From the NCBI RefSeq assembly GCF_007741535.1, contig NZ_CP036525.1:6758001-6822000 (forward strand): 64,000 bases of DNA. The letters are read 5' to 3'. Made by a program: the position numbers and the translations under genes. Source of the DNA: Rubripirellula lacrimiformis (GTDB lineage Bacteria > Planctomycetota > Planctomycetia > Pirellulales > Pirellulaceae). Below, piece by piece: positions 1-64,000 of this stretch (its first letter is position 1; each line of letters opens with the position of its first letter). A model generated the notes under the pieces. It did not search any database. It was not told the DNA's origin and saw nothing but the letters and a program-made list of their open reading frames with translations.

Positions 1-2
1 TT

Positions 3-1406
3 TGGGGATGGACGCAGCCCGGCACCAAGGTGGCGGCGGAGATCGCTGGCCACACAGCCAACGCGGTCGCGGATGACCAAGGACGATTCGATTTAAAACT
101 GGACGCGCTGCCTGCAGGCGGCCCCCACGAACTGGTGGTCCAAGCCGACCAACGACGCGTATTTGAAGATGTGCTGGTTGGCGAAGTCTGGGTCTGTTCG
201 GGACAATCCAACATGCAGTGGAACGTCGGCAGCGCCAACGACGCCGACCTCGAATCCCTGACCGCCAAATATCCCAACCTGCGTTTGATCACTGTCCCGC
301 AAGTTGGAACGCAAGAACCGCAAGACGACTTCAAAGGCCAATGGCAATCTTGCACGCCCCAGAGCGTGAAAGACTTTTCCGCAGTCGGCTATTTCTTTGG
401 CCGCCAACTGCATCAAACCTTGGACGTACCGGTCGGATTGATCGACAACTCATGGGGCGGATCGTCTGCCGAAGCTTGGGTGCCACGCGACGTCTTGAAA
501 TCCGAAGGTCAATACGACGAACTGCTGGCCAAATGGGATGACCTCGCCAAAACATTTGACTTCGATGCCGAGCTAGCCAAATGGAACGAGAAAACAGAGA
601 AGTGGAAGGCTGATGGCAAGAAAGGCCGAGCCCCCCAACGTCCTCGCGACGTGTTGTCCGGACAACACCGCCCAGCGAACCTTTACAACGGTGTCCTGCA
701 TCCCATCCTGGGCTACACCATTCGCGGTGCGATCTGGTACCAGGGCGAATCCAACGCGGGGCGTGCCTATCAGTACCGAGACCTGTTCCCGTTGATGATC
801 CAAACTTGGCGTGATCATTGGAGCCAAGACGAATTTCCATTCTATTGGGTCCAACTAGCCGATTTCCGAGCCGAGGTCAGTGAACCGTCCGATAGCGATT
901 GGGCCGAACTTCGCGAAGCTCAAACGATGACCATGTCGCGACTGCCCGCGACTGGCGAAGCCGTCATCACCGACCTCGGTGAAGCATCCGACATCCACCC
1001 CAAAAACAAGCAAGACGTTGGCAAACGGCTGGCACGTTGGGCGCTGGCCAAAGACTACGGCTACAACATTCCATATCGCAGTCCAACCTTTGCGTCGCTG
1101 GAAGTCAAAGGCAACAAGGCTATCGTGAAATTCGACCATGTCGGTGGCGGCCTGGACACCTTTGACGTCAACACCCCGATTGGTCTGACGATCGCTGGCG
1201 ATGACCAAAAGTTTGTCTCGGCTAGCGGCAAGATTGTCGGCAAGGACACGATCGAAGTTTCCGCCGCCGCAGTGAAGAACCCGGTCGCCGTTCGCTACGC
1301 CTGGGCCGACAACCCAGTGGCGAACCTGCAAAGCAGCGAAGGGCTGCCGATGACGCCATTCCGCACCGACCAGTGGCCCGGCATCACCGCCGGAAACGTC
1401 AAGTAG
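3..1406 (+). CDS. Sialate O-acetylesterase-like SASA-family esterase, 5' end outside window
   Basis: The frame is open from base 3, and its first residues WGWTQPGT match the start of the usual beta-sandwich domain of this family, so the true start lies left of the window. An SGNH-type hydrolase follows. The nucleophile block reads [10 protein letters not shown] at about residues 60-70, a second block reads [10 protein letters not shown], and the catalytic Asp/His block reads SDIHP. The family removes O-acetyl groups from sialic acids or from plant and algal polysaccharides, and members are usually exported. The signal peptide would be in the missing 5' part. The gene ends with TAG and is followed by a hairpin at 1435-1463. 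The family call is firm; the substrate is unknown. Confidence 0.9.
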
Positions 1407-1434
1407 TCGCCAAATGGCAAGATTCGACCGACCC

Positions 1435-1463
1435 ACCTGCGGCGGGTGAATCCCCCCGCAGGT
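1435..1463. terminator. Terminator-like hairpin after the esterase gene
   Basis: ACCTGCGG at 1435-1442 pairs perfectly with CCGCAGGT at 1456-1463. Three further inner G-C pairs form after one mismatch, leaving a loop of about 5 nt. It starts 29 bases after the esterase stop. No strong T-run follows, so intrinsic termination is inferred from position and stem strength. Confidence 0.5.
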
Positions 1464-1648
1464 TTCTAAAAAAAGCCGCACGCCCCCCGTGGGCGTGTGG
1501 CCCGCATTGAACGGGCAAACGCAGGTGATTGGCCGCCGATTGACGCGACCATCTTCTCTTCTGCGGGCTGACCACTTCCGAGCAATCCGGTAGGCTAAAC
1601 AGAGCGTCTTGACGCTCCGTTTGCTTCGCCCAGTGCAAGGATGATCCC

Positions 1649-4600
1649 ATGTCAGATTTGGTCGCCGATCCAGCCGTCCCACAGCCCGCCAAACCCTTCG
1701 TTCACCTTCACTGCCACAGCCACTATTCGCTGTTGGACGGGGCTGGTGACATCAGTCGTTTGGTCAATCGGGCGGTCGACCATGGGATGAATGCGCTTGC
1801 GCTGACCGATCACGGCAACCTGCACGGTGCCCTGGAATTTTATCGGAAAGCCAAGGCAGCCAGCATCAATCCGATCATCGGATACGAAGCCTACATCGCG
1901 CCCGGTTCCCGGTTCGAAAAGGGCGGTGCCAGCAGCAGCAAAGACGCCAGCTATCACTTGACCCTGCTGGCCAAGAACCACGTCGGTTACAAGAACCTGA
2001 TCAAGTTGGCCAGTGCTGCTTCGCTAGAAGGATTCTATTTCAAGCCGCGCATCGACAAGGAAATCCTGGAACGACACAGCGAGGGCATCGTCTGTTTGTC
2101 CGGGTGTGTCAGCAGCGAATTCAGTCGCGCCGTGATGAAGGGCATCGATACGGCCGAGGTGGAACGCGAAGCACGCGACATCGCCGGTTGGTTCCAAGGT
2201 GTGTTCGGCGACCGTTACTTCATCGAGATCATGAACAACGGGATCGAAATCCAACGACTGCAATTGGAAGGCGCGGTCGAAATGTCCAAGCGGATGGGCA
2301 TCCCCTTGGTCGCCACCAGCGATTGTCACTACGTCAATCAAGAGGACAGTGAAGCCCAAGACATCATGCTGTGCATCAACACCGGGCGTTTCCGAACGGA
2401 CACGTCGCGGATGAAGATGGAGAACGATCAGTTCTTTCTGCGCAGCCCCGACCAGATGTACGAGAGCTTCCCGGGTTTGGAGGATGCCTGCGCGCGAAGC
2501 CAGGAGATCGCCGACTCGGTCGACATCGAGATTGAATTCAACAAGTACTTCTTTCCGAACTTTGAATGCCCCAACGACGCTACGCCGCTGGATTACCTGC
2601 GCGAACTATGCATCAAAGGATTGCTGGAACGTTACGAAGGCGACGACGAACGGATCGTCGATGGCGAGCTGTCCGAAGAAGTGATGGCTCGGTTGGACCG
2701 CGAACTAGAGGTCATCCGCAAACTCGGCTATCCGACTTACTTCCTGATCGTTTGGGACTTTGTCAATCACGCCCGATCGATCGGTATCTCGGCCACGGCC
2801 CGGGGCAGTGGTGTGGGGGCAATCGTTTGCTATGCGCTCTACATGTCGCACGTCTGTCCGCTGCGATACGACTTGCTATTCGAGCGGTTCTTGGATGAAA
2901 GCCGTACCGAGCCGCCTGATATCGATATCGACTTTGAAAAAGAACGTCGAACCGAAGTCATCGATTACGTCAAAGAACGCTACGGTTCCGAGATGGTCTG
3001 CCAGATCGGTACGTTCGGAACGTTGGCGGCCAAGGCAGCGATCAAGGACGTCGGGCGGGCGTTGGGCGTTCCGCTTGGCCGGGTCAACCAGATCACCGAA
3101 ATGGTGCCGGACGAACTGAAGATCACGATCAAAAAGGCACTCGAAAAGAGCGCCGACATGAAGATGTCGTACGACGGCGACCCCGAGGTCCGGGAACTGT
3201 TGGACCTAGCGATGAAGATCGAGGGGTTGGCACGGAACATCGGCACGCACGCCGCGGCGGTGGTGATCGCCGACAAACCGCTGGACGAATACGTTCCGCT
3301 GACCCGTGTGCCCGGCAAACAAGACGTCATCACCCAGTGGTCGATGAACGACGTCGAAGCCTCTGGCCTGTTGAAGATGGACTTCTTGGGGCTTCGCAAC
3401 CTGACCATCCTGTCGCGAACGGTCAAGTTCATCGAACAGACCACCGGCAAAACCGTCGACCCGTTGAAATTCCCGCTGGACGATCGCGAATCGTATTTGC
3501 TGCTGCAGCGGGGCGAAACGAAGGGTGTGTTCCAGCTGGAATCGGGCGGGATCCGCGACTTGCTGTGCCGGATGAAGCCGGACACATTCAACGACATCAT
3601 TGCGACCGCCGCGCTCTATCGGCCTGGTCCGCTCGAAGGCGGGATGGTCGACGACTACGTGAATATCAAACACGGACGTCAACAACCCGAGTACAAGCAC
3701 CCGGTGCTGAAAGAAGTCCTGGAAGAGACCAACTCGATCATGGTCTACCAGGAACAGGTGATGCGGATCCTGAACCGTCTGGGCAAGATCCCGCTGGCCA
3801 ATGCGTACACCTGCATCAAGGCGATCAGTAAAAAGAAAGAGTCGTTGATCAATGCGAACCACGATGCGTTCATCGTCGGTGCGGTTGAAAACGGACTAGC
3901 CGAAAAAGATGCCGATGACATTTGGAATCTGATCGTCAAGTTTGCTGGCTACGGTTTCAATAAATCGCACAGTACGGCTTACGCCTTGCTGGCCTATCAA
4001 ACCGCGTATCTGAAGGCGCACTATCCGGTCGAGTTCATGGCCGCACTGCTGTCCAGTGATATTTCGGGACGCAACTTTGTCCGCAAAGATGCGTTGATCG
4101 AACACATGGAAGATTGCGAACGGATGGAGATCGAGGTCGTCCCGCCCTGCGTCAATCGCAGTGCGGCAGACTTCTCTGTCGAAGGCAAGCAAATCTTCTT
4201 TGCAATGTCAGCCATCAAGGGCTGCGGCGGAGCCACGTCGATCGTGATCGAAGAAGAACGACGGCAAAACGGCCCCTTCAAGGACATCTTTGATTTCTGT
4301 GAAAGAGTCGATCCGAGTGCCTGTAACAAAAGCGCGATCCTGACACTGGTCAAAGCCGGTGCGATGGATTGCTTTGGCGCCAAACGCAGCCAATTGGCGG
4401 CAGTGATCGAACGCGCTGTCCAAGCCGGCGCGGCGATCCAGGCAGACAAAAAGAGTGGGCAAACGAGTCTGTTCGGCGCCTTCGAGGACGAAGAAGACGA
4501 AGAGGAAGCCGCCCCAACGCCCATGCCGGAAATGGAAGAATGGCCCGATCGCGAGAAGTTGATCGCCGAAAAAGAGGTCCTGGGATACTATCTGGACAGC

Positions 4601-5212
4601 CATCCGCTGGCTGAATTCGAAGCTCGCCTGAGTGCATTCCGCACCCACATGACCGACAAACTAGCCAACGTCAAAGACCGCGGCGAAGTCGTGTTGGGTG
4701 GCATGATCAGTTCGGTCAAGATTGCTCACACCAAGAGCCCCAAACCCGGACAACCGTCGAAGTACGCCAACTTTGACCTCGAAGACATGCAGGGCGCCAT
4801 CCGATGCATCCTGTGGCCCAAAGGGTTTGCCGACTGGGGCGATCGAGTGATCCCCGATGCAGTCGTCCTGGCCCGCGGCAAGGTCGATCGTCGAGGTGGT
4901 GGCGACGAAGCAAACTTGATCATCGACGAATTGATTCCGTTCGAAGACCTTGAATCCCGCTATACCCACGGGATCCGAATCATGCTGAACGAAGAAACGC
5001 ATGATGGGCCGACCGTCACGCGACTGAAAGAAATCGTTCGCGGCTATCCGGGCACCCAAGAACTGCTGTTCACGATCAAGCTGAACGAAGGCGAAATCGT
5101 TCAGCTGAAAGCGGACAAAAGCCGCGTCGATATCACTCCCGAACTTCGTGACCGAATCGACGACTATCTTGGCCAGGGCAGCTATCGCCTGCTGATGACA
5201 AAACCGAGATAG
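1649..5212 (+). CDS. dnaE: DNA polymerase III subunit alpha (replicative polymerase)
   Basis: This 1187-residue protein has the full DnaE layout. A PHP domain starts with HLHCHSHYSLLDGAG at about residue 20. The polymerase palm carries PDIDIDF at about 423-429 (metal-binding Asp424/426/428) and LLKMDFLGL near 573, which holds the third catalytic Asp. HhH and C-terminal segments follow, with an OB fold (VVLGGMISSVKI) near 1010. It is the chromosomal replicative polymerase, acting with the clamp and an exonuclease subunit. An acidic stretch (EDEEDEEEA) near 945 separates the polymerase from the OB part. The start is supported by AAGGA at 1637-1641, 7 nt upstream. The gene stands alone. It is DnaE1-like by length, not the short DnaE2. 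Confidence 0.97.
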   Translation: MSDLVADPAVPQPAKPFVHLHCHSHYSLLDGAGDISRLVNRAVDHGMNALALTDHGNLHGALEFYRKAKAASINPIIGYEAYIAPGSRFEKGGASSSKDASYHLTLLAKNHVGYKNLIKLASAASLEGFYFKPRIDKEILERHSEGIVCLSGCVSSEFSRAVMKGIDTAEVEREARDIAGWFQGVFGDRYFIEIMNNGIEIQRLQLEGAVEMSKRMGIPLVATSDCHYVNQEDSEAQDIMLCINTGRFRTDTSRMKMENDQFFLRSPDQMYESFPGLEDACARSQEIADSVDIEIEFNKYFFPNFECPNDATPLDYLRELCIKGLLERYEGDDERIVDGELSEEVMARLDRELEVIRKLGYPTYFLIVWDFVNHARSIGISATARGSGVGAIVCYALYMSHVCPLRYDLLFERFLDESRTEPPDIDIDFEKERRTEVIDYVKERYGSEMVCQIGTFGTLAAKAAIKDVGRALGVPLGRVNQITEMVPDELKITIKKALEKSADMKMSYDGDPEVRELLDLAMKIEGLARNIGTHAAAVVIADKPLDEYVPLTRVPGKQDVITQWSMNDVEASGLLKMDFLGLRNLTILSRTVKFIEQTTGKTVDPLKFPLDDRESYLLLQRGETKGVFQLESGGIRDLLCRMKPDTFNDIIATAALYRPGPLEGGMVDDYVNIKHGRQQPEYKHPVLKEVLEETNSIMVYQEQVMRILNRLGKIPLANAYTCIKAISKKKESLINANHDAFIVGAVENGLAEKDADDIWNLIVKFAGYGFNKSHSTAYALLAYQTAYLKAHYPVEFMAALLSSDISGRNFVRKDALIEHMEDCERMEIEVVPPCVNRSAADFSVEGKQIFFAMSAIKGCGGATSIVIEEERRQNGPFKDIFDFCERVDPSACNKSAILTLVKAGAMDCFGAKRSQLAAVIERAVQAGAAIQADKKSGQTSLFGAFEDEEDEEEAAPTPMPEMEEWPDREKLIAEKEVLGYYLDSHPLAEFEARLSAFRTHMTDKLANVKDRGEVVLGGMISSVKIAHTKSPKPGQPSKYANFDLEDMQGAIRCILWPKGFADWGDRVIPDAVVLARGKVDRRGGGDEANLIIDELIPFEDLESRYTHGIRIMLNEETHDGPTVTRLKEIVRGYPGTQELLFTIKLNEGEIVQLKADKSRVDITPELRDRIDDYLGQGSYRLLMTKPR

Positions 5213-5274
5213 TTTTCAAGCGACGCGATCACAACGCTGCCAATGACACCACTTCCCCCCTTTGGATCGTTGAT

Positions 5275-6171
5275 TCATCGGGTGAACGATAGGCCGCCGG
5301 TGGTGGCACCGTCCAGCTTGAAGGTGAATCCGGTGGCATTGCCGATCCACTGGCCTCGCATTTGTTGCTGATCGCCCGATCGGATCAGTGTCAGTTGGTC
5401 GCCGGCCAAGTCGTAGCGACCCGAGAAAGAATTGGACGATCCGGCCTTGGTGGCTGTCCAAGTGAACTGGCCGTCATCATTCAAAACCAGTTCCACCGAC
5501 TGATCGCCAGGCAACGAAACTTTCCACGCCCCCGTGCTGGGCGATGAAACCGCAGCGGTCGACGCGGCGGTGAACTCGGGAATCAGCGACGACACGGCCG
5601 CATCGGTGGTGGGCGCCGATTCGCGGGTCAGCGATGCCAACATCTGCAGAGCCGATGGGGTCCCCGTCGATGCTGCGGCAGGCGACACGGGTGCCGGAGC
5701 CGCCAAGGTTGCCGGCTGTGACGATGCTGGTGGTGCCGCGGCCCGCGACGATGGGGCAATCGGGGCCGGTGCCTGCGTCAGTGCGGGTGCGGGTGCGGGT
5801 GCAAATGCCTGAGTCGGGGCTGGTGCAGGTGCCTGATTCGGGGCGAATGCGGGTGCAGATGCCTGCCTCGGTGCGGGTGCGGCCTGTGCGAAGCCGGGCT
5901 GCGACTGGATCGGCCGAGCGTAGGAAGAATGCCCGTAGGCCGGTTGGGAATGAACAGGTTGCGGGTGGACGTATTGCGTGTGAACCGAAGCAGCGTAGGT
6001 CGGACGAGCCGAAACGTAGCCGCCACTGTGTCGTCCGAAGCTGCCGCCGAAACCGCCCGAGAAACCGATGCTGCGTCCGCCGCTGCCGCCACAAGCCACT
6101 GCCGAGACGCCGCTTACTGCACTGCAAGCGATCACGCCGGCGATCATCAGTCGTTTGAAATTCTTGGTCAT
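5275..6171 (-). CDS. Secreted Ala/Pro-rich protein with C-terminal beta domain
   Basis: 298 residues starting MTKNFKRLMIAG; a hydrophobic signal segment runs to about residue 25. A longer open frame extends upstream to 6240, but AAGGA about 12 nt before 6171 and the signal peptide favour this start. A Gly/Ser patch and a Tyr/His/Pro-rich segment follow, then a long APAPNQAPAP-like low-complexity stretch (about residues 75-165). The last ~85 residues (GAWKVSLPGDQSVEL to GGLSFTR) look like a lipocalin-like beta domain of the kind often seen at the C-terminus of planctomycete TPR proteins. That comparison is from memory. Function is unknown; an envelope role is inferred from the export signal. 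Confidence 0.75.
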   Translation of the reverse strand: MTKNFKRLMIAGVIACSAVSGVSAVACGGSGGRSIGFSGGFGGSFGRHSGGYVSARPTYAASVHTQYVHPQPVHSQPAYGHSSYARPIQSQPGFAQAAPAPRQASAPAFAPNQAPAPAPTQAFAPAPAPALTQAPAPIAPSSRAAAPPASSQPATLAAPAPVSPAAASTGTPSALQMLASLTRESAPTTDAAVSSLIPEFTAASTAAVSSPSTGAWKVSLPGDQSVELVLNDDGQFTWTATKAGSSNSFSGRYDLAGDQLTLIRSGDQQQMRGQWIGNATGFTFKLDGATTGGLSFTR

Positions 6172-6386
6172 GGCTAGGTTTCCTTGGAAAGGGAACAGGT
6201 GGGGGTGGATGCGGTCGGCGGCCAGTCGTTTGCTCGCCAAGATTCCAAGCGTCCTCCAGTCCGATGTGTTACGAAACTTTCGCTGGAAACTTCGAAAACG
6301 AAAAATGGGGCGTGATCAGCCCGGGATTCCCCGCCGCTGATTCGCCCCCTTTTCCCGAGCCAACCCCCGTCGCCTCGTACCTGCGA

Positions 6387-7586
6387 TCACTGAGCCAACC
6401 AGGACGCCAGCGTTTCGGCGGATGTCTTGGAAGACGCTTTGGGCTTCAGTTCCTTGCTCATCGCGGCTGCGATCCGAGCCACATACTCGATCGTGCCTTT
6501 GATCGCTTCGTCCGGTGCGGTCGCGTCCAGCTTGGCGACATACAAGACCAGGAATTCACCGTCGGATTTCTTTTCGATCGCCCAGGCTCCGATCTTGGTC
6601 ACCGAGCTCTGACGCAGCAGACGGTTCATCAGTGTCGCCGTCGGTTCTTCCTTGCTGACCTGAACAAGCGACCAGACTTTGCGAACATCGGCTCGCTGGA
6701 AGTACTCGGTGTCCTTGGCGACATAGACGGTTTGAGTCGTTTCAGCGGCGATCTTGTGCTCGATTTGGTAGTGACCGGTCGCGTTAACGGAGTGCTCGAT
6801 GCCGGCGTCTTCCAACAGTTTCTTGCTGGCGATCGGTGCCGTCTTCCAACTGCTGGCCAACATCGCCCGAATTTCGGACACGTCCACACAGAAGCTGATC
6901 AGCGTGTTGGCGGGCGAAAACGACTGGGCCAGTGCAACCAGTTTTCCGTCGGCGTTCACGATCGGGCCGCCGCTGTCGCCAGGCTGAATGGGGCTTTGAG
7001 TTTCGACGGCGCGAAAGTCATGTTCGCCGTGGTTGGACTTGAATTTCTTGTCGTACACCGCTCGTACCGAACCGGTCGTCGAAACCCACATCACATCGCT
7101 ATTGCCGGGGTTTCCGACCAATTCGATCGTGGATCCGGGCTTGCTACTGCTGTCGGCCAGCTCGATCGCCGTCACGTCTTCGGGCACCTTGGGCAGTTGA
7201 ATCAGAGCCAAGTCGCGGCGGCGGTCCACGGCCACAACCTTGCCGGGCTGAGCCAAAGTTAGGACGTTGTCCAGATAATGTTTGCGTTTGACATTGGGAA
7301 TGCCGTCCTTGATGTCGGCAAAGAACACCACGGCGGTGCGGCTGTCGCCGACGACGTGGGCGTTGGTCAGCACGATTCGTTTTTCGGCATCGACCAAAAC
7401 GCCCGTTCCAGTAGCCGTTTCGTTGTCCGCATTGCTGGTGACGATCCAGGCGGTCGATCGAACGACACGAGCGTAGGTGTCCGCGTCGGCGCGAGCGGTC
7501 ACGGCGATCGTGCAACCGATCAGCAACAAGATTGCGCGGCCCAAGATTGGCGATGGGTTCGATGCGTGGGGCACTGGAGCAGACAT
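6387..7586 (-). CDS. Exported trypsin-like serine protease
   Basis: 399 residues from the ATG at 7586, chosen over an upstream extension to 7772 because the next residues (ILGRAILLLIGCTIAVTARA) form a signal peptide. The trypsin-like triad is visible: His in LTNAHVVG, Asp in RRRDLALIQL and Ser in QPGDSGGPI. There is no PDZ domain of the DegP type. The C-terminal ~150 residues contain a repeat-like stretch (TEYFQRADVRKVWSLVQVS) of unknown function. It is likely a periplasmic or surface protease. It stands alone on this strand; a GAGG about 11 nt upstream could be the ribosome site. Confidence 0.85.
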   Translation of the reverse strand: MSAPVPHASNPSPILGRAILLLIGCTIAVTARADADTYARVVRSTAWIVTSNADNETATGTGVLVDAEKRIVLTNAHVVGDSRTAVVFFADIKDGIPNVKRKHYLDNVLTLAQPGKVVAVDRRRDLALIQLPKVPEDVTAIELADSSSKPGSTIELVGNPGNSDVMWVSTTGSVRAVYDKKFKSNHGEHDFRAVETQSPIQPGDSGGPIVNADGKLVALAQSFSPANTLISFCVDVSEIRAMLASSWKTAPIASKKLLEDAGIEHSVNATGHYQIEHKIAAETTQTVYVAKDTEYFQRADVRKVWSLVQVSKEEPTATLMNRLLRQSSVTKIGAWAIEKKSDGEFLVLYVAKLDATAPDEAIKGTIEYVARIAAAMSKELKPKASSKTSAETLASWLAQ

Positions 7587-7827
7587 GATGGTGAACCTCG
7601 GACGGGGACTTGGGGGGTGTTTGGCTGTATCACTCAGCGGCAAGTCGACCGAAATGTTACGAACCCCGGCGGAAAAAACACCGAATGTCTTGGCCACAGT
7701 CGCTACGGCGTCCCCAAACCCGATCCGCAACCGTAGCGAGACTCGCCAAGAGTTTCGGCCTCCATTCATCATCGCGTGGGAAAGAGGACGCCGGCAGAAT
7801 GATGATGGGGGGCAGCGTGGGGAAAGT

Positions 7828-7942
7828 AGTTCGAGTTCGAGTTTAAGTTCGAGTTTAAGTTTTTGGGCCGCATGTCAGTGCCCAACTTGAACTTGAACTT
7901 GAACTCGAACTTGAACTCGAACTTGAACTTGAACTCGAACTC
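7828..7942. repeat. Inverted pair of hexanucleotide microsatellites (GTTCGA/GTTTAA and GAACTT/GAACTC)
   Basis: The left tract (7828-7863) is repeats of GTTCGA and GTTTAA. The right tract (7883-7942) is about ten repeats of GAACTT and GAACTC, which is the reverse complement type. The tracts are separated by about 19 bases (TTTGGGCCGCATGTCAGTGC). Together they can fold into one long hairpin with G-T or mismatched positions at the T/C variants. The pattern suggests a slippage-prone element or an extruded cruciform. Confidence 0.85.
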
Positions 7943-8121
7943 CCCAAACCCCAACAAAAACGACCATTGGGACGCTCCTCCGCTGCCCCCCAACAAGTTT
8001 TCAAAACTTTTCGGTAACACATTCCGGCGGCTGTCGCTTGGTGGGTTAGTCAAGTGACGCCCAGCGACGACCGAGACACGGCAGACTCACGATCGCTTTC
8101 ACCCCACCACCCTGCCACGCC

Positions 8122-8126
8122 AAGGA
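8122..8126 (+). promoter_or_regulatory. Ribosome binding site deciding the start of the Tyr/His-rich protein
   Basis: AAGGA lies directly against the ATG at 8127 (no spacing) but 9 nt before the ATG at 8136, so the second ATG is the likely start. Confidence 0.6.
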
Positions 8127-8135
8127 ATGTTTCCG

Positions 8136-8558
8136 ATGTTCAAGAAAATGATGTTTGCGATTGCTCCCATGATGCTGATCGCCGGTTCGGTTGTTGCTGA
8201 TGACGATCTGCTTTCGGCACTGGCCAAGATGGATGTCGACCAAAGCATGGTGTCTGGGGCCGACATCGCTGACGCCAAGTTGGGGCAAGCCGATGTTGAC
8301 GCCTTGCTGGGCGATGACGATGCCAGCAGCGAAGACGCCATCGCCGCTTGCTACCGCCGATTCCGAGGCGGATACGGCCGACACTACAGCAGCTATGGAA
8401 GCTACGGACACCGCCACTACGGATCCAGCTACACCACTTGGCACAACCCTTGCCACACGTCGTACCGCACCTACACCCACTGCTACACCCCGGTCTACTG
8501 CCCACCGACCTACTCGTACTACACCCCCAGCTACACCAGCTATTGGGGTTGCCACTAA
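8136..8558 (+). CDS. Small secreted Tyr/His/Cys-rich protein
   Basis: 140 residues. A signal peptide (MFKKMMFAIAPMMLIAGSVV ending in ADD) is followed by an acidic segment with Asp-rich DADVDALLGDDD-type sequence (about 20-70). A C-terminal half follows that is very rich in Tyr, Ser, His and Cys (RRFRGGYGRHYSSYGSYG through CPPTYSYYTPSYTSYWGCH). Nothing in it suggests an enzyme. The composition fits a structural or metal-binding envelope protein, possibly cross-linked through Tyr or Cys. Similar short Tyr/His-rich secreted proteins occur in planctomycetes. It precedes another secreted protein gene at 8701 on the same strand. Confidence 0.75.
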   Translation: MFKKMMFAIAPMMLIAGSVVADDDLLSALAKMDVDQSMVSGADIADAKLGQADVDALLGDDDASSEDAIAACYRRFRGGYGRHYSSYGSYGHRHYGSSYTTWHNPCHTSYRTYTHCYTPVYCPPTYSYYTPSYTSYWGCH

Positions 8559-8700
8559 GCACACCACATTCGACCTAGCAGCCGCCATCCCCAAGCTCGG
8601 CTCACTCTCCCCAAGCTCGGCAACTCTAGCGATCGCAACTCCAGTGATCGAAGTTGTCGGGCTTCTTTCGTACTCCCATTCCATCATCCCAACCGACCCC

Positions 8701-9606
8701 ATGGTGATCCCGATGAACGTCTACTCTGTTTGCCGCTACGTGGCCTTTGCCAGTCTGGCCACAACGATCTTGTTCTGTTTTGCCGCTGTCGCTCGCGGCC
8801 AAGAAATCCAAACCTGGCAAGTCCTGCACGGAAGCCACCGCTGTGATCACGTGATCGCCCAGGTCATGCGGCACGGCGTCAACCAAAGCGTGGACCGGTC
8901 CGCGGGCGTTGGCTTCACGGTCGCAACCCCCAACGGATTTGCGACCACACCAACATCCGAAATCGGCGACCTTGACATCGTGTCGGTACACCGCTGCGAT
9001 ACCGCCGACGGCAGCGTCGCACCTCAGTTCGCCGTCGTCGTGATGAACCAAAGCCAACGCGAAATCAGCGACGTCGAAGTATCGCTGGTCGCGTTGCTCG
9101 GTCAAATTCATCCGCACTGCCCCACCGCGACATCCTTTTCGACGCCGATCCCGCCCTGCACGGCGGCTGAGGTGATCGTGACGCTGCCGGTCGAAGCATT
9201 GTCGATGGGGAATCGATTTGGCAGCGTTGTCGGTTTCCAAAGCCTGGTCGTCTGTATTGACGGACACGACGAATGGGTCGAAACGAACGAAGCCAACAAC
9301 ATCCTGGCGATAGGCGTGGGGGACATTCCCGTTGCCGCGCCGGCACCTAGTGCTGGTGCTGACGCATCGCCCGTGATGAAGTTGCCCACGATGGAGTTCT
9401 CTGGGGATGAGTTGCCGACGATTGCACCGGGAACGGTTGAACCGATCGGGTCTGGTCAGGTGGGGCAAAATCCAGCGGGCGTGATGCCTACGTTGGATGG
9501 TGCAACCGCGGTTGCTCCCAATGGGGACACGGACGCCGACTCGCTTAGGATGGCGGTCGAGAAGCTTGGGGTTGCGGATGCGGATGCAGCGAGTCGGCCG
9601 TTTTGA
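8701..9606 (+). CDS. Secreted protein with CARDB-like beta domain
   Basis: 301 residues from ATG 8701; ATG 8713 (MNVYSVCRYVAFASLATTIL) is equally possible. A signal peptide ends near ARGQ. The middle part (FAVVVMNQSQREISDVEVSL to WVETNEANNILAIGV) has the spacing of a CARDB domain: a beta sandwich that ends with a D-E-x-N-E-x-N-N block. The C-terminal ~100 residues are Ala/Pro/Thr-rich and look unstructured. It is probably an exported adhesion or structural protein. The open frame extends upstream to 8191, but that part overlaps the preceding gene and lacks its own signal. Confidence 0.7.
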   Translation: MVIPMNVYSVCRYVAFASLATTILFCFAAVARGQEIQTWQVLHGSHRCDHVIAQVMRHGVNQSVDRSAGVGFTVATPNGFATTPTSEIGDLDIVSVHRCDTADGSVAPQFAVVVMNQSQREISDVEVSLVALLGQIHPHCPTATSFSTPIPPCTAAEVIVTLPVEALSMGNRFGSVVGFQSLVVCIDGHDEWVETNEANNILAIGVGDIPVAAPAPSAGADASPVMKLPTMEFSGDELPTIAPGTVEPIGSGQVGQNPAGVMPTLDGATAVAPNGDTDADSLRMAVEKLGVADADAASRPF

Positions 9607-9674
9607 TGGGGGTGGATGGGAGGTGTTTGCGCCTTCTTACGGTCCCCCCTCACCCGGTCCCCCCTCACCCCCGC

Positions 9675-9731
9675 CCCCTCTCCCCCACGTTGGATGCGAG
9701 CAGAACTCGCATCCAACGCGGGGGAGAGGGG
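9675..9731. repeat. 26-bp near-perfect inverted repeat (hairpin)
   Basis: The left arm 9675-9700 and right arm 9706-9731 are complementary at 25 of 26 positions around a 5-base loop (CAGAA). The outer part of each arm is a CCCCTCTCCCCC / GGGGGAGAGGGG block and the inner part is GTTGGATGCGAG / CTCGCATCCAAC. It sits between two convergent 3' ends, the typical place for REP-like palindromes, and could act as a bidirectional terminator. Confidence 0.85.
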
Positions 9732-9860
9732 AGGCAGGCTTCGGGGGAAGCGAGTGTGGAGAAAAGGGGAGGCAGGCTTCGGGGGAAGCGAGCGTGGAGA
9801 AAAGGGGAGGCAGGCTTCGGGGAGGCAGGCTTCGGCGGAAGCGAGCGTGGGAAAGGATGC
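9731..9860. repeat. 38-bp direct repeats with internal truncation
   Basis: A unit beginning GAGGCAGGCTTCGG and continuing through GAAGCGAGCGTGGAGAAAAG starts at 9731, 9769 and 9807, so the period is 38. A shortened copy starts at 9822 after only 15 bases. The repeats abut the right arm of the inverted repeat. The unit itself contains CTTC/GAAG complementarity. It looks like a non-coding tandem expansion. Confidence 0.8.
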
Positions 9861-9917
9861 GTGGGAAGAGGGGAGGCGGGCGTAGAGGCGGCGGTGGGTG
9901 GGTAGTTTGCTGGCCGG

Positions 9918-12170
9918 TTATGCCGGGGTCGTTGTTAGTTTGGTTGACAGGACCTGTCCCATTCGCGACCAGGCTTCGGTGATCTGATGGTGGATGAACG
10001 AGGCGACCAGTACGCCGAAGACGCCCGCGGCAATGGCGGCGAACATGAACGATCGCGACGTCGATGGACTCGACAGCATCAGGGCTCCGCCCAGCAGTGG
10101 AATGATCGCTGCGATCAATCGATACAGTTCACCACGATTGATCATTCGGCTTGCACGCGCGTCGAAGTCAGCGTCCTGCATCGTCCGTCGCAAGCACAAT
10201 GGATAGAAGACAAAGGTTGCCAACCAAGCGGTTCCAAAATACGGATACGCCATCGCAATTCCGCCGCAAATCAAAGACGACATGAACAAGTGCAACGAAT
10301 CGATCATGGTAAAATCGGGACTCAAAGCTTGAAAAACCAACGGGAATAGCAAGCCTGATGAAAACCACAGCGAACCGCCAATCATGGCGGCGTTGTGCCC
10401 CAGATCCAGCATTCCAGATAGGTCCGAACTTTCAATCCGAGTATCGTAACGGGCACCGTCAACAGCACGCACCATGCTGCGAGTCTGCAGAATTGCTAAC
10501 ACCGCAGCCAGCGGAAAGTACGTCAGATTCACGATCCAAGACACCCATCGCAATGTTTCTTTCAAATGCGGTGTCTGCATGACTTCGTAAAAGTTGTAGT
10601 GGTAGTTCAATCCACCTGCGATGCCGTGCGGGATCAACAGCACCAAGCAGGCCATGATCCAAGGCGATTGCTTTGACAACCAGGACCGCAGCGATGGATC
10701 GGGCGGGTCGAACAGGGTCGCCGCCTGGGGATGAAGTGCCAGCCGTAAACGCCCCGCCATTTCGGCTCCATCGACAAATCGATCTTCCGGTGCGATCGCT
10801 AGCGCCCGCCGCAACGTTTTCTCCAGTACCCGCTGAGCCGCCTGATTGTCTCGCATCCCAGCATCACCGATGCTGTCGGAGTTTGGCGGAATCAGTGGAC
10901 GGTCGCGCGCGCTGAGCTGTTCGGTCGCAGCATCGTTCCATGACAAGGTCGTCGGTTTGACGTCGAACGGCCGGCGCCCCTGCCAAAGTTCCCACAGCAA
11001 CACACCTAACGAATACAAATCGGCGGGCTCGCGAATCTGATCTTGATCAGCATGGTTCCGATCGATGATCGCGCGCAGGTGCTCTGGCGACATGTAGGCA
11101 AGCGACCCACCAAGCGATGCCGCCTTGCCAACCTGTTCGGCAGATTCCGAGAAACTGACATTGAAATCGGCTAACTTCGGCACTCCCTCGGCCGTCAACA
11201 AGACGTTGGCCGGCTTCACGTCGCGATGCAGAATCTGCTGCGAATGCGCTTCGTGCAGCGCACGCGCCAAGTGGATGCCCACCCATGCGACCACCTGCGG
11301 CCACGGCGATTCGGCCAGCCAGCGACGGGTGGCGGAATCCTCGGGAACAATCTGCGCGGCAGACAAGAGTTGCTCGTCGACCGACTGCAGCAGCATCGTC
11401 CCGCCCATGCTGGCCACGGTCTGGGGTGTTCGCCGAGTGTCAGTGATCGTCGCTCGAGCCGACTTAACGACATCCGCCAATGTGCCACCGGGAACGAACT
11501 GCATGTACAACAGGTGCAAGGCCGGATCGGTCAGTTGCCGCTGGTCATAGACGCGCACAATGTTCGGGTGATCAAACTGAGCCAACGATTCCGATTCGCC
11601 TCCCTTGCCTCGGGAAACCTTCAGTGCCACCAACCGCCGCATTGACACCTGTTGAGCCAAATAGACATGTGCGAACGCGCCTTGGCCGAGTTTCTGCAAG
11701 ATCAGAAAATCGTCGACCGATTCCCCCAAATCGATTTCGGGCGGCGGCCCGGCAATCGATGACGATGTCATGGCGGCGATCGATTGTTCCAATGGGCCCA
11801 GCATGGCGGCGAACGCCGGATACCGCTGTTGGTATTCGGACGCATCGGGCGTTTGTCCCAAATCCTTGCGGATCTGGATCTCTTCCATCACCAAGTCCAG
11901 CGGGACATTGGCCGGCGACAACACGGCCGCATCGACGTCCAAGTATTCGTCAATGCCGCGAAACCGCCCGATGTCGGCAACCATCGCCATGTCCAACTTG
12001 ATCAATTCAACCAATGCAATTCGCCGGTCAACGATGTCGCCCACGGGCAACAACGTGGACAGTTGACTGGGTTGATCGACAGGACCGCGCAGGGCCAACG
12101 CCTCTAAACAGTCCCCTAACCAATCGTCAGATCTGGCGTCCGCGGCGTCAGAGTTGGGCAAATTATTCAC
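9918..12170 (-). CDS. Membrane-anchored Ser/Thr protein kinase (PknB-like) with multi-TM C-terminus
   Basis: 750 residues from a GTG. An N-terminal helical segment (1-150) of the kind found in planctomycete kinases precedes the kinase domain. That domain has the glycine loop LGQGAFAHVYLA near 160-170, VALKVS with the ATP-binding Lys near 180, HRDVKPAN near 315, a DFN in place of DFG near 335, and SPEH in place of APE. Six or seven hydrophobic segments follow from about 510 (for example IMACLVLLIPHGIAGG). It should phosphorylate proteins at the membrane face. It is divergent from an ECF sigma factor gene 177 bases away, a frequent planctomycete pairing that suggests a common signalling unit. 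Asp of DFN is kept, so it is probably active. Confidence 0.88.
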   Translation of the reverse strand: MNNLPNSDAADARSDDWLGDCLEALALRGPVDQPSQLSTLLPVGDIVDRRIALVELIKLDMAMVADIGRFRGIDEYLDVDAAVLSPANVPLDLVMEEIQIRKDLGQTPDASEYQQRYPAFAAMLGPLEQSIAAMTSSSIAGPPPEIDLGESVDDFLILQKLGQGAFAHVYLAQQVSMRRLVALKVSRGKGGESESLAQFDHPNIVRVYDQRQLTDPALHLLYMQFVPGGTLADVVKSARATITDTRRTPQTVASMGGTMLLQSVDEQLLSAAQIVPEDSATRRWLAESPWPQVVAWVGIHLARALHEAHSQQILHRDVKPANVLLTAEGVPKLADFNVSFSESAEQVGKAASLGGSLAYMSPEHLRAIIDRNHADQDQIREPADLYSLGVLLWELWQGRRPFDVKPTTLSWNDAATEQLSARDRPLIPPNSDSIGDAGMRDNQAAQRVLEKTLRRALAIAPEDRFVDGAEMAGRLRLALHPQAATLFDPPDPSLRSWLSKQSPWIMACLVLLIPHGIAGGLNYHYNFYEVMQTPHLKETLRWVSWIVNLTYFPLAAVLAILQTRSMVRAVDGARYDTRIESSDLSGMLDLGHNAAMIGGSLWFSSGLLFPLVFQALSPDFTMIDSLHLFMSSLICGGIAMAYPYFGTAWLATFVFYPLCLRRTMQDADFDARASRMINRGELYRLIAAIIPLLGGALMLSSPSTSRSFMFAAIAAGVFGVLVASFIHHQITEAWSRMGQVLSTKLTTTPA

Positions 12171-12334
12171 GGGGATCCGTTCAGGAAATGTACAAGGCTT
12201 CGAAGCTGGTATTCTACGGTCGTGGACTTCGCCCGGTTTGCGGCCTGTGACAAACCGAGCATTTCAACACACCTAGTGCGATGATCCGTGTGGAACTGCG
12301 ATTCTGGACCACACAATGCGACTTGGTTCCAATA

Positions 12335-12340
12335 GAGGGA
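12335..12340 (+). promoter_or_regulatory. Ribosome binding site of the ECF sigma gene
   Basis: GAGGGA lies 4 nt before ATG 12345 and 7 nt before ATG 12348. The spacing favours the second ATG; the difference is one residue. Confidence 0.6.
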
Positions 12341-12347
12341 AACGATG

Positions 12348-12986
12348 ATGGATGCACCCGATCAAGATCGAGACGACGAATCCTCGGATCAAGCACTGCT
12401 ATCCCAAATCCATCAGCGCGACCCTGATGCGTTGGCTCGTTATATCGAATCCCATCGGTCCAGCCTGACCGGATTTGTCAGATCCATCACTAGCGACCGA
12501 TTGCTGGGGACGATCGAACTGGACGACCTGCTGCAAGAAATCTGCACGACGGCGATCAGCAGCTTGGGGACCGCCCCGCTGGACCAATACGAACCGATGC
12601 AATGGCTGCAGCAACTCGCTCGCCGCCGAGTCGTTGACGCCCACCGGTTTCATTTTGGCGCCCAGCGCCGTGATACCGGACGTCAACAATCGCTGCATGC
12701 AGCGGCGGGTGACGAAGGGATGGGACTGGAACATTTGCTGGCCGCCAGCATGACGTCGCCCAGCGCCGCGTTCAGCCAAGATGTTCGGTTGAACCGCATG
12801 CAGCAGGCGATCGCGGAATTGGGCGAAGAACAACGCACTGTCATCCGGTTGCGATACGTCGACGGTCTGCCGACCAAACAAATCGCCCAACAGCTAGGCA
12901 AAACCGACGTGGCCATCCGAGTGCTGTTGTCCCGCAGTATGCGTCAGCTGGAAAAACAACTCGAAGACGTCAAACCAAGCCGATAG
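12348..12986 (+). CDS. ECF-type RNA polymerase sigma factor
   Basis: 212 residues. Region 2 is visible at about 20-100 (ALLSQIHQRDPDALARYIES, ELDDLLQEICTTAI, then LARRRVVDAHRF). Region 4 at about 155-205 (LGEEQRTVIRLRYVDGLPTK then IAQQLGKTDVAIRVLLSR) contains the helix-turn-helix that reads the -35 element. No anti-sigma gene is adjacent; the neighbour in divergent orientation is a membrane Ser/Thr kinase, so control by phosphorylation rather than an anti-sigma factor is plausible but inferred. It resembles the planctomycete ECF groups linked to protein kinases. Confidence 0.9.
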   Translation: MDAPDQDRDDESSDQALLSQIHQRDPDALARYIESHRSSLTGFVRSITSDRLLGTIELDDLLQEICTTAISSLGTAPLDQYEPMQWLQQLARRRVVDAHRFHFGAQRRDTGRQQSLHAAAGDEGMGLEHLLAASMTSPSAAFSQDVRLNRMQQAIAELGEEQRTVIRLRYVDGLPTKQIAQQLGKTDVAIRVLLSRSMRQLEKQLEDVKPSR

Positions 12987-13025
12987 GTCCATCACTCGGT
13001 AAGTCACCCCAATGAACCGGATGGA

Positions 13026-13439
13026 TCAACATTCGCCTTGAAATGTATCACGCATGTCCATCGGCATGCGGTAGTGGACCCAGCCCGGCAACGCAGCCCG
13101 GACGATCGTCGGCTTGCCCAACGAAGCTTTCACGCGGTGCGAATACAAACGGTTCTCGCTTTCCACACGGTGGATTTGGTCCCACGGGATCATCAAAGGC
13201 GGATGACCGAGCCGAAAAATCCACGGCATCGCCATGCGAAGCCCCTGATCGTTGATGCCAAACGTGACGACCGAGTGATACTGGATCGCGCCCAACGTGG
13301 CTGACCGAAAACGGCCCGTTTCATCGGCATCAAATTCATCGCATCGATAGCGGCGGGCCAAACGATCCCACCCGCTGATTCGAGCCATCAGAAAGCTAAC
13401 GAAGATCCAGGCAGTCGGTATCAGCAGTAGATAGACCAT
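13026..13439 (-). CDS. Small membrane protein of unknown function
   Basis: 137 residues with one N-terminal membrane segment (MVYLLLIPTAWIFVSFLMA) and a soluble part with beta-rich, PH-like appearance (FGINDQGLRMAMPWIFRLGH, then PLMIPWDQIHRVES). It starts 6 bases after the stop of the PIN-TRAM gene on the same strand, so the two are almost certainly co-transcribed. I do not recognise a family. A role at the membrane linked to the PIN-TRAM protein is inference. Confidence 0.7.
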   Translation of the reverse strand: MVYLLLIPTAWIFVSFLMARISGWDRLARRYRCDEFDADETGRFRSATLGAIQYHSVVTFGINDQGLRMAMPWIFRLGHPPLMIPWDQIHRVESENRLYSHRVKASLGKPTIVRAALPGWVHYRMPMDMRDTFQGEC

Positions 13440-13445
13440 CGCCGA

Positions 13446-14453
13446 CTAGCGGCTTTCGACTTTGGAAAAGATCATCTTGCCAGCGTTCGTTTGCAAAGTA
13501 CTGGTGACGCGAACGTCCAGTTCTTGGCCAATTCGATTGCGGGCCCCTTCGATGACGACCATCGTGCCATCGTCCAAGTATCCGATCCCCTGCTCGGGAC
13601 CTTCGCCCGCCTTGATCACTTTCAAACGGAACGTTTCGTCCGGCAGGAACACGGGACGCAAAGCGTTACTGATCTCGTTCAAGTTGATCACGGGAACATT
13701 GTGCAACTTGGCAACTTTGTTCAGATTGAAATCGCCAGTGACGACCTTGCCTTCCAAGTGCTTGGCCAACAAGACCAGCTTCAGGTCGACGGTCTGGCCA
13801 GCCAACTCGGGCAGCTCGCGATCGAAGATCATCAAGTCCACATTGTCGTCCGCTCGCATTCGGTTCAGCACATCCAGTCCGCGACGACCACGGGTTCGGC
13901 GAAGCTTGTCACCACTGTCCGCAATCGCTTGCAGCTCGGTTAAGGCGAATCGCGGCATGATCAACTGATTGTCAAAGATCCCCGTCCCTACCAGATCGGC
14001 GATCCGCCCATCGATCACCACGCTGGTGTCCAAAACCAAGGGCTTGAACCCTTTGACCTCTCGCACAAATTCAACGTAGGGAATCAGGAATCGGAAGTCG
14101 TCCTTGGTTTGCAACAACACGCTGACACAGGTGTAGCAAAGAATCAAAGCCATCACCATTTGCGGGACTGCTGGCCCCAAGGATGTCGACGCCAGCAGCG
14201 GGGCCAGCGCGATCGACAACACGTATGTCAGCAACCAACCAATCAGCAATCCAAAGTAGACCGACGAAATGGTGTCGATCTTCTTCTTTGGCGCATAGAT
14301 ATCACCAACGACCACGGCAACCGCGATCCCCATGGTGCCGGCAAAGACCAACCAAGGCACGGTTGTGGAGGTGTCCGACAACTGTGTGTTGATGATCGCC
14401 GAAACGCCACCGGCGCACAGCAAAAATAGAAATCGCAGGATGATCAGGGCCAT
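13446..14453 (-). CDS. PIN-TRAM membrane protein, YacL-like putative RNase
   Basis: 335 residues. Four hydrophobic segments fill the first ~125 residues. A PIN domain (LVLDTSVVIDGRIADLV near 145, with acidic metal ligands; later VVTGDFNLNKVA) is followed by a C-terminal TRAM RNA-binding domain (EGPEQGIGYLDDGTMVVIEG). This is the architecture of the YacL family, membrane-bound proteins thought to act as nucleases. The PIN Asp residues look intact. It is followed after 6 bases by a small membrane protein gene. Confidence 0.88.
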   Translation of the reverse strand: MALIILRFLFLLCAGGVSAIINTQLSDTSTTVPWLVFAGTMGIAVAVVVGDIYAPKKKIDTISSVYFGLLIGWLLTYVLSIALAPLLASTSLGPAVPQMVMALILCYTCVSVLLQTKDDFRFLIPYVEFVREVKGFKPLVLDTSVVIDGRIADLVGTGIFDNQLIMPRFALTELQAIADSGDKLRRTRGRRGLDVLNRMRADDNVDLMIFDRELPELAGQTVDLKLVLLAKHLEGKVVTGDFNLNKVAKLHNVPVINLNEISNALRPVFLPDETFRLKVIKAGEGPEQGIGYLDDGTMVVIEGARNRIGQELDVRVTSTLQTNAGKMIFSKVESR

Positions 14454-14847
14454 AGAACCGGTCGCCCGCTAATGCTCGTGAAGGGAGGGGTAGGACGTGG
14501 AACGATACGCCAGAATGTCGTTCCACGACCCGCAGTGTAAATCAGCTCTGACCATGTCCCCAGGGGATGGGGCGGCCAATCCGAGGATCATCGACAACGT
14601 TTACGCCGTCGGATCGAACTCAGACTGCCAAGATACACGACGCCACTGTACGGGCGTCAACATAATGAACCAGAAAAATCTTACCGCGAATCTCGCCGCA
14701 AACGCACCGATGATGGCATTCGGCGACTAAAACTCCCCACCCGCCAATCGCAGTCCAGCACTAGCCATCGCTTGGATCGGCGGGCGAAACGAATTCGCCA
14801 GCGATTCCCCCAAAGGGCATCCAAGATCGGACGCCCGATCCATAGCT
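14454..14847. other. Intergenic region between respiratory operon end and PIN-TRAM gene
   Basis: 394 bases. No gene is supported here. A 77-codon open frame at 14497-14730 has no ribosome site and no recognisable content. The small hairpin at 14825-14840 next to the last operon gene is listed separately. Confidence 0.5.
14825..14840 (-). terminator. Small hairpin after the last oxidase gene
   Basis: GATCGG (14825-14830) pairs with CCGATC (14835-14840) around ACGC, 8 bases beyond the stop of the subunit IV gene. It is short and lacks a T-tract, so it is only a weak candidate for the operon terminator. Confidence 0.3.
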
Positions 14848-15231
14848 TTAAACTTCGGCGACGGCCGGAACCACGTCATCCACGATCGGTTCGAACGAAT
14901 CCGAGGTCATCTGGCTGTCGCTGAGCGTGAAAATCACAAACAGGCCGACGAACACAAACGAACCGACGAACACGATGATGTTGAACGGCTTGTCCCAAGC
15001 CAAGTGCATGAAGAACAGCCCGACCAGAACGGCCTTGACGGTCGCGATCCCCATGACGACATAGATATCCATGCTACCGATGTCAAAGCTAGCCTGGGCA
15101 ACCGTGACGATTGTCAGGAAGACCAGTGCGGCGAACACCGCTAGCAACATCGATACCGGCATCGGGTGCGCGAAATCGTAACCTTCTTTACCATGACCAT
15201 GGCCGTCATCAGTGTGACCGTGTGCAGACAT
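14848..15231 (-). CDS. Cytochrome c oxidase subunit IV, caa3 type
   Basis: 127 residues. A His/Gly/Asp-rich N-terminus (MSAHGHTDDGHGHGKEGYDF) is followed by three membrane segments (SMLLAVFAALVFLTIVTVA; VVMGIATVKAVLVGLFFMHL; IIVFVGSFVFVGLFVIFTL). The second carries the conserved K-x-x-x-V-x-x-x-F-M-H block of the prokaryotic subunit IV family. The start at 15231 is chosen over an upstream extension to 15417 because that extension overlaps the subunit III gene. It is the last gene of the ACIII-oxidase operon. Subunit IV stabilises the oxidase and is not catalytic. Confidence 0.88.
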   Translation of the reverse strand: MSAHGHTDDGHGHGKEGYDFAHPMPVSMLLAVFAALVFLTIVTVAQASFDIGSMDIYVVMGIATVKAVLVGLFFMHLAWDKPFNIIVFVGSFVFVGLFVIFTLSDSQMTSDSFEPIVDDVVPAVAEV

Positions 15232-15281
15232 CGTGTTTTCTTTATCGTGATCGTCAGTAGGAATGAATCGTCCGAGACGGC

Positions 15282-16454
15282 TTAGCGAATCAGGTATAGC
15301 AAGGGGAACAGATAGATCCAGATCAAGTCGACCAAGTGCCAATACAGACCGACATAGTCCACTGGCCCAAAGTATTGTCGATTGAAATCTTGACGAACCG
15401 ATCGGATCAACAGCCAAACCAGAACGCCGATCCCACCCAGAATGTGAATCGCGTGAACACCGGTCATGCAGTAGTAGATGCTGAAGAAAACACCGGCGGT
15501 GCGTGGCGTCAGCACGTTTTCCTGAACCTTCGAAATCCCACCTTCGATATTGGACGAATCGTTGATGACCGATCCAGCGGCAAGAGCCGACTGCTGCTGG
15601 CGAGCGATCAATTCGCTTTGCATTCCCGAGTTCGTTGCGTCGGTGGCCAATCGTTCTTGAATGTCAAAGTCACTGTTGGCACTCAACTGCGTCCCAGCCG
15701 CTTCGATTTCATGAACGGCGTGCGATTCGTCTGCGTGTTCTTCCGCGTGCGCCTCGGCAAGGTGATCGGCACCATGACCTTCGTCGCCGCCACTTTCCAA
15801 GATGACACCCAAGCCAACGCCAACAAAGAAGCAAGCACAGACCACGGTCAGCGGCATCGCACATGCGGCATGGAACTTGTTCCCGCGAACGATCGACACG
15901 ATCCACCACAGCACCACACCGACCAACAGGATGGCGAACGGCAGACACAAGTACAGCAGATAGTTTGGTTGATCGGCTGGATGCGGGTTCGCCGGGTCGT
16001 AGGTGAACATCCCGGCGGGCAGCAAACCCATCGTCCATTTGTGGGAATATTCGATCGATTTCACGCCCAAGAAGATCATCGCACAGGACAGCGTCGCGGC
16101 CAGCATCCCGGTCAGCTTCTTGTATTCTTCGGTTTGCGAGCAACGCACGGCCCAGGCCATGGTCAGCGAACTGAACAACAGCACGCCGGTGTTGATCGCA
16201 CCCAGCTTGGTGTTCAAAAACTGGCTGCAACCTTCGAAGACTTCTGGACGCAGCATCCGAAACATCGCATAGGCACAGAACATACCGCTAAAAAACAGCA
16301 CTTCGGTGACGAGGAACAACCAGATGCCCAACTTGCCACTATCGAACTGTTGTTCGGGGGTGTCAAAGTGGTGCGCCAAGAACGACGGATGGTCATGATC
16401 GTCGTGGCCATGCGCGTCATGCGCGTTGTCAGGGGCGGCGTCGATGGTGGACAT
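15282..16454 (-). CDS. coxC: Cytochrome c oxidase subunit III with large insertion
   Basis: 390 residues, long for a subunit III of about 200-260. The start is His-rich (HDAHGHDDHDHPSFLAHHF), then the usual helices appear (KLGIWLFLVTEVLFFSGMFC, with the conserved Glu). The end is canonical (GVHAIHILGGIGVLVWLLIR and GLYWHLVDLIWIYLFPLLYL). Between them, about residues 205-300 form a hydrophilic, His/Glu/Ala-rich insertion (HLAEAHAEEHADESHAVHEI) that is not part of the usual fold. The gene lies between subunits I and IV in the operon. Its part of the complex surrounds the proton and oxygen path in subunit I. Confidence 0.92.
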   Translation of the reverse strand: MSTIDAAPDNAHDAHGHDDHDHPSFLAHHFDTPEQQFDSGKLGIWLFLVTEVLFFSGMFCAYAMFRMLRPEVFEGCSQFLNTKLGAINTGVLLFSSLTMAWAVRCSQTEEYKKLTGMLAATLSCAMIFLGVKSIEYSHKWTMGLLPAGMFTYDPANPHPADQPNYLLYLCLPFAILLVGVVLWWIVSIVRGNKFHAACAMPLTVVCACFFVGVGLGVILESGGDEGHGADHLAEAHAEEHADESHAVHEIEAAGTQLSANSDFDIQERLATDATNSGMQSELIARQQQSALAAGSVINDSSNIEGGISKVQENVLTPRTAGVFFSIYYCMTGVHAIHILGGIGVLVWLLIRSVRQDFNRQYFGPVDYVGLYWHLVDLIWIYLFPLLYLIR

Positions 16455-16635
16455 GAGTTGAGAATGTCTGATAAAGGGTGCGGACGAACGGGCGTCATCC
16501 TACAAATAAATGAAAAGTTACGTAGTCCCAACCAGTGTTGGCAGGAACAAAATTGTCATCTGCGGAAACAGGTTCTGCGTCCACATCGCCTCAGCGCCCT
16601 CGGTCAAGAGGACACGCTGGACGACCGGCTACCGA

Positions 16636-18384
16636 TCAGTGGCCGCCATCGGCATGGGCGGGAACCGATTTGGGCGACTCTTCGGGAGCCAGCTTTCGCT
16701 CCGGCTCGGTTGAAACGTATCGCTCGTTTTCCTGGTCCCATTCCACGTTGCTGAAGTCGTAGGGATCGCCCACAACCGGTGCACGTTCAAAGTTATAGAA
16801 CGGCGGGGGACTGGTGCAGTGCCATTCCAGGGTTGCACCGCCCCAAGGGTTGGCCGGTGCTCGTTTGCCTCGTACCAACGATGCCAACAGTACGACCAAT
16901 GCGATCACCAATCCAATTCCCAGCGTCAGTGCACCGTAGGTGCTCATTTGATGCAGGAATGCGAATTCCGGGTCGTAGGTTGCGTAACGGCGAGGCATTC
17001 CGCGGCTGCCCAGGACAAACTGCGGCAAGAACGTCAGGTTGAAACCGATGAAGATGATCACGGCAGCCAGGCGGCCGCCCCATTCGCTGTACATCTTGCC
17101 GAACAATTTCGGCCACCAGTGGAAGACACCGCCCAAGAACGCGATCAGCGTTCCGCCGACCATCACGTAGTGAAAGTGAGCGACGACAAAGTACGTGTCG
17201 TGAAGGTGTTGGTCCGTCGCCAAGGTTCCCAGGTGCAATCCTGTCAAACCACCAATTGTGAACAAGAAGATGAACGCGATGGCGAAGCACATCGGAGTCG
17301 TCAGGCTGATCGATCCCTTGTACATCGTCGCGATCCAGTTGAACACCTTGATGGCCGATGGAACCGAAACGGTAAACGTCAAAGCACTGAAGATGATCGT
17401 CGTCAGCGGGCTCATTCCGGCGGTGAACATGTGGTGTCCCCAAACCAAGAAACCCAACAGGGCGATCGCGATCGACGAATACGCGATGAAGCGATAACCG
17501 AAGATTCGCTTGTGGCTGTGAACGCTGATCAAATCGCTGATCACGCCGAAGGCCGGCAGAATCATGATGTACACGGCCGGGTGACTGTAGAACCAGAAAA
17601 AGTGCTGGTAGGTCACCGGGTCGCCGTTGAATTCTGGATCGAAGATCCCAATATGCATGGTGCGTTCAGCGATCAACAGCAGCAGCGTGATGCCCAACAC
17701 GGGCGTCGCCAAAACCTGAATGATGCTGGTCGAATAGGTCGCCCACAGGAACAGCGGCATGCGGAACCACGTCATCCCCGGTGGACGCATGGTGTTGATC
17801 GTCACGATGAAGTTCAAACCGGTAAAGATCGAACTGAAGCCCAGAATGAAGGCTCCCATCGTGGCCGCGATCACCGAGGTGTCCGTGGTCGTGCTGTAAG
17901 GCGTGTAGAACGTCCATCCGGTGTCCAGCCCAGTGCTGAAAAGTGCCGCGATGAAGAAAATCGCACCGATGCACCAGAGGTAAAAACTGGTCAGGTTCAG
18001 CCGGGGGAACGCCACATCTTTCGCCCCCAACATCACCGGGACAAGGAAGTTCCCCAGGGCCGCCGGAATGCTTGGGATGATGAACAAGAACACCATCACT
18101 GCACCGTGCAGCGTGAACACCTGGTTGTAATAGTTATTCGCTTCGGCACCCTTGAAGATCATCCCTTCGGGAAGAAACAGGTGCAACCGAATCAGCAGTG
18201 CCAGCAGCCCCGCAAACGCGAAGGATACGGTCACGCCGATCAGGTACATCACACCGATCCGCTTGTGATCCAAGGTGAAGATCCAGCTGAGCGCACCCTT
18301 TGAATTGGTGAGATAGTTCTCGCTCGCGGTCGGATACCCCGGATCGCGAATGACGGATCCTTTCGGAAGTGAACCGGATGACAT
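16636..18384 (-). CDS. coxA: Cytochrome c oxidase subunit I (caa3 type)
   Basis: 582 residues with about 12 or more membrane helices. Catalytic residues are visible: the [15 protein letters not shown] block near 265 (CuB His and the cross-linked Tyr region), [10 protein letters not shown] near 313 (two CuB His), and [16 protein letters not shown] near 395 (heme His ligands). The K-channel and D-channel segments are in the expected order. The start [11 protein letters not shown] is supported by the [14 protein letters not shown] block at 37. The C-terminus ([14 protein letters not shown]) is His-containing. It reduces oxygen to water and pumps protons in the cytoplasmic membrane. Confidence 0.97.
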
Positions 18385-18450
18385 GGGAATGGCCTCTAAA
18401 ACGAATGGTTCGATGTGTGTTGTGTGTGGGACAGATGGTCAGCGAAGGGG

Positions 18451-19560
18451 TTACTTCGCCGCGCCACCGTCTTTGGCGAGCGTCTTCATGTATTCGATCA
18501 GCGAATAGATGTCGTCGTCGCTGAGTTGTCCTTTGTAGCTAGGCATGACGGGCTGGTACCCGGCAACGACCTGAGCCTTGGGGTACAGGATCGATTCGCG
18601 GATGTAGTTTTCGTCCGCGTTGATCTTGTCGCCGGTGATCATTTCTTCCGGCCGACCGTATAGCTCGGCAAAGGATGGTCCAACTCGCTTGGTCCCATCA
18701 ATGCTGTGACAGCCCGCGCAACCGCGGTTCTTGTAGAGTTTTTCGCCGTATTCGGCAGGCGGCACGCTGGCGTCCCGCTTGCTGTACTGTTTGATCCAAG
18801 CATTCAGATCCTCCAGCGTTTCGTGAACGACGACGACCGTTTGCATTTCCGAGTGGTTCGTACCGCAGTACTCGGCACAGTACAGGTCATAAAAGCGGTA
18901 ACCATCGGGCGTGAACTGGTGCTCGTCAAAGTTCCAGCTTTCCCCGAGGTCCTTGGTCTGCTTGATGGCCGCAGCCAGTTCTTCGTCGCTAACTTTTTCG
19001 CTTGCGACGGTGGGTTTGAACCACATGTAGTTGTACCGACCAGGAACGATGTCCTTTTTGGCACGGAACGCGGGGATGTAAAGGCTGTGGATGACATCGG
19101 TCGAACGCATCGACAGTTTGACCGGTTCGTCTTTAAGAATGTGCAATTCAGGGTGGAACACACCCGAGCCGTAGTCGATGGTCCAGCCCCACTTGAAAGC
19201 TTGGACGTTGATTTCGTTGGCCCCATCAGGCACGTCTCGCATTTCCAAGAACGCTTTGGCGCCAAAGATGAACATCCCGACCAAGAAGAACGACGGCACG
19301 ATCGACCAGGTGACTTCCAAGACCGTGTTGTGAGCAACGTTGCTTTCGGCCTTGGTTCCCTTGGGCTTGTTGTACTTCACGGCGAAGTAGAACAACGCGA
19401 TCACGATCGGGACAAAGAACACCATGCAGGTGATCGTGATCCAATAGTAAAGCGAATCGTTGATTTCCGAGAACGAAGATGCTGATTCGGGAAACCATGC
19501 ATACGGTTCGCTGTAGTCGCCGAGCAACGAAAAGGCTTTGGGAAGGTTCATCAACATCAT
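18451..19560 (-). CDS. coxB: Cytochrome c oxidase subunit II fused to cytochrome c
   Basis: 369 residues. Two N-terminal membrane helices (YYWITITCMVFFVPIVIALF and SIVPSFFLVGMFIFGAKAFL) are followed by the CuA domain (IHSLYIPAFRAKKD; then YCAEYCGTNHSEM at about 226-240 with both Cys and the His). A C-terminal cytochrome c domain follows, with CAGCH near 280 and a later Met ligand (MPSYKGQLSD). The fusion defines a caa3 oxidase, which accepts electrons through its own heme. Several start Met are possible (19560, 19557, 19551). Next in the operon are subunits I, III and IV. Confidence 0.96.
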   Translation of the reverse strand: MMLMNLPKAFSLLGDYSEPYAWFPESASSFSEINDSLYYWITITCMVFFVPIVIALFYFAVKYNKPKGTKAESNVAHNTVLEVTWSIVPSFFLVGMFIFGAKAFLEMRDVPDGANEINVQAFKWGWTIDYGSGVFHPELHILKDEPVKLSMRSTDVIHSLYIPAFRAKKDIVPGRYNYMWFKPTVASEKVSDEELAAAIKQTKDLGESWNFDEHQFTPDGYRFYDLYCAEYCGTNHSEMQTVVVVHETLEDLNAWIKQYSKRDASVPPAEYGEKLYKNRGCAGCHSIDGTKRVGPSFAELYGRPEEMITGDKINADENYIRESILYPKAQVVAGYQPVMPSYKGQLSDDDIYSLIEYMKTLAKDGGAAK

Positions 19561-19623
19561 GACGGCAATGGGACGATTTGAAATTTTGAAAGGTATCTGT
19601 AGCAGCGAGTGAATCGACCGTGA

Positions 19624-20628
19624 TCACTCGCGAGGTTGTTCGGGCGGGCCGTTGTCGACTTCGACCGCGGACGCAGATTGAACGTTCACGTTCCCTTTGC
19701 GACCGATCCAATAGGGGGCCAAACACACCAACATCAACCCGATCGTTGCAGCTCCGCCGAGTCGCATGATTCGCCATGCCTGCGGAACGTAACTGTTGCT
19801 GTCGGGATCGTAACTAAAGCACCACAGGATCAGTTGATCGACTTTGGTACCGACGGTGCCCTCACCGGCTTCCACCAGGGCTTTCCGTAAATCTTCGGGT
19901 TCGAAAGCGACGGCCAGGGAATAACGCGTGATGACTCCCTTGGGCGACACAAACGCCAACATGGCTGGGTGGTAATACTCCCCCGACTTTGCGTCGCGGG
20001 TGTACCGAAAACCCAGCACGTCAGCCAACTTGGTAATGATCGGTTGTTGAGCGGTACAGAACTCCCATCCCTCTTCCACACCAGGCTGGCTGGGGATCAG
20101 TTGTTCGGTGTACTTCGTTTTTGTTTTTCGCGCGGTCGCAGTCGACTCTTTCGGGTCGATGCTAACGCTAAGCATTTGAAAGTCTTTGCCAATCTGCAGA
20201 TCCAGATCCGCCAGCGACTTTGCCAACTGGTTCAACTGCACGTTGCAAAGCATCGGACAGTTGCTGTAGTTCAACGAAACAATGGTGGGTTTGTTGCCGT
20301 CGATGTAGTAGCCGGTTTTGACCTTACGGCCCATCGAATCGGTCAGCGGCAAGTCCAGTGGAATCTGGGCTCCCAGGTTCTGGTCAACCGTGACGTTTTC
20401 AACTTCGCGTGGCACACCATCGTTCAGCGTGACGTCTTGCCCACTTTGCAATCCTTGGGCCAGGACCAGCGATGGCCCACCAGCCAATAGCGAGATCAAA
20501 CCAAGGGCGACGACCGCGATGGTGGTGCGAGCGTCACCCGAACCCGCCATCGGCCGAACCGACCGGGGGTTTCCGAGCGTCGGCGCTTCGGAAGAGTTAG
20601 GTTTCGTCGCTACCACTTTTCTTTTCAT
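19624..20628 (-). CDS. SCO1/SenC-family copper chaperone for CuA assembly
   Basis: 334 residues. A signal or anchor segment (TTIAVVALGLISLLAGG) precedes a thioredoxin-like SCO domain with the copper-binding CPMLC near 122-126 and the distal His in YYHPAM near 217. A second membrane segment lies near the C-terminus (GAATIGLMLVCLAPYWIG), so the protein is tethered at both ends. SCO proteins deliver copper to the CuA site of subunit II, the next gene. The annotated start overlaps the upstream small gene by 32 bases; an alternative Met at 20550 would remove the overlap. Neither has a good ribosome site. Confidence 0.92.
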   Translation of the reverse strand: MKRKVVATKPNSSEAPTLGNPRSVRPMAGSGDARTTIAVVALGLISLLAGGPSLVLAQGLQSGQDVTLNDGVPREVENVTVDQNLGAQIPLDLPLTDSMGRKVKTGYYIDGNKPTIVSLNYSNCPMLCNVQLNQLAKSLADLDLQIGKDFQMLSVSIDPKESTATARKTKTKYTEQLIPSQPGVEEGWEFCTAQQPIITKLADVLGFRYTRDAKSGEYYHPAMLAFVSPKGVITRYSLAVAFEPEDLRKALVEAGEGTVGTKVDQLILWCFSYDPDSNSYVPQAWRIMRLGGAATIGLMLVCLAPYWIGRKGNVNVQSASAVEVDNGPPEQPRE

Positions 20629-20920
20629 TGCTGGAGCCGTTTGCCTTGTCCTTCACCATCATTTCGATGGCGTCTTTGACCGGAATCGTAATGCGACCCG
20701 TGTCGGAGTCGACGCCAAATTCAGAGACCTGCGCCGTTTGCTCGCTCAAAATCAGGTTCTGGCGGCGATAATCGCTTTGCGCGGCAGTCTCGGCTTCCTG
20801 CCAGTCGTTCATCGTGTAGTACAGCACTTGAACCGCCAAAGCGGTCACTGCCGTCACAACCACCGAAATGATTCCTACTGTGAAGATCCGTTTCACGTTC
20901 AGGTCGTCGTAAGCTGCCAT
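20597..20920 (-). CDS. Small single-helix membrane protein in the ACIII-oxidase operon
   Basis: 107 residues: a short N-terminus (MAAYDDLNVKRIFTVG), one membrane helix (IISVVVTAVTALAVQVLYYT), then a soluble segment (TGRITIPVKDAIEMMVKD) ending in a charged tail. It sits between actF and the SCO gene and overlaps the latter. The IPV-x-x-AI-x-x-M block is seen in small proteins encoded with alternative complex III in other bacteria, so it may be an accessory subunit. The function is otherwise unknown. Confidence 0.75.
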   Translation of the reverse strand: MAAYDDLNVKRIFTVGIISVVVTAVTALAVQVLYYTMNDWQEAETAAQSDYRRQNLILSEQTAQVSEFGVDSDTGRITIPVKDAIEMMVKDKANGSSNEKKSGSDET

Positions 20921-21004
20921 GTCTCTATTGTGGTGAAAAACGTGATGGATAGGGGGGAAATTGCCTCCGACTGCGTCATCACGACGCAGCCAATCGCAGG
21001 CCGT

Positions 21005-22267
21005 TTAAACGTTCTCGAAAGCCATGGATTCGGCCAATCGAGGATCACGCACGGCCACCACTTTGGTTCCGCTGGCGACCTTTAGCACTAACCCCGTCAA
21101 CAAAGCTGACATACCTAGGGCACACATCACTGCCGACGCCACACCGACGAATTGCACCGAATACGGCAATTCGCTAGCAACCGCAGCCTCTGGCATGATG
21201 ATCCAGAACAGGTCGAAAAAGTGCATGACCAGCACGTAGGCTGCCCAAAACACGACGATTCCCGGGCGACGACGCACATACATGCTCATCAAGCCCAAGA
21301 ATGGCAGCATCCAGTGCAGGAAGATCAGTGCCACGGTCATGGTCCCCCACCCGCCCAATTGACGGTGATAGATCCACTCGGTTTCTTCGGGAATGTTCCC
21401 GTACCAAATCAACATGTACTGACTGAACGCGATGTACATCCAAAACAACAGGAAGCCGAAAATCAGCTTGGCAAGGTCGTGGTAGTGTTCCACCGTGACC
21501 TCGTCCCGCATCGCACCCTTTTTCTGCAGCACGAAGGCGGCCACCGCAAGCATGCAGTGAGTTGCCAGCACGCTGCCGGCGAACAGGTACACGCCGAACA
21601 TGGTCGAAAACCACATCGGTGCCAGGCTCATCACCCAGTCAAACGCTGCGAAAGAAGTGACTCCGCAGAATGCCATCGTGGCCGGACCGCTCCAGTACTG
21701 CAGCCGATCGGTGACCGCACGTTCGCCGGTTTCGTCCTGCTGCGTGCTGCCGCGGAAGAAATACAGGGCCAACACGATCCAAACCGCAAAGTAGATGATC
21801 GCACGGACGGCGAACCACCCCTGGCTGAGCCAGCGAGACTTTTCGGCCCATGCCAATGCTGGCAAATGGTTGTCGGTTGCAAATTGGGGATCGTCCCAGC
21901 GGTACAGCATCCCTTCGCTGAAGAACAACGTCAGCAGGATCGGCAGGAACAGGATCGCCAGGGGGATGACCATCATCATCACCAATTCGGCAATCCGTCG
22001 CACGACCGTGCTCCAGCCCGCCCGCACCAAGTGCTGAATCAGCACGAAGAACAGCGAACCGGTAGCCAGCGTCAGACAGTAGACAAAACCGGTCAGGTAG
22101 GCCGACATGCCGACTCGTGGGTTGCCCATGAAATTGCCGACAGCCCAGCCGGCGACCAGTAGCAACAAGCCACCGCCCAACATCGGCAGGGTCAATGCCG
22201 AAAGGGACGCGGGAAGCTTGAAGGCCGGATCATCGGCGGGTTTGACGACAGGGCGTGCGTGAGACAT
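21005..22267 (-). CDS. actF: Alternative complex III subunit ActF
   Basis: 420 residues with about ten membrane helices; for example LTLPMLGGGLLLLVAGWAVG at 26-45 and FGFLLFWMYIAFSQYMLIWY. The latter block is typical of ActF, the shorter paralogue of the NrfD-like subunit ActC. The start at MSHARPVVKPADD is unambiguous. ActC and ActF form the quinol-binding membrane core of ACIII. The gene follows actDE and precedes the small membrane protein gene. Confidence 0.93.
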   Translation of the reverse strand: MSHARPVVKPADDPAFKLPASLSALTLPMLGGGLLLLVAGWAVGNFMGNPRVGMSAYLTGFVYCLTLATGSLFFVLIQHLVRAGWSTVVRRIAELVMMMVIPLAILFLPILLTLFFSEGMLYRWDDPQFATDNHLPALAWAEKSRWLSQGWFAVRAIIYFAVWIVLALYFFRGSTQQDETGERAVTDRLQYWSGPATMAFCGVTSFAAFDWVMSLAPMWFSTMFGVYLFAGSVLATHCMLAVAAFVLQKKGAMRDEVTVEHYHDLAKLIFGFLLFWMYIAFSQYMLIWYGNIPEETEWIYHRQLGGWGTMTVALIFLHWMLPFLGLMSMYVRRRPGIVVFWAAYVLVMHFFDLFWIIMPEAAVASELPYSVQFVGVASAVMCALGMSALLTGLVLKVASGTKVVAVRDPRLAESMAFENV

Positions 22268-22369
22268 CAGTGCGAACGCTTGTAAAAATCAAGTGAAGTG
22301 ATGGTATTTCATGAGGCTGGTCGAGCACCGCGAACCGGTTCGACCGAGCCTTCTTTCGTATCGAACCGA

Positions 22370-23806
22370 TTAGGTCGACGATTTCTTTTCGGCAGCGGCT
22401 TTCGCGGCTGATTCTTCGGCAGCCTTTTTCTCAGCCGCCGCTTGTTCCGCTAGCTTCTTGTCGACCGCTGCTTTTCGCTTTTCGATCGCTGCACGCTTGG
22501 CGACAGGCACCAAGTCGATGGATGCGTTCTGGCTCTTCTGCAAGGCCCGCACATAAGCAACGATTGCCCAACGGTTTTCGGTCGTGATCTGACCAGCGTA
22601 GCCAGGCATTTTGCGAATCCCGTTGCTGATCGTGTTGAACAGTTTTCCGTCGGGATACTTGTCGGCGTACAGGCTGTCCTGGTGCAACGAGGATGGCGGC
22701 ACCCAAGTGGCGGCCAAAATCTTCTGTGCACGTCGGTTGACCAGCCCGTTTCCGGCACCGTTCATCCCGTGGCAAACCGAGCAGTAGATGCCGAACTGTT
22801 CCTGGCCCTTCTGCAACGTTTCCATCGAAATTTCGCGTGGGTTGTCCGTCAACCAAGGCGTGGTTTCCATGACGCTGGCGGTAGCGGCGGCAGGCGCCGC
22901 CGCTTCGGCCTCTTCCTTGGCTTCCGCATCATCCAGTGCTCGGACCAACATCGCGGCGCGAGGGCTATCGATCTTAGCCAGCGCTTCGACGTCGATACCG
23001 GTCTGGTAGTTCAGGTCCATTTGGCCACGGGCCACGGTACCTGGAACATCCGGACGCATCGCCCGTGCATCGCCGAACAAAGTGGTACTTTGCTGAGCGT
23101 CTTTCGAGGGCGAAAAATCCATGTCGTAAAAAACGTGAAAACGCGGCAAGGGACTGTTCGTCACTCGCATCTTCAAAACGACCAACAGTGGGATGATCGA
23201 CAACGCCATCACCACGATCCAAGTCGTGAAGATGAACTTGGGCACTTTGCTGGGCGAGTCATCCTCGAGCACGGTCGTGATGTATTCACTTCCGGTGTCC
23301 CCGAGCAACTTTTCGACACCTGCACGATCGTATCGCGAGTCGGTCGAATCGATGAACAGCACAAACCGGTCGTCGGTCACGCGATCGAATCGCGGATCGG
23401 TGAAGACCGGGTTGCTGAATTTCGGCAGCCCGTTCAGAGCCCACATTCCAAAGAACGCACCAAACGATGCGAACAAAATGGTCAATTCAAACGCAACCGG
23501 AATGAAGGCCGGCAACGAGATGAAGGGCTTGCCCGAGATAATGTACGGATAATCAATGCCGTTCATCCAGATCTGCATCAGCAGACCGGTGGCGGTGCCG
23601 GTCAGACCGCACACCAGCACGATCCACGGCAATTTCGTTGGCTTGATCCCCAGCGCCTTATCGATCCCGTGAACCGCGAAGGGTGCAAACGCATCCGTCT
23701 TGGTGTAACCGGCATCGCGAACGCGACGACAAGCATCCATCAGGGTATCGACCGAGGTGTACTCGGCAGCGATTCCGTGAACTTTTTTATCGTTGGTTTC
23801 AGACAT
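22370..23806 (-). CDS. actD: Fused ActD (DUF3341) and ActE (cytochrome c) subunit of alternative complex III
   Basis: 478 residues. Residues 1-175 are a DUF3341/ActD domain with two membrane helices (KLPWIVLVCGLTGTATGLLM and AFIPVAFELTILFASFGAFF). A further membrane segment lies near 205 (FIFTTWIVVMALSIIPLLVV). From about 325 a monoheme cytochrome c domain follows (CSVCHG near 339; Met in MPGYAGQI), which is ActE. The C-terminus is a Lys/Ala/Glu-rich helix. In many bacteria ActD and ActE are separate genes. ATG 23806 lies 10 bases after the actC stop; an upstream ATG at 23833 would overlap actC. The heme hands electrons from ActA/B toward the oxidase. Confidence 0.92.
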   Translation of the reverse strand: MSETNDKKVHGIAAEYTSVDTLMDACRRVRDAGYTKTDAFAPFAVHGIDKALGIKPTKLPWIVLVCGLTGTATGLLMQIWMNGIDYPYIISGKPFISLPAFIPVAFELTILFASFGAFFGMWALNGLPKFSNPVFTDPRFDRVTDDRFVLFIDSTDSRYDRAGVEKLLGDTGSEYITTVLEDDSPSKVPKFIFTTWIVVMALSIIPLLVVLKMRVTNSPLPRFHVFYDMDFSPSKDAQQSTTLFGDARAMRPDVPGTVARGQMDLNYQTGIDVEALAKIDSPRAAMLVRALDDAEAKEEAEAAAPAAATASVMETTPWLTDNPREISMETLQKGQEQFGIYCSVCHGMNGAGNGLVNRRAQKILAATWVPPSSLHQDSLYADKYPDGKLFNTISNGIRKMPGYAGQITTENRWAIVAYVRALQKSQNASIDLVPVAKRAAIEKRKAAVDKKLAEQAAAEKKAAEESAAKAAAEKKSST

Positions 23807-23816
23807 CGTTATTTTT

Positions 23817-25223
<1,407 letters not shown>

Positions 25224-25306
25224 GAGTGATAGGTTTCAGGAGTGTAGGTAGAAAGTTTTAGGGTGCTGGCGGCAGGGCCAGCGGCGAAACGAAACGATCA
25301 GCGTTC

Positions 25307-28300
25307 TTATTCTTTGTGATCGCCATCAGCATGTTCTTCATGCCCATGTTCGTCATGCCCGTGTTCGTCATGCCCATGACCGGCATGGCCATCGTGGCCG
25401 TGACCTTCGGAATCGTGGTCGCCATGATGAGGCGCCTTCAAAGTCGCCAGATCATTCAACTGAGCTGCCGTCATCAACCGCTTAGGCGTGTTTCGAACGC
25501 GAGCGAGATATTCGGTACGCGGCTTGACGTTCAACTGGCCAAGCATCCCGTAACTGCGAACGTCGGCTCGCTTCTTCGACACAACCGAGTTGGGGTCTTG
25601 GATATCGCCAAAGTCGATCGCTCGGGTCGGGCAAGCCGACTGACACGCGGTGACGATGTCGCCATCTTGGATACGACGATCTTCTTTGCGTGCGGTGATT
25701 TTGCCCTTTTCGATCCGTTGGACACAGTAGGTGCATTTTTCCATCACACCACGACCGCGAACGGTCACGTCCGGATTCATCACCAACGCCTGCAGCTTGC
25801 GATTGGCACTTTCGATGTTGCTTGGATAAGCATCGACACCGTAGCCAACCCCAACGTCCGAGTTGTAGTTGAAGTAATTGAAGCGGCGAACTTTGAACGG
25901 ACAGTTGTTGGCACAGTACCGAGTCCCGATGCATCGGTTGTAGGCCATCGCGTTGAGGCCTTCGTCGGTGTGAACCGTCGCGGCAACAGGACAAACCTGT
26001 TCACACGGTGCGGTTTCACAGTGCATGCACGCGACCGGTTCTTGAACCACGTCGGCGTTGTCTTCATCGCCTTGGAAGTAACGGTCGATCCGGATCCAGT
26101 GCATTTCGCGACTGTTCAAGACCTGTTCGCGACCGACGATCGGAACGTTGTTTTCGCTTTGACAAGCCACGACACAGGCGTTGCAGCCGATGCACTTGGT
26201 CAAGTCGATCGACATTCCCCACTGGGGCAAGTCGGGCTTTTCGATCTGGATCGTGTTGATCGGTTCGTCCCACGGTGATCCAGCACGGCCAACCTTGGGC
26301 ACGTGAGGGCCCTTGGATTCAGCAAACTCAGGCACTTTTTCCAGCAATGCCGTGGTGCCTTCGCGGACCAGGGTAAAGCTTCGCTGCTGAGTTTCGTTGC
26401 GGCCGCCTTCGTCGATCGCCCAGTGATCCTGGGTGGTCGCGATCTCGGTGTCTTCGTAACGAGGCCGACCTTCGACGCCATAAGCGACCTGCATCGAATC
26501 GATGCTTCGCAGCGGCGAAACGTCGATGCCGACAATAGGCACGTCTTTGGCTAGGCTGCCACCGACCATACCGGCTCGGGTTCGACCGTAACCGATGGTT
26601 GCGACAACCACGCCAGGCGCTAGACCGGGCATTTCGTAAACCGGCAATTCGATTTTTGCATCACCGACTCGCAGGGCGGCGGCCAATTCGTGCTTCACGC
26701 CAAGGGTCCGGGCGGTCGCTGGGCTCATCACCGCAGCATTGTCCCAGCACATCTTGGTCAGCGACTGAGGCAATTCCTGCAGCCAACCATTGTTTGCAAA
26801 GCGTCCGTCGTACAAGCCATCGGCCGGAACAAACAGGACTTCCATCGCGTCTTTGTTTGGCTCGGTAACCGCAACCGGTGCGTCGGCGGTCAATGCTTCG
26901 CCTTCGCCTTGGGGCTGAAGATCCGATGCCACGACAACGCCTTCGGCATAACCGTCGTGCAGCAGCGATCGCCATTGACGATCACTCATGGCCGAACCAG
27001 CCAATTCATCGGCAGTGCGACGAACGATTGCCATCGCGTCGGTTTCGCCATCACCCAACATCGCAGCCAAGACTTCGGGAGTCGTTCGGCCGCCCAGCAG
27101 TGGCAAAATCTGAGGCTGACAGACGCCATAATGGCCATCGTCACCCACCACGTCGCCCCAGGATTCCAGCGGGTGCGCCAACGGCAGCGACCACTTGCAG
27201 GCATATCCAGTTTCGTCGTCGTATTCACCCAGGTAGATCGAATTGTCGACCTTGGCGATCGCGCCAGCCAGATCGACATCGCCGGGTGCCGTGAAGACTG
27301 GGTTGTCGCCCAGAATCAGCAGCGAATCGATATCGCCAGCATTGATCTTGGCAACCAGGTCCTTCAACCCGACCGATTCGCCCAACTCGGCGTCCACCGC
27401 TGGCATGAACGATTGGGACTTGCCCAACGAACCCAGCTTTTGATTCATACGAATGCCAGCAGCAACGGCTTTGGCACCCAAGGCTTCGCCGACCACGACA
27501 ACCGCTTTATCGCCTGCCGCCGCAATGTCGTGGGCAGCAACGTCCAAGAACCGTTCCAAACGTTCGGCGGGGCCGAGTTCGTTGAACGGCTTGTCGCCTT
27601 CGCCCGAATGATCCGCTTGATCTTCCCCAGCCAAGGCTTCGACACGACGCCCAAGTTCAGCCAAGAAGGCCGGCATTTGGCTAGGCTGAAGCGCCAATCG
27701 CGTATCAGCACTCGCTCCCGTACCGGTGTATCCGCCTTCGACGACATACAGACGGTTCATATCGCCAGCAACAGGATCACGCCGCTTCGCAAAACTGCGA
27801 GCCGCGGTGATCATCGCCTTGTCCTTGCCCAGGACATCGGCTTCCAGAGTCAGGACGACATCCGCCTGATCCAGCGACAACACCTGCTTGGCAGGCTTAC
27901 CGAATACGGTTGCAGTGGCCTGGGCCATCGCGTCGCCCGAAACCGAATCAAAACGACACAGCGTCGCCTTCGGCATTTTCTTCCGCAGCGATTTCAGCAT
28001 CCGCACGGTCGACGGCGAATGAGTGGGCGACATCAGCACGGCAAACTTAGATCCGCCGGCATTCGACGCAGCGGATTTAACCAGCGACTGACCAAAGGAT
28101 TCAAACGCATCCCAGCCCAGCGGTTCGCGATTCTCTCCACCGCGACGCAGCAAGAAACCGGCGTCACCGCGAGCACGATCGGGATCGTACAGACCCAGGA
28201 TCGAGGCCTGCGAAAAGACGTCTGTTCCGCCGCCACCGGGATGATCGCCATTGGGTTCAATCTTCAACGGACGACCGTCAAAGCTGGTGACCAACAGGTT

Positions 28301-28633
28301 ATAAACGCGACCGGCCAATTCGAAATTGGTGGCACGGCTATAGGTTTCGCCGGGGACACGCCCTTCGGGACGGATCACAAACGGCAGAATTTCTTCTTCG
28401 GGATAGCGACAACCGGCCGCACCGACCAGCGCCAACGACGCCCCCATCAACTGCATCCAGCGACGGCGAGAAACGCCTTCGGGGAACTCGGACGCTGCGA
28501 CGGGAAATTCACGATCGAGATACTGTTCGAACTCTTCGCCGCCACGGAACTCAGACAGACTGCGCCAATACTGCGGGCGTGCCTTTTCCTGGGTGGTTTC
28601 GGGACTCGAAGGTTCCGTGTGGTTCAGGGTCAT
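25307..28633 (-). CDS. actB: Alternative complex III Fe-S/molybdopterin-like subunit ActB
   Basis: 1108 residues. After a 55-residue leader there is a Tat-like SRRRWMQLMGASLALVGAAG followed by Cys (lipobox-like). A molybdopterin-oxidoreductase-like domain (about 100-750) follows; in ACIII it holds no Mo cofactor. The C-terminal ferredoxin-like domain has four Cys clusters: CIGCNACVVACQSENN, CMHCETAPCEQVCP, CIGTRYCANNCP, and CTYC with CQSACPTRAIDFG. These bind the Fe-S clusters. The last ~40 residues are a His/Gly/Asp-rich tail (HGHDGHAGHGHDEHGHDEHG). It passes electrons from quinol to the cytochrome subunits. Confidence 0.95.
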   Translation of the reverse strand: MTLNHTEPSSPETTQEKARPQYWRSLSEFRGGEEFEQYLDREFPVAASEFPEGVSRRRWMQLMGASLALVGAAGCRYPEEEILPFVIRPEGRVPGETYSRATNFELAGRVYNLLVTSFDGRPLKIEPNGDHPGGGGTDVFSQASILGLYDPDRARGDAGFLLRRGGENREPLGWDAFESFGQSLVKSAASNAGGSKFAVLMSPTHSPSTVRMLKSLRKKMPKATLCRFDSVSGDAMAQATATVFGKPAKQVLSLDQADVVLTLEADVLGKDKAMITAARSFAKRRDPVAGDMNRLYVVEGGYTGTGASADTRLALQPSQMPAFLAELGRRVEALAGEDQADHSGEGDKPFNELGPAERLERFLDVAAHDIAAAGDKAVVVVGEALGAKAVAAGIRMNQKLGSLGKSQSFMPAVDAELGESVGLKDLVAKINAGDIDSLLILGDNPVFTAPGDVDLAGAIAKVDNSIYLGEYDDETGYACKWSLPLAHPLESWGDVVGDDGHYGVCQPQILPLLGGRTTPEVLAAMLGDGETDAMAIVRRTADELAGSAMSDRQWRSLLHDGYAEGVVVASDLQPQGEGEALTADAPVAVTEPNKDAMEVLFVPADGLYDGRFANNGWLQELPQSLTKMCWDNAAVMSPATARTLGVKHELAAALRVGDAKIELPVYEMPGLAPGVVVATIGYGRTRAGMVGGSLAKDVPIVGIDVSPLRSIDSMQVAYGVEGRPRYEDTEIATTQDHWAIDEGGRNETQQRSFTLVREGTTALLEKVPEFAESKGPHVPKVGRAGSPWDEPINTIQIEKPDLPQWGMSIDLTKCIGCNACVVACQSENNVPIVGREQVLNSREMHWIRIDRYFQGDEDNADVVQEPVACMHCETAPCEQVCPVAATVHTDEGLNAMAYNRCIGTRYCANNCPFKVRRFNYFNYNSDVGVGYGVDAYPSNIESANRKLQALVMNPDVTVRGRGVMEKCTYCVQRIEKGKITARKEDRRIQDGDIVTACQSACPTRAIDFGDIQDPNSVVSKKRADVRSYGMLGQLNVKPRTEYLARVRNTPKRLMTAAQLNDLATLKAPHHGDHDSEGHGHDGHAGHGHDEHGHDEHGHEEHADGDHKE

Positions 28634-28746
28634 GTCGAGAAATTACGCAAGAAGGATGATGAATGGCTGGTTGATCGACGTTGCAGCGAGCCCAACGGCT
28701 CGCGGCATGCTGACTACGCCCACCGGAAAAAGCAGGCCAGAGAACA

Positions 28747-29436
28747 CTAGCGGTGACAGACAGCGCAGTGAACTTGCGGATTGATGTGGTGTTCTTCACG
28801 CCACTCTTTGGCGAACTCGGCTTGAGCCTCGGGCGACTCAAACTCCCAGTCCAACTTGGTCACAAATTCCTTGGGACGCAGGTGCGGCTCGGGATTGCGG
28901 TGACAGGTGATGCACCATGCCATCGACAACTCTTCGTGCTGATAGACCACTTCCATCTGGTCGACGCGTCCGTGACAGGACTTACAACTGACGCCCGAAT
29001 TGACGTGGGCGGCGTGGTTGAAGTACACGAATTCGGGCAGGTTATGGACTCGTTTCCAAGCCATGCTGCGGCCGGTTTCCCAGCTCTCGCGAATCGGTGC
29101 AAGCTTTGCACTTTCGGAATGGACCGCGGCAAGCGAGGTCACACCTTGGTCATTTGCCGGCGAATGGCAATTGACGCAGGTTGCCGTCGGCGGGATCGCC
29201 GCATGAGCAGCGTCGAAGACCGTGTTGTGACAGTACCGGCAGTCCATCTTCAGCTGACCGGCGTGGATCGCGTGACTGAAGGGGACCGGTTGAGTCGGCT
29301 GATACCCAATGTTCAGCGTGACAGGGTCCGTCAAAAGTCCGCCCATCGCACCGGCGAAGACGGCGCCTGCTGCAGCAGCAACCGCCAGTAAGCCCAGAAG
29401 CGGATTGACCCAGCGAGGAAACAAGAACCGTTGCAT
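28747..29436 (-). CDS. actA: Pentaheme cytochrome c subunit ActA of alternative complex III
   Basis: 229 residues from ATG 29436; a membrane anchor (NPLLGLLAVAAAAGAVFAGA) follows. Five CxxCH heme sites are present in order: CRYCH, CVNCH, CKSCH, CITCH and CAVCH. This matches ActA, the membrane-anchored pentaheme subunit. The upstream open frame extends to 29598 but adds no recognisable sequence and crosses the probable promoter. It is the first gene of the eleven-gene leftward operon. No Shine-Dalgarno site is visible. Confidence 0.94.
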   Translation of the reverse strand: MQRFLFPRWVNPLLGLLAVAAAAGAVFAGAMGGLLTDPVTLNIGYQPTQPVPFSHAIHAGQLKMDCRYCHNTVFDAAHAAIPPTATCVNCHSPANDQGVTSLAAVHSESAKLAPIRESWETGRSMAWKRVHNLPEFVYFNHAAHVNSGVSCKSCHGRVDQMEVVYQHEELSMAWCITCHRNPEPHLRPKEFVTKLDWEFESPEAQAEFAKEWREEHHINPQVHCAVCHR

Positions 29437-29544
29437 AGTATTACTGTTTGGCCTGTGAGAGACGAGAGACCGCGAAGTCATCACGGTTCCCTCCACACGG
29501 CGGGAGTAGAAAAAAGAAGGCGTCCGATGCCTGTATCGGCGGGC

Positions 29545-29574
29545 AGTATGACCGTGGTAGTAGCCAGCTTGCAA
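29545..29574 (-). promoter_or_regulatory. Candidate promoter of the ACIII-oxidase operon
   Basis: On the minus strand TTGCAA (29574-29569) is followed after 18 bases by CATACT (29550-29545), 109 bases upstream of the actA start. Both hexamers match the sigma-70 consensus in four of six positions, so the call is tentative. Confidence 0.35.
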
Positions 29575-29591
29575 TCCCGACCTGCAATTGA

Positions 29592-29638
29592 GCGACATTG
29601 TGTCGCACTACCGCACAGTTTCGACGCACAGTTGTGCG
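29592..29638. promoter_or_regulatory. Two palindromic sites upstream of the actA promoter candidate
   Basis: GCGACA-TTG-TGTCGC (29592-29606) and CGCACA-GT-TGTGCG (29625-29638) lie about 32 bases apart centre to centre, near three helical turns. A further CGCACAG half-site lies between them. They sit just upstream of the candidate -35 box, a position suited to an activator. The regulator is unknown. Confidence 0.4.
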
Positions 29639-29927
29639 ATTTGACGGCGTTCTGGGAGGCCGTGGCAAACGCTGCGGCCTGACCGGAGCCCCGATTTCGC
29701 CTCGCCAAGCCCTCGACCGTCGACCCGGCGACCCATTTTCGCGATCACGCGAAGCCACATCGGGCCCCGACCGACCAAGAACGGATCGCTTTCGGCGCGG
29801 CCTGCATGAACCGTAACTTGGACGCATCGCTATCGATCACCTTGGCATGCTGATTTACGCACACCCGATGTTCATCCATCCCGGTCGCCGATCTTCACCG
29901 ACGCAACCGGTGCAGGCCCCAACGACA

Positions 29928-29962
29928 CAGGCCGTCGCCACCCCGATGGTAGCGACGGCCTG
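29928..29962 (-). terminator. Hairpin after the decarboxylase gene
   Basis: CAGGCCGTCGC (29928-29938) pairs perfectly with GCGACGGCCTG (29952-29962). Three inner pairs follow after one mismatch, with a 5-base loop. It lies 70 bases beyond the decarboxylase stop. No clear T-tract follows on the minus strand. Confidence 0.55.
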
Positions 29963-30031
29963 GTGAATGAAAATCATCGATGGAACCTGCGGTGATCCCA
30001 ACAGCGATCCGATCGAAAATCGCAGGTCGGG

Positions 30032-31198
30032 TTAGGCGATCATGGCCGAACCGGCAACCGGCAACCCGTTGAACGGACAGGCACTGGCCCCGGCATAGGC
30101 ACCCATGGTGGGAACCAGCAACAGATCGCCGACATTCATCTCGGGCAACATCTGATCACGCGCGACAACATCGCTGCTGTCGCAGGTTGGGCCCGCCAAC
30201 ACACAGGGATGAAGCGGCCGACCGAACGGATTTTCCGCGATCACGTTGTAGTCCACATGGTCAAAGATTTTTCCCGAGAACGATCCGTAGATACCGTCGT
30301 CGATGATGTACCAATTCAATCCGGAACGCAGATTTTTGCCCAACACCTGTGTCACCAAGGTCACGCATTCGGCAACCAGGCCGCGCCCAGGTTCGGCGAT
30401 CAACCGGATCGGCAAGTCACCGAACACCTCGGAAAGACTTGCAGAGACCGAGTCACAGTAGGTCGCCAGCGTCATCATCTCGCTGTCCCGGTAGGGTGCG
30501 GGAAAGCCGCCGCCGATGTCCAACACTTCCAGTTCAAACCCCATCTCCGCAGCTTCGTCCCAGCATTGCCGCACCCGCTCTAGAACGCGGCGGTAGTCCC
30601 CTGGGTTCAAGCACTGGGATCCCACATGGAACGAGAATCCCTTGACGTTCAAACCTCGGGATCGCGCGGCGACCAACAGGCCGACCACTTCGCGAGGGTG
30701 CGCGCCAAACTTGGCCGAAAGGTTGATCAGGCTGCTGTCGGCGCTCATTGCCAACCTTAGCAACAACTGCACATCGGGCGTGTGAGTCTTGATTTTGTCC
30801 AGTTCGGGTTCATTGTCGAACACGAACAGGCGGACACCTTCGTTGTAGCAATCCAGCAAATTTTGACGGGTCTTGCAGGGGTGCGTGTGCAGCATCCCAG
30901 CTGGATCGAACCCAGCTTGCTTGGCGGCGATCAGCTCCCCGTGCGAACAGACGTCCACGGAGCATCCTTCTTCATACAAAGTCTGCAACACAAAGGGATT
31001 GGGATTCGCCTTGGCTGCGTAAAACAATTCGACTCCTGGCAGGTGGTCGCGCATGGTTCGATAGGTTTGAACCAATTTCGACTTAGAAACCACCAACAGT
31101 GGAGTCCCATGTCGTTCACCCAATTCGCGTGCTTGATCAAAAGAGAGAACGCTTTGGGCAGACCGCAGCAACTGCGGTGTCAGGATATCGGTTTGCAT
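30032..31198 (-). CDS. Group IV (alanine-racemase-fold) ornithine/lysine decarboxylase
   Basis: 388 residues from ATG 31198; an upstream extension to 31342 shows no family signal. The PLP-binding Lys63 lies in LFYAAKANPNP. GFSFHVGSQC, LDIGGGFPAPY and AEPGRGLVAE are the PLP-phosphate and barrel blocks. GPTCDSSDVV holds the active-site Cys and Asp of the C-terminal beta domain. This is the eukaryotic-type ODC fold. It removes CO2 from ornithine and/or lysine to give putrescine or cadaverine for polyamine synthesis. The substrate cannot be settled by eye. Diaminopimelate decarboxylase is less likely given length and the GPTCDSSD block. Confidence 0.88.
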   Translation of the reverse strand: MQTDILTPQLLRSAQSVLSFDQARELGERHGTPLLVVSKSKLVQTYRTMRDHLPGVELFYAAKANPNPFVLQTLYEEGCSVDVCSHGELIAAKQAGFDPAGMLHTHPCKTRQNLLDCYNEGVRLFVFDNEPELDKIKTHTPDVQLLLRLAMSADSSLINLSAKFGAHPREVVGLLVAARSRGLNVKGFSFHVGSQCLNPGDYRRVLERVRQCWDEAAEMGFELEVLDIGGGFPAPYRDSEMMTLATYCDSVSASLSEVFGDLPIRLIAEPGRGLVAECVTLVTQVLGKNLRSGLNWYIIDDGIYGSFSGKIFDHVDYNVIAENPFGRPLHPCVLAGPTCDSSDVVARDQMLPEMNVGDLLLVPTMGAYAGASACPFNGLPVAGSAMIA

Positions 31199-31676
31199 AG
31201 AAGTGGATTGCACCTCGCCTTCGATGGTTAATGTAGACGTCGACCCAGGATTGGACGGCGCCGAGGGGACAGGAATCTCCGCACTGTTTTCACATCGGTC
31301 CCAAACGATGGGCCGGGTTGCACGGAAGACTCGATCGAACAAACGCTTTGTTGGGTCCCGAACCAGAAGAATTCGGGACGCCCGCCGATTTTCACGGCAA
31401 GCAAATTCAGAGACGGACGATTCGCGGTCGAATCCTCGTTCTTGGTTGATGCGGGATGCGAATTATCATTCCAAGTATCGGTTTCGCACAGTCGCTTGAT
31501 CCCAAATTCGCTTCGAATTTTCCAGATCAGTTCCAACCGGGTGCGAAGGGGTCTGCAATTCCCGCTGTGGGCATCTTGGGCATCGCGTGATCGACGACCG
31601 CGATCCGGTTATCCTAACGCGTGATCCGTGAGTCCCGGCGTCGATCCTGCGTCCCCCATCATCCCTGGAATCCAAC
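31199..31676. other. Intergenic region between decarboxylase and sulfatase genes
   Basis: 478 bases between divergently transcribed genes. I see no gene, repeat or clear promoter. Short open frames on both strands have no recognisable content. Confidence 0.5.
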
Positions 31677-33281
31677 ATGGTCCGTTGCCCCGCTCGTTGC
31701 CCCGCCCAACGCAAGTTTCCACCGGTTGGGTTCCACCCGTTTTCCATCAGGCTGCTGGCTTGGATAGCCCTGGCCGTGATGGCAGGACCGGGTCATTCCG
31801 ACTTGCTGGCCGCCCAGGACGCTAGCCGACCGTTGAACGTGCTGGTGCTGTACGCCGACGACTTGGGATTTGGCGACCTCTCGATTCAAAACCCCAAATC
31901 CAAGATCCCCACACCCGGCCTCGACTCGCTGGCGCGTTCGGCGATGCGATTCACCGACGGACACTCGTCTTCGGGAATCTGCACCCCCAGCCGCTATGCG
32001 ATGCTGACCGGCCGGCACCATTGGCGAGACTTTCATGGGATCGTGAACGCTTTTGGAAAATCGGTGTTTGATCCGGACCGGCTGACGATGCCCGAGATGA
32101 TGCAACAGGCCGGCTACCGGACGGCCGCGATTGGGAAGTGGCACCTGGGTTGGGACTGGGACGCCGTCAAACGACCGGGAGCCAAACCGATGGGCAAAGG
32201 ACGCAAAGCGGGATTCGGGCCGGACGCATTCGATTGGGACAAAGCGATCCCGGACGGGCCGACGGCGCATGGGTTCGACAGCTACTTTGGCGATTCGGTG
32301 ATCAACTTCCCACCCTACGGCTGGATCGAAAACGATCGCGTCGTCACCGCCCCCGACCAGATCATGGACACGTCGAAATGGAAACCGATCAAAGAGGGCA
32401 ACTGGGAATGCCGGCCAGGTCCGATGGTCGCTGGCTGGGATCCCTATCAAGTGCTGCCCACGATCACCCAACGTGGGATCGACTTCATCCACCAACAGAA
32501 GGACAGCGACCAGCCGTTCTTTCTGTACTTTGCCTTTCCGTCACCCCATGCACCGATCATCCCCAACGATTCGTTCGACGGCAAATCCCAGGCTGGCCCC
32601 TACGGCGACTTCGTTTGCGAGACGGACGATTCGGTCGGTCGGCTGTTGGCCGCGTTGGAACAATCCGGTCAGTCCCAGAACACGATCGTGATCTTCTCTG
32701 CCGACAATGGCCCGGAAAAATATGCATACGCGCGTGACCAAAAATTCGATCACTGGTCATCGGCGCCGCTGCGTGGACTGAAACGAGACGTCTACGAAGG
32801 CGGCCACCACGTGCCGATGATCATCCGTTGGCCTGGCGTTACCCAAGCCGGCCAAGTCAACGACGCGTTGGTTTCCCAGATCGACCTGATGGCGACGCTG
32901 GCCGGCTACCTGAACGTTGACCTGCCCGCTGATGCGGCCGAAGATTCACACGATTTGATGCCGCTGCTGACCGGCCAAGCAGAATCGGTCCGCCAAGAAC
33001 ACGTCCACAACACCTTCGACGGCCAGTACGCGATTCGCAGCGGACCATGGTTGCTGGTCGATGCCAAGAACGGATACCGCAGCCAACGCGACCAGGCTTG
33101 GGAAACCAAACACGGCTACGCCGCCGACGATGATCAGCCCGCCGAACTTTATCACCTGGGCAACGACATCGGGCAACGCCACAACTTGGCCGCCGACCAT
33201 CCTGAAAAGGTCAGCAGGCTGCGTGCCAAACTGCAACAGATTCGCGATGCTGGGAAATCAGCACCTCGGCTAGCAAACTGA
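31677..33281 (+). CDS. Exported formylglycine-dependent sulfatase
   Basis: 534 residues. A basic N-terminus and hydrophobic segment ([20 protein letters not shown]) serve as signal peptide. The core begins [14 protein letters not shown] (metal-binding Asp pair). The sulfatase signature [12 protein letters not shown] starts at residue 102; its Cys is converted to formylglycine. Later blocks are GKWHLGWDW and FSADNGPE, which hold further metal and sulfate ligands. It should remove sulfate esters from polysaccharides outside the cytoplasm. A second sulfatase gene follows 89 bases downstream. The substrate is unknown. Confidence 0.94.
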
Positions 33282-33370
33282 CGATCACGACGGCTGGTCG
33301 ATTGCCATTCGGGGTCCAGCCGAACGATACGTCCCACCACCTATTCTCTCGCACCAAGCAATGCCTTCCC

Positions 33371-34870
33371 ATGAACCTGCCTGACTTGAAACTGCCACAC
33401 CTGATTGCCCTGCTGCTAATCGCGTGCTCGCACCCTGCCGCCGCGATCGCCGCCGACGCGGTCCGTCCGAACGTCGTCCTGGTGCTGTGCGACGACATCC
33501 GCTGGGACGCACTTTCCTGTGCCGGACACCCGCATTTAAAAACCCCCGAAATCGATTCACTGGCCGCCGAGGGCCTGTATTTCGAAAACATATTCTGCAC
33601 GACCAGCCTGTGTTCGCCCAGCCGTGCATCGATCCTAAGCGGGCTGTACGCCCACGCGCACGGGATCACCAACAACTTTACCGACTATCCCGAATCGCTA
33701 GCCAGCTTCCCGCGTCAATTGCAAAAGTCCGGTTACCAAACCGCGTACATCGGCAAATGGCACATGGGCGAACAGAACGATCAGCCCCGCCCAGGCTTCG
33801 ACCACTTCGTGACACACAAAGGGCAGGGTAAGTACTTTGACACCGAATTCAACACCAACGGAACCGGCGGCAAGGTCGTGCCCGGTTACTACACCACCGT
33901 CGTCACCGACATGGCGATCGAATGGCTAAAACAGCCGCGTGATCAACCTTTTGCATTGATGATCGGCCAAAAGGCTCCGCACAGTTTCTATCTGCCCGAA
34001 CCGAAACACGAACATGCCTTTGATCATGTCGAAATCAACTACCCGCATTCGTCATTCCAATTGCACGACAAACCGCAATGGATCCAACAACGTCTGAAGA
34101 CATGGCACGGCATCTACGGGCCTCTGTTTGATTGGCGAAAAGACTTCCCGGACACTAGCGCCGCCGGCGTCGTCGACTTTTCGGAAATGGTTCGCAACTA
34201 TTGGGGGACCATCCTGTCCGTCGACGAAAGTGTCGGGCGACTGAAACAACACTTGAAGGCAACCGGCCAGTTCGACAATACGGTGTTCATCTTCATGGGC
34301 GACAACGGGCTGCTAGAAGGCGAACATGGCATGGTCGACAAACGGACCGCGCATGAACCCAGCATGCGAGTCCCGATGATCATTCGCTATCCCGGACTAA
34401 CCCCCGATGGCCCCCAGCGAATTAAGGGACAAGTGATGACCGTCGACGTGGCACCGACCATTTTGGATCTATGCGGCGCCGAACCACTGCCGCACGCCCA
34501 CGGCAAGTCGATCCAACCGTTGGTCGCCGGCGACACCGACCAATGGCGGACGTCGTTGTTCTATTACTACAACTACGAAAAGCAGTTCCCCTACACACCC
34601 AATGTCCGCGCACTGCGAACGGATCGCTGGAAATACATTCGCTACCCGCACGGCGATGGCAGCCCGGACCGCCACATGGCCGAACTATACGACCTCGAAA
34701 ACGATCCGAGCGAATCGGTGAACCTGGCACAGGCCGCCGAGCACCAAGAACGAATCCTGGGACTGCGGGCGGAACTGGAACGATTGATGAAGGAAGCCGG
34801 CATCGACAACGACACCATGCCGCTGGACGAAGGAATCGGCAGCGAATTGCCCGATAAAGCGATTCGCTAA
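33371..34870 (+). CDS. Second exported formylglycine-dependent sulfatase
   Basis: 499 residues. A signal peptide ([20 protein letters not shown] ending AADA) precedes [13 protein letters not shown] (metal-binding Asp). The signature [11 protein letters not shown] is at residue 81, with formylglycine formed on Cys81. [10 protein letters not shown] and [14 protein letters not shown] follow; the last block (GEHGM) is seen in choline- or heparan-type sulfatases. ATG 33371 is chosen because the signal peptide follows it at once. It is diverged from the preceding sulfatase, so this is not a recent duplication. A strong hairpin follows at 34911-34939. Confidence 0.94.
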
Positions 34871-34910
34871 CCAACGATCGATCATTGAGTGTCGCGATGA
34901 AAGTCATCTG

Positions 34911-34939
34911 GCCCCCGCCGCGCAGCGGTTTGCGGGGGC
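34911..34939 (+). terminator. Terminator-like hairpin after the sulfatase pair
   Basis: GCCCCCGC (34911-34918) pairs perfectly with GCGGGGGC (34932-34939) around a 13-base loop, 40 bases after the stop. An A/G-rich run, not a T-run, follows. Confidence 0.5.
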
Positions 34940-35054
34940 AGAGAGTAGAGAGAGGGGGGGGAAGAAAGAAACGACACTTATTGAGCGTTCGTTGCTAAGA
35001 CGGGTAGTCGGCAATCATTCGGTTGATCTGCCGCTGCAGCAATGCGGTCGCAGG

Positions 35055-36182
35055 TCAGCCGAACATTTCTTCTAGCTGTTCGATGGAATCAAGCGCGTCT
35101 TCCACCGACGACGTCTGGGCACCGGCGACCCGGCCTGCCACGTCACAGTCGTTCAACCGCATCAGATCATCGAACCAGGGATGCGCTGTCAATCGCTTTC
35201 GCCGACGAGCCCCGATGCTGTGGTCGCGCACTCGATGCGCTTCCATATGATGACCGATCAGCCACGCGGTACGCTCGGAAATGAATCCATCCAACGCTTC
35301 CAACCCGGCGGCCACGTGATCGTCTTTGTCGATTGCTTTGCCGATGTCGTGCAGCAAAGCCGCCAACAAAAATTCTTCGTCGTATGCCGATTCGTCTTGG
35401 GCCAGATCGTAAACCTGCAGACTGTGATGCAAGACGTCGCCCTCGGGGTGAACCTTCGGATTCTCGCGAACGTTCTCCAGCGGCAGCAGCAGGGCCAGGA
35501 AAACACTCCATCGATCCGGGCGGGTGTCCATGTCATCGAGACACTGATGCAGTTGACTCGGATCAAACCCATGTTCGATCTGGATCAACTTTTCTAGATC
35601 GTCCTTCGAGACCCGCTCGATTGGTTTTCCGGTGATCGAACTGCGGAATCGAAAGCCCAACTGAGACGTCGAATACACCGTCAGTTCGATGGGAAATTCG
35701 TCGCGGACGTGGATGTGTGTGTAGACCCGCAACTCGTTGTTCTTGACCAACCGTTTCCGCTGGATCGTATGGGATGCCCCCAACGAATCCAGACGCTGCG
35801 AGATGACGTCGGGGTGGTTGGTAAAGACATGGATGTCGATATCCGAACCATCGCGAATGCCGCCGGTCAGCACGCTGCCGATCAACTTGGGATGAAATTC
35901 GTGCAGTTGATTCATCCACCACAGTCCCCGGACCCGCATCCGCCGCAGCCGATCGGACGGATCGTTTTCGCCGGGCGGCCCGTGGCCTTCGTGGAGACGC
36001 GAGAGAATCTGCACTTGTTCGCGAATCTCAGCGTTGCTGGGCAGATCGGATGGTTTGACCCAACCACGCCCAGTTTGGCGAGCTGCTTTCTGTTTCGCTT
36101 GGTAGTATTCCGTGACAACACGGCTGTGCATCAAGCGGGCTGCCGACCAGGCGATCTGGCGGCGAAGTTTGGAGGACGACAT
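35055..36182 (-). CDS. Nucleotidyltransferase-HD domain protein
   Basis: 375 residues from ATG 36182; a TTG at 36212 would add ten residues. The middle has a pol-beta-type nucleotidyltransferase core (IGSVLTGGIRDGSDIDIHVF, with the G-S and D-x-D metal site near 110-130). The C-terminal half has an HD domain (HHSLQVYDLA; LLAALLHDIGKAIDKDDHVA; IGHHMEAHRV). The combination resembles tRNA nucleotidyltransferases, but the length, order and missing tRNA-binding regions argue against a CCA enzyme. It may be a nucleotide or RNA-end modifying enzyme with phosphohydrolase activity. It stands alone. Confidence 0.75.
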   Translation of the reverse strand: MSSSKLRRQIAWSAARLMHSRVVTEYYQAKQKAARQTGRGWVKPSDLPSNAEIREQVQILSRLHEGHGPPGENDPSDRLRRMRVRGLWWMNQLHEFHPKLIGSVLTGGIRDGSDIDIHVFTNHPDVISQRLDSLGASHTIQRKRLVKNNELRVYTHIHVRDEFPIELTVYSTSQLGFRFRSSITGKPIERVSKDDLEKLIQIEHGFDPSQLHQCLDDMDTRPDRWSVFLALLLPLENVRENPKVHPEGDVLHHSLQVYDLAQDESAYDEEFLLAALLHDIGKAIDKDDHVAAGLEALDGFISERTAWLIGHHMEAHRVRDHSIGARRRKRLTAHPWFDDLMRLNDCDVAGRVAGAQTSSVEDALDSIEQLEEMFG

Positions 36183-36501
36183 CAACGGGGTTCGACGACG
36201 CGAACCCGACAACGACGAGGAAAGAAAGAATCAGGTGACATCCAGAATAGGCGGCCTAGCCAGCGAAGGCAAACCGTTTTACCGCTGCGACCCGCCGATG
36301 CGCCCCGATCCTAGACATCGCTAAAACCCGAACACTCGCTGAATCCCGCCATCGATCCGGCGGATCAGGACATTCATCGTGCCACCGGCGCAGACGGAAA
36401 TGGCCGTCGAACTCCGCTGACCTAAGCTTCAACACATCGTCGATGCCCACGCGCAATGTCTGTGCGTCTGTCGCCGAGGAACGACCGAGCTTAAAATATC
36501 C
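36183..36501. other. Intergenic region between HD protein and histidine kinase genes
   Basis: 319 bases between divergent genes. I see no gene, repeat or confident promoter. Confidence 0.5.
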
Positions 36502-38094
36502 GTGAGTGACGAGACAATGAACGCAAGGCGGATTTTCTCGTCACCCAAGGCCATCAGCCTTTTGCTTGGATTGCTGGGGATCCTGCTTTCGTGGTGGTTG
36601 GCCGGTGTCGAAGCGAGACGTTTCCAATCCGAGTCCCGCAGCAACGTGGTGCAACAACTTGGAACGGTACGTGCGGCGGTCGAAAGTTCGTTGAACAAAC
36701 GAATCTATTTGACGCTAGGCCTACGCGCATTCGTTTCGACGCACCCCGATTTGAACGATCAGGAATTTGCAAACTTCGCCAGTGCCCTGATGGCTGAGGG
36801 CAACGGCATCCGAAGTGTGACGTTGATCCAAGACAACCAGATCAGCGATATCTACCCGCTTCAGGGCAACGAGCTAGCGATCGGCCTGAACCTGCTAGAA
36901 ATGCCGGAACAACGCAACGATTTCCTTCGGGCCATCGAAACAAAACAACCCTGGCTTTCCCCGCCCATCCGCCTGGTTCAGGGTGGCGAGGCGTTTGCCA
37001 ACCGGGCTCCCGTCTATGTGAAATCGGACGACGCTGCCGAAAACGAACGGTACTGGGGGATGGTGTCGATCCTGATCAACAAGCAAGAACTTTTGGACGA
37101 CATCGTTGACGGCCTACCGGATTCACTGCAACTAGCGATTCGCGCACGGTCGTCACAGGACCAGTCCATCCTTTATTTCTACGGCGACAAGTCGATCGAG
37201 ACGACCGAACCGTTGACCCTAGATGTCAATCTTCCCACCGGGAACTGGCAGGTGATGGGAGTCCCCACCGATGGCTGGCAGCAGCGTTCGCCGGCGTCCT
37301 CGGTGATCGCTTGGTTTGGCACGATCGCGTCGATTGGCTTGGCCGCTTTGACGTTCTTGCTGATGCGGTCCAACACACACCTGCGAACCGCACGACATAC
37401 GGCCGAAAACGCAGCCGACGAACTGTCGCGAAAGAACGAGGATCTAGAAGCTTTCGTGCGAACCGCATCCCACGACCTTCGCGCACCACTGCGGCACATC
37501 GATGCCTTCTGCCAAATCCTGGCCGAAGACGCTGCCGACCGACTGAACGAGAACGACCAGGACTGCCTGAACAAGATCCAACGGTCCAGCGGCGTGATGT
37601 CGCGTCTGCTGGCTAGCCTGCTGGCGTTCGCCAGGACGGGGTGTGAAGGACTGGCGATGGAAACCTTCGACCTGAAACAGATGGTCCACGACGTGGTCAG
37701 CCGCCTACCCGCCCAAGATGTCGACCGAGTGCAGGTGGGCAACCTGCCATCGATCCGCGGTGACCGAACGCTCTTGCCGCAAGTGATTCAGAACTTGGTC
37801 GAAAACGGGCTGAAGTACAACAATTCCGAGGATGCCAGCATCCAAATCAACGCGACCACATCCGCAAACGAAGTCACCATCACCGTCGCCGACAATGGAA
37901 TTGGCATGGCCGAAAATGTGATCGATCGAATCTTCAAGCCCGGCGTCCGGGCCGTCAGTTCCGCAGATTACAGCGGTTCGGGATTCGGACTAGCGATTTG
38001 CGAACGCATCATCAAAGCCCATCATGGCAAGATTTGGGTCGAATCGAAGGTTGGCGACGGTTCAACGTTCCATGTTTCGTTGCCCACCGTTTGA
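36502..38094 (+). CDS. Membrane sensor histidine kinase with extracytoplasmic CHASE-like domain
   Basis: 530 residues from GTG 36502; ATG 36517 is an alternative. A first membrane helix (SLLLGLLGILLSWWLAG), an extracytoplasmic domain of about 230 residues (LTLGLRAFVSTHPDLN; SVTLIQDNQISDIYPL) with the feel of a CHASE sensor, and a second helix (WFGTIASIGLAALTFLLM) come first. A DHp domain has the phospho-acceptor His in ASHDLRAPLRHID near 323. The HATPase domain has N-box NLVENGLKYNN, DNGIGM and SGSGFGLAIC. No response regulator is adjacent, so its partner is encoded elsewhere. The ligand is unknown. Confidence 0.92.
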   Translation: MSDETMNARRIFSSPKAISLLLGLLGILLSWWLAGVEARRFQSESRSNVVQQLGTVRAAVESSLNKRIYLTLGLRAFVSTHPDLNDQEFANFASALMAEGNGIRSVTLIQDNQISDIYPLQGNELAIGLNLLEMPEQRNDFLRAIETKQPWLSPPIRLVQGGEAFANRAPVYVKSDDAAENERYWGMVSILINKQELLDDIVDGLPDSLQLAIRARSSQDQSILYFYGDKSIETTEPLTLDVNLPTGNWQVMGVPTDGWQQRSPASSVIAWFGTIASIGLAALTFLLMRSNTHLRTARHTAENAADELSRKNEDLEAFVRTASHDLRAPLRHIDAFCQILAEDAADRLNENDQDCLNKIQRSSGVMSRLLASLLAFARTGCEGLAMETFDLKQMVHDVVSRLPAQDVDRVQVGNLPSIRGDRTLLPQVIQNLVENGLKYNNSEDASIQINATTSANEVTITVADNGIGMAENVIDRIFKPGVRAVSSADYSGSGFGLAICERIIKAHHGKIWVESKVGDGSTFHVSLPTV

Positions 38095-38170
38095 TCACTT
38101 CCCACCGTTTAACCACTGCATCCAACCTGGACACGCAATTCGCTGCGTGTGGTGCATGTCCAACAACGAA

Positions 38171-38203
38171 AAAAGGGCAAGCCCACGGAGGGCCTGCCCT
38201 TTT
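38171..38203. terminator. Bidirectional intrinsic terminator
   Basis: AAAAGGGCA (38171-38179) pairs with TGCCCTTTT (38195-38203), with four more inner G-C pairs after one mismatch. It lies between the convergent histidine kinase and DUF4332 ATPase genes and carries A-runs and T-runs on both sides, so it can serve both strands. Confidence 0.85.
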
Positions 38204-38232
38204 CAATTTCAAATCGAACCGATCAACGTCGT

Positions 38233-41200
38233 TTAGGCGGCTTTCAGTTCTCGGTGGTGTTGGGCATAGCCAATCCACTCGGTCACTTCTTCTAGATCGG
38301 GCAATTTGCTGCCGCGAGCGACCCGTTTGCCATCGCTGCTGCGAGCGATCACATCGACGATTCCGAACAAATCATCGGCGTCCTGACCAGCCAATTCTTC
38401 GGGCGTGGTAACTTCGGCCATGACCAAGAACTGTGCGTCGTGTCCACGCAGCATCGGTACCCGGCAAACCAACGTGGACTGCTGCTGCCACTGCAGCACG
38501 GTGTCAGCGTCGACTCGTCGATGTCCTAATTGTTCCGCAACCGTTTCGGGATCCGAATTCAACAGGTCGTCGACGGTGTACAGTCCGATTTGGTTCAGTC
38601 TTTCTGCCATACGAGCACCGATCGACGGGGCATCCACGATGTCGCTGTCGCGTTGCAGATAGAAACGTAGTTCGTTTTCGTCTCCACCATCGTTGCTGCG
38701 GCGATCTTCGCGTTCTTCTCGCACACGTCGTCGGCCGGATTCACGCCGGCTGGCTTCACGCGACTCGCTTTCTCTCGCACTGCGTTCATAGCCGCGCCCG
38801 GTTTGCGGTGCACGCTGCGACCGTGGTTCACGTTCGGCCTGTTCATATCGAACGACTTCACGCTGCACGCTATCGGATCCGGAACGTCCCGAATTGCTGC
38901 GGCGGGATTGGCTGCGACCCGATCGCCCGGTGTTCGGTCGACCGGTGCCAGAGCCACCTGCTGAACCGCTGCCTGATCCGCTGCCAGTTCCCGAACCGTA
39001 GCCCTTGCCACGTCCCGATCCATTACCGGATCCATTGCCGCCGCGATTACCGCCACCGCCGGATGATCCAGCGACGGGGTAGATACGTTGGTTTGAATCG
39101 TCACGATCCGAGGCCGCAGAACCAGCCCCATTGCGGGTGCGACGGCGCGAATATTCATCGGCCAAATGTTCCGCGGTACCGTCGATGGTACGAATCACAC
39201 GACGGCGACGTCCGCCTGATCGGACAGCGCGTCCATCGGCATCTTCGTATTCGTAACGATCGCTATCGAATTCATAGTCGCCGCGAAGATCATCGGCATC
39301 GTCCAAGTCCGCATCCAGATATTGACCACTGCGATCTGCCGCCATGCTGCGGCGATGCCGCGGGGATCCATTGGCGCGACGGGTGGCAACGCGACCACGT
39401 CCAAACCCATCGAATTGACGATCGTGGTTGCTGTTGGCGGCCGCAATCCAACTGGTCAGACGCGAAAGTTCGTGGCTGCTGCCGCTAAGCAGCAATTGTT
39501 GACCGCATTCGGTCGCCAAAAACTGCTCGACTCGTCCCAACAGATCGATGGGATGAATGGCAGCCAACTGGGCGGGGGTGGTGATGCCACAGCCGACCAA
39601 CACGCGTGCATCGAATCCACGCAGTTGGGGCACGCGACACGCCAGTCGGCACTCGGCTTGCCAGCGACGGATCGTCGCCGCATCCACGTTGGCCAATCCT
39701 AAAGCATCGGCCAAACGATTCGAATCCTGCTGCATCAAATGATTGATGTGGGTCACGCTGAGCCCACGCAACCGAGCGGCCGCTACGGCATCGATCGACG
39801 GTGCTTGGTCAATCGGACTATCCACACTTAGAAAGAACGGGCTTTCCGGTGCAGCGACCTGTTTGACGATCTGGCCGCCAGCCACCAACGGTCCAGTCGC
39901 CAAGGTTGCCGGGTCATTCGATACGGGGGCCGCATCGCGATAACGTCCTTCGGGGCGAACCACCGGGGAAGTCGTGAATTGATCGGCAAAGTAGTACCCG
40001 TCGCGATAGCCGGCACCGTCGACGGCCTGATCGGTTCGAACCGAGCCCTGGTAGGGGCGATCGGGATTCGCACGATCGGAACCCGTCCGGTCGGGATTGT
40101 CGTAAAACCCATAAGCTTCGCGCCAAGCCATGTCGAAATCGCGATTGATGTCGTAGGTTCGGTTGGCACCCGAGGTGGCGTAGCGAGCCACGCCTTCGGG
40201 ATGCATTGATGGCGAAACGAATCCGCGACCGGCCACGGTATCGCGGTCGGAAAACGTATCGCGATCGGAAACCCAAGGTCCAGCCGGACGGACTTCGTCG
40301 GCCATTCGATCGCCATAGGTGTGCGGGTGTGGCCCCACGTAAGTTTCTGTTTCGTACTGGGGACGCCACAGCGGACGATGCGGATGGACGGTGCGCTGTC
40401 CGTGCACCGCAAATGTGCGGGCACCAACGCGTGTCAACTGTTCTGCCAATCCTTGATGACTGGTAAAGGTGATCACTTGGCGCCCACGGTGGGCATAGTC
40501 GGCAAGCGCGGCGGCGATGGGGTGATTGCTACGCCCATGATCGCCATGTTCACCGAACGCCGAGCGATGTTGAACCAAGTCGTCTTGGAACAGTTCACGG
40601 TGCGTTTCGAAAATCAATGGAACCGGTCGTCCCAATTCACTTAGCAATTCGCCAGCGGCCAAGCGGACAGCCATCACGGCCAACGATCGGTCGGCACCGC
40701 TGCAACGCGACTCGTCTTGCCCATTGATCACCACGCCGGTGGCCAGGCTTCCATCACGATGCGGATTCGCGCTGGGAGCGCGGAATAGTTGATATGGCCA
40801 ATCGACGCGTCGCAAACGACCTGCCGACAATCGCACCAACCAACTGCTGGCGGCGTCCGATAGCGGTGACTGCGAACGCACCGGTCCAGTATCAACTCGC
40901 AATTGGTCCTGCAGACGCTGACGTCGTTCACGCAGCCACTGAACTCGCGAAGTCGAGGACAGACGAGCGTCAATCGCTTGAATCTCGGCGACGATTGCAT
41001 CACGATCGATCCAATCCGAATGGTATCCGTCAGCCGGTGACGCCGAATATCCGTCGATCGAATCGCCAGCGGCAAAGCCAAAGTACGACGATGCACCCGG
41101 GTAGGAAACGTGATCGTGCGCAGCCAAGGAATCGATCACCGGCAAAGTTCGCATCGATCGCCGAATCTCGGCAGCCGAATTCAAGCATTGGTTCAATTCG

Positions 41201-42951
41201 TGGGTGACCCGATCCAATTCCCCCGATCGTTCGTTGCGTTCGAAACGCATGCCCGGCAAATTCAGGCGGGAATAGTTGCTGCTTGCCGATGCGGGATAGT
41301 TCACGTCGTAACCGCTCGGTTCCGATCGCGGCAACCATCGTGGGTCCCGGCTGGTCGGATCCTGACTTAGCAGAGAATGTCGATGGCGGCTGAGCCCTTC
41401 GATGGCAGCCACCAACCACGATTCGCTGTGCCGCAGTTCTTCCAGTTCACCCAGATTGGATTCGGCCGCGGGATACGTTTCGGACAATGTACCGGAGACC
41501 GCAGCAGCGCCCGAGGTGTAACGACGGACCCCACGCAGATCCTCGCGAATCGCACGCAGAGTTTCCCCTAACGACTGCGGGAACGCCGCATCGGAAGGAT
41601 GATACTGGCTAGACCGGTAACTGGCCGACGCAGGGATCGATTCGAACCAAGCATGTTGCACGGCCGATGGATCAGCGTATCGGCTTAGTAGCCAATCGAT
41701 ATTCCGCGTCGCCGAATCGATGCGTGCTTCGACTTCGTCCAAGTGGACCAGCGGACGATAGGTGCTGGCGTATGCGTTTTGGTAATGGTCGTCCCATCCG
41801 CGCGACGGTTCATAATGATCGATCGCGTGCAGGAACCCATCCAGACGCATCCGTCGCAGCGTGGTTTCGTCGATCGGACCACCGGCGTATCGGGCCCAGG
41901 TTTCACGCCCAGCCAACAGAGCTTGTCGTAGTCCGCGAACTTCCAAAAGGGCTCGCCGCCAACGGATCATCTGTGAATCCAGGTCGTCCAACTGACGACG
42001 CAAGTTTTCGTCCGACACGGCCGCATGGCTGCCAAACGAAGTGCTTTCGGCGGCGGCTGGATAGTTGTATCGTGCCAAATCAGCGTCGATATTGGCGATC
42101 CAACGACGCAGTTCCGATTGCCGATATCGCAGTTGCCGAGCCCGATCGTGAAGCCGATTCAGTTCGTGCTGCCACTGGGTGTATCGCGATCGGGGGATGA
42201 AGTGATCGAACGTCGCCGCAGTAGGTCGGGCCAATCGGGCTGCCAATTCGGCGCGGCGAGCAACCAAAGATTCACGCTCGTGACCACGTTCGCCCAATCG
42301 AGCGAGTTCCGATTCGACGCTCGCGAGTTCTTCCCGCAAATGCTGTTTTTCTTCGTAGCGACGATCGCCCGCCATGTCGCGGCGATGCCCGGCCACCGAA
42401 TCCGGTGCGGTGCTGCGGTCGCGATAGACCGAGTCGCGACCGAGTGGCAGAGAACGATAGGTTTCTGGCGAATCGAGTCCGCTGCGTACGCAGGCCGAAA
42501 CGACCCGAGCGACCGACGTCACGCCGGTATCGGTGATCACACCATCGACCAAACTTTCGGGCAACTGGATAGACTGAATTGCTAGCATCGAATCGGAAGT
42601 GCCAGCATTCGCGACGTGGTGAGCCCAGGTGGAACCGTAGGCATGTTGCGTGCCGGTCAGGTCACCGCGTGATTCAAATTCGACGGTACGGCGGCCGGTG
42701 GCGGTGCCATCTTTTTCGCGACGGCAATGCAACAGCCCGTGTCGATCGGCCCACACGACTCGCCCGGTCGACGAACTCATCATGCCCAGCGGATAGTCAC
42801 GGTTGACCAGCGAATCGCGGACAAAGCGAATGATCGCGGTTTTCCCCGATCCGTCCGGGCTGGACACCACATTCAGGTGTTCGGCGAACGGCCCCAATTC
42901 AACACAGTTCAGGGGTCCATGGGCGTCGATATCGATTCGGTCCAACAACAT
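38233..42951 (-). CDS. Large SMC/RecF-like ATPase with two DUF4332 modules
   Basis: 1572 residues. The N-terminus (LNVVSSPDGSGKTAIIRFV) has a Walker A at 31-38 with Ser in place of the first Gly. About residues 220-750 are helical and coiled-coil-like, rich in Arg/Glu. An ABC-type signature-like block (SGADRSLAVMAVRLAAGELL), a Walker B-like VPLIFETH near 780 (Glu kept, Asp replaced) and an H-loop-like ITFTSHQ near 825 close the ATPase head. A disordered stretch follows. DUF4332 (HhH-like) modules sit at about 1042-1165 and 1430-1572, separated by an Arg/Asp-rich and GSGSGSG linker. Strong GGAGGAG 7 nt before ATG. It probably acts on DNA; function unknown. Confidence 0.85.
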   Translation of the reverse strand: MLLDRIDIDAHGPLNCVELGPFAEHLNVVSSPDGSGKTAIIRFVRDSLVNRDYPLGMMSSSTGRVVWADRHGLLHCRREKDGTATGRRTVEFESRGDLTGTQHAYGSTWAHHVANAGTSDSMLAIQSIQLPESLVDGVITDTGVTSVARVVSACVRSGLDSPETYRSLPLGRDSVYRDRSTAPDSVAGHRRDMAGDRRYEEKQHLREELASVESELARLGERGHERESLVARRAELAARLARPTAATFDHFIPRSRYTQWQHELNRLHDRARQLRYRQSELRRWIANIDADLARYNYPAAAESTSFGSHAAVSDENLRRQLDDLDSQMIRWRRALLEVRGLRQALLAGRETWARYAGGPIDETTLRRMRLDGFLHAIDHYEPSRGWDDHYQNAYASTYRPLVHLDEVEARIDSATRNIDWLLSRYADPSAVQHAWFESIPASASYRSSQYHPSDAAFPQSLGETLRAIREDLRGVRRYTSGAAAVSGTLSETYPAAESNLGELEELRHSESWLVAAIEGLSRHRHSLLSQDPTSRDPRWLPRSEPSGYDVNYPASASSNYSRLNLPGMRFERNERSGELDRVTHELNQCLNSAAEIRRSMRTLPVIDSLAAHDHVSYPGASSYFGFAAGDSIDGYSASPADGYHSDWIDRDAIVAEIQAIDARLSSTSRVQWLRERRQRLQDQLRVDTGPVRSQSPLSDAASSWLVRLSAGRLRRVDWPYQLFRAPSANPHRDGSLATGVVINGQDESRCSGADRSLAVMAVRLAAGELLSELGRPVPLIFETHRELFQDDLVQHRSAFGEHGDHGRSNHPIAAALADYAHRGRQVITFTSHQGLAEQLTRVGARTFAVHGQRTVHPHRPLWRPQYETETYVGPHPHTYGDRMADEVRPAGPWVSDRDTFSDRDTVAGRGFVSPSMHPEGVARYATSGANRTYDINRDFDMAWREAYGFYDNPDRTGSDRANPDRPYQGSVRTDQAVDGAGYRDGYYFADQFTTSPVVRPEGRYRDAAPVSNDPATLATGPLVAGGQIVKQVAAPESPFFLSVDSPIDQAPSIDAVAAARLRGLSVTHINHLMQQDSNRLADALGLANVDAATIRRWQAECRLACRVPQLRGFDARVLVGCGITTPAQLAAIHPIDLLGRVEQFLATECGQQLLLSGSSHELSRLTSWIAAANSNHDRQFDGFGRGRVATRRANGSPRHRRSMAADRSGQYLDADLDDADDLRGDYEFDSDRYEYEDADGRAVRSGGRRRRVIRTIDGTAEHLADEYSRRRTRNGAGSAASDRDDSNQRIYPVAGSSGGGGNRGGNGSGNGSGRGKGYGSGTGSGSGSGSAGGSGTGRPNTGRSGRSQSRRSNSGRSGSDSVQREVVRYEQAEREPRSQRAPQTGRGYERSARESESREASRRESGRRRVREEREDRRSNDGGDENELRFYLQRDSDIVDAPSIGARMAERLNQIGLYTVDDLLNSDPETVAEQLGHRRVDADTVLQWQQQSTLVCRVPMLRGHDAQFLVMAEVTTPEELAGQDADDLFGIVDVIARSSDGKRVARGSKLPDLEEVTEWIGYAQHHRELKAA

Positions 42952-43373
42952 GGTCAGGCTCCTCCGTGGCCAATCGGGCTAAAAGCCCGGCAAATTCCAT
43001 TTTTGCAGTTTTTCGGAACAGAATGGCGTATCTCGCCGCGGGAATCCTGTTCAAAAACACCGCGTCATGTGCGGATGTCGATGGGACTTTAGTCGAATCG
43101 GGTGTTTCACGAAAAGAGTGATTTTTCACGCTCTGATCCAGTGTTCCTGATTGGCGGCTGCGTGAAACGAGAATGGCCGGCATCGATTTTTTGTTCTTTG
43201 GCGGTTCGGACGGCTGCACGTTTTCGTTCGATTGAGCCGATAACAGCCAGTAGGCGGCCAATAACTGGTATTGGATTTGGCTGCCTGGCTTTGTTACAGG
43301 CCAAAGTTACTTGCCCATTTCGGGGACGCCCGAGTCGCGCACGAAACGAACGATCTGAATGTTGGAATCTTTT
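42952..43373. other. Intergenic region upstream of DUF4332 ATPase and HEAT lipoprotein
   Basis: 422 bases between divergent genes. The minus-strand leader has a small hairpin (CGGGCT/AGCCCG, 42975-42989) and a strong ribosome site. No gene is visible and no clear promoter pair could be chosen. Confidence 0.5.
42959..42965 (-). promoter_or_regulatory. Strong Shine-Dalgarno site of the DUF4332 ATPase gene
   Basis: GGAGGAG on the minus strand lies 7 nt before the ATG at 42951. Most genes in this window have weak or no such site, so this is unusual and fixes the start. Confidence 0.75.
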
Positions 43374-44171
43374 ATGTCACGGTTGATCCGCCTGTCCGGC
43401 CCTTCGCAGGTTCGTCCGCTAGGCTGCCGTCCTGACCCGATGTGCCGGGTCGCGGCCCCAGTGTCCGGTTTGGCGATGCGTCAAATGATGGCCGGCCTGA
43501 TCCTGGTTTCCACCGCTGCGATGGTCGGCTGCCAAGATGGGCCACTGTACGCATTGAAGGCCGCCAACCCCTACTACTCGATGAACGAGTGGAAGAAAGA
43601 CGAAGAGATTGGGGTCACCGATCACGAGCGACGCGAACAGTTGACGTTGTTGGCCGACACCATCGCAACGATGGCGCCGGAGCGACAGCAGGTTTGGAGC
43701 GAGCATCTGAAGCGGATGATCGAAAACGACCAAAGTCCAGAGATGCGACGGTTGGCGGTACTTGCGGCCGGCAACATCAAAGACGGATCGGCACTGGCAC
43801 TTGTCGAAAAGGGCCTGGACGACGAGAGCATGAAAGTTCGGATGCAAGCCTGTGATTCACTGGGCGACCTCCGCAGCGATCAGGCCGCTCGTCTACTGGC
43901 TTCAACCCTCGGCACCGAAACCAACCTCGACGTCAAACATCGTGCGATGGAATCGCTTGCCAAGCACAAAGGTTCGATTGCCACCGATTCGCTTCGGCTG
44001 GCCCTGTCGGACCGAAACCCTGCCACGCGATCATTGGCGATGCAGTCGCTGCGTGGCGTGACCGGAAAGAACTACGGAAACGATCCTGATACATGGATCG
44101 CCGCTTTGGACGGCAAGCCGGCCGCCGAAGCCGAAATCCGCATTGCAGATCGAGTCCGTGATCTGTGGTAA
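43374..44171 (+). CDS. HEAT-repeat lipoprotein
   Basis: 265 residues from ATG 43374 (GGA 7 nt upstream); ATG 43359 and 43440 are alternatives. A hydrophobic segment (MMAGLILVSTAAMVGC) ends in a lipobox-like V-G-C, so the mature protein is probably a membrane-attached lipoprotein. Residues from about 95 form HEAT-like helical repeats (EMRRLAVLAAGNIKDGSALA; MKVRMQACDSLGDLRSDQAA; VKHRAMESLAKHKGSIATDS), a protein-binding scaffold. It is divergent from the DUF4332 ATPase gene. The binding partner is unknown. Confidence 0.8.
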   Translation: MSRLIRLSGPSQVRPLGCRPDPMCRVAAPVSGLAMRQMMAGLILVSTAAMVGCQDGPLYALKAANPYYSMNEWKKDEEIGVTDHERREQLTLLADTIATMAPERQQVWSEHLKRMIENDQSPEMRRLAVLAAGNIKDGSALALVEKGLDDESMKVRMQACDSLGDLRSDQAARLLASTLGTETNLDVKHRAMESLAKHKGSIATDSLRLALSDRNPATRSLAMQSLRGVTGKNYGNDPDTWIAALDGKPAAEAEIRIADRVRDLW

Positions 44172-44284
44172 GCAGGTCGCAGCGGCCCCACCGCGACGAC
44201 AAAGTGAATTTTTTGGTGATGGCAGGTTGATCAACGATCGCCGGCACCATTCATCAACCGTCAGCAATCGCTGTCGTTCGTCTC

Positions 44285-44291
44285 GAGGTGA
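44285..44291 (+). promoter_or_regulatory. Ribosome binding site supporting a GTG start
   Basis: GAGGTGA lies 6 nt before the GTG at 44298 and 18 nt before the next in-frame ATG at 44310, so the GTG is favoured. Confidence 0.6.
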
Positions 44292-44297
44292 AGATCA

Positions 44298-46004
44298 GTG
44301 ACTGTTCTCATGAACCCAAGTCTCCGGCACCGCCGATCGTTTTCGATCCGCACCGCCACCACACGCACCATCCTGGCCGTCTCGGTCGCCATCGGTTGCT
44401 CTGCACCGCCGGTTTTCGCACAGAACTCCGACCGCATCTGGGTGGATACCGGCGGCACGTTCTCGGTCACCGCATCGATGGTCCAGTGTTCGGACGACTC
44501 TGTCGTCCTGCTGCGCGCCGACGGCGGACGCGTGACGATCCCGCTGGGGATGCTAAGCGACGAGGACCAGCAATACGTTGCGGAGCGAAAAGCGTCCATC
44601 GCAAGCACCAACGGGCTACGAAGACAACCGCCCAAGCCACCCGTGATCAGCCCGCTGCCCGTTTTCCGAATCCCGTCGACGGCGCCCACGACTGCCTCCG
44701 GTGCAACGATCCGATTCGACGGCCCGCTAGTCAGCACGGTGCGCCCGACGCTTCCCGGTCCATTGCCATCCGATCGTGCTCCGGTGACGCTGGCGATCCC
44801 CAACACTCGCGTGGGGTTGCCGAAGATCGACTTCAACATGGACGTGTCGCCGCCGATCCCGGTCTGCAAACTGAACGAATCGGGCACCCGCACGACGGTG
44901 TTGGCGGCATCCATCAGCGGCAACATTCGATTGCCGGGCGAACAGACCCGGCAACAACTTTTGGAATTTGACGCTGCATCCGGCGATGCCAAAGTCGCCA
45001 TGTTGCACTACGAAACCATCCGACTGCTCGACCACCACATCCCCAGCGGCCAGTCGTTGGTCCTGGTCAACTACGACTCACTAGGCAGTGGCGGCGACTT
45101 GGCCGTCGTCGACGGCTGGGATTCGGGCCAGATGGGGTTCCGGCACCGGCGGCCGATCGAAACCGGCATGCAAGCGGGAAACCTCAGCATGGAAACAGGG
45201 CTAGCCCAATCCGGGCTGGCCACCACGGGACGGGCTACCGCGGGACTGGCCACCGCGGGACTGGCCAACACCGGCTTGGCAGGCATGGGTCGAAAGCTAC
45301 GCGATGCCCAGTGGATCGATCGCGAACACGTGCTGTTGGTGTTCGACCGAACGATGGGATTGTGGAACATCGTGTCGGGTGAATCGGTGTACCAGATCGA
45401 CCGAGTCGATTCGCGTGCCACCCCGGCGGTATCCGGCGGCAAACGTTACATCGCGCTTCCGTACGAAGGCGGTGTCGAACTGCTATCGTCCGCGACGGGA
45501 GAATCGCTGGGACGCATCAAGGTGGAACGGCAGGTCCCGGGCGTCGAATTTTCGCCTCTGGGGAACCAACTGGCCATCGCCACCACTCGCCGCGTTCGCA
45601 TCTGGGATCTGCCGGCCGCTGCCTTGGCCGGTGACATCCACAGCCGCAACAGCCTCGGAAAGGGCAAACCGCTGTGGATCGATCACGACTGGCTGCTAAC
45701 CGATTCGGGGGCCTTGGTCAGTATTTTCCGGGGCGTTCCCGTTTGGCGTTATGACATGGCCGGTGCCCAATGCATTTCGGTCGGCCATAGCCTGGCAATC
45801 TTCCGCAAATCGCCCGTCACCGAACTGTCCGTCGTTTCGCTGCCTCACCCGTCGGCCCAGGCGATCATTGGCCAAATCGACAACGAAGCCATCGACCTGA
45901 ATCCCGACCGGTGGCTGGTCCCGGGACGCAGCAGTTGGGGCCCCGACGGCTGGGTCGACCGTGACATTCAAATCAGCGGTCTTGCGCCGGCGACTCGGCG
46001 CTAA
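44298..46004 (+). CDS. Exported SHD1-domain protein with WD40-like region
   Basis: 568 residues from a GTG supported by GAGGTGA. A signal peptide (TTRTILAVSVAIGCSAPPVF ending AQN) is followed by an SHD1 domain at about 46-95 (RIWVDTGGTFSVTASMV; VTIPLGMLSDEDQQYVAE), a module common in planctomycetes. A Pro/Thr-rich linker and a beta-propeller-like region follow, with WD40-style strands (EHVLLVFDRTMGLWNIVSGE; VEFSPLGNQLAIATTRRVRI). Six five-residue repeats of GLATA/GLANT type lie at about 301-330. Likely an envelope protein with peptide- or protein-binding role; the ligand is unknown. Confidence 0.8.
   Translation: MTVLMNPSLRHRRSFSIRTATTRTILAVSVAIGCSAPPVFAQNSDRIWVDTGGTFSVTASMVQCSDDSVVLLRADGGRVTIPLGMLSDEDQQYVAERKASIASTNGLRRQPPKPPVISPLPVFRIPSTAPTTASGATIRFDGPLVSTVRPTLPGPLPSDRAPVTLAIPNTRVGLPKIDFNMDVSPPIPVCKLNESGTRTTVLAASISGNIRLPGEQTRQQLLEFDAASGDAKVAMLHYETIRLLDHHIPSGQSLVLVNYDSLGSGGDLAVVDGWDSGQMGFRHRRPIETGMQAGNLSMETGLAQSGLATTGRATAGLATAGLANTGLAGMGRKLRDAQWIDREHVLLVFDRTMGLWNIVSGESVYQIDRVDSRATPAVSGGKRYIALPYEGGVELLSSATGESLGRIKVERQVPGVEFSPLGNQLAIATTRRVRIWDLPAAALAGDIHSRNSLGKGKPLWIDHDWLLTDSGALVSIFRGVPVWRYDMAGAQCISVGHSLAIFRKSPVTELSVVSLPHPSAQAIIGQIDNEAIDLNPDRWLVPGRSSWGPDGWVDRDIQISGLAPATRR
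45198..45287 (+). repeat. Six 15-bp coding repeats (GLAxx pentads)
   Basis: Six consecutive in-frame 15-base units encode GLAQS, GLATT, GRATA, GLATA, GLANT and GLAGM. They sit between two halves of the propeller-like region. Confidence 0.75.
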
Positions 46005-46150
46005 CGTCCTGCTGACTTCGTCGTTGTCGAGAAAGCTGCGTTGGAATCACCCCACGAGACGCAAGCGAGTGGCAGAATCGTATCAATCGCTTACGCGCCG
46101 GGTGACTCAATCCGCAGGCTGCTAACGACGATGCTGTGGCACCATTTGCG

Positions 46151-47266
46151 TTATTGGTTTAGCCCGGGTGTGTTCCCCGAGGGCTGGCACGTCGCGTCGG
46201 CGGCTTCGGTTTCGCCGTTTCGATAACGCGACCATCCCTTTCGCAGCCCATTGGTCAGCGGCTGTTCGATCCGGTTGGTGATGATGATGGCCATGGCGAA
46301 CGAAAACACGATGGCGATCCCCAAACAGATTTGCGGAGGCACGCCGGCATGGTCGAAACGGTGGATCAGGGCACAGCCCAAGTTGTTGTGGCACAGGTAC
46401 AACGCATACGAGATCGTGCTGACGTAGATCAGCGGACGAAATCTTAGCGGCGGCACCTTTCCATAGGCGCACATGGTGACCAAGCCAAGGATCAGCGCGG
46501 TCGCCGCCGGGTTGTGCTTGCCATGATCGATCAAGTGAAACACGGTTGCCGCAATCAGAATGCCGCCGATGTTCTGCCATCGTTTGCCGACACCCGTCTT
46601 AATCATGTACAGCAGGAATCCCATCGCGAACAGCGGCACGAAATCCAGCAACATCAATCGCCGGACCGCGGTAGCCGCTGCGAACCAACCGGCATCCCCG
46701 TGGGTCGGGGCAATCGCATCCAGTAGCGGGCAGACCGTCACCGACAGCATCAACAGTGTGCCCCAACCGATAAAGTAGCGACGCAAAGCGCCGATGGAAA
46801 ACATCGTCACCAGCGACACGTAGAACATCATTTCAATCTGCAACGTCCACATCACCGGATCGACGCATTCGTATCCCAGCACGCGCGGCAGCAGAGTCAT
46901 GTTGGCAGCGAACTGACCGGCCGACACTGATTGATGCATCGGAGCAAGCGGTAGAATCCACAGGTTGGCGATAATCACCAACAAGAACACCGGAATGATG
47001 CGAATCATCCGCGCGGCGACAAAGTCAACCGGCTTCCCACGCCGCAGCAGCGACATGCTGTTGACGAACCCGCTAAGGATAAAAAACATCTCGACACCGT
47101 AGGCACCGAAGGGCCATTCAAATCCCAACGGCGACGTGTACCCAAACTTCACTGCATAGACGTGCGTGAAATGGAACAGCACCAGATTGATCGCCGCCAA
47201 CGCGCGCAGCGCATCGAGTTCCAAAATTCGGCGGTGGGGCTTCAGTATGCTGGCGTTGGATTCCAT
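46151..47266 (-). CDS. Membrane acyltransferase (acyltransferase_3 family)
   Basis: 371 residues from ATG 47266. The N-terminus has the family block ELDALRALAAINLVLFHFTH with the conserved His, followed by about ten membrane helices. GVEMFFILSGFVNS and MIRIIPVFLLVII are typical of the OafA/YrhL family. These enzymes transfer acetyl or other acyl groups to sugars or lipids at the membrane. The upstream open frame reaching 47500 adds no family sequence. The acceptor is unknown; no polysaccharide cluster is nearby. Confidence 0.9.
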   Translation of the reverse strand: MESNASILKPHRRILELDALRALAAINLVLFHFTHVYAVKFGYTSPLGFEWPFGAYGVEMFFILSGFVNSMSLLRRGKPVDFVAARMIRIIPVFLLVIIANLWILPLAPMHQSVSAGQFAANMTLLPRVLGYECVDPVMWTLQIEMMFYVSLVTMFSIGALRRYFIGWGTLLMLSVTVCPLLDAIAPTHGDAGWFAAATAVRRLMLLDFVPLFAMGFLLYMIKTGVGKRWQNIGGILIAATVFHLIDHGKHNPAATALILGLVTMCAYGKVPPLRFRPLIYVSTISYALYLCHNNLGCALIHRFDHAGVPPQICLGIAIVFSFAMAIIITNRIEQPLTNGLRKGWSRYRNGETEAADATCQPSGNTPGLNQ

Positions 47267-47345
47267 CACGGGGCGTTCGCACATCCGGCCAAAGGTCGGC
47301 ATCAAAGGGAAGGGGGCAGTGAACGAAAAATGGGATCGCGGAGAT

Positions 47346-47831
47346 CTATTCAGCGAAAGGATTCGACTGGACTTGGCTGGTCGCCTGGCTGGGGTCTTTC
47401 TTAAAGAACCATTGGTCGGCCAGACGGTGAACGGCGGCTTCGTATTCAGCGGCGACTTGCCCAGGGTCACCGCGGGAGTCCTTGTCGCGAGCGACTTCAT
47501 CCACCATCTCGATCATCGCCATCTCGATATCCGTCGTTTCGGTATCAGCAGTTTCGATATCCGTCATGTCGGTATCAGCGGAGTCGAGATTGGACGACCA
47601 CTCGTTGGCGGTCAGACCGACCGAACGGATCTCGGGAAATTCGGTGCCGACGTACTGCATTCGCGGGGCGACGTATTCATCTTCGGCCGTCGCCATGCTG
47701 CTCGACTGGGGAACGTATGCTTCCCGCTGGTGGGGGCACTTCCTGCCTTGGATTCCTCGCCCAACGATCAGCAGCAGCACCCCAAAGGCCGTGACGACAG
47801 TGACAGTTCCTAGATGGGGCACGCTTCGCAT
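47346..47831 (-). CDS. Small membrane-anchored protein of unknown function
   Basis: 161 residues. One N-terminal membrane helix (GTVTVVTAFGVLLLIVG) is followed by an acidic, repetitive part (SADTDMTDIETADTETTDIE) and a C-terminal segment (EYEAAVHRLADQWFFKKD). The acidic region is encoded by a 30-base direct repeat. I do not recognise a family. It is upstream of the acyltransferase on the same strand with a gap of about 80 bases and may share its transcript. Confidence 0.6.
   Translation of the reverse strand: MRSVPHLGTVTVVTAFGVLLLIVGRGIQGRKCPHQREAYVPQSSSMATAEDEYVAPRMQYVGTEFPEIRSVGLTANEWSSNLDSADTDMTDIETADTETTDIEMAMIEMVDEVARDKDSRGDPGQVAAEYEAAVHRLADQWFFKKDPSQATSQVQSNPFAE
47524..47583 (-). repeat. 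Two 30-bp direct repeats in an acidic coding region
   Basis: Units at 47524-47553 and 47554-47583 share TCGATATCCGTC and TCGGTATCAGC blocks and encode the Asp/Thr/Glu repeats of the small membrane protein. Confidence 0.75.
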
Positions 47832-48179
47832 GACAGGGGGATCGGTTGGAGGACGAAGTGGGGAATTCGATGTTCTGAACCCTAGGTCGGGCTAGCGGGG
47901 ACACTCCCGATCGGGTCATGGTTTGTGCCCCCCCGAGCGGATCCGAGTGTGGTTTGTCACAGAGATAACGATTGGGACGGCAACGGGCCCGGATGGGGCT
48001 GAAAACCAGCTTGCTGGAACCCCCTTTCGTAGGACCGATAGGTGAACGAAACTACGGCAACGATCATCCGCAGCCCGTTTGGCGGGAATCAAACGGATGA
48101 TTTGGCTGGCCGGTCGCCCCGCCAGCAGGACTGTTTTGTTCCCTCTCCACCCCCCTTCATTCCTGGGCCATTGACCGCC
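47832..48179. other. Intergenic region upstream of phosphoglycerate mutase
   Basis: 348 bases between divergent genes. An in-frame extension of the mutase reading frame back to 48042 exists but shows no family sequence. No confident promoter was found. Confidence 0.5.
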
Positions 48180-49397
48180 GTGAAGTATGTAATCGTGATT
48201 CCCGACGGATGTGCCGACGAACCGATCGAATCGTTGGGGGGCAAGACTCCGCTGCAAGCGGCCCACCTGCCTGCGATGGACTCGTTGGCAGCCCGTGGCT
48301 ACCAGGCGCTGTCCAACAACACCCCTTCGCATTGGCCGGCTGGCAGCGAAGTGGCCAATTTGTGCTTGCTCGGTTACGACCCCGACGTTTATTTCACTGG
48401 CCGGGCACCGCTAGAAGCCGCCGCCCAGGGGATCACACTGGGGCCGGACGACTTCGCCATTCGATGCAATTTGGTCACGATCGAAGACCAAATCATGGTC
48501 GATTTCACGGCCGATCACATCAGCACCGAAGAAGCGACCGAGCTATTGTCGGCTGCCCAAACGCTGGTCGCTGGCGATGAATTTGGCGGTCGATTCGAAT
48601 TCGTGCCTGGGGTCAGCTACCGAAACCTGTTGATTTATCGCGGCCAACCGGGGGAAAAGCCACCCTTTTCCCGCGACACTCGCAGCAGCGCCCCGCACGA
48701 CCTGACGGATTTGACCGTCGCCAACGATTTCCCACGCGGGCCGGGCAGCGATCTGTTGGTCCGTTTGATGGACGCATCGGCCGAACTGTTCGCCAACCAT
48801 CCCGTCAATCAGAAACGGGTGGCGGCGGGCAAACGCCCGGCCACCAACGTCTGGTTGTGGGGACTGGGCGGTGCCCCCAATTTGCCGTCGTTCCAGGATC
48901 GGCTGGGCGTCCAGGGCGTGATGATCACGGCCGTGGACCTGTTGCGTGGGATTGCCGCGTTGGTGGGCTGGCCGCGGATCGAAGTCGACGGAGCAACCGG
49001 TTATCTGGACACCGACTACGCCGCCAAGGGGCAAGCCGCCATCGAAGCTCTGGATCAATACGACGTTGTTTGCGTCCATGTCGAGGCCCCCGACGAAGCT
49101 TCGCACGAAGGCCGCCCGGACGCCAAGATCGAAGCACTGCAGCAGATCGACAAACTGGTCGTCGCCCCGCTGATCGAAGCATTGGCCAGCCACGGCGATC
49201 ACCGCATCCTGGTCCTGCCCGACCACCCCACGTTCTGCAGCACCAAGAAACACACGCACGGGATGGTTCCATTGGTGATGGCCGGCACGGGCATCAACTG
49301 CGACGCCCAAACGACCTACGACGAACCGGCTGCGGAAGCGGCTGGCAAGAAGTTTGATCACGGCTGGGATCTGATGGAAGCGTTCATCAAGGGCTAG
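48180..49397 (+). CDS. apgM: Cofactor-independent phosphoglycerate mutase (archaeal-type ApgM)
   Basis: 405 residues from GTG 48180. The core begins VKYVIVIPDGCADEPIE, with the metal-binding Asp of the alkaline phosphatase superfamily. The nucleophile region (SHWPAGSEVANLCLLGYDP), CVHVEAPDEASHEG, LVLPDHPTFCSTKKHTHGMV and the final KKFDHGWDLM give the metal ligands. The length matches the ~400-residue aPGM family and not the 510-residue GpmI. It interconverts 3- and 2-phosphoglycerate in glycolysis/gluconeogenesis; some relatives act as phosphonopyruvate decarboxylase-like or homoserine-kinase-like enzymes. The aspartate kinase gene follows after 118 bases. Confidence 0.9.
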   Translation: MKYVIVIPDGCADEPIESLGGKTPLQAAHLPAMDSLAARGYQALSNNTPSHWPAGSEVANLCLLGYDPDVYFTGRAPLEAAAQGITLGPDDFAIRCNLVTIEDQIMVDFTADHISTEEATELLSAAQTLVAGDEFGGRFEFVPGVSYRNLLIYRGQPGEKPPFSRDTRSSAPHDLTDLTVANDFPRGPGSDLLVRLMDASAELFANHPVNQKRVAAGKRPATNVWLWGLGGAPNLPSFQDRLGVQGVMITAVDLLRGIAALVGWPRIEVDGATGYLDTDYAAKGQAAIEALDQYDVVCVHVEAPDEASHEGRPDAKIEALQQIDKLVVAPLIEALASHGDHRILVLPDHPTFCSTKKHTHGMVPLVMAGTGINCDAQTTYDEPAAEAAGKKFDHGWDLMEAFIKG

Positions 49398-49515
49398 GAA
49401 TCGACACCTTCCCGGCTTTGCCATTGCCCCTGGATCCATCCGACCCCGGGGCGATCTCCTGTTGCCTTTCTGTATTTCCCCCCAATCCCTTTACGCAACT
49501 TCCCCCTTTCCAGCC

Positions 49516-51300
49516 ATGTCCTTGATCGTTCAGAAGTTTGGCGGCACCAGCGTTGCCGATGTCGAAAAGATTCGCGCCGCGGCTCGGAAAGCCATCCGGG
49601 CCCAACGACAGGGACACCGCGTCGTGATGGTGGTCAGTGCGATGGGCAAGAACACCGACACACTGTTGGATCTGGCATCCCAAGTCGGCGACAACCCGCC
49701 CGCACGGGAAATGGACATGCTGCTTAGCACCGGGGAACAGGTCAGCGTCGCTCTGGTTGCGATGGCCATTCACGAACTGGGGGCCAAGGCGACCAGTTTG
49801 ACCGGTGGCCAGATCGGAATGAAAACCGACAACAGCTATTCCAAGGCTCGGATCCAATCGATTTCGACCGAACGGATCGAGCGGTTGTTGGACCAGGGCA
49901 ACATCGTTGTCGCCGCCGGATTCCAAGGCATCGACGACGACCTGAACATCACCACCCTCGGACGGGGCGGCAGCGACACGACCGCAGTCGCGCTGGCGGC
50001 CGTGTTGGGCGCCGACGCCTGCGAGATCTACACCGACGTCGATGGCGTCTACACCACCGACCCGCGGAAACTTCCCGAAGCCCGCCGCGTGGAAGTCATC
50101 AGTTACGACGAGATGCTGGAATTGGCCAGTCTGGGTGCGGGCGTGATGCACAGCCGGTCGATCGAGTTCGCCAAGAAATTCGGCGTCCCGATCCATGTCC
50201 GCAGCAGTTTTTCGGACACCGAAGGCACGATGATCGTTGCCGAAGCCGAATCGACCACCCAACCGGTTAGCGGCGCGGCGATGACCGCCGACGAGGCTCG
50301 CGTGACCGTCCTGGGTGTGCCCGATGTGCCCGGCAAAAGCTTGCAGATTTTCTCGGCCATCGCGGCTCGCAAAATCGCCGTCGACATGGTCGTCCAGAAC
50401 GTCGGCAAAGACGGCCGCGCCGACATCTCGTTCACCGTCCCACGCGGCGAACTGAAATCCACCTTGCAAGCGCTCGATCAAGTCATCGCTGCGGTGGGCG
50501 CCGAAGGGGTGACCCACGACGACCAGGTTTCCAAAGTCTCGGTCGTGGGTTTGAACATGGCCACCCAAACCAATGTCGCCTCGCGAATGTTCCGGGCCTT
50601 GTCGGACGCCGGGGTCAACATCCAGATGATCACGACCAGCGAGATCAAAATTTCGACTCTGGTCCCCAAGGATCAAGCCGCCAACGCGCTGCGGGCTGTC
50701 CACGAAGCGTTCCAATTGCACCACCGGCCCGACGACGCCAAGTCGTGGAAACAGATCAAAGCCGATCGGGGTGCCACGGATGTGGAAACGCTGGTCAATC
50801 GATTGCGAGCCGATGCGTTGGAAGCCCTGACGTTGACCGGAATCACGCTGACCAAAGACCAAGCCCGCGTCACGCTGCACGGCGTTCCCGACCGGCCGGG
50901 GATCGCCGCCGACGTGTTCGAGATGATCGGCGAAGCCAAAATCTTTGTCGACATGATCGTTCAAGGTTATGACGGCGAAGACGGTTCGACCAGCGTCAGC
51001 TTGACGGTCGAAAAGAAAGACCTGAAACGAGCCATGGAAGTCGCCGAATCGATTCGCGCCAAGCACGGTTTGCGAGACATCCAAGGCGCCGACAACATCG
51101 CCAAGGTGACGGTCAGCGGCATCGGACTGCGCAGCCACACGCATGTTGCAACGCTGCTGTTCGACCGCTTGGCAACGGACCAGATCAACGTCGAAATGAT
51201 CAACACCAGCGAATTGCAGGTCAACGCCGTCATCGATGCCGCCAAGGCTGTCGAGGCCACCGAAGGGCTGCGGAAGACATTCGCCGAATCCCTGCGCTGA
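49516..51300 (+). CDS. lysC: Aspartate kinase with duplicated ACT regulatory region
   Basis: 594 residues from ATG 49516; the open frame to 49462 adds nothing conserved. The catalytic part begins LIVQKFGGTSVADVEKI and contains TTLGRGGSDTTAVALAAVLG (nucleotide and Asp binding). Four ACT domains follow in two pairs, starting near VTVLGVPDVPGKSLQIF and again near VTLHGVPDRPGIAADVF. A normal lysine-sensitive enzyme has about 400 residues and one ACT pair. The enzyme phosphorylates aspartate, the first step to lysine, threonine and methionine. The extra ACT pair may allow dual feedback control, which is inferred. Confidence 0.94.
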   Translation: MSLIVQKFGGTSVADVEKIRAAARKAIRAQRQGHRVVMVVSAMGKNTDTLLDLASQVGDNPPAREMDMLLSTGEQVSVALVAMAIHELGAKATSLTGGQIGMKTDNSYSKARIQSISTERIERLLDQGNIVVAAGFQGIDDDLNITTLGRGGSDTTAVALAAVLGADACEIYTDVDGVYTTDPRKLPEARRVEVISYDEMLELASLGAGVMHSRSIEFAKKFGVPIHVRSSFSDTEGTMIVAEAESTTQPVSGAAMTADEARVTVLGVPDVPGKSLQIFSAIAARKIAVDMVVQNVGKDGRADISFTVPRGELKSTLQALDQVIAAVGAEGVTHDDQVSKVSVVGLNMATQTNVASRMFRALSDAGVNIQMITTSEIKISTLVPKDQAANALRAVHEAFQLHHRPDDAKSWKQIKADRGATDVETLVNRLRADALEALTLTGITLTKDQARVTLHGVPDRPGIAADVFEMIGEAKIFVDMIVQGYDGEDGSTSVSLTVEKKDLKRAMEVAESIRAKHGLRDIQGADNIAKVTVSGIGLRSHTHVATLLFDRLATDQINVEMINTSELQVNAVIDAAKAVEATEGLRKTFAESLR

Positions 51301-51406
51301 TTTTGGCGATTGCGTCGCCCGCTGAAAAACGATCACCAACCGGCTATACTAGGACGGCGTTCATACTTTCCTTGTCTCGTTCCGTTCTGTCCGCTTAGGG
51401 TCGTCC

Positions 51407-52204
51407 ATGGGCGTTCGCTTTGCATGCCACGCATGCCAAAAGCCGCTGCACATCAAGCAGGAACTGGCCGGACGGCGTGGCGTATGCCCCCAATGCTCGG
51501 TTCGATTCCGAATCCCGACGATCGACAGCCCTACGTCGACGCCGCTGGATACGCCTGATGCGAACTCGCAATCTGATGCGAACTCGCAATCCGATGCGAA
51601 CTCGCAATCCGATGCGAATTCGCAATTCGGCGGGCCAGAGTCCGGGCAACCGGCATCCCCCCAAACTGCGGCCGCGGTGGCCGATTCCGCATCCGCGACC
51701 AGCCGCCCATCGGCCTCCAGTCATCCGGGCTCCAGTCATCCGGCCGCGGCAAGCAAGATCGGCCTGATCGCCAATGACCCGGACGCCAACTGGTACATCC
51801 GCCCACCCAGCGGCGGACAATACGGACCGGCCGATGGCGATTTGTTGTTGCAGTGGATCGGGGAAGGCCGCGTGGCGGCAACGGCGTTGATCTGGCGTGA
51901 CGGTTGGCCCCAATGGCGCGAAGCATCCGAAGCGTTGGCCGAAGTCGCGTCCACATTGCCGGTCGTGGCCGAACCATCGCCGCGTCTCGGCAGCGACTCC
52001 AATCCAGCGGCCGCCGCCGGTGCGTCCAAGGCCCCAACCGCTACGGCAAGCCTCGATAGTACGGCATCGGTTGCGGGCCAATCCGGCATCGGCGCGGCTC
52101 GTCGATCGCGTTCGATGCAACGAATCTTTTGGATCGGACTGCTATCCTTGGTGGCGATCGTCCTGGTTGGCGTCCTGATTTATCTGGTCACTGGATCGGC
52201 CTAA
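51407..52204 (+). CDS. Zinc-ribbon and GYF_2 membrane protein
   Basis: 265 residues. The N-terminus is a zinc ribbon (Cys7/Cys10 and Cys27/Cys30, ACHACQKPL and CPQCSVRF). A DANSQS repeat (four units) and a Ser/Ala-rich linker follow. A GYF_2/DUF4339 domain lies at about 120-175 (WYIRPPSGGQYGPADGDLLL; AATALIWRDGWPQWREA). A membrane helix (IFWIGLLSLVAIVLVGVLIY) ends the protein. GYF_2 domains bind proline-rich partners. The function is unknown; it is likely a membrane-tethered adaptor. Confidence 0.8.
   Translation: MGVRFACHACQKPLHIKQELAGRRGVCPQCSVRFRIPTIDSPTSTPLDTPDANSQSDANSQSDANSQSDANSQFGGPESGQPASPQTAAAVADSASATSRPSASSHPGSSHPAAASKIGLIANDPDANWYIRPPSGGQYGPADGDLLLQWIGEGRVAATALIWRDGWPQWREASEALAEVASTLPVVAEPSPRLGSDSNPAAAAGASKAPTATASLDSTASVAGQSGIGAARRSRSMQRIFWIGLLSLVAIVLVGVLIYLVTGSA
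51557..51628 (+). repeat. Four 18-bp coding repeats (DANSQS)
   Basis: Units begin at 51557, 51575, 51593 and 51611, each about GATGCGAACTCGCAATCC. They encode DANSQS four times with only third-position or final-codon changes. Confidence 0.9.
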
Positions 52205-52439
52205 CGGCGGTCGTCCGGACAGACCCACGCGGAAAAAAAGACGGTGCTATCGGAGTCTTCAGTTTTGCTTTCGTCGTTGCACGACGTACAAATACAGCAA
52301 AACCAGCTCCTTACCGATCACAGTGCTGATCCACTACATTGTCTGAACATTCCGCCACCCCTTTTGTCGGCAGTCCCGCGGGGCTTGCTGTCCCCCATGG
52401 CGGACGATCCCTCGAACCACCATTCCGGAGTCACCTCTG

Positions 52440-53000
52440 ATGCGTTTGATTCTTTTGACACTTGCGTTGGCAGCTTTCGCAACCTATTCGGCCCCATCGA
52501 TGGCCCAGACCGCCGCAGCCGCCAAGACGGAAACCGTCGACGTGTTCGGCGATGGCAAATTGGAAATCCCAGCCGAATTCAAACGAGTGCCACCACAGTC
52601 TCGGATGCTAGCGCATGAATTCCAGGCGTCGGCTGGCGAAGGCGATGATGCGGCGACCGCGCGAGTCACGATGATGGCCGCCGGCGGTGGCGCCAAAGCC
52701 AACATCACCCGCTGGCAAGGACAGTTTGCCGGCGGCGACAAAGCGGCCAACAAGACCGAAGAACTGAAGATCGGCAATTGGGAAGTTCACTTGGTGGACG
52801 CCAACGGCAGCTACGCCGAAACCATGGGCGGAGGCCCGTTTTCGGGTGGCAAAGTCGTCCAACGCACCGATTATGCGATGGCCGGTGCAATCCTGATCAA
52901 TCCCGCAGGCAAAAGCTACTTTGTCAAAATGATCGGGCCTGCCGCGGTCGTCAAAGCCAACCGGCAGCGGTTTGTCAAAATGATCAAGAGCATCGAGTAA
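52440..53000 (+). CDS. Small secreted protein of unknown function
   Basis: 186 residues. A signal peptide (MRLILLTLALAAFATYSAPS ending MAQ) is followed by one compact domain with repeated beta-like strands (DVFGDGKLEIPAEFKRVPPQ; NWEVHLVDANGSYAET; KSYFVKMIGPAAVV). A GGAG-type site lies about 10 nt upstream. The layout is seen in other planctomycete exported proteins, but I do not recognise a named family. It precedes the membrane ATPase gene by 63 bases on the same strand. Confidence 0.75.
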   Translation: MRLILLTLALAAFATYSAPSMAQTAAAAKTETVDVFGDGKLEIPAEFKRVPPQSRMLAHEFQASAGEGDDAATARVTMMAAGGGAKANITRWQGQFAGGDKAANKTEELKIGNWEVHLVDANGSYAETMGGGPFSGGKVVQRTDYAMAGAILINPAGKSYFVKMIGPAAVVKANRQRFVKMIKSIE

Positions 53001-53063
53001 ACCGCCGCTTTTTTCGATCCATTTCCGCCCGCGCGGGCAACCGCCACCTGCGAAGACTGACGC

Positions 53064-54608
53064 ATGAATATCCAAAGCTTTTTGGAACACCACGGGATCG
53101 TCCGAAATCCTTTCGCCGAAGAGGACGCCCAAACGGACCAAGTTTTCAAAGAGCACTGCATCAGTAGTGCCTACCACCCGATTTGGGACAAAGTGTACGG
53201 CGACCCCAAGGAACCATCCACGTCGATCGTGTTTGGCCCCAAGGGTTCGGGCAAAACGGCCATGCGGTTGCAAATCGATCGACACATCCAACGCTACAAC
53301 CGCGAAAACGTTGATTCGCGAGTGTTTGTGATTCGTTACGACGATTTCAATCCGTTCTTGGATCACTTCTGTGAACGGATGAGCCGGCGGACGACCAAGA
53401 AAAGCGAGCGAGTGTTCGACGCGTGGCGGCTGTGGGACCACATGGATTCGATCCTGTGCATCGGAGTGACCGATCTGGTCGACCGAGTCCTGCGGGAAGC
53501 GGGCGATCCGCCCCCACAACGATCCGGGATGGCGGACGACAACGGTGACGCGATCGGCCCGGATGACCTGAAAAAGCTGGATCGCACGTCGGCCAGAGAT
53601 CTGTTGCTGCTGGCCACCTGCTACGACCAATCGACCGCGTCGGCGTTCACCGATCGCTGGACCAATCTTCGCAAACACCTGCGTTATGGCAATGCATCGT
53701 CGCTGTGGCCCATGATCTTGGCCATCGTTTCGTTCGTTGCATCGATGGCATTGGTCGGATGGCTATTTGTCCGCGGTGGTGGGCAAGGGCCCGATGGGGA
53801 AGCCATCCCGGTCAGCCCCCATTGGTTGTGGCTGGTCCCGTTGATCACGCTGATCGGTGGGATCCCGTTTTGGATCAAATGGGCCAAAACCCAGTCAGCC
53901 GCAGCGGGGATTCGCAAACACATGCGTGTCGGCAAACGCGAAACCGGAACGCTGCGAAAGGTGCTGATGAAGTTCCCGTCCAAGGAACTGGACAGCCAAC
54001 CGCTGCCACGTTTCGACCGCACCGACGATCGCTACGAGATGCTGAATAAATTCCGGGCGATCCTTTCGCGATTGGGATATGGCAGCGTCACAGTGCTGAT
54101 GGATCGTGTCGACGAACCCGACTTGATCGGTGGCAAGCCCGAATTGATGCAGCGATTCGTGTGGCCGATGCTGGACAACAAACTGCTGAAACACCAGGGA
54201 ATCGGTTTCAAGCTATTCCTGCCTCAGGAACTGCACCGGGACGTCGAACGCGAAACCCGCGAATTCCACGAACGGGCCCGATTGGATAAACAGAACGTGA
54301 TCCCTGCGTTCCAGTGGACTGGCGAAGCACTTTACGATCTGGCGCGGGCACGGATGTTGGCCTGTGCGGCCGACGGACGATCGCCCGAGCCGAAGGACCT
54401 ATTCGACGACGACATCAGTTACGAACGATTGCTGGCGGCCATGCAGTCGCTGCGAGTCCCCCGGCACCTGTTTCGGTTGCTGTATCGTGTGCTGGTCGAC
54501 CATTGCAACCGACACACCGATGCGCAACCGGTCTTCAAGATCAAGGGACAGACGTTCGAATCGGCATTGGCCGTGTACAGCCGCGATTCGGAAGTCAACA
54601 ATGGCTAG
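53064..54608 (+). CDS. Membrane P-loop ATPase, planctomycete-type
   Basis: 514 residues. An ExeA-like N-terminus (GIVRNPFAEEDAQTDQVF) leads into a Walker A (VFGPKGSGKTAM at about 58-69) and a later Walker B-like VTVLMDRVDEPDLIG near 350. Between them two membrane helices lie near 215-275 (PMILAIVSFVASMALVGWLF and WLWLVPLITLIGGIPFWIKW), so the ATPase is split by a membrane hairpin. The C-terminal third is helical. The split P-loop with embedded helices resembles KAP-type NTPases, which is a loose comparison. Substrate and partners are unknown. Confidence 0.8.
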   Translation: MNIQSFLEHHGIVRNPFAEEDAQTDQVFKEHCISSAYHPIWDKVYGDPKEPSTSIVFGPKGSGKTAMRLQIDRHIQRYNRENVDSRVFVIRYDDFNPFLDHFCERMSRRTTKKSERVFDAWRLWDHMDSILCIGVTDLVDRVLREAGDPPPQRSGMADDNGDAIGPDDLKKLDRTSARDLLLLATCYDQSTASAFTDRWTNLRKHLRYGNASSLWPMILAIVSFVASMALVGWLFVRGGGQGPDGEAIPVSPHWLWLVPLITLIGGIPFWIKWAKTQSAAAGIRKHMRVGKRETGTLRKVLMKFPSKELDSQPLPRFDRTDDRYEMLNKFRAILSRLGYGSVTVLMDRVDEPDLIGGKPELMQRFVWPMLDNKLLKHQGIGFKLFLPQELHRDVERETREFHERARLDKQNVIPAFQWTGEALYDLARARMLACAADGRSPEPKDLFDDDISYERLLAAMQSLRVPRHLFRLLYRVLVDHCNRHTDAQPVFKIKGQTFESALAVYSRDSEVNNG

Positions 54609-54738
54609 TGGACCATGGGGTGGCTGATCAGCGGCTAGAACCGCACCAAATAGATCCTCCCAGCGGGTGGCCAGGCAGCGATTCCGAGCGACGATTGGCG
54701 CCATCCCCAGCATCCGACTTGTCCTGTGCCAGCGATTT

Positions 54739-54772
54739 GGTACGCTACAAGGCCCGGCGGTAGCGTACCGCC
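54739..54772 (+). promoter_or_regulatory. Two mutually exclusive hairpins in the leader of the tiny basic gene
   Basis: GGTACGCTA (54739-54747) can pair with TAGCGTACC (54761-54769). Alternatively GGCGGTA (54756-54762) pairs with TACCGCC (54766-54772). The two folds share bases, as in attenuators. They lie 73-106 bases before the start of the 29-residue basic protein. No T-tract follows. Confidence 0.45.
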
Positions 54773-54844
54773 ACACTGATTTGTTAGGCACCAACGTCGA
54801 ACAACACTCTGTTTTTCGACATCAACCAAGGGAGATTACACTAG

Positions 54845-54934
54845 GTGGGTACTAAGAGAACGGGAAAAGGTCGACGAAAAGTGGGACGAAAAAAGCGCCG
54901 TATGCGAGCGAAAATTCGTCACCGTAAGAAATAA
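54845..54934 (+). CDS. Tiny, strongly basic ribosomal-protein-like polypeptide
   Basis: A 29-codon gene with a GTG start and TAA stop. A GGAG lies 10 nt before the start. Of 29 residues, 19 are Lys, Arg or His, in the pattern GTKRTGKGRRKV then GRKKRRMRAKIRHRKK. Such short Lys/Arg proteins are either ribosomal proteins or relatives of the AURKAIP1/COX24 (mS38-like) short proteins annotated in several bacteria; the second fits the KKRRMRAK part better. It is followed 52 bases later by accD. It is too short for routine ORF calling, so the call rests on composition, ribosome site and intact frame. Confidence 0.6.
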   Translation: MGTKRTGKGRRKVGRKKRRMRAKIRHRKK

Positions 54935-54986
54935 TTTCTGATGGCCGGAAATAGCGGCCAACTCGCGATTCTCCCAATCACCTCGC

Positions 54987-55955
54987 ATGTCCACCGTCGA
55001 TTCCAACCCTGCTGGCCCCGCGATGTCTGAGGAAACTGCCGAGTCCGAGAGCTCGTTCTCCCCGGAGAACCCCGCCTCATCCAACGACTTGGTTTCTGCC
55101 CCAAGTGCGGTATCTGCTGAAAACGCAGTACCACCTGAAAACGCAGTACCACCGAAAAAACGTGGCGTACCAGAAGGGCTTTGGTTGAAGTGCCCTGGGT
55201 GCGGTGCATCGGTCTATAAAAAAGAAGTTCAGCAGCGGCTGAACGTTTGCCCGAAGTGCGATTACCACTTCTACGTTTCAGCGATCGAGCGAATTGCTCA
55301 GGTGCTGGACGAGGGCACCTTCGAGCCGATGAACGAGTCGCTTCGGCCGATGGATCCGTTGGAATTTTCGGATCGCCGAAAGTATTCCGAACGGCTGATC
55401 GGCGAACAAAAACGCACCGGTCTGACCGATGCTGCGATGACGGGAACCGGCATGATCCGGGCTCGACGCGTCGCCTTCGCAGTCACCGACAGTGCGTTCA
55501 TCATGGGATCGATGGGCAGCGTCGTCGGCGAACGATTGGCCCGCCTGATCGAACGCGCAACCGACGACAACCTGCCGCTGATCATCATCAGTGCCTCCGG
55601 TGGCGGTGCCCGAATGCACGAAGGCATCCTGTCGCTGATGCAAATGGCCAAAGTGTCCGCAGCATTGGCGCGTTACCACGAAGCCGGTGGATTGTTCATC
55701 AGCGTGCTGACAAACCCCACGATGGGTGGGGTCGCGGCCAGTTTTGCATCTCTGGGCGACCTTGTCTTTGCCGAACCCAAAGCATTGATTGGATTTGCCG
55801 GACCGCGAACAATCAAAGCGACGATCGGGATCGAATTGCCCGAAGGGTTCCAGACCAGCGAATTCCTGCTGGAACACGGCTACATCGATCGAATCGTGAT
55901 GCGAAAGAGCCTGAAAAGCGAGATTGCTCGCGCGATCGATTACTGCGGAAAGTAA
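54987..55955 (+). CDS. accD: Acetyl-CoA carboxylase carboxyltransferase subunit beta
   Basis: 322 residues. A 60-residue Ser/Glu/Pro-rich N-terminal extension with a repeated ENAVPP precedes the zinc ribbon (Cys69, Cys72, Cys88, Cys91; [11 protein letters not shown] and VCPKCDYHF). The crotonase-like carboxyltransferase core follows, with [20 protein letters not shown] and [18 protein letters not shown] (acyl-CoA and carboxybiotin binding) and [13 protein letters not shown]. With AccA it transfers carboxyl from biotin to acetyl-CoA in fatty acid synthesis. It follows the tiny basic gene; a Ser/Thr kinase gene follows. Confidence 0.97.
55118..55153 (+). repeat. Two 18-bp direct repeats in the accD N-terminal extension
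   Basis: CTGAAAACGCAGTACCAC occurs perfectly at 55118-55135 and 55136-55153, encoding [12 protein letters not shown]. Exact identity suggests a recent duplication. Confidence 0.85.
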
Positions 55956-56169
55956 CCGGCATCGATCCGCCGGCGGACGCGGCATGGCCTTTCGAACAGG
56001 TCCCCCCTGAAAGCCCCCCCCGCTGAACGGCCCTCCTGAACGGTCCTCCGCGAACGGGCTAATCCCGGTTGGTTGCGAAGCGATGATTGCCAAAACCTAG
56101 TTGTGACGTAGCCTTAGTCGTCGGCCTTTTGCTTTTCTTCTGACATCGTTGCGCGAGTCTGCTGGTTCC

Positions 56170-57072
56170 ATGAGTCTTTTCGATTCGATTAAATCCGCCT
56201 TCAGTTCCAGTGGCGGCAGCACAGGCGGCCGAATCGACGTCGCCGGACGCTTCGCGCGTCAACGAACGGCTGTCACAGGCACGATGGCGAACTTTTTCGT
56301 CGCCAAGGACCGCGAACACGACGACCGCATGGTCGGTGTCAAAATCCTTGATATCGAAAAGATGGAACTGTTCGAGGCTAGGTTCAAAGGCCTGAAAAAG
56401 CCCAGCGAAGGCCAGATTGCGATGCAGATGAAGCATCCCAAAGTGGTTGAAACCTACGAAATCGGTACCTCGCTGAAGGGCGAACCGGTCATCGTGATGG
56501 AATACGTCGGCGGCCCCAGCCTGCAGAACATCGTGGTCCAAAAACAGGAACATCACGTCACCGGCCGTCGAATGATGATGATTCGGGACATGGCCGAGGC
56601 GTTGAAGTACGTCCACAGCCAGGGATTCATCCACCGCGATATCTGCCCGCGAAACTTCATCTGCCTGCCCGATACCGCGGGCGTCAAACTGATCGACTTT
56701 GGGCTGACCGTGCCCGCCACGCCGCCGTTCATGGCGGCCGGCAACCGAACGGGCACGCCGCTGTACATGTCGCCCGAAATCGTGCGACGCCGGCCCACCG
56801 ACAAACGCGTCGATATCTTTTCGTTCGGTGTCACCTGCTACTGCCTGATCTGTTTCCAGCATCCATGGCAAAGCGAAATGCTGAACGGTCGCGCCGCCCT
56901 GCAGCACGACTCGGTCCCGCCAAAGGACCTGTTGACGCGATGCCCCAACGTGGATCCGAAACTGGCGCGGACGATCATGAACGCGCTGAACCCGGACGTG
57001 GACAAACGAACCGCCGACATGGACCAGTTCCTAAGCGGGATCCGCCAGGTCGAAAAAGCATTCGTCGACTAG
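56170..57072 (+). CDS. Soluble Ser/Thr protein kinase
   Basis: 300 residues from ATG 56170; a TTG at 56149 is less likely. Kinase motifs are complete: VGVKIL with the ATP Lys near 58, HRDICPRNF near 156-164 (catalytic Asp), DFGLT near 176, and SPEIV in place of APE. The glycine loop is degenerate (TGTMANFFVAK). There is no membrane segment or extra sensor domain, unlike the kinase at 9.9-12.2 kb. It follows accD by 214 bases and may belong to its transcript. Its targets are unknown. Confidence 0.88.
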   Translation: MSLFDSIKSAFSSSGGSTGGRIDVAGRFARQRTAVTGTMANFFVAKDREHDDRMVGVKILDIEKMELFEARFKGLKKPSEGQIAMQMKHPKVVETYEIGTSLKGEPVIVMEYVGGPSLQNIVVQKQEHHVTGRRMMMIRDMAEALKYVHSQGFIHRDICPRNFICLPDTAGVKLIDFGLTVPATPPFMAAGNRTGTPLYMSPEIVRRRPTDKRVDIFSFGVTCYCLICFQHPWQSEMLNGRAALQHDSVPPKDLLTRCPNVDPKLARTIMNALNPDVDKRTADMDQFLSGIRQVEKAFVD

Positions 57073-57376
57073 CGCTTCGCTGCACCATGGTTTTCGGGTA
57101 GCGGAACTCGTCAAGAGTTTCGGCCTCGCCATGATTTACGAAAGTCTTGACGACTTCCGCGACGACGTTTGCCCGAAAACGAAGCTGGACATGGAGTACT
57201 CGCGAGGAATCCGACGCTGCACTGACGACTGCCCGTTGCCGGATACCAGCGCTGAATCTTTCGCATATTCGGCAACATCAGCCCACCCCGTATCGTCGTG
57301 CAATCTGTACGGCGCGTCGCATTTGGTTCTGATTCGGCAAAACAGGGGACCAATGCCGGTTTTCACGGCGAATTCG

Positions 57377-57406
57377 TTGACACTCGATTTTCCGCGTAAC
57401 TATACT
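57377..57406 (+). promoter_or_regulatory. Near-consensus sigma-70-type promoter
   Basis: TTGACA (57377-57382), a perfect -35 box, then 18 bases and TATACT (57401-57406), five of six matches to the -10 box. It is the best promoter visible in the window and points toward the coiled-coil membrane protein gene at 57569, giving a leader of about 155 bases. Confidence 0.75.
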
Positions 57407-57443
57407 TCGGGGACGTGGTAATCTTGGCAAGCCCTTTAACGTG

Positions 57444-57466
57444 GGGGCTTTTGCCATGGAAGCCCC
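57444..57466 (+). promoter_or_regulatory. Leader hairpin upstream of the coiled-coil gene
   Basis: GGGGCTT (57444-57450) pairs with AAGCCCC (57460-57466) around a 9-base loop. An alternative partner, AAGCCC at 57430-57435, lies just upstream, so two folds compete. It could control the transcript started at 57377-57406. Confidence 0.4.
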
Positions 57467-57568
57467 AAATACCGGCTTTCAATACCGCGTTATGCACGGG
57501 CCGGAACGCACTGCGAGGGTGCCCGCCACGTTGTTCCTTGTCGATCTCGTCGTAAACGGAAAACACCC

Positions 57569-58417
57569 ATGACCCTACTTGGGAAGTCCTTCACTGCCCT
57601 CATCCTGATCCTCAGTGCCGTATTCATGGTGCTGGCGCTTGCGGTTAACGCATCTCACCGCAACTGGCGGGATGTCGTGCTGACCGGAATCGACGGGCAA
57701 CCAGGGCTGAAGCAGCAAATCGAAAACACCACTCGTGTGAACGAACAGCTTCGCGATTCGCAACAACGTGCCCAGGCATCGCTGGACCGCGAACAGGCGA
57801 CTCGCCGGACCGCACTGGCCGCTCTGTCGACTCAGTTGGACCAACTGAAAAGCGACCTGCAACAGAGCGAAGCTAGCGTCCAGAAGCTGACCGCCCAAGT
57901 CCAGGAACTGACCCAGATCGACCTTAGCCGAGCACAAGAATTGGAACGGCTAACCGCCGAAAATTCGAAGCTCCGTACGTCGGTCCGAACCGAACAACAA
58001 GATCGCGACCAACTGTTTACCCAAACATTGGAACTGACCGATCAAATGAACAAGCTGCGTGGCTTCAAACAACAGTTGGAAGAACGCAACTCGCAACTGA
58101 TGGCGCAAGTCACCCGATTCGAAGAAGTGGTCGCGTCCAAAGGCATCGACGTCAACGAGCCCTTGGATGGTGCACCACCGATGCGAAACGGCAAGATCCT
58201 AGAGATCGACCGACCGCGTCGCTTGACTTTGGTATCGATTGGATACGACGAAGGATTGCGTGAAGGCCATATGCTGGAAGTGACCCGCGATGGCCGTTAC
58301 ATCGGAAAGCTGAAGATCCGCAAGACCGAACCAGATCGCGCGGTCGCCGAGATCATGATCGATTACAGCGACGGAATCATGCAGGAGAACGACCGTGTCG
58401 ACACAACCCTCGATTGA
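57569..58417 (+). CDS. Membrane-anchored coiled-coil protein
   Basis: 282 residues. One membrane helix (FTALILILSAVFMVLALAVN) is followed by a long coiled coil (about 55-190, rich in Gln, Leu, Glu and Arg, such as LKQQIENTTRVNEQLRDSQQ). A C-terminal beta-like domain (GKILEIDRPRRLTLVSIGYD; HMLEVTRDGRYIGKLKIR) follows. It overlaps the next gene by 23 bases, so the two are translationally coupled. The topology is that of an envelope or cell-shape scaffold; the C-terminal domain resembles the MreC beta core only loosely. Function unknown. Confidence 0.75.
   Translation: MTLLGKSFTALILILSAVFMVLALAVNASHRNWRDVVLTGIDGQPGLKQQIENTTRVNEQLRDSQQRAQASLDREQATRRTALAALSTQLDQLKSDLQQSEASVQKLTAQVQELTQIDLSRAQELERLTAENSKLRTSVRTEQQDRDQLFTQTLELTDQMNKLRGFKQQLEERNSQLMAQVTRFEEVVASKGIDVNEPLDGAPPMRNGKILEIDRPRRLTLVSIGYDEGLREGHMLEVTRDGRYIGKLKIRKTEPDRAVAEIMIDYSDGIMQENDRVDTTLD
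58383..58387 (+). promoter_or_regulatory. Ribosome binding site inside the upstream coding region
   Basis: AGGAG lies 7 nt before the GTG at 58395, inside the end of the coiled-coil gene, supporting the overlapping start of the next gene. Confidence 0.65.
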
Positions 58418-58598
58418 TACTCGTAAACAACCACCAAGCGTCTACACCGTGATGCTGCTGCTTAGCATGCTGTTCATGCTGATCGCCGTCATCGCCATGT
58501 GGATCGAACTGAACCGCTGGGCCCCCGATTACTATCGCACCGGCACAGCCAACCCGTCGGTCATGGTTGCACCGACATCGATGCCAACCTTTGGCTAA
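58395..58598 (+). CDS. Small single-helix membrane protein
   Basis: 67 residues from GTG 58395, overlapping the end of the coiled-coil gene by 23 bases. One membrane helix (YTVMLLLSMLFMLIAVIAMW) lies between a short polar N-terminus (MSTQPSIDTRKQPPS) and a short tail ending MAPTSMPTFG-like Pro/Ser-rich sequence. The overlap and AGGAG site argue that it is real and functions with the coiled-coil protein. I do not recognise a family. Confidence 0.7.
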   Translation: MSTQPSIDTRKQPPSVYTVMLLLSMLFMLIAVIAMWIELNRWAPDYYRTGTANPSVMVAPTSMPTFG

Positions 58599-58641
58599 GA
58601 AATCTGGACGCAGCGTGGCCCCGTGCCACCCGTTCCAGGAT

Positions 58642-58665
58642 CGCGAAAGACAGACGTCTTTCGCG
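58642..58665 (+). terminator. Hairpin after the small membrane protein gene
   Basis: CGCGAAAGAC (58642-58651) pairs perfectly with GTCTTTCGCG (58656-58665) around a 4-base loop, 43 bases after the stop. No T-tract follows. About 50 bases on, CTGACCGGATGG is repeated in near-tandem. Confidence 0.5.
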
Positions 58666-58870
58666 TAAGTCTTGGCGCCGGGACCTCCGGTTGCCAACGA
58701 CGCGGAACCGGATGGCTCCTGACCGGATGGCGCCTGACCGGATGGAAGTCAACCGGCAGTTGCCCAACCGACAAGCGGATCACCGTCTTCCCCCATGCGG
58801 GAGATTCGATCGGGCAGACACGCCGCGGGCGCATCCCCGCAACGACGATTAGTCACCGCCGATGGCGCCC

Positions 58871-60316
58871 CTATTCATCATCTGCGATGGGCTCTGAATC
58901 GCCCATGAAGTAGCGATTCAGGAACTCTTTTCGATCGCCTTCTTCGGCCGCCAATTGAACCATCGCGTACAGACGCTGTTGGTCGCGGCGTTTCTTTTCC
59001 CCCAGCGCCTCGTCATCGGTAAAGTACGCCGGCAGCGGCTCTTGGATTTCGAAACACTCCGGTTCTCGCGGACCTGCGATGACGCCGTGTCGGTCCAACA
59101 TCGCGATCGCGGTGTCCAATCGATGATCGTGACGACTGACCCGCTGCAGGCGGTCATTAAGCCACTGCAACCCGAATGCCTTGCACTGTTCCGGATGTTC
59201 GCCAATCGCCGTGTAGAGGCGGCTATAGAAACTGGCATCCGGATTGGACCATTCGATGAACTGCATCTGGGTCATCAGGTCGGACTGTTCGTACAACCAA
59301 CGACACAGGCTAGGCCGGCCATCCCGACCGGCCCGTCCGATCTCTTGATAATACGATTCGATCGACCCGGGCGTCTCGGCATGAATCACCATCCGAATGT
59401 CTTCTTTATCGACCCCCATCCCAAAGGCCGGCGTGGCCAACACGACATCGGCATCACCGGTCATGAATTCGTCCTGAATGCGTCGCCGTTTGCCCCGCGG
59501 TAGATCGCCGTGATAGGTCACATGATCGACCCCGCGCCGCATCAGGGCATCACTGAATCGTTCCAGGGTTTTGATCAGCGAAAAGTAAACGATCACGCTG
59601 CCACCGCGGTAAACCGGATCGGCCAAGGTTTCAGCGATCACGTCGATCTTTTCGTCTTCGTCAAAGACGGGCTGAACATCCAGCTTCAAATTGGGACGAT
59701 CAATCCCTTCGTGGAACAACCGGATGTCGCCGGGGGCAATTCCCATTTGGCGATAGATATCGCTTCGGCATTCGCTGGTCGCCGTCGCGGTCAGCGCGAT
59801 CGTAACCGGATCGCCCAACTGTTTTCGAATCTGTTGGATCCGGGAATAATCGGGGCGAAAATCATGCCCCCACTGGCTGACACAATGGGCTTCGTCGATC
59901 GCCAACAACCGCACATTCCGCTTGGCCAAGACATCACAAAAATCAGCTTTCCGAAACCGCTCGGGGGTCACATACAGCAACCGGTACCGCCCCTTGGAAA
60001 CATCGTCGTAGCGTTGTTGGCGAGTCGATCGATCCAGCGATGAATTGATGTAAGCGGCGTCAATTCCGCGACGCACCAAGGAACCGACCTGGTCGTGCAT
60101 CAAAGCAATCAGCGGCGACAAGACCAACACCAGATCGCCCTGGTCGTCAGGCATCGCCAGTGCCGGGATCTGATAACAGACCGATTTGCCCATGCCCGTC
60201 GGCATCACCACCATCGCATGCCGGCCAGACATCACATGATCAATCACTTCGGCCTGGCTGCCGCGGAATCGGTCGTAGCCGAAACAGGACTTCAGCAATT
60301 GGCGAGGTGAGTTCAT
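58871..60316 (-). CDS. recQ: RecQ-type ATP-dependent DNA helicase lacking the usual zinc site
   Basis: 481 residues from ATG 60316; an upstream extension to 60499 adds nothing conserved. Helicase motifs are complete: PTGMGKSVCYQIPAL (Walker A), DEAHCVSQWGHDFRPDY (DEAH box plus RecQ-specific aromatic loop), ALTATAT, and EIGRAGRDGRPSLCRW. The C-terminal part (DLMTQMQFIEWSNPDASFYS; DTAIAMLDRHGV) has no C4 zinc cluster and no HRDC domain, unlike standard RecQ of about 600 residues. It is therefore a short RecQ-like helicase, with 3'-5' unwinding expected. It stands alone. Confidence 0.9.
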   Translation of the reverse strand: MNSPRQLLKSCFGYDRFRGSQAEVIDHVMSGRHAMVVMPTGMGKSVCYQIPALAMPDDQGDLVLVLSPLIALMHDQVGSLVRRGIDAAYINSSLDRSTRQQRYDDVSKGRYRLLYVTPERFRKADFCDVLAKRNVRLLAIDEAHCVSQWGHDFRPDYSRIQQIRKQLGDPVTIALTATATSECRSDIYRQMGIAPGDIRLFHEGIDRPNLKLDVQPVFDEDEKIDVIAETLADPVYRGGSVIVYFSLIKTLERFSDALMRRGVDHVTYHGDLPRGKRRRIQDEFMTGDADVVLATPAFGMGVDKEDIRMVIHAETPGSIESYYQEIGRAGRDGRPSLCRWLYEQSDLMTQMQFIEWSNPDASFYSRLYTAIGEHPEQCKAFGLQWLNDRLQRVSRHDHRLDTAIAMLDRHGVIAGPREPECFEIQEPLPAYFTDDEALGEKKRRDQQRLYAMVQLAAEEGDRKEFLNRYFMGDSEPIADDE

Positions 60317-60569
60317 CAGGATCAGGGATACGAGGGGGCTTGGGGGGCTAGCTGCTTTGCGATCGGTTCTGTCGCGGCGGCATGCTGGACCGAATCGCAT
60401 TCTTTGACAAGCGGGCAGCGATCGTGTTTGCCAGCCAGCCCACATCGCCACGGGCCCCCGACAGAGCCAAATTTTGCATTTTGCCGCCCAATGCACCATA
60501 GTCTTACCGCAGGCGACAACATGAAACCGCTACTTGATCCGACAACCTGAATCCAGGACGAATCGCACG

Positions 60570-61820
60570 ATGAGCACCGATGACCGAGTGGACTTTGAAC
60601 CGATCGAAGGCGAAACGGAAGCCGCCCCGCCCGAAGTCTATGCCGCCAACCTGATTGAATGGGCGATTGAACGACACGCCAGCGACCTGTTTGTTTCCGA
60701 TTCCGAACACTGCGTCATCGTGGCAATCCGGCGACTTGGAAAGATTGAACGCGTCCGCCAACTGGCTCGCGCCTATGGCAAGCGATTGCAGGGACACCTG
60801 CGGGTCATCGCGAACGCGGATGCCGGCGAAACGTTGCGTCCGTGTGATGGCCGCGGCGTGCTGACGACACCCAACGGAAACACGGTGGACGTCCGGCTCA
60901 GCAGCCTGCCGACTCTGTACGGCCAAGACGTTGCCGTCCGGCTGTTCGACCCCGTCCGCGGTGCTCGATCGCTCGACAATCTTGGATTCGACCCGGAGGA
61001 ACTCGCGGTGATCCAAGATCTGATCCACCGGCCTTCCGGGTTGGTGCTGGTCGCCGGCCCGGTTGCCAGCGGCAAATCCAGCACACTGTATTCAGCAATC
61101 CAAGCGCTCAACGACGGCACTCGCAAGATCCATACGCTCGAGGACCCGATCGAACATTCGCTGCCCGGCGTGATGCAGACGCAGGTGAACCTGAAAGCCG
61201 GGCTGGATTTCGCGGACTTGTTGTCTGCCGTTCTTCGCCATAGCCCGGATGTCATCATGGTTGGCGAGATCCGAGACTCACGCACCGCATCGACGGCGGT
61301 CCGGGCGGGTGCCAGTGGCCAATTGGTTTTGGCGACCATCCATGCGAAAAGCAGTGCCGAAGCGATCGACGCGATGCTGCAATACGACACCAAACCAAAG
61401 TTTCTGGCCGGGGCATTGATCGGCGTCATCAATCAACGCTTGTTGCGGCAACTGTGCCCACGCTGCCGAACCCCGGTGCATCAGGTTGACTTGGATATCG
61501 GCGAACGGATTGGATCGCGATTGGACAATCGACCGCCCCGTCTGTTCGAAGCCGTCGGCTGTGACGAGTGCTTTGGTGCCGGCTTTGCATCCCTGGCCTG
61601 CGCCCCGGAAATCATGCGAATCGATCGCGCACTGGCCGACGCGATCGGCAACAGCGCATCGGCGCAAGAACTGGAATCGCTCGCCGTCCAGCGCGGCATG
61701 CTGTGCCTTGCCGAGGTGGTCGCAGCCAGGGTCTTGCGAGGCGACACAACCGCCTTCGAAGGCAATCGCAGCGTCGCCGATCCGCTACTAGCCAACCTAG
61801 CCGCAGTCGCCCAAGGCTAG
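60570..61820 (+). CDS. Type II/IV secretion-type ATPase (GspE/PilB-like), orphan
   Basis: 416 residues from ATG 60570. The protein starts directly with the N2-like domain (IEWAIERHASDLFVSDSEHC). Walker A reads GPVASGKSST at about 162, the Asp box LEDPIEHSLPGVMQTQVN follows, then Walker B VIMVGEIRD near 227 and the His box. A C4 zinc motif of GspE type (CPRC near 296 and CDEC near 331) is present. Typical PilB/GspE proteins are about 550 residues with an N1 domain, missing here. No pilus or secretion genes are nearby. It powers filament assembly or DNA/protein transport at the membrane; partners are elsewhere. Confidence 0.88.
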   Translation: MSTDDRVDFEPIEGETEAAPPEVYAANLIEWAIERHASDLFVSDSEHCVIVAIRRLGKIERVRQLARAYGKRLQGHLRVIANADAGETLRPCDGRGVLTTPNGNTVDVRLSSLPTLYGQDVAVRLFDPVRGARSLDNLGFDPEELAVIQDLIHRPSGLVLVAGPVASGKSSTLYSAIQALNDGTRKIHTLEDPIEHSLPGVMQTQVNLKAGLDFADLLSAVLRHSPDVIMVGEIRDSRTASTAVRAGASGQLVLATIHAKSSAEAIDAMLQYDTKPKFLAGALIGVINQRLLRQLCPRCRTPVHQVDLDIGERIGSRLDNRPPRLFEAVGCDECFGAGFASLACAPEIMRIDRALADAIGNSASAQELESLAVQRGMLCLAEVVAARVLRGDTTAFEGNRSVADPLLANLAAVAQG

Positions 61821-61849
61821 CCCGCCCAAGACACGGCAGAACCACAGCA

Positions 61850-63245
61850 GTCCGCCCAAGCCCAATCGTTTCACCACGCGGGCAACGCCCCTCGCGCACC
61901 CGCAACCAAACGCGCGGGCACGCCCAAACCCAATCGTTTAACCGCGTGGGCAACGCCCCGCGCGTCCCCGCAGCAAAACGCGCGGGCCGATGGCCACACG
62001 GCAAGACAACAGCGCACCACCCAAGACCCAATCGTTTCACCGCGTGGGCAACGCCCCGCGCGTCCCCGCAGCAAAACGCGCGGGCCGATGGCCACGCGGT
62101 TAAACGACAGCGCACACCCCGAGACCCAATCGTTTAACCGCGTGGGCAACGCCCCGCGCGTCCCCGCAACCAAACGCGCGGCCCGATGGCCACGCGGTTA
62201 AACGACAGCGCACACCCCGAGCCCCAATCGTTTAACCGCGTGGGCAACGCCCCGCGCGTCCCCGCAGCCAAACGCGCGGGCCGATGGCCACGCGGTTAAA
62301 CGACAGCGCACACCCCAAGACCAATCGTTTCACCGCGTGGGCAACGCCCCGTGCGTCCCCGCAAACAAACGCGCGGGCCGATGGCCACGCGGTTAAACGA
62401 CAGCGCACACCCCAAGCCCCAATCGTTTAACCGCGTGGGCAACGCCCCGCGCGTACCCGCAGCCAAACGCGCGGGCCGATGGCCACGCGGTTAAACGACA
62501 GCGCACACCCCGAGCCCCAATCGTTTAACCGCGTGGGCAACGCCCCGCGCGTCCCCGCAACCAAACTCGAGGCCCGATGGCCACGCGGTTAAACACCAAC
62601 GCACCACCCAAGACCCGATCGTTTAACCGCGTGGGCAACGCCCCGCGCGTCCCCGCAGCAAAACGCGCGGGCCGATGGCCACGCGGTTAAACGACATCGC
62701 ACACCCCAAGCCCCAATCGTTTAACCGCGTGGGCAACGCCCCGTGCGCCCCCGCAGCAAAACGCGTGGGCGATGGCCACGCGGCAAAACACCAACGCACT
62801 ACCCAAGCCCCAATCGTTTAACCGCGTGGGCAACGCCCCGCGCGTCCCCGCAACCAAACGCGCGGGCCGATGGCCACACGGTTAAACGACAGCGCACCAC
62901 CCAAGACCCAATCGTTTAACCGCGTGGGCAACGCCCCGCGCGTACCCGCAGCCAAACGCGCGGGCCGATGGCCACGCGGTTAAACGACAGCGCACACCCC
63001 GAGCCCAATCGTTTCACCGCGCGGGCAACGCCCCGCGCGCCCCCGCAGCCAAACGCGCGGGCCGATGGCCACGCGGTTAAACGACAGCGCACACCCCAAG
63101 CCCAATCGTTTCACCGCGTGGGCAACGCCCCGCGCGTACCCGCAGCAAAACGCGCGGGCCGATGGCCACGCGGTTAAACGACAGCAGACCGCCCAAGCCG
63201 ACTCGTTTCAGCGCGTGGGCAACGCCCCGCGTATCCCCCTGGGCG
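61850..63245. repeat. Array of about 98-bp palindromic units
   Basis: Units begin at 61864 (68 bases, truncated), 61932, 62030, 62128, 62226, 62323, 62421, 62519, 62617, 62715, 62812, 62910, 63007, 63104 and 63201 (partial), so the period is 97-98. Each full unit starts TCGTTTAACCGCGTGG and, 28-45 bases later, ends with its reverse complement CCACGCGGTTAAACGA. Inside is a second inverted repeat, CCCGCGCGT / ACGCGCGGG. A spacer of about 21 bases (CAGCGCACACCCC-type) follows. The units differ by a few bases. Confidence 0.92.
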
Positions 63246-63275
63246 AACGATAGCGGTACCGAACAAACAAAAAAT

Positions 63276-63305
63276 AAGCCGGCGGTGAATGATCACCGCC
63301 GGCTT
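63276..63305 (-). terminator. Intrinsic terminator of rpoC
   Basis: AAGCCGGCGGTGA pairs with TCACCGCCGGCTT around an ATGA loop, a perfect 13-bp stem. On the minus strand it is followed by a T-rich tract (TTATTTTTTGTTTG), 30 bases after the rpoC stop. This is a classic rho-independent terminator. Confidence 0.92.
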
Positions 63306-63334
63306 TGGATGTTTATCGATACTGAATGACGCCT

Positions 63335-64000
<666 letters not shown>

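Follow-up and report, generated by a model that had tools for sequence, protein, structure and literature searches.

The array between the gspE-like and rpoC genes

We analyzed a stretch of 64,000 nucleotides (the window; positions 6758001-6822000 of the single 8,542,491-base contig) from the genome of Rubripirellula lacrimiformis (8.54 Mb; Pirellulaceae). Near one end of the window, between a gene for a GspE/PilB-type ATPase and a gene that we take to be rpoC, we found an array of 13 full units with a truncated unit at each end (61865-63240; period 97-98 bp), as shown in Table 1. The assignment of rpoC follows from its recognised sequence and its conservation, and the first-pass annotation used the same name; no Pfam match was obtained for this 3΄ end frame, and its best named matches were those of Rubripirellula and Rhodopirellula. 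The open reading frames agree with the convergent arrangement of the two genes given in that annotation.

Table 1. Features of the array, its neighbours and one example unit (positions in the window)
Feature	Position	Strand	Basis
GspE/PilB-type ATPase gene, flanking	60534..61820	+	ORF; PF00437, E 1.1e-83
Truncated first copy, without right outer arm	61865..61918	+	profile 28.5 bits; next unit after 68 bp
13 full units, REPIN-like inverted doublets, period 97-98	61933..63181	+	Tandem Repeats Finder, unit starts, profile 57-76 bits
Example unit, left outer arm (TCGTTTAACCGCGT)	62228..62241	+	pairs with 62290-62303, 14 bp
Example unit, left mini-hairpin GGGC-AAC-GCCC	62242..62252	+	4 bp, 3-nt loop
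Example unit, left inner arm	62253..62259	+	pairs with 62272-62278, 7 bp; 12-nt loop between
Example unit, right mini-hairpin GGCC-GAT-GGCC	62279..62289	+	4 bp, 3-nt loop
Example unit, right outer arm (ACGCGGTTAAACGA)	62290..62303	+	pairs with left outer arm
Example spacer	62304..62324	+	sequence
Terminal left half-element	63203..63240	+	profile 21.3 bits
3΄ end of rpoC (presumed), flanking	63335..64000	-	ORF

The array of about 14 units of 98 bp, as initially described, is real. Tandem Repeats Finder reported a period of 98 with 13.5 copies and 91% matches (61923-63238), together with a separate 68-bp row from 61853 that represents a degenerate first copy, and a profile search of the window gave 15 non-overlapping matches, all within the array and none elsewhere in the 64 kb. 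The first unit-to-unit spacing was 68 and the following ones were 97 or 98, and the mean identity among the units was ~0.91. Between the array and rpoC, a perfect 12-bp hairpin, AGCCGGCGGTGA/TCACCGCCGGCT, followed by a few T residues, was read by eye at 63277-63304 and looks like the rpoC terminator. The window also contains two other tandem repeats, one of 18 bp x 3.9 (51557-51626, within the ORF at 51407-52204) and a short one of 38 bp x 2.5 (9727-9822).

Each unit consists of two half-elements in inverted orientation. The example unit reads, in order, TCGTTTAACCGCGT, GGGC-AAC-GCCC, CGCGCGT, a 12-nt loop, ACGCGCG, GGCC-GAT-GGCC, ACGCGGTTAAACGA and a spacer; the spacer had been put at ~21 bases, and was 21-22 nt at locus L127. 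The first-pass annotation had read the unit as a nested palindrome, and its outer and inner arms are indeed present, although they measure 14 and 7 bp rather than 16 and 9 bp. The description as a nested palindrome only was incomplete, because a 4-bp mini-hairpin separates the outer and inner arms of each half, and a single strand is therefore able to form a four-armed cross. The cross of the example unit leaves no unpaired base at the junction, and in a tandem run each half-element can pair with its neighbour on either side. At most other loci, the right mini-hairpin is GCCC-GNT-GGGC, compared with GGCC-GAT-GGCC in the window, which is a paired change.

We computed the folding energy of one window unit and compared it with those of shuffled sequences. 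The RNA fold reached -50.1 kcal/mol, compared with -32.1 on average for the shuffles (z -5.9), and the DNA fold gave a z of -7.4; with both parameter sets, the minimum-energy prediction was an extended hairpin interrupted by small internal loops and not the cross. As a fold common to the family, the extended hairpin was rejected, since its positions were paired in 54.6% of cases, compared with 88-96% for the cross. The proportions of paired cells in the cross were 89.8% for the outer stem, 95.5% and 95.8% for the mini-hairpins and 88.0% for the inner stem, as determined from 271 distinct arm pairs in 408 units (R. lacrimiformis 344, genome G042 45, genome G232 19, with no loci of genome G021), whose arms were chosen for their resemblance to a consensus, a choice that favours pairing. 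Both sides had changed in 22 cells of the outer stem and 2 of the inner stem; the left mini-hairpin had no such cell and the right one had six, all of which represent an exchange of C-G for G-C, and the window array has the exchanged form. The first-pass annotation had proposed compensatory changes in the stems as a check; the outer and inner stems were 88-90% paired, but double changes were few within genomes. The covariation obtained from these genomes alone is consequently weak, and the case for the cross rests on diverged relatives.

Distribution of the unit and orientation of the arrays

A search of the whole genome and of related genomes, also suggested at first pass, found the unit at many sites in R. 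lacrimiformis. BLAST gave 176 matches with the array as query and 146 with a single unit, and a profile search (≥15 bits) over 96 genome regions covering 1.6 Mb of the 8.54-Mb genome detected at least 51 clusters with 430 units, from 1 to 21 per cluster. These totals include five further clusters (21 units) from 58 stretches of 20 kb each (1.16 Mb in all) that were chosen in the intervals separating known arrays. We agree with the initial remark that the number of head-to-tail copies, 14, is high. None of the clusters overlapped a called gene, and the clusters are thus extragenic according to our home-made gene caller, which missed the RAYT gene itself. Relative to the adjacent genes, units occur in either orientation. 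In R. lacrimiformis, 26 of 48 clusters were located between convergent genes, 18 between tandem genes and 4 between divergent genes, whereas the background for convergence was 139 of 736 neighbouring gene pairs (regions of R. lacrimiformis and G042, array sites included); in G042, the proportion was 9/20. The unit family is accordingly enriched between convergent genes.

When 60 genomes, that of R. lacrimiformis among them, were searched with a single unit, five matched, namely R. lacrimiformis, G021 and G011 of the same genus (one match in G011) and G042 and G051 of the same family (two matches in G051). The unit was not found at the rpoC loci of other genomes (80 loci, E up to 1). Three of these 80 loci (L011, L012 and L013) contained the convergent rpoC-gspE pair, with gaps of 235, 82 and 93 bp and no repeat, compared with a gap of 1514 bp in R. 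lacrimiformis. At L033:6812-7054, shortly after rpoC in another planctomycete, there is a different tandem repeat of 91 bp with 2.7 copies. In G021, the first look gave 433 repeat candidates, and nine loci (L139, L144, L147, L150, L153, L156, L159, L162 and L165) contained mostly one or two units each.

We compared the bases around the doublets within and between loci. Spacer identity was 0.83 within loci (32 loci) and 0.47 between them, and loop identity was 0.85 within loci (34 loci) and 0.51 between them. Spacers and loops are thus alike within a locus and unlike between loci, which suggests that a doublet and its neighbouring bases are amplified in place. Some pairs of loci had spacers in common (L110/L112, 0.95; L102/L122, 0.86), and to judge from such sharing, some arrays may have seeded others.

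Array orientation was also compared between the replication arms, with the terminus placed by the GC skew of sampled regions at 4.05 Mb in R. lacrimiformis and 3.3 Mb in G042. In R. lacrimiformis, the far arm contained 23 plus and 7 minus arrays and the near arm 8 plus and 13 minus (p 0.0086), including the near-symmetric arrays L107 and L132; at L107:4758-6645 and L132:4914-6707, units score nearly equally on either strand, and the orientation is therefore uncertain. This p value went from 0.0003, with the terminus assumed at 3.3 Mb, to 0.049, with it at 4.6 Mb. In G042, the corresponding counts were 13+/0- and 1+/6- (p 0.00018). The p values of both genomes are after the fact, because the pattern was noticed before testing, and clusters that share a spacer are not independent in these counts. 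G232, which was looked at afterwards, gave 7+/1- and 9+/4- (p 0.61), with a noisy GC skew and with clusters merged by eye from rows that covered at least 60 of the 98 bases of the query (shorter rows were left out). The three genomes combined gave p 4.6e-5 (Cochran-Mantel-Haenszel test). These results are suggestive of a link between array orientation and replication arm in two of the three genomes. In P. fluorescens SBW25, tandem REP arrays are described, in the accessible part of the report, as facing opposite ways on the two sides of the genome (PMC3116915).

A RAYT gene inside an array of the unit

The first-pass annotation had raised REP/BIME elements as a candidate while pointing out that the window lacks a RAYT transposase. 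No Y1 match was found in the window, as stated, and a search of the genome for RAYT (Y1-HUH) genes, which that annotation recommended, yielded one inside an array of the unit. Five Y1_Tnp matches were obtained in R. lacrimiformis, and the weakest (5222435-5222599), below the Pfam cut-off (21.6 of 23), belongs to a 204-residue RAYT frame at 5222195-5222806 that is single copy in the genome and has 3 units upstream and 9 downstream, all of one array. The other four matches, at three places, were rejected as the source, as the three surrounding 12-kb stretches contained no unit. At L093:946-1261, the RAYT open frame extends upstream, in frame through repeat units.

Against the NCBIfam model of the REP-associated tyrosine transposase, the protein scored 46 bits (cut-off 80). 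A protein search returned 1529 relatives at E 0.001 or better, and many of the 120 relatives listed are named RayT by their source. H102 and H104 (HUH), Y172, N176 and P177 were invariant in 35 aligned relatives; the tyrosine motif is YVxENP, that is, Y-x-x-x-N-P, and the W motif is W[ATN]. A structure model (pLDDT 82.4) matched ISDra2, the RAYT-REP complex 4er8 and IS608 in Foldseek, at E values from 1e-4; the TM-scores, normalised to the query, were near 0.4-0.46.

We then compared the sequences around RAYT genes in relatives. Among 396 genomes of the order, R. lacrimiformis included, 57 had a RAYT match at E 1e-10 or better, and 32 RAYT loci, a subset of the listed matches, were examined. 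A repeat was present both upstream and downstream within 400 bp at 31 of the 32 loci, compared with 7 of 32 mismatched pairs, which share a repeat because a tag such as TCGTTTAAC is common to loci. The sole exception was L239, with only 159 bp available upstream. A cross-shaped fold was detected beside 18 of the 32 loci (on both sides in 9) and, by the criteria used, was absent beside the other 14; the controls gave 0/192 for shuffles and 0/60 for 400-bp windows at least 800 bp away. These criteria (3-bp mini-stems and higher score limits) were set after the repeats had been inspected, and the controls were run anew; the initial search with 4-bp mini-stems gave folds on both sides at 6/32 loci, compared with 3/320 for shuffles.

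The letters of the RAYT-flanking folds diverge widely, and the shape is kept. GTTTA or TAAAC was present in 20 of 27 folds. The GT[AG]G tag was found at none of the 108 hairpin feet of these 27 folds; the feet in R. lacrimiformis were GCGT, CACG and CGCG. CnGA was observed at 8/108 feet, all in four relatives and none in R. lacrimiformis, and CGTC, the alternative tetranucleotide of REP feet, as read from the listed feet, was among the feet of four relatives and not of R. lacrimiformis. Genome G232, which belongs to another genus and consists of a single contig, has a RAYT gene with a 72% identical product inside an array of the unit family, with a longer loop, and in this genome as in R. lacrimiformis, the gene and the units are on one strand. 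The unit family is thus linked to a RAYT gene in R. lacrimiformis and in a second genus.

No close RAYT relative was found in two genomes that carry the repeat, G042 (one contig) and G021 (best scores 11 and 19 bits), which indicates that the repeats persist without one. One or two units were present in 14 of the 20 clusters of G042, compared with many long arrays in R. lacrimiformis; this comparison gives only a hint that arrays grow while a RAYT is present, because queries and sampling differed.

Origin of the arrays and comparison with known systems

The RAYT genes inside arrays, the repeat-flanked RAYT loci and the cross folds beside them point to a system similar to REPIN/BIME-RAYT. The candidate raised at first pass has accordingly been borne out by inverted doublets that recur throughout the genome, by their enrichment between convergent genes and by the RAYT gene inside one array. 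We consider it likely that the window array consists of mobile elements in tandem that resemble REPINs but are a distinct, cross-shaped type, and that were spread by a cognate RAYT encoded once, inside another array. From the sequences, we infer the RAYT as the mover of the unit, as well as the way in which the arrays would grow. The RAYT would recognise hairpins on single-stranded, probably lagging-strand, DNA and would transfer one doublet to a new intergenic site, where slippage, unequal exchange or the renewed insertion of circular single strands would turn the doublet and roughly 16-60 nt alongside it into a local tandem array.

An alternative is that the units are passive tandem repeats, spread and expanded by replication slippage and recombination alone, the RAYT gene having simply landed in one of the arrays. 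Indeed, arrays can grow in tandem with a locus-specific spacer without any transposase, and the repeat occurs in G042 and G021 with no close RAYT relative. However, slippage leaves the dispersal to over 50 clusters unexplained, the RAYT gene is found within arrays in two genera, and 31 of 32 RAYT loci, diverged ones included, are flanked on both sides; we therefore regard this explanation as improbable. Slightly less probable still is the possibility that a host function at gene ends (convergent transcription stop, mRNA 3΄ protection or the relief of supercoils at gyrase sites) keeps the arrays and that mobility accounts for their origin only. The strong folding of the unit and the 26 of 48 clusters between convergent genes would fit such a function, although convergent gaps may simply be the safest place for insertion. 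The repeat is moreover absent at the window site in three syntenic relatives and, at the search threshold, from 19 of 21 genomes of the same genus, which argues against a conserved function at this site.

A source of structured RNA was among the initial suggestions. Genes of such an RNA would account for the stable RNA folds, but no Rfam family was matched at curated thresholds and the units face either way with respect to the genes beside them, and we consider this reading very improbable. The 29 Rfam matches obtained at a loose threshold were all to microRNA hairpin models, far below their cut-offs, and were discarded as generic hairpin matches. Least probable of all is an assembly artefact: assembly can miscount the copies of such arrays, and the assembled sequence alone was examined, but the units of the window differ from one another, as the first-pass annotation had already argued from differences of a few bases, the array edges are degenerate, and arrays are also present in two other single-contig genomes.

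We compared the mobile, RAYT-associated elements proposed here with systems described in the accessible parts of PMC6006769, PMC3733652, PMC3116915, PMC8266576 and PMC11588811. As in the REPIN/BIME-RAYT systems (REPtrons) of Pseudomonas and E. coli, inverted palindromic doublets are present in many extragenic copies (PMC3116915, PMC6006769, PMC8266576), and a single-copy Y1 HUH transposase gene is flanked by the element; ordered tandem arrays with flanking sequence are on record there as well. The parts of a REPIN-RAYT system are present except the GT[AG]G foot. The absence of this tag, the unit foldable as a four-armed cross with two mini-hairpins, the long arrays with locus-specific spacers and the suggested link of orientation to replication arm are unusual for such a system, although the REPs of subclass 2.6 and class 3 are also described as lacking GT[AG]G (PMC6006769). 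Arrays reach 21 units here, whereas the SBW25 paper gives at most 4 REPINs per ordered cluster and 12 in REP tandem arrays.

The motifs of this RAYT fit no subclass in the published table. Its Y-x-x-x-N-P and HUH motifs are those of TnpA-Y1 class 2 (TnpA-REP), and its W[ATN] resembles the W[TA] of TnpA-Y1 class 3, which is described as mainly planctomycetal, with 'atypical' high-copy flanking structures without a GTAG foot (PMC6006769). In contrast, the tyrosine motif of class 3 is YV[VI][AENY]EQ, compared with YVxENP here, of which N-P is invariant, and its foot is CnGA, compared with GCGT and C[AG]CG in R. lacrimiformis (PMC6006769). Because its tyrosine motif is that of class 2 and its W motif resembles that of class 3, the protein, as judged by motifs, was filed in neither class. 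TIRtrons (TIRYT) are similar in that longer inverted repeats unrelated to GTAG REPs flank tyrosine transposase genes, some of these repeats being double palindromes that are repeated in the genome, but the accessible part of that report describes no Pirellulales case and no cross-shaped fold (PMC3733652). The IS200/IS605 elements (IS608, ISDra2) share the transposase fold and the dependence on hairpins, and are reported to use single-stranded DNA of the lagging strand (PMC6006769); unlike in those elements, the gene here is single copy, and multiple copies exist of the non-coding doublets only. Among the open-access titles and abstracts listed, none dealt with this unit family in Planctomycetes.

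The copying of REP elements is described as still poorly understood (PMC8266576). It is conceivable, if rather unlikely, that this Pirellulales RAYT lineage takes the whole four-way DNA cross as its substrate, with a dimer grip, excision as a circle and reinsertion. If so, a RAYT dimer would grip both mini-hairpins of a doublet, as IS200/IS605 enzymes do the left and right ends, and the doublet would be cut out of the lagging-strand template as a circle of single-stranded DNA and would insert again next to or within copies already present, which would explain both the long one-way arrays and their orientation by replication arm. The locus-specific spacers of the very long arrays may record founding events. 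In a RAYT lineage without the GTAG guide, the choice of the cleavage site should differ, and the cross-shaped unit, the long arrays, the complete genomes with and without a RAYT and the possible arm bias would offer direct tests of the single-strand transposition model.
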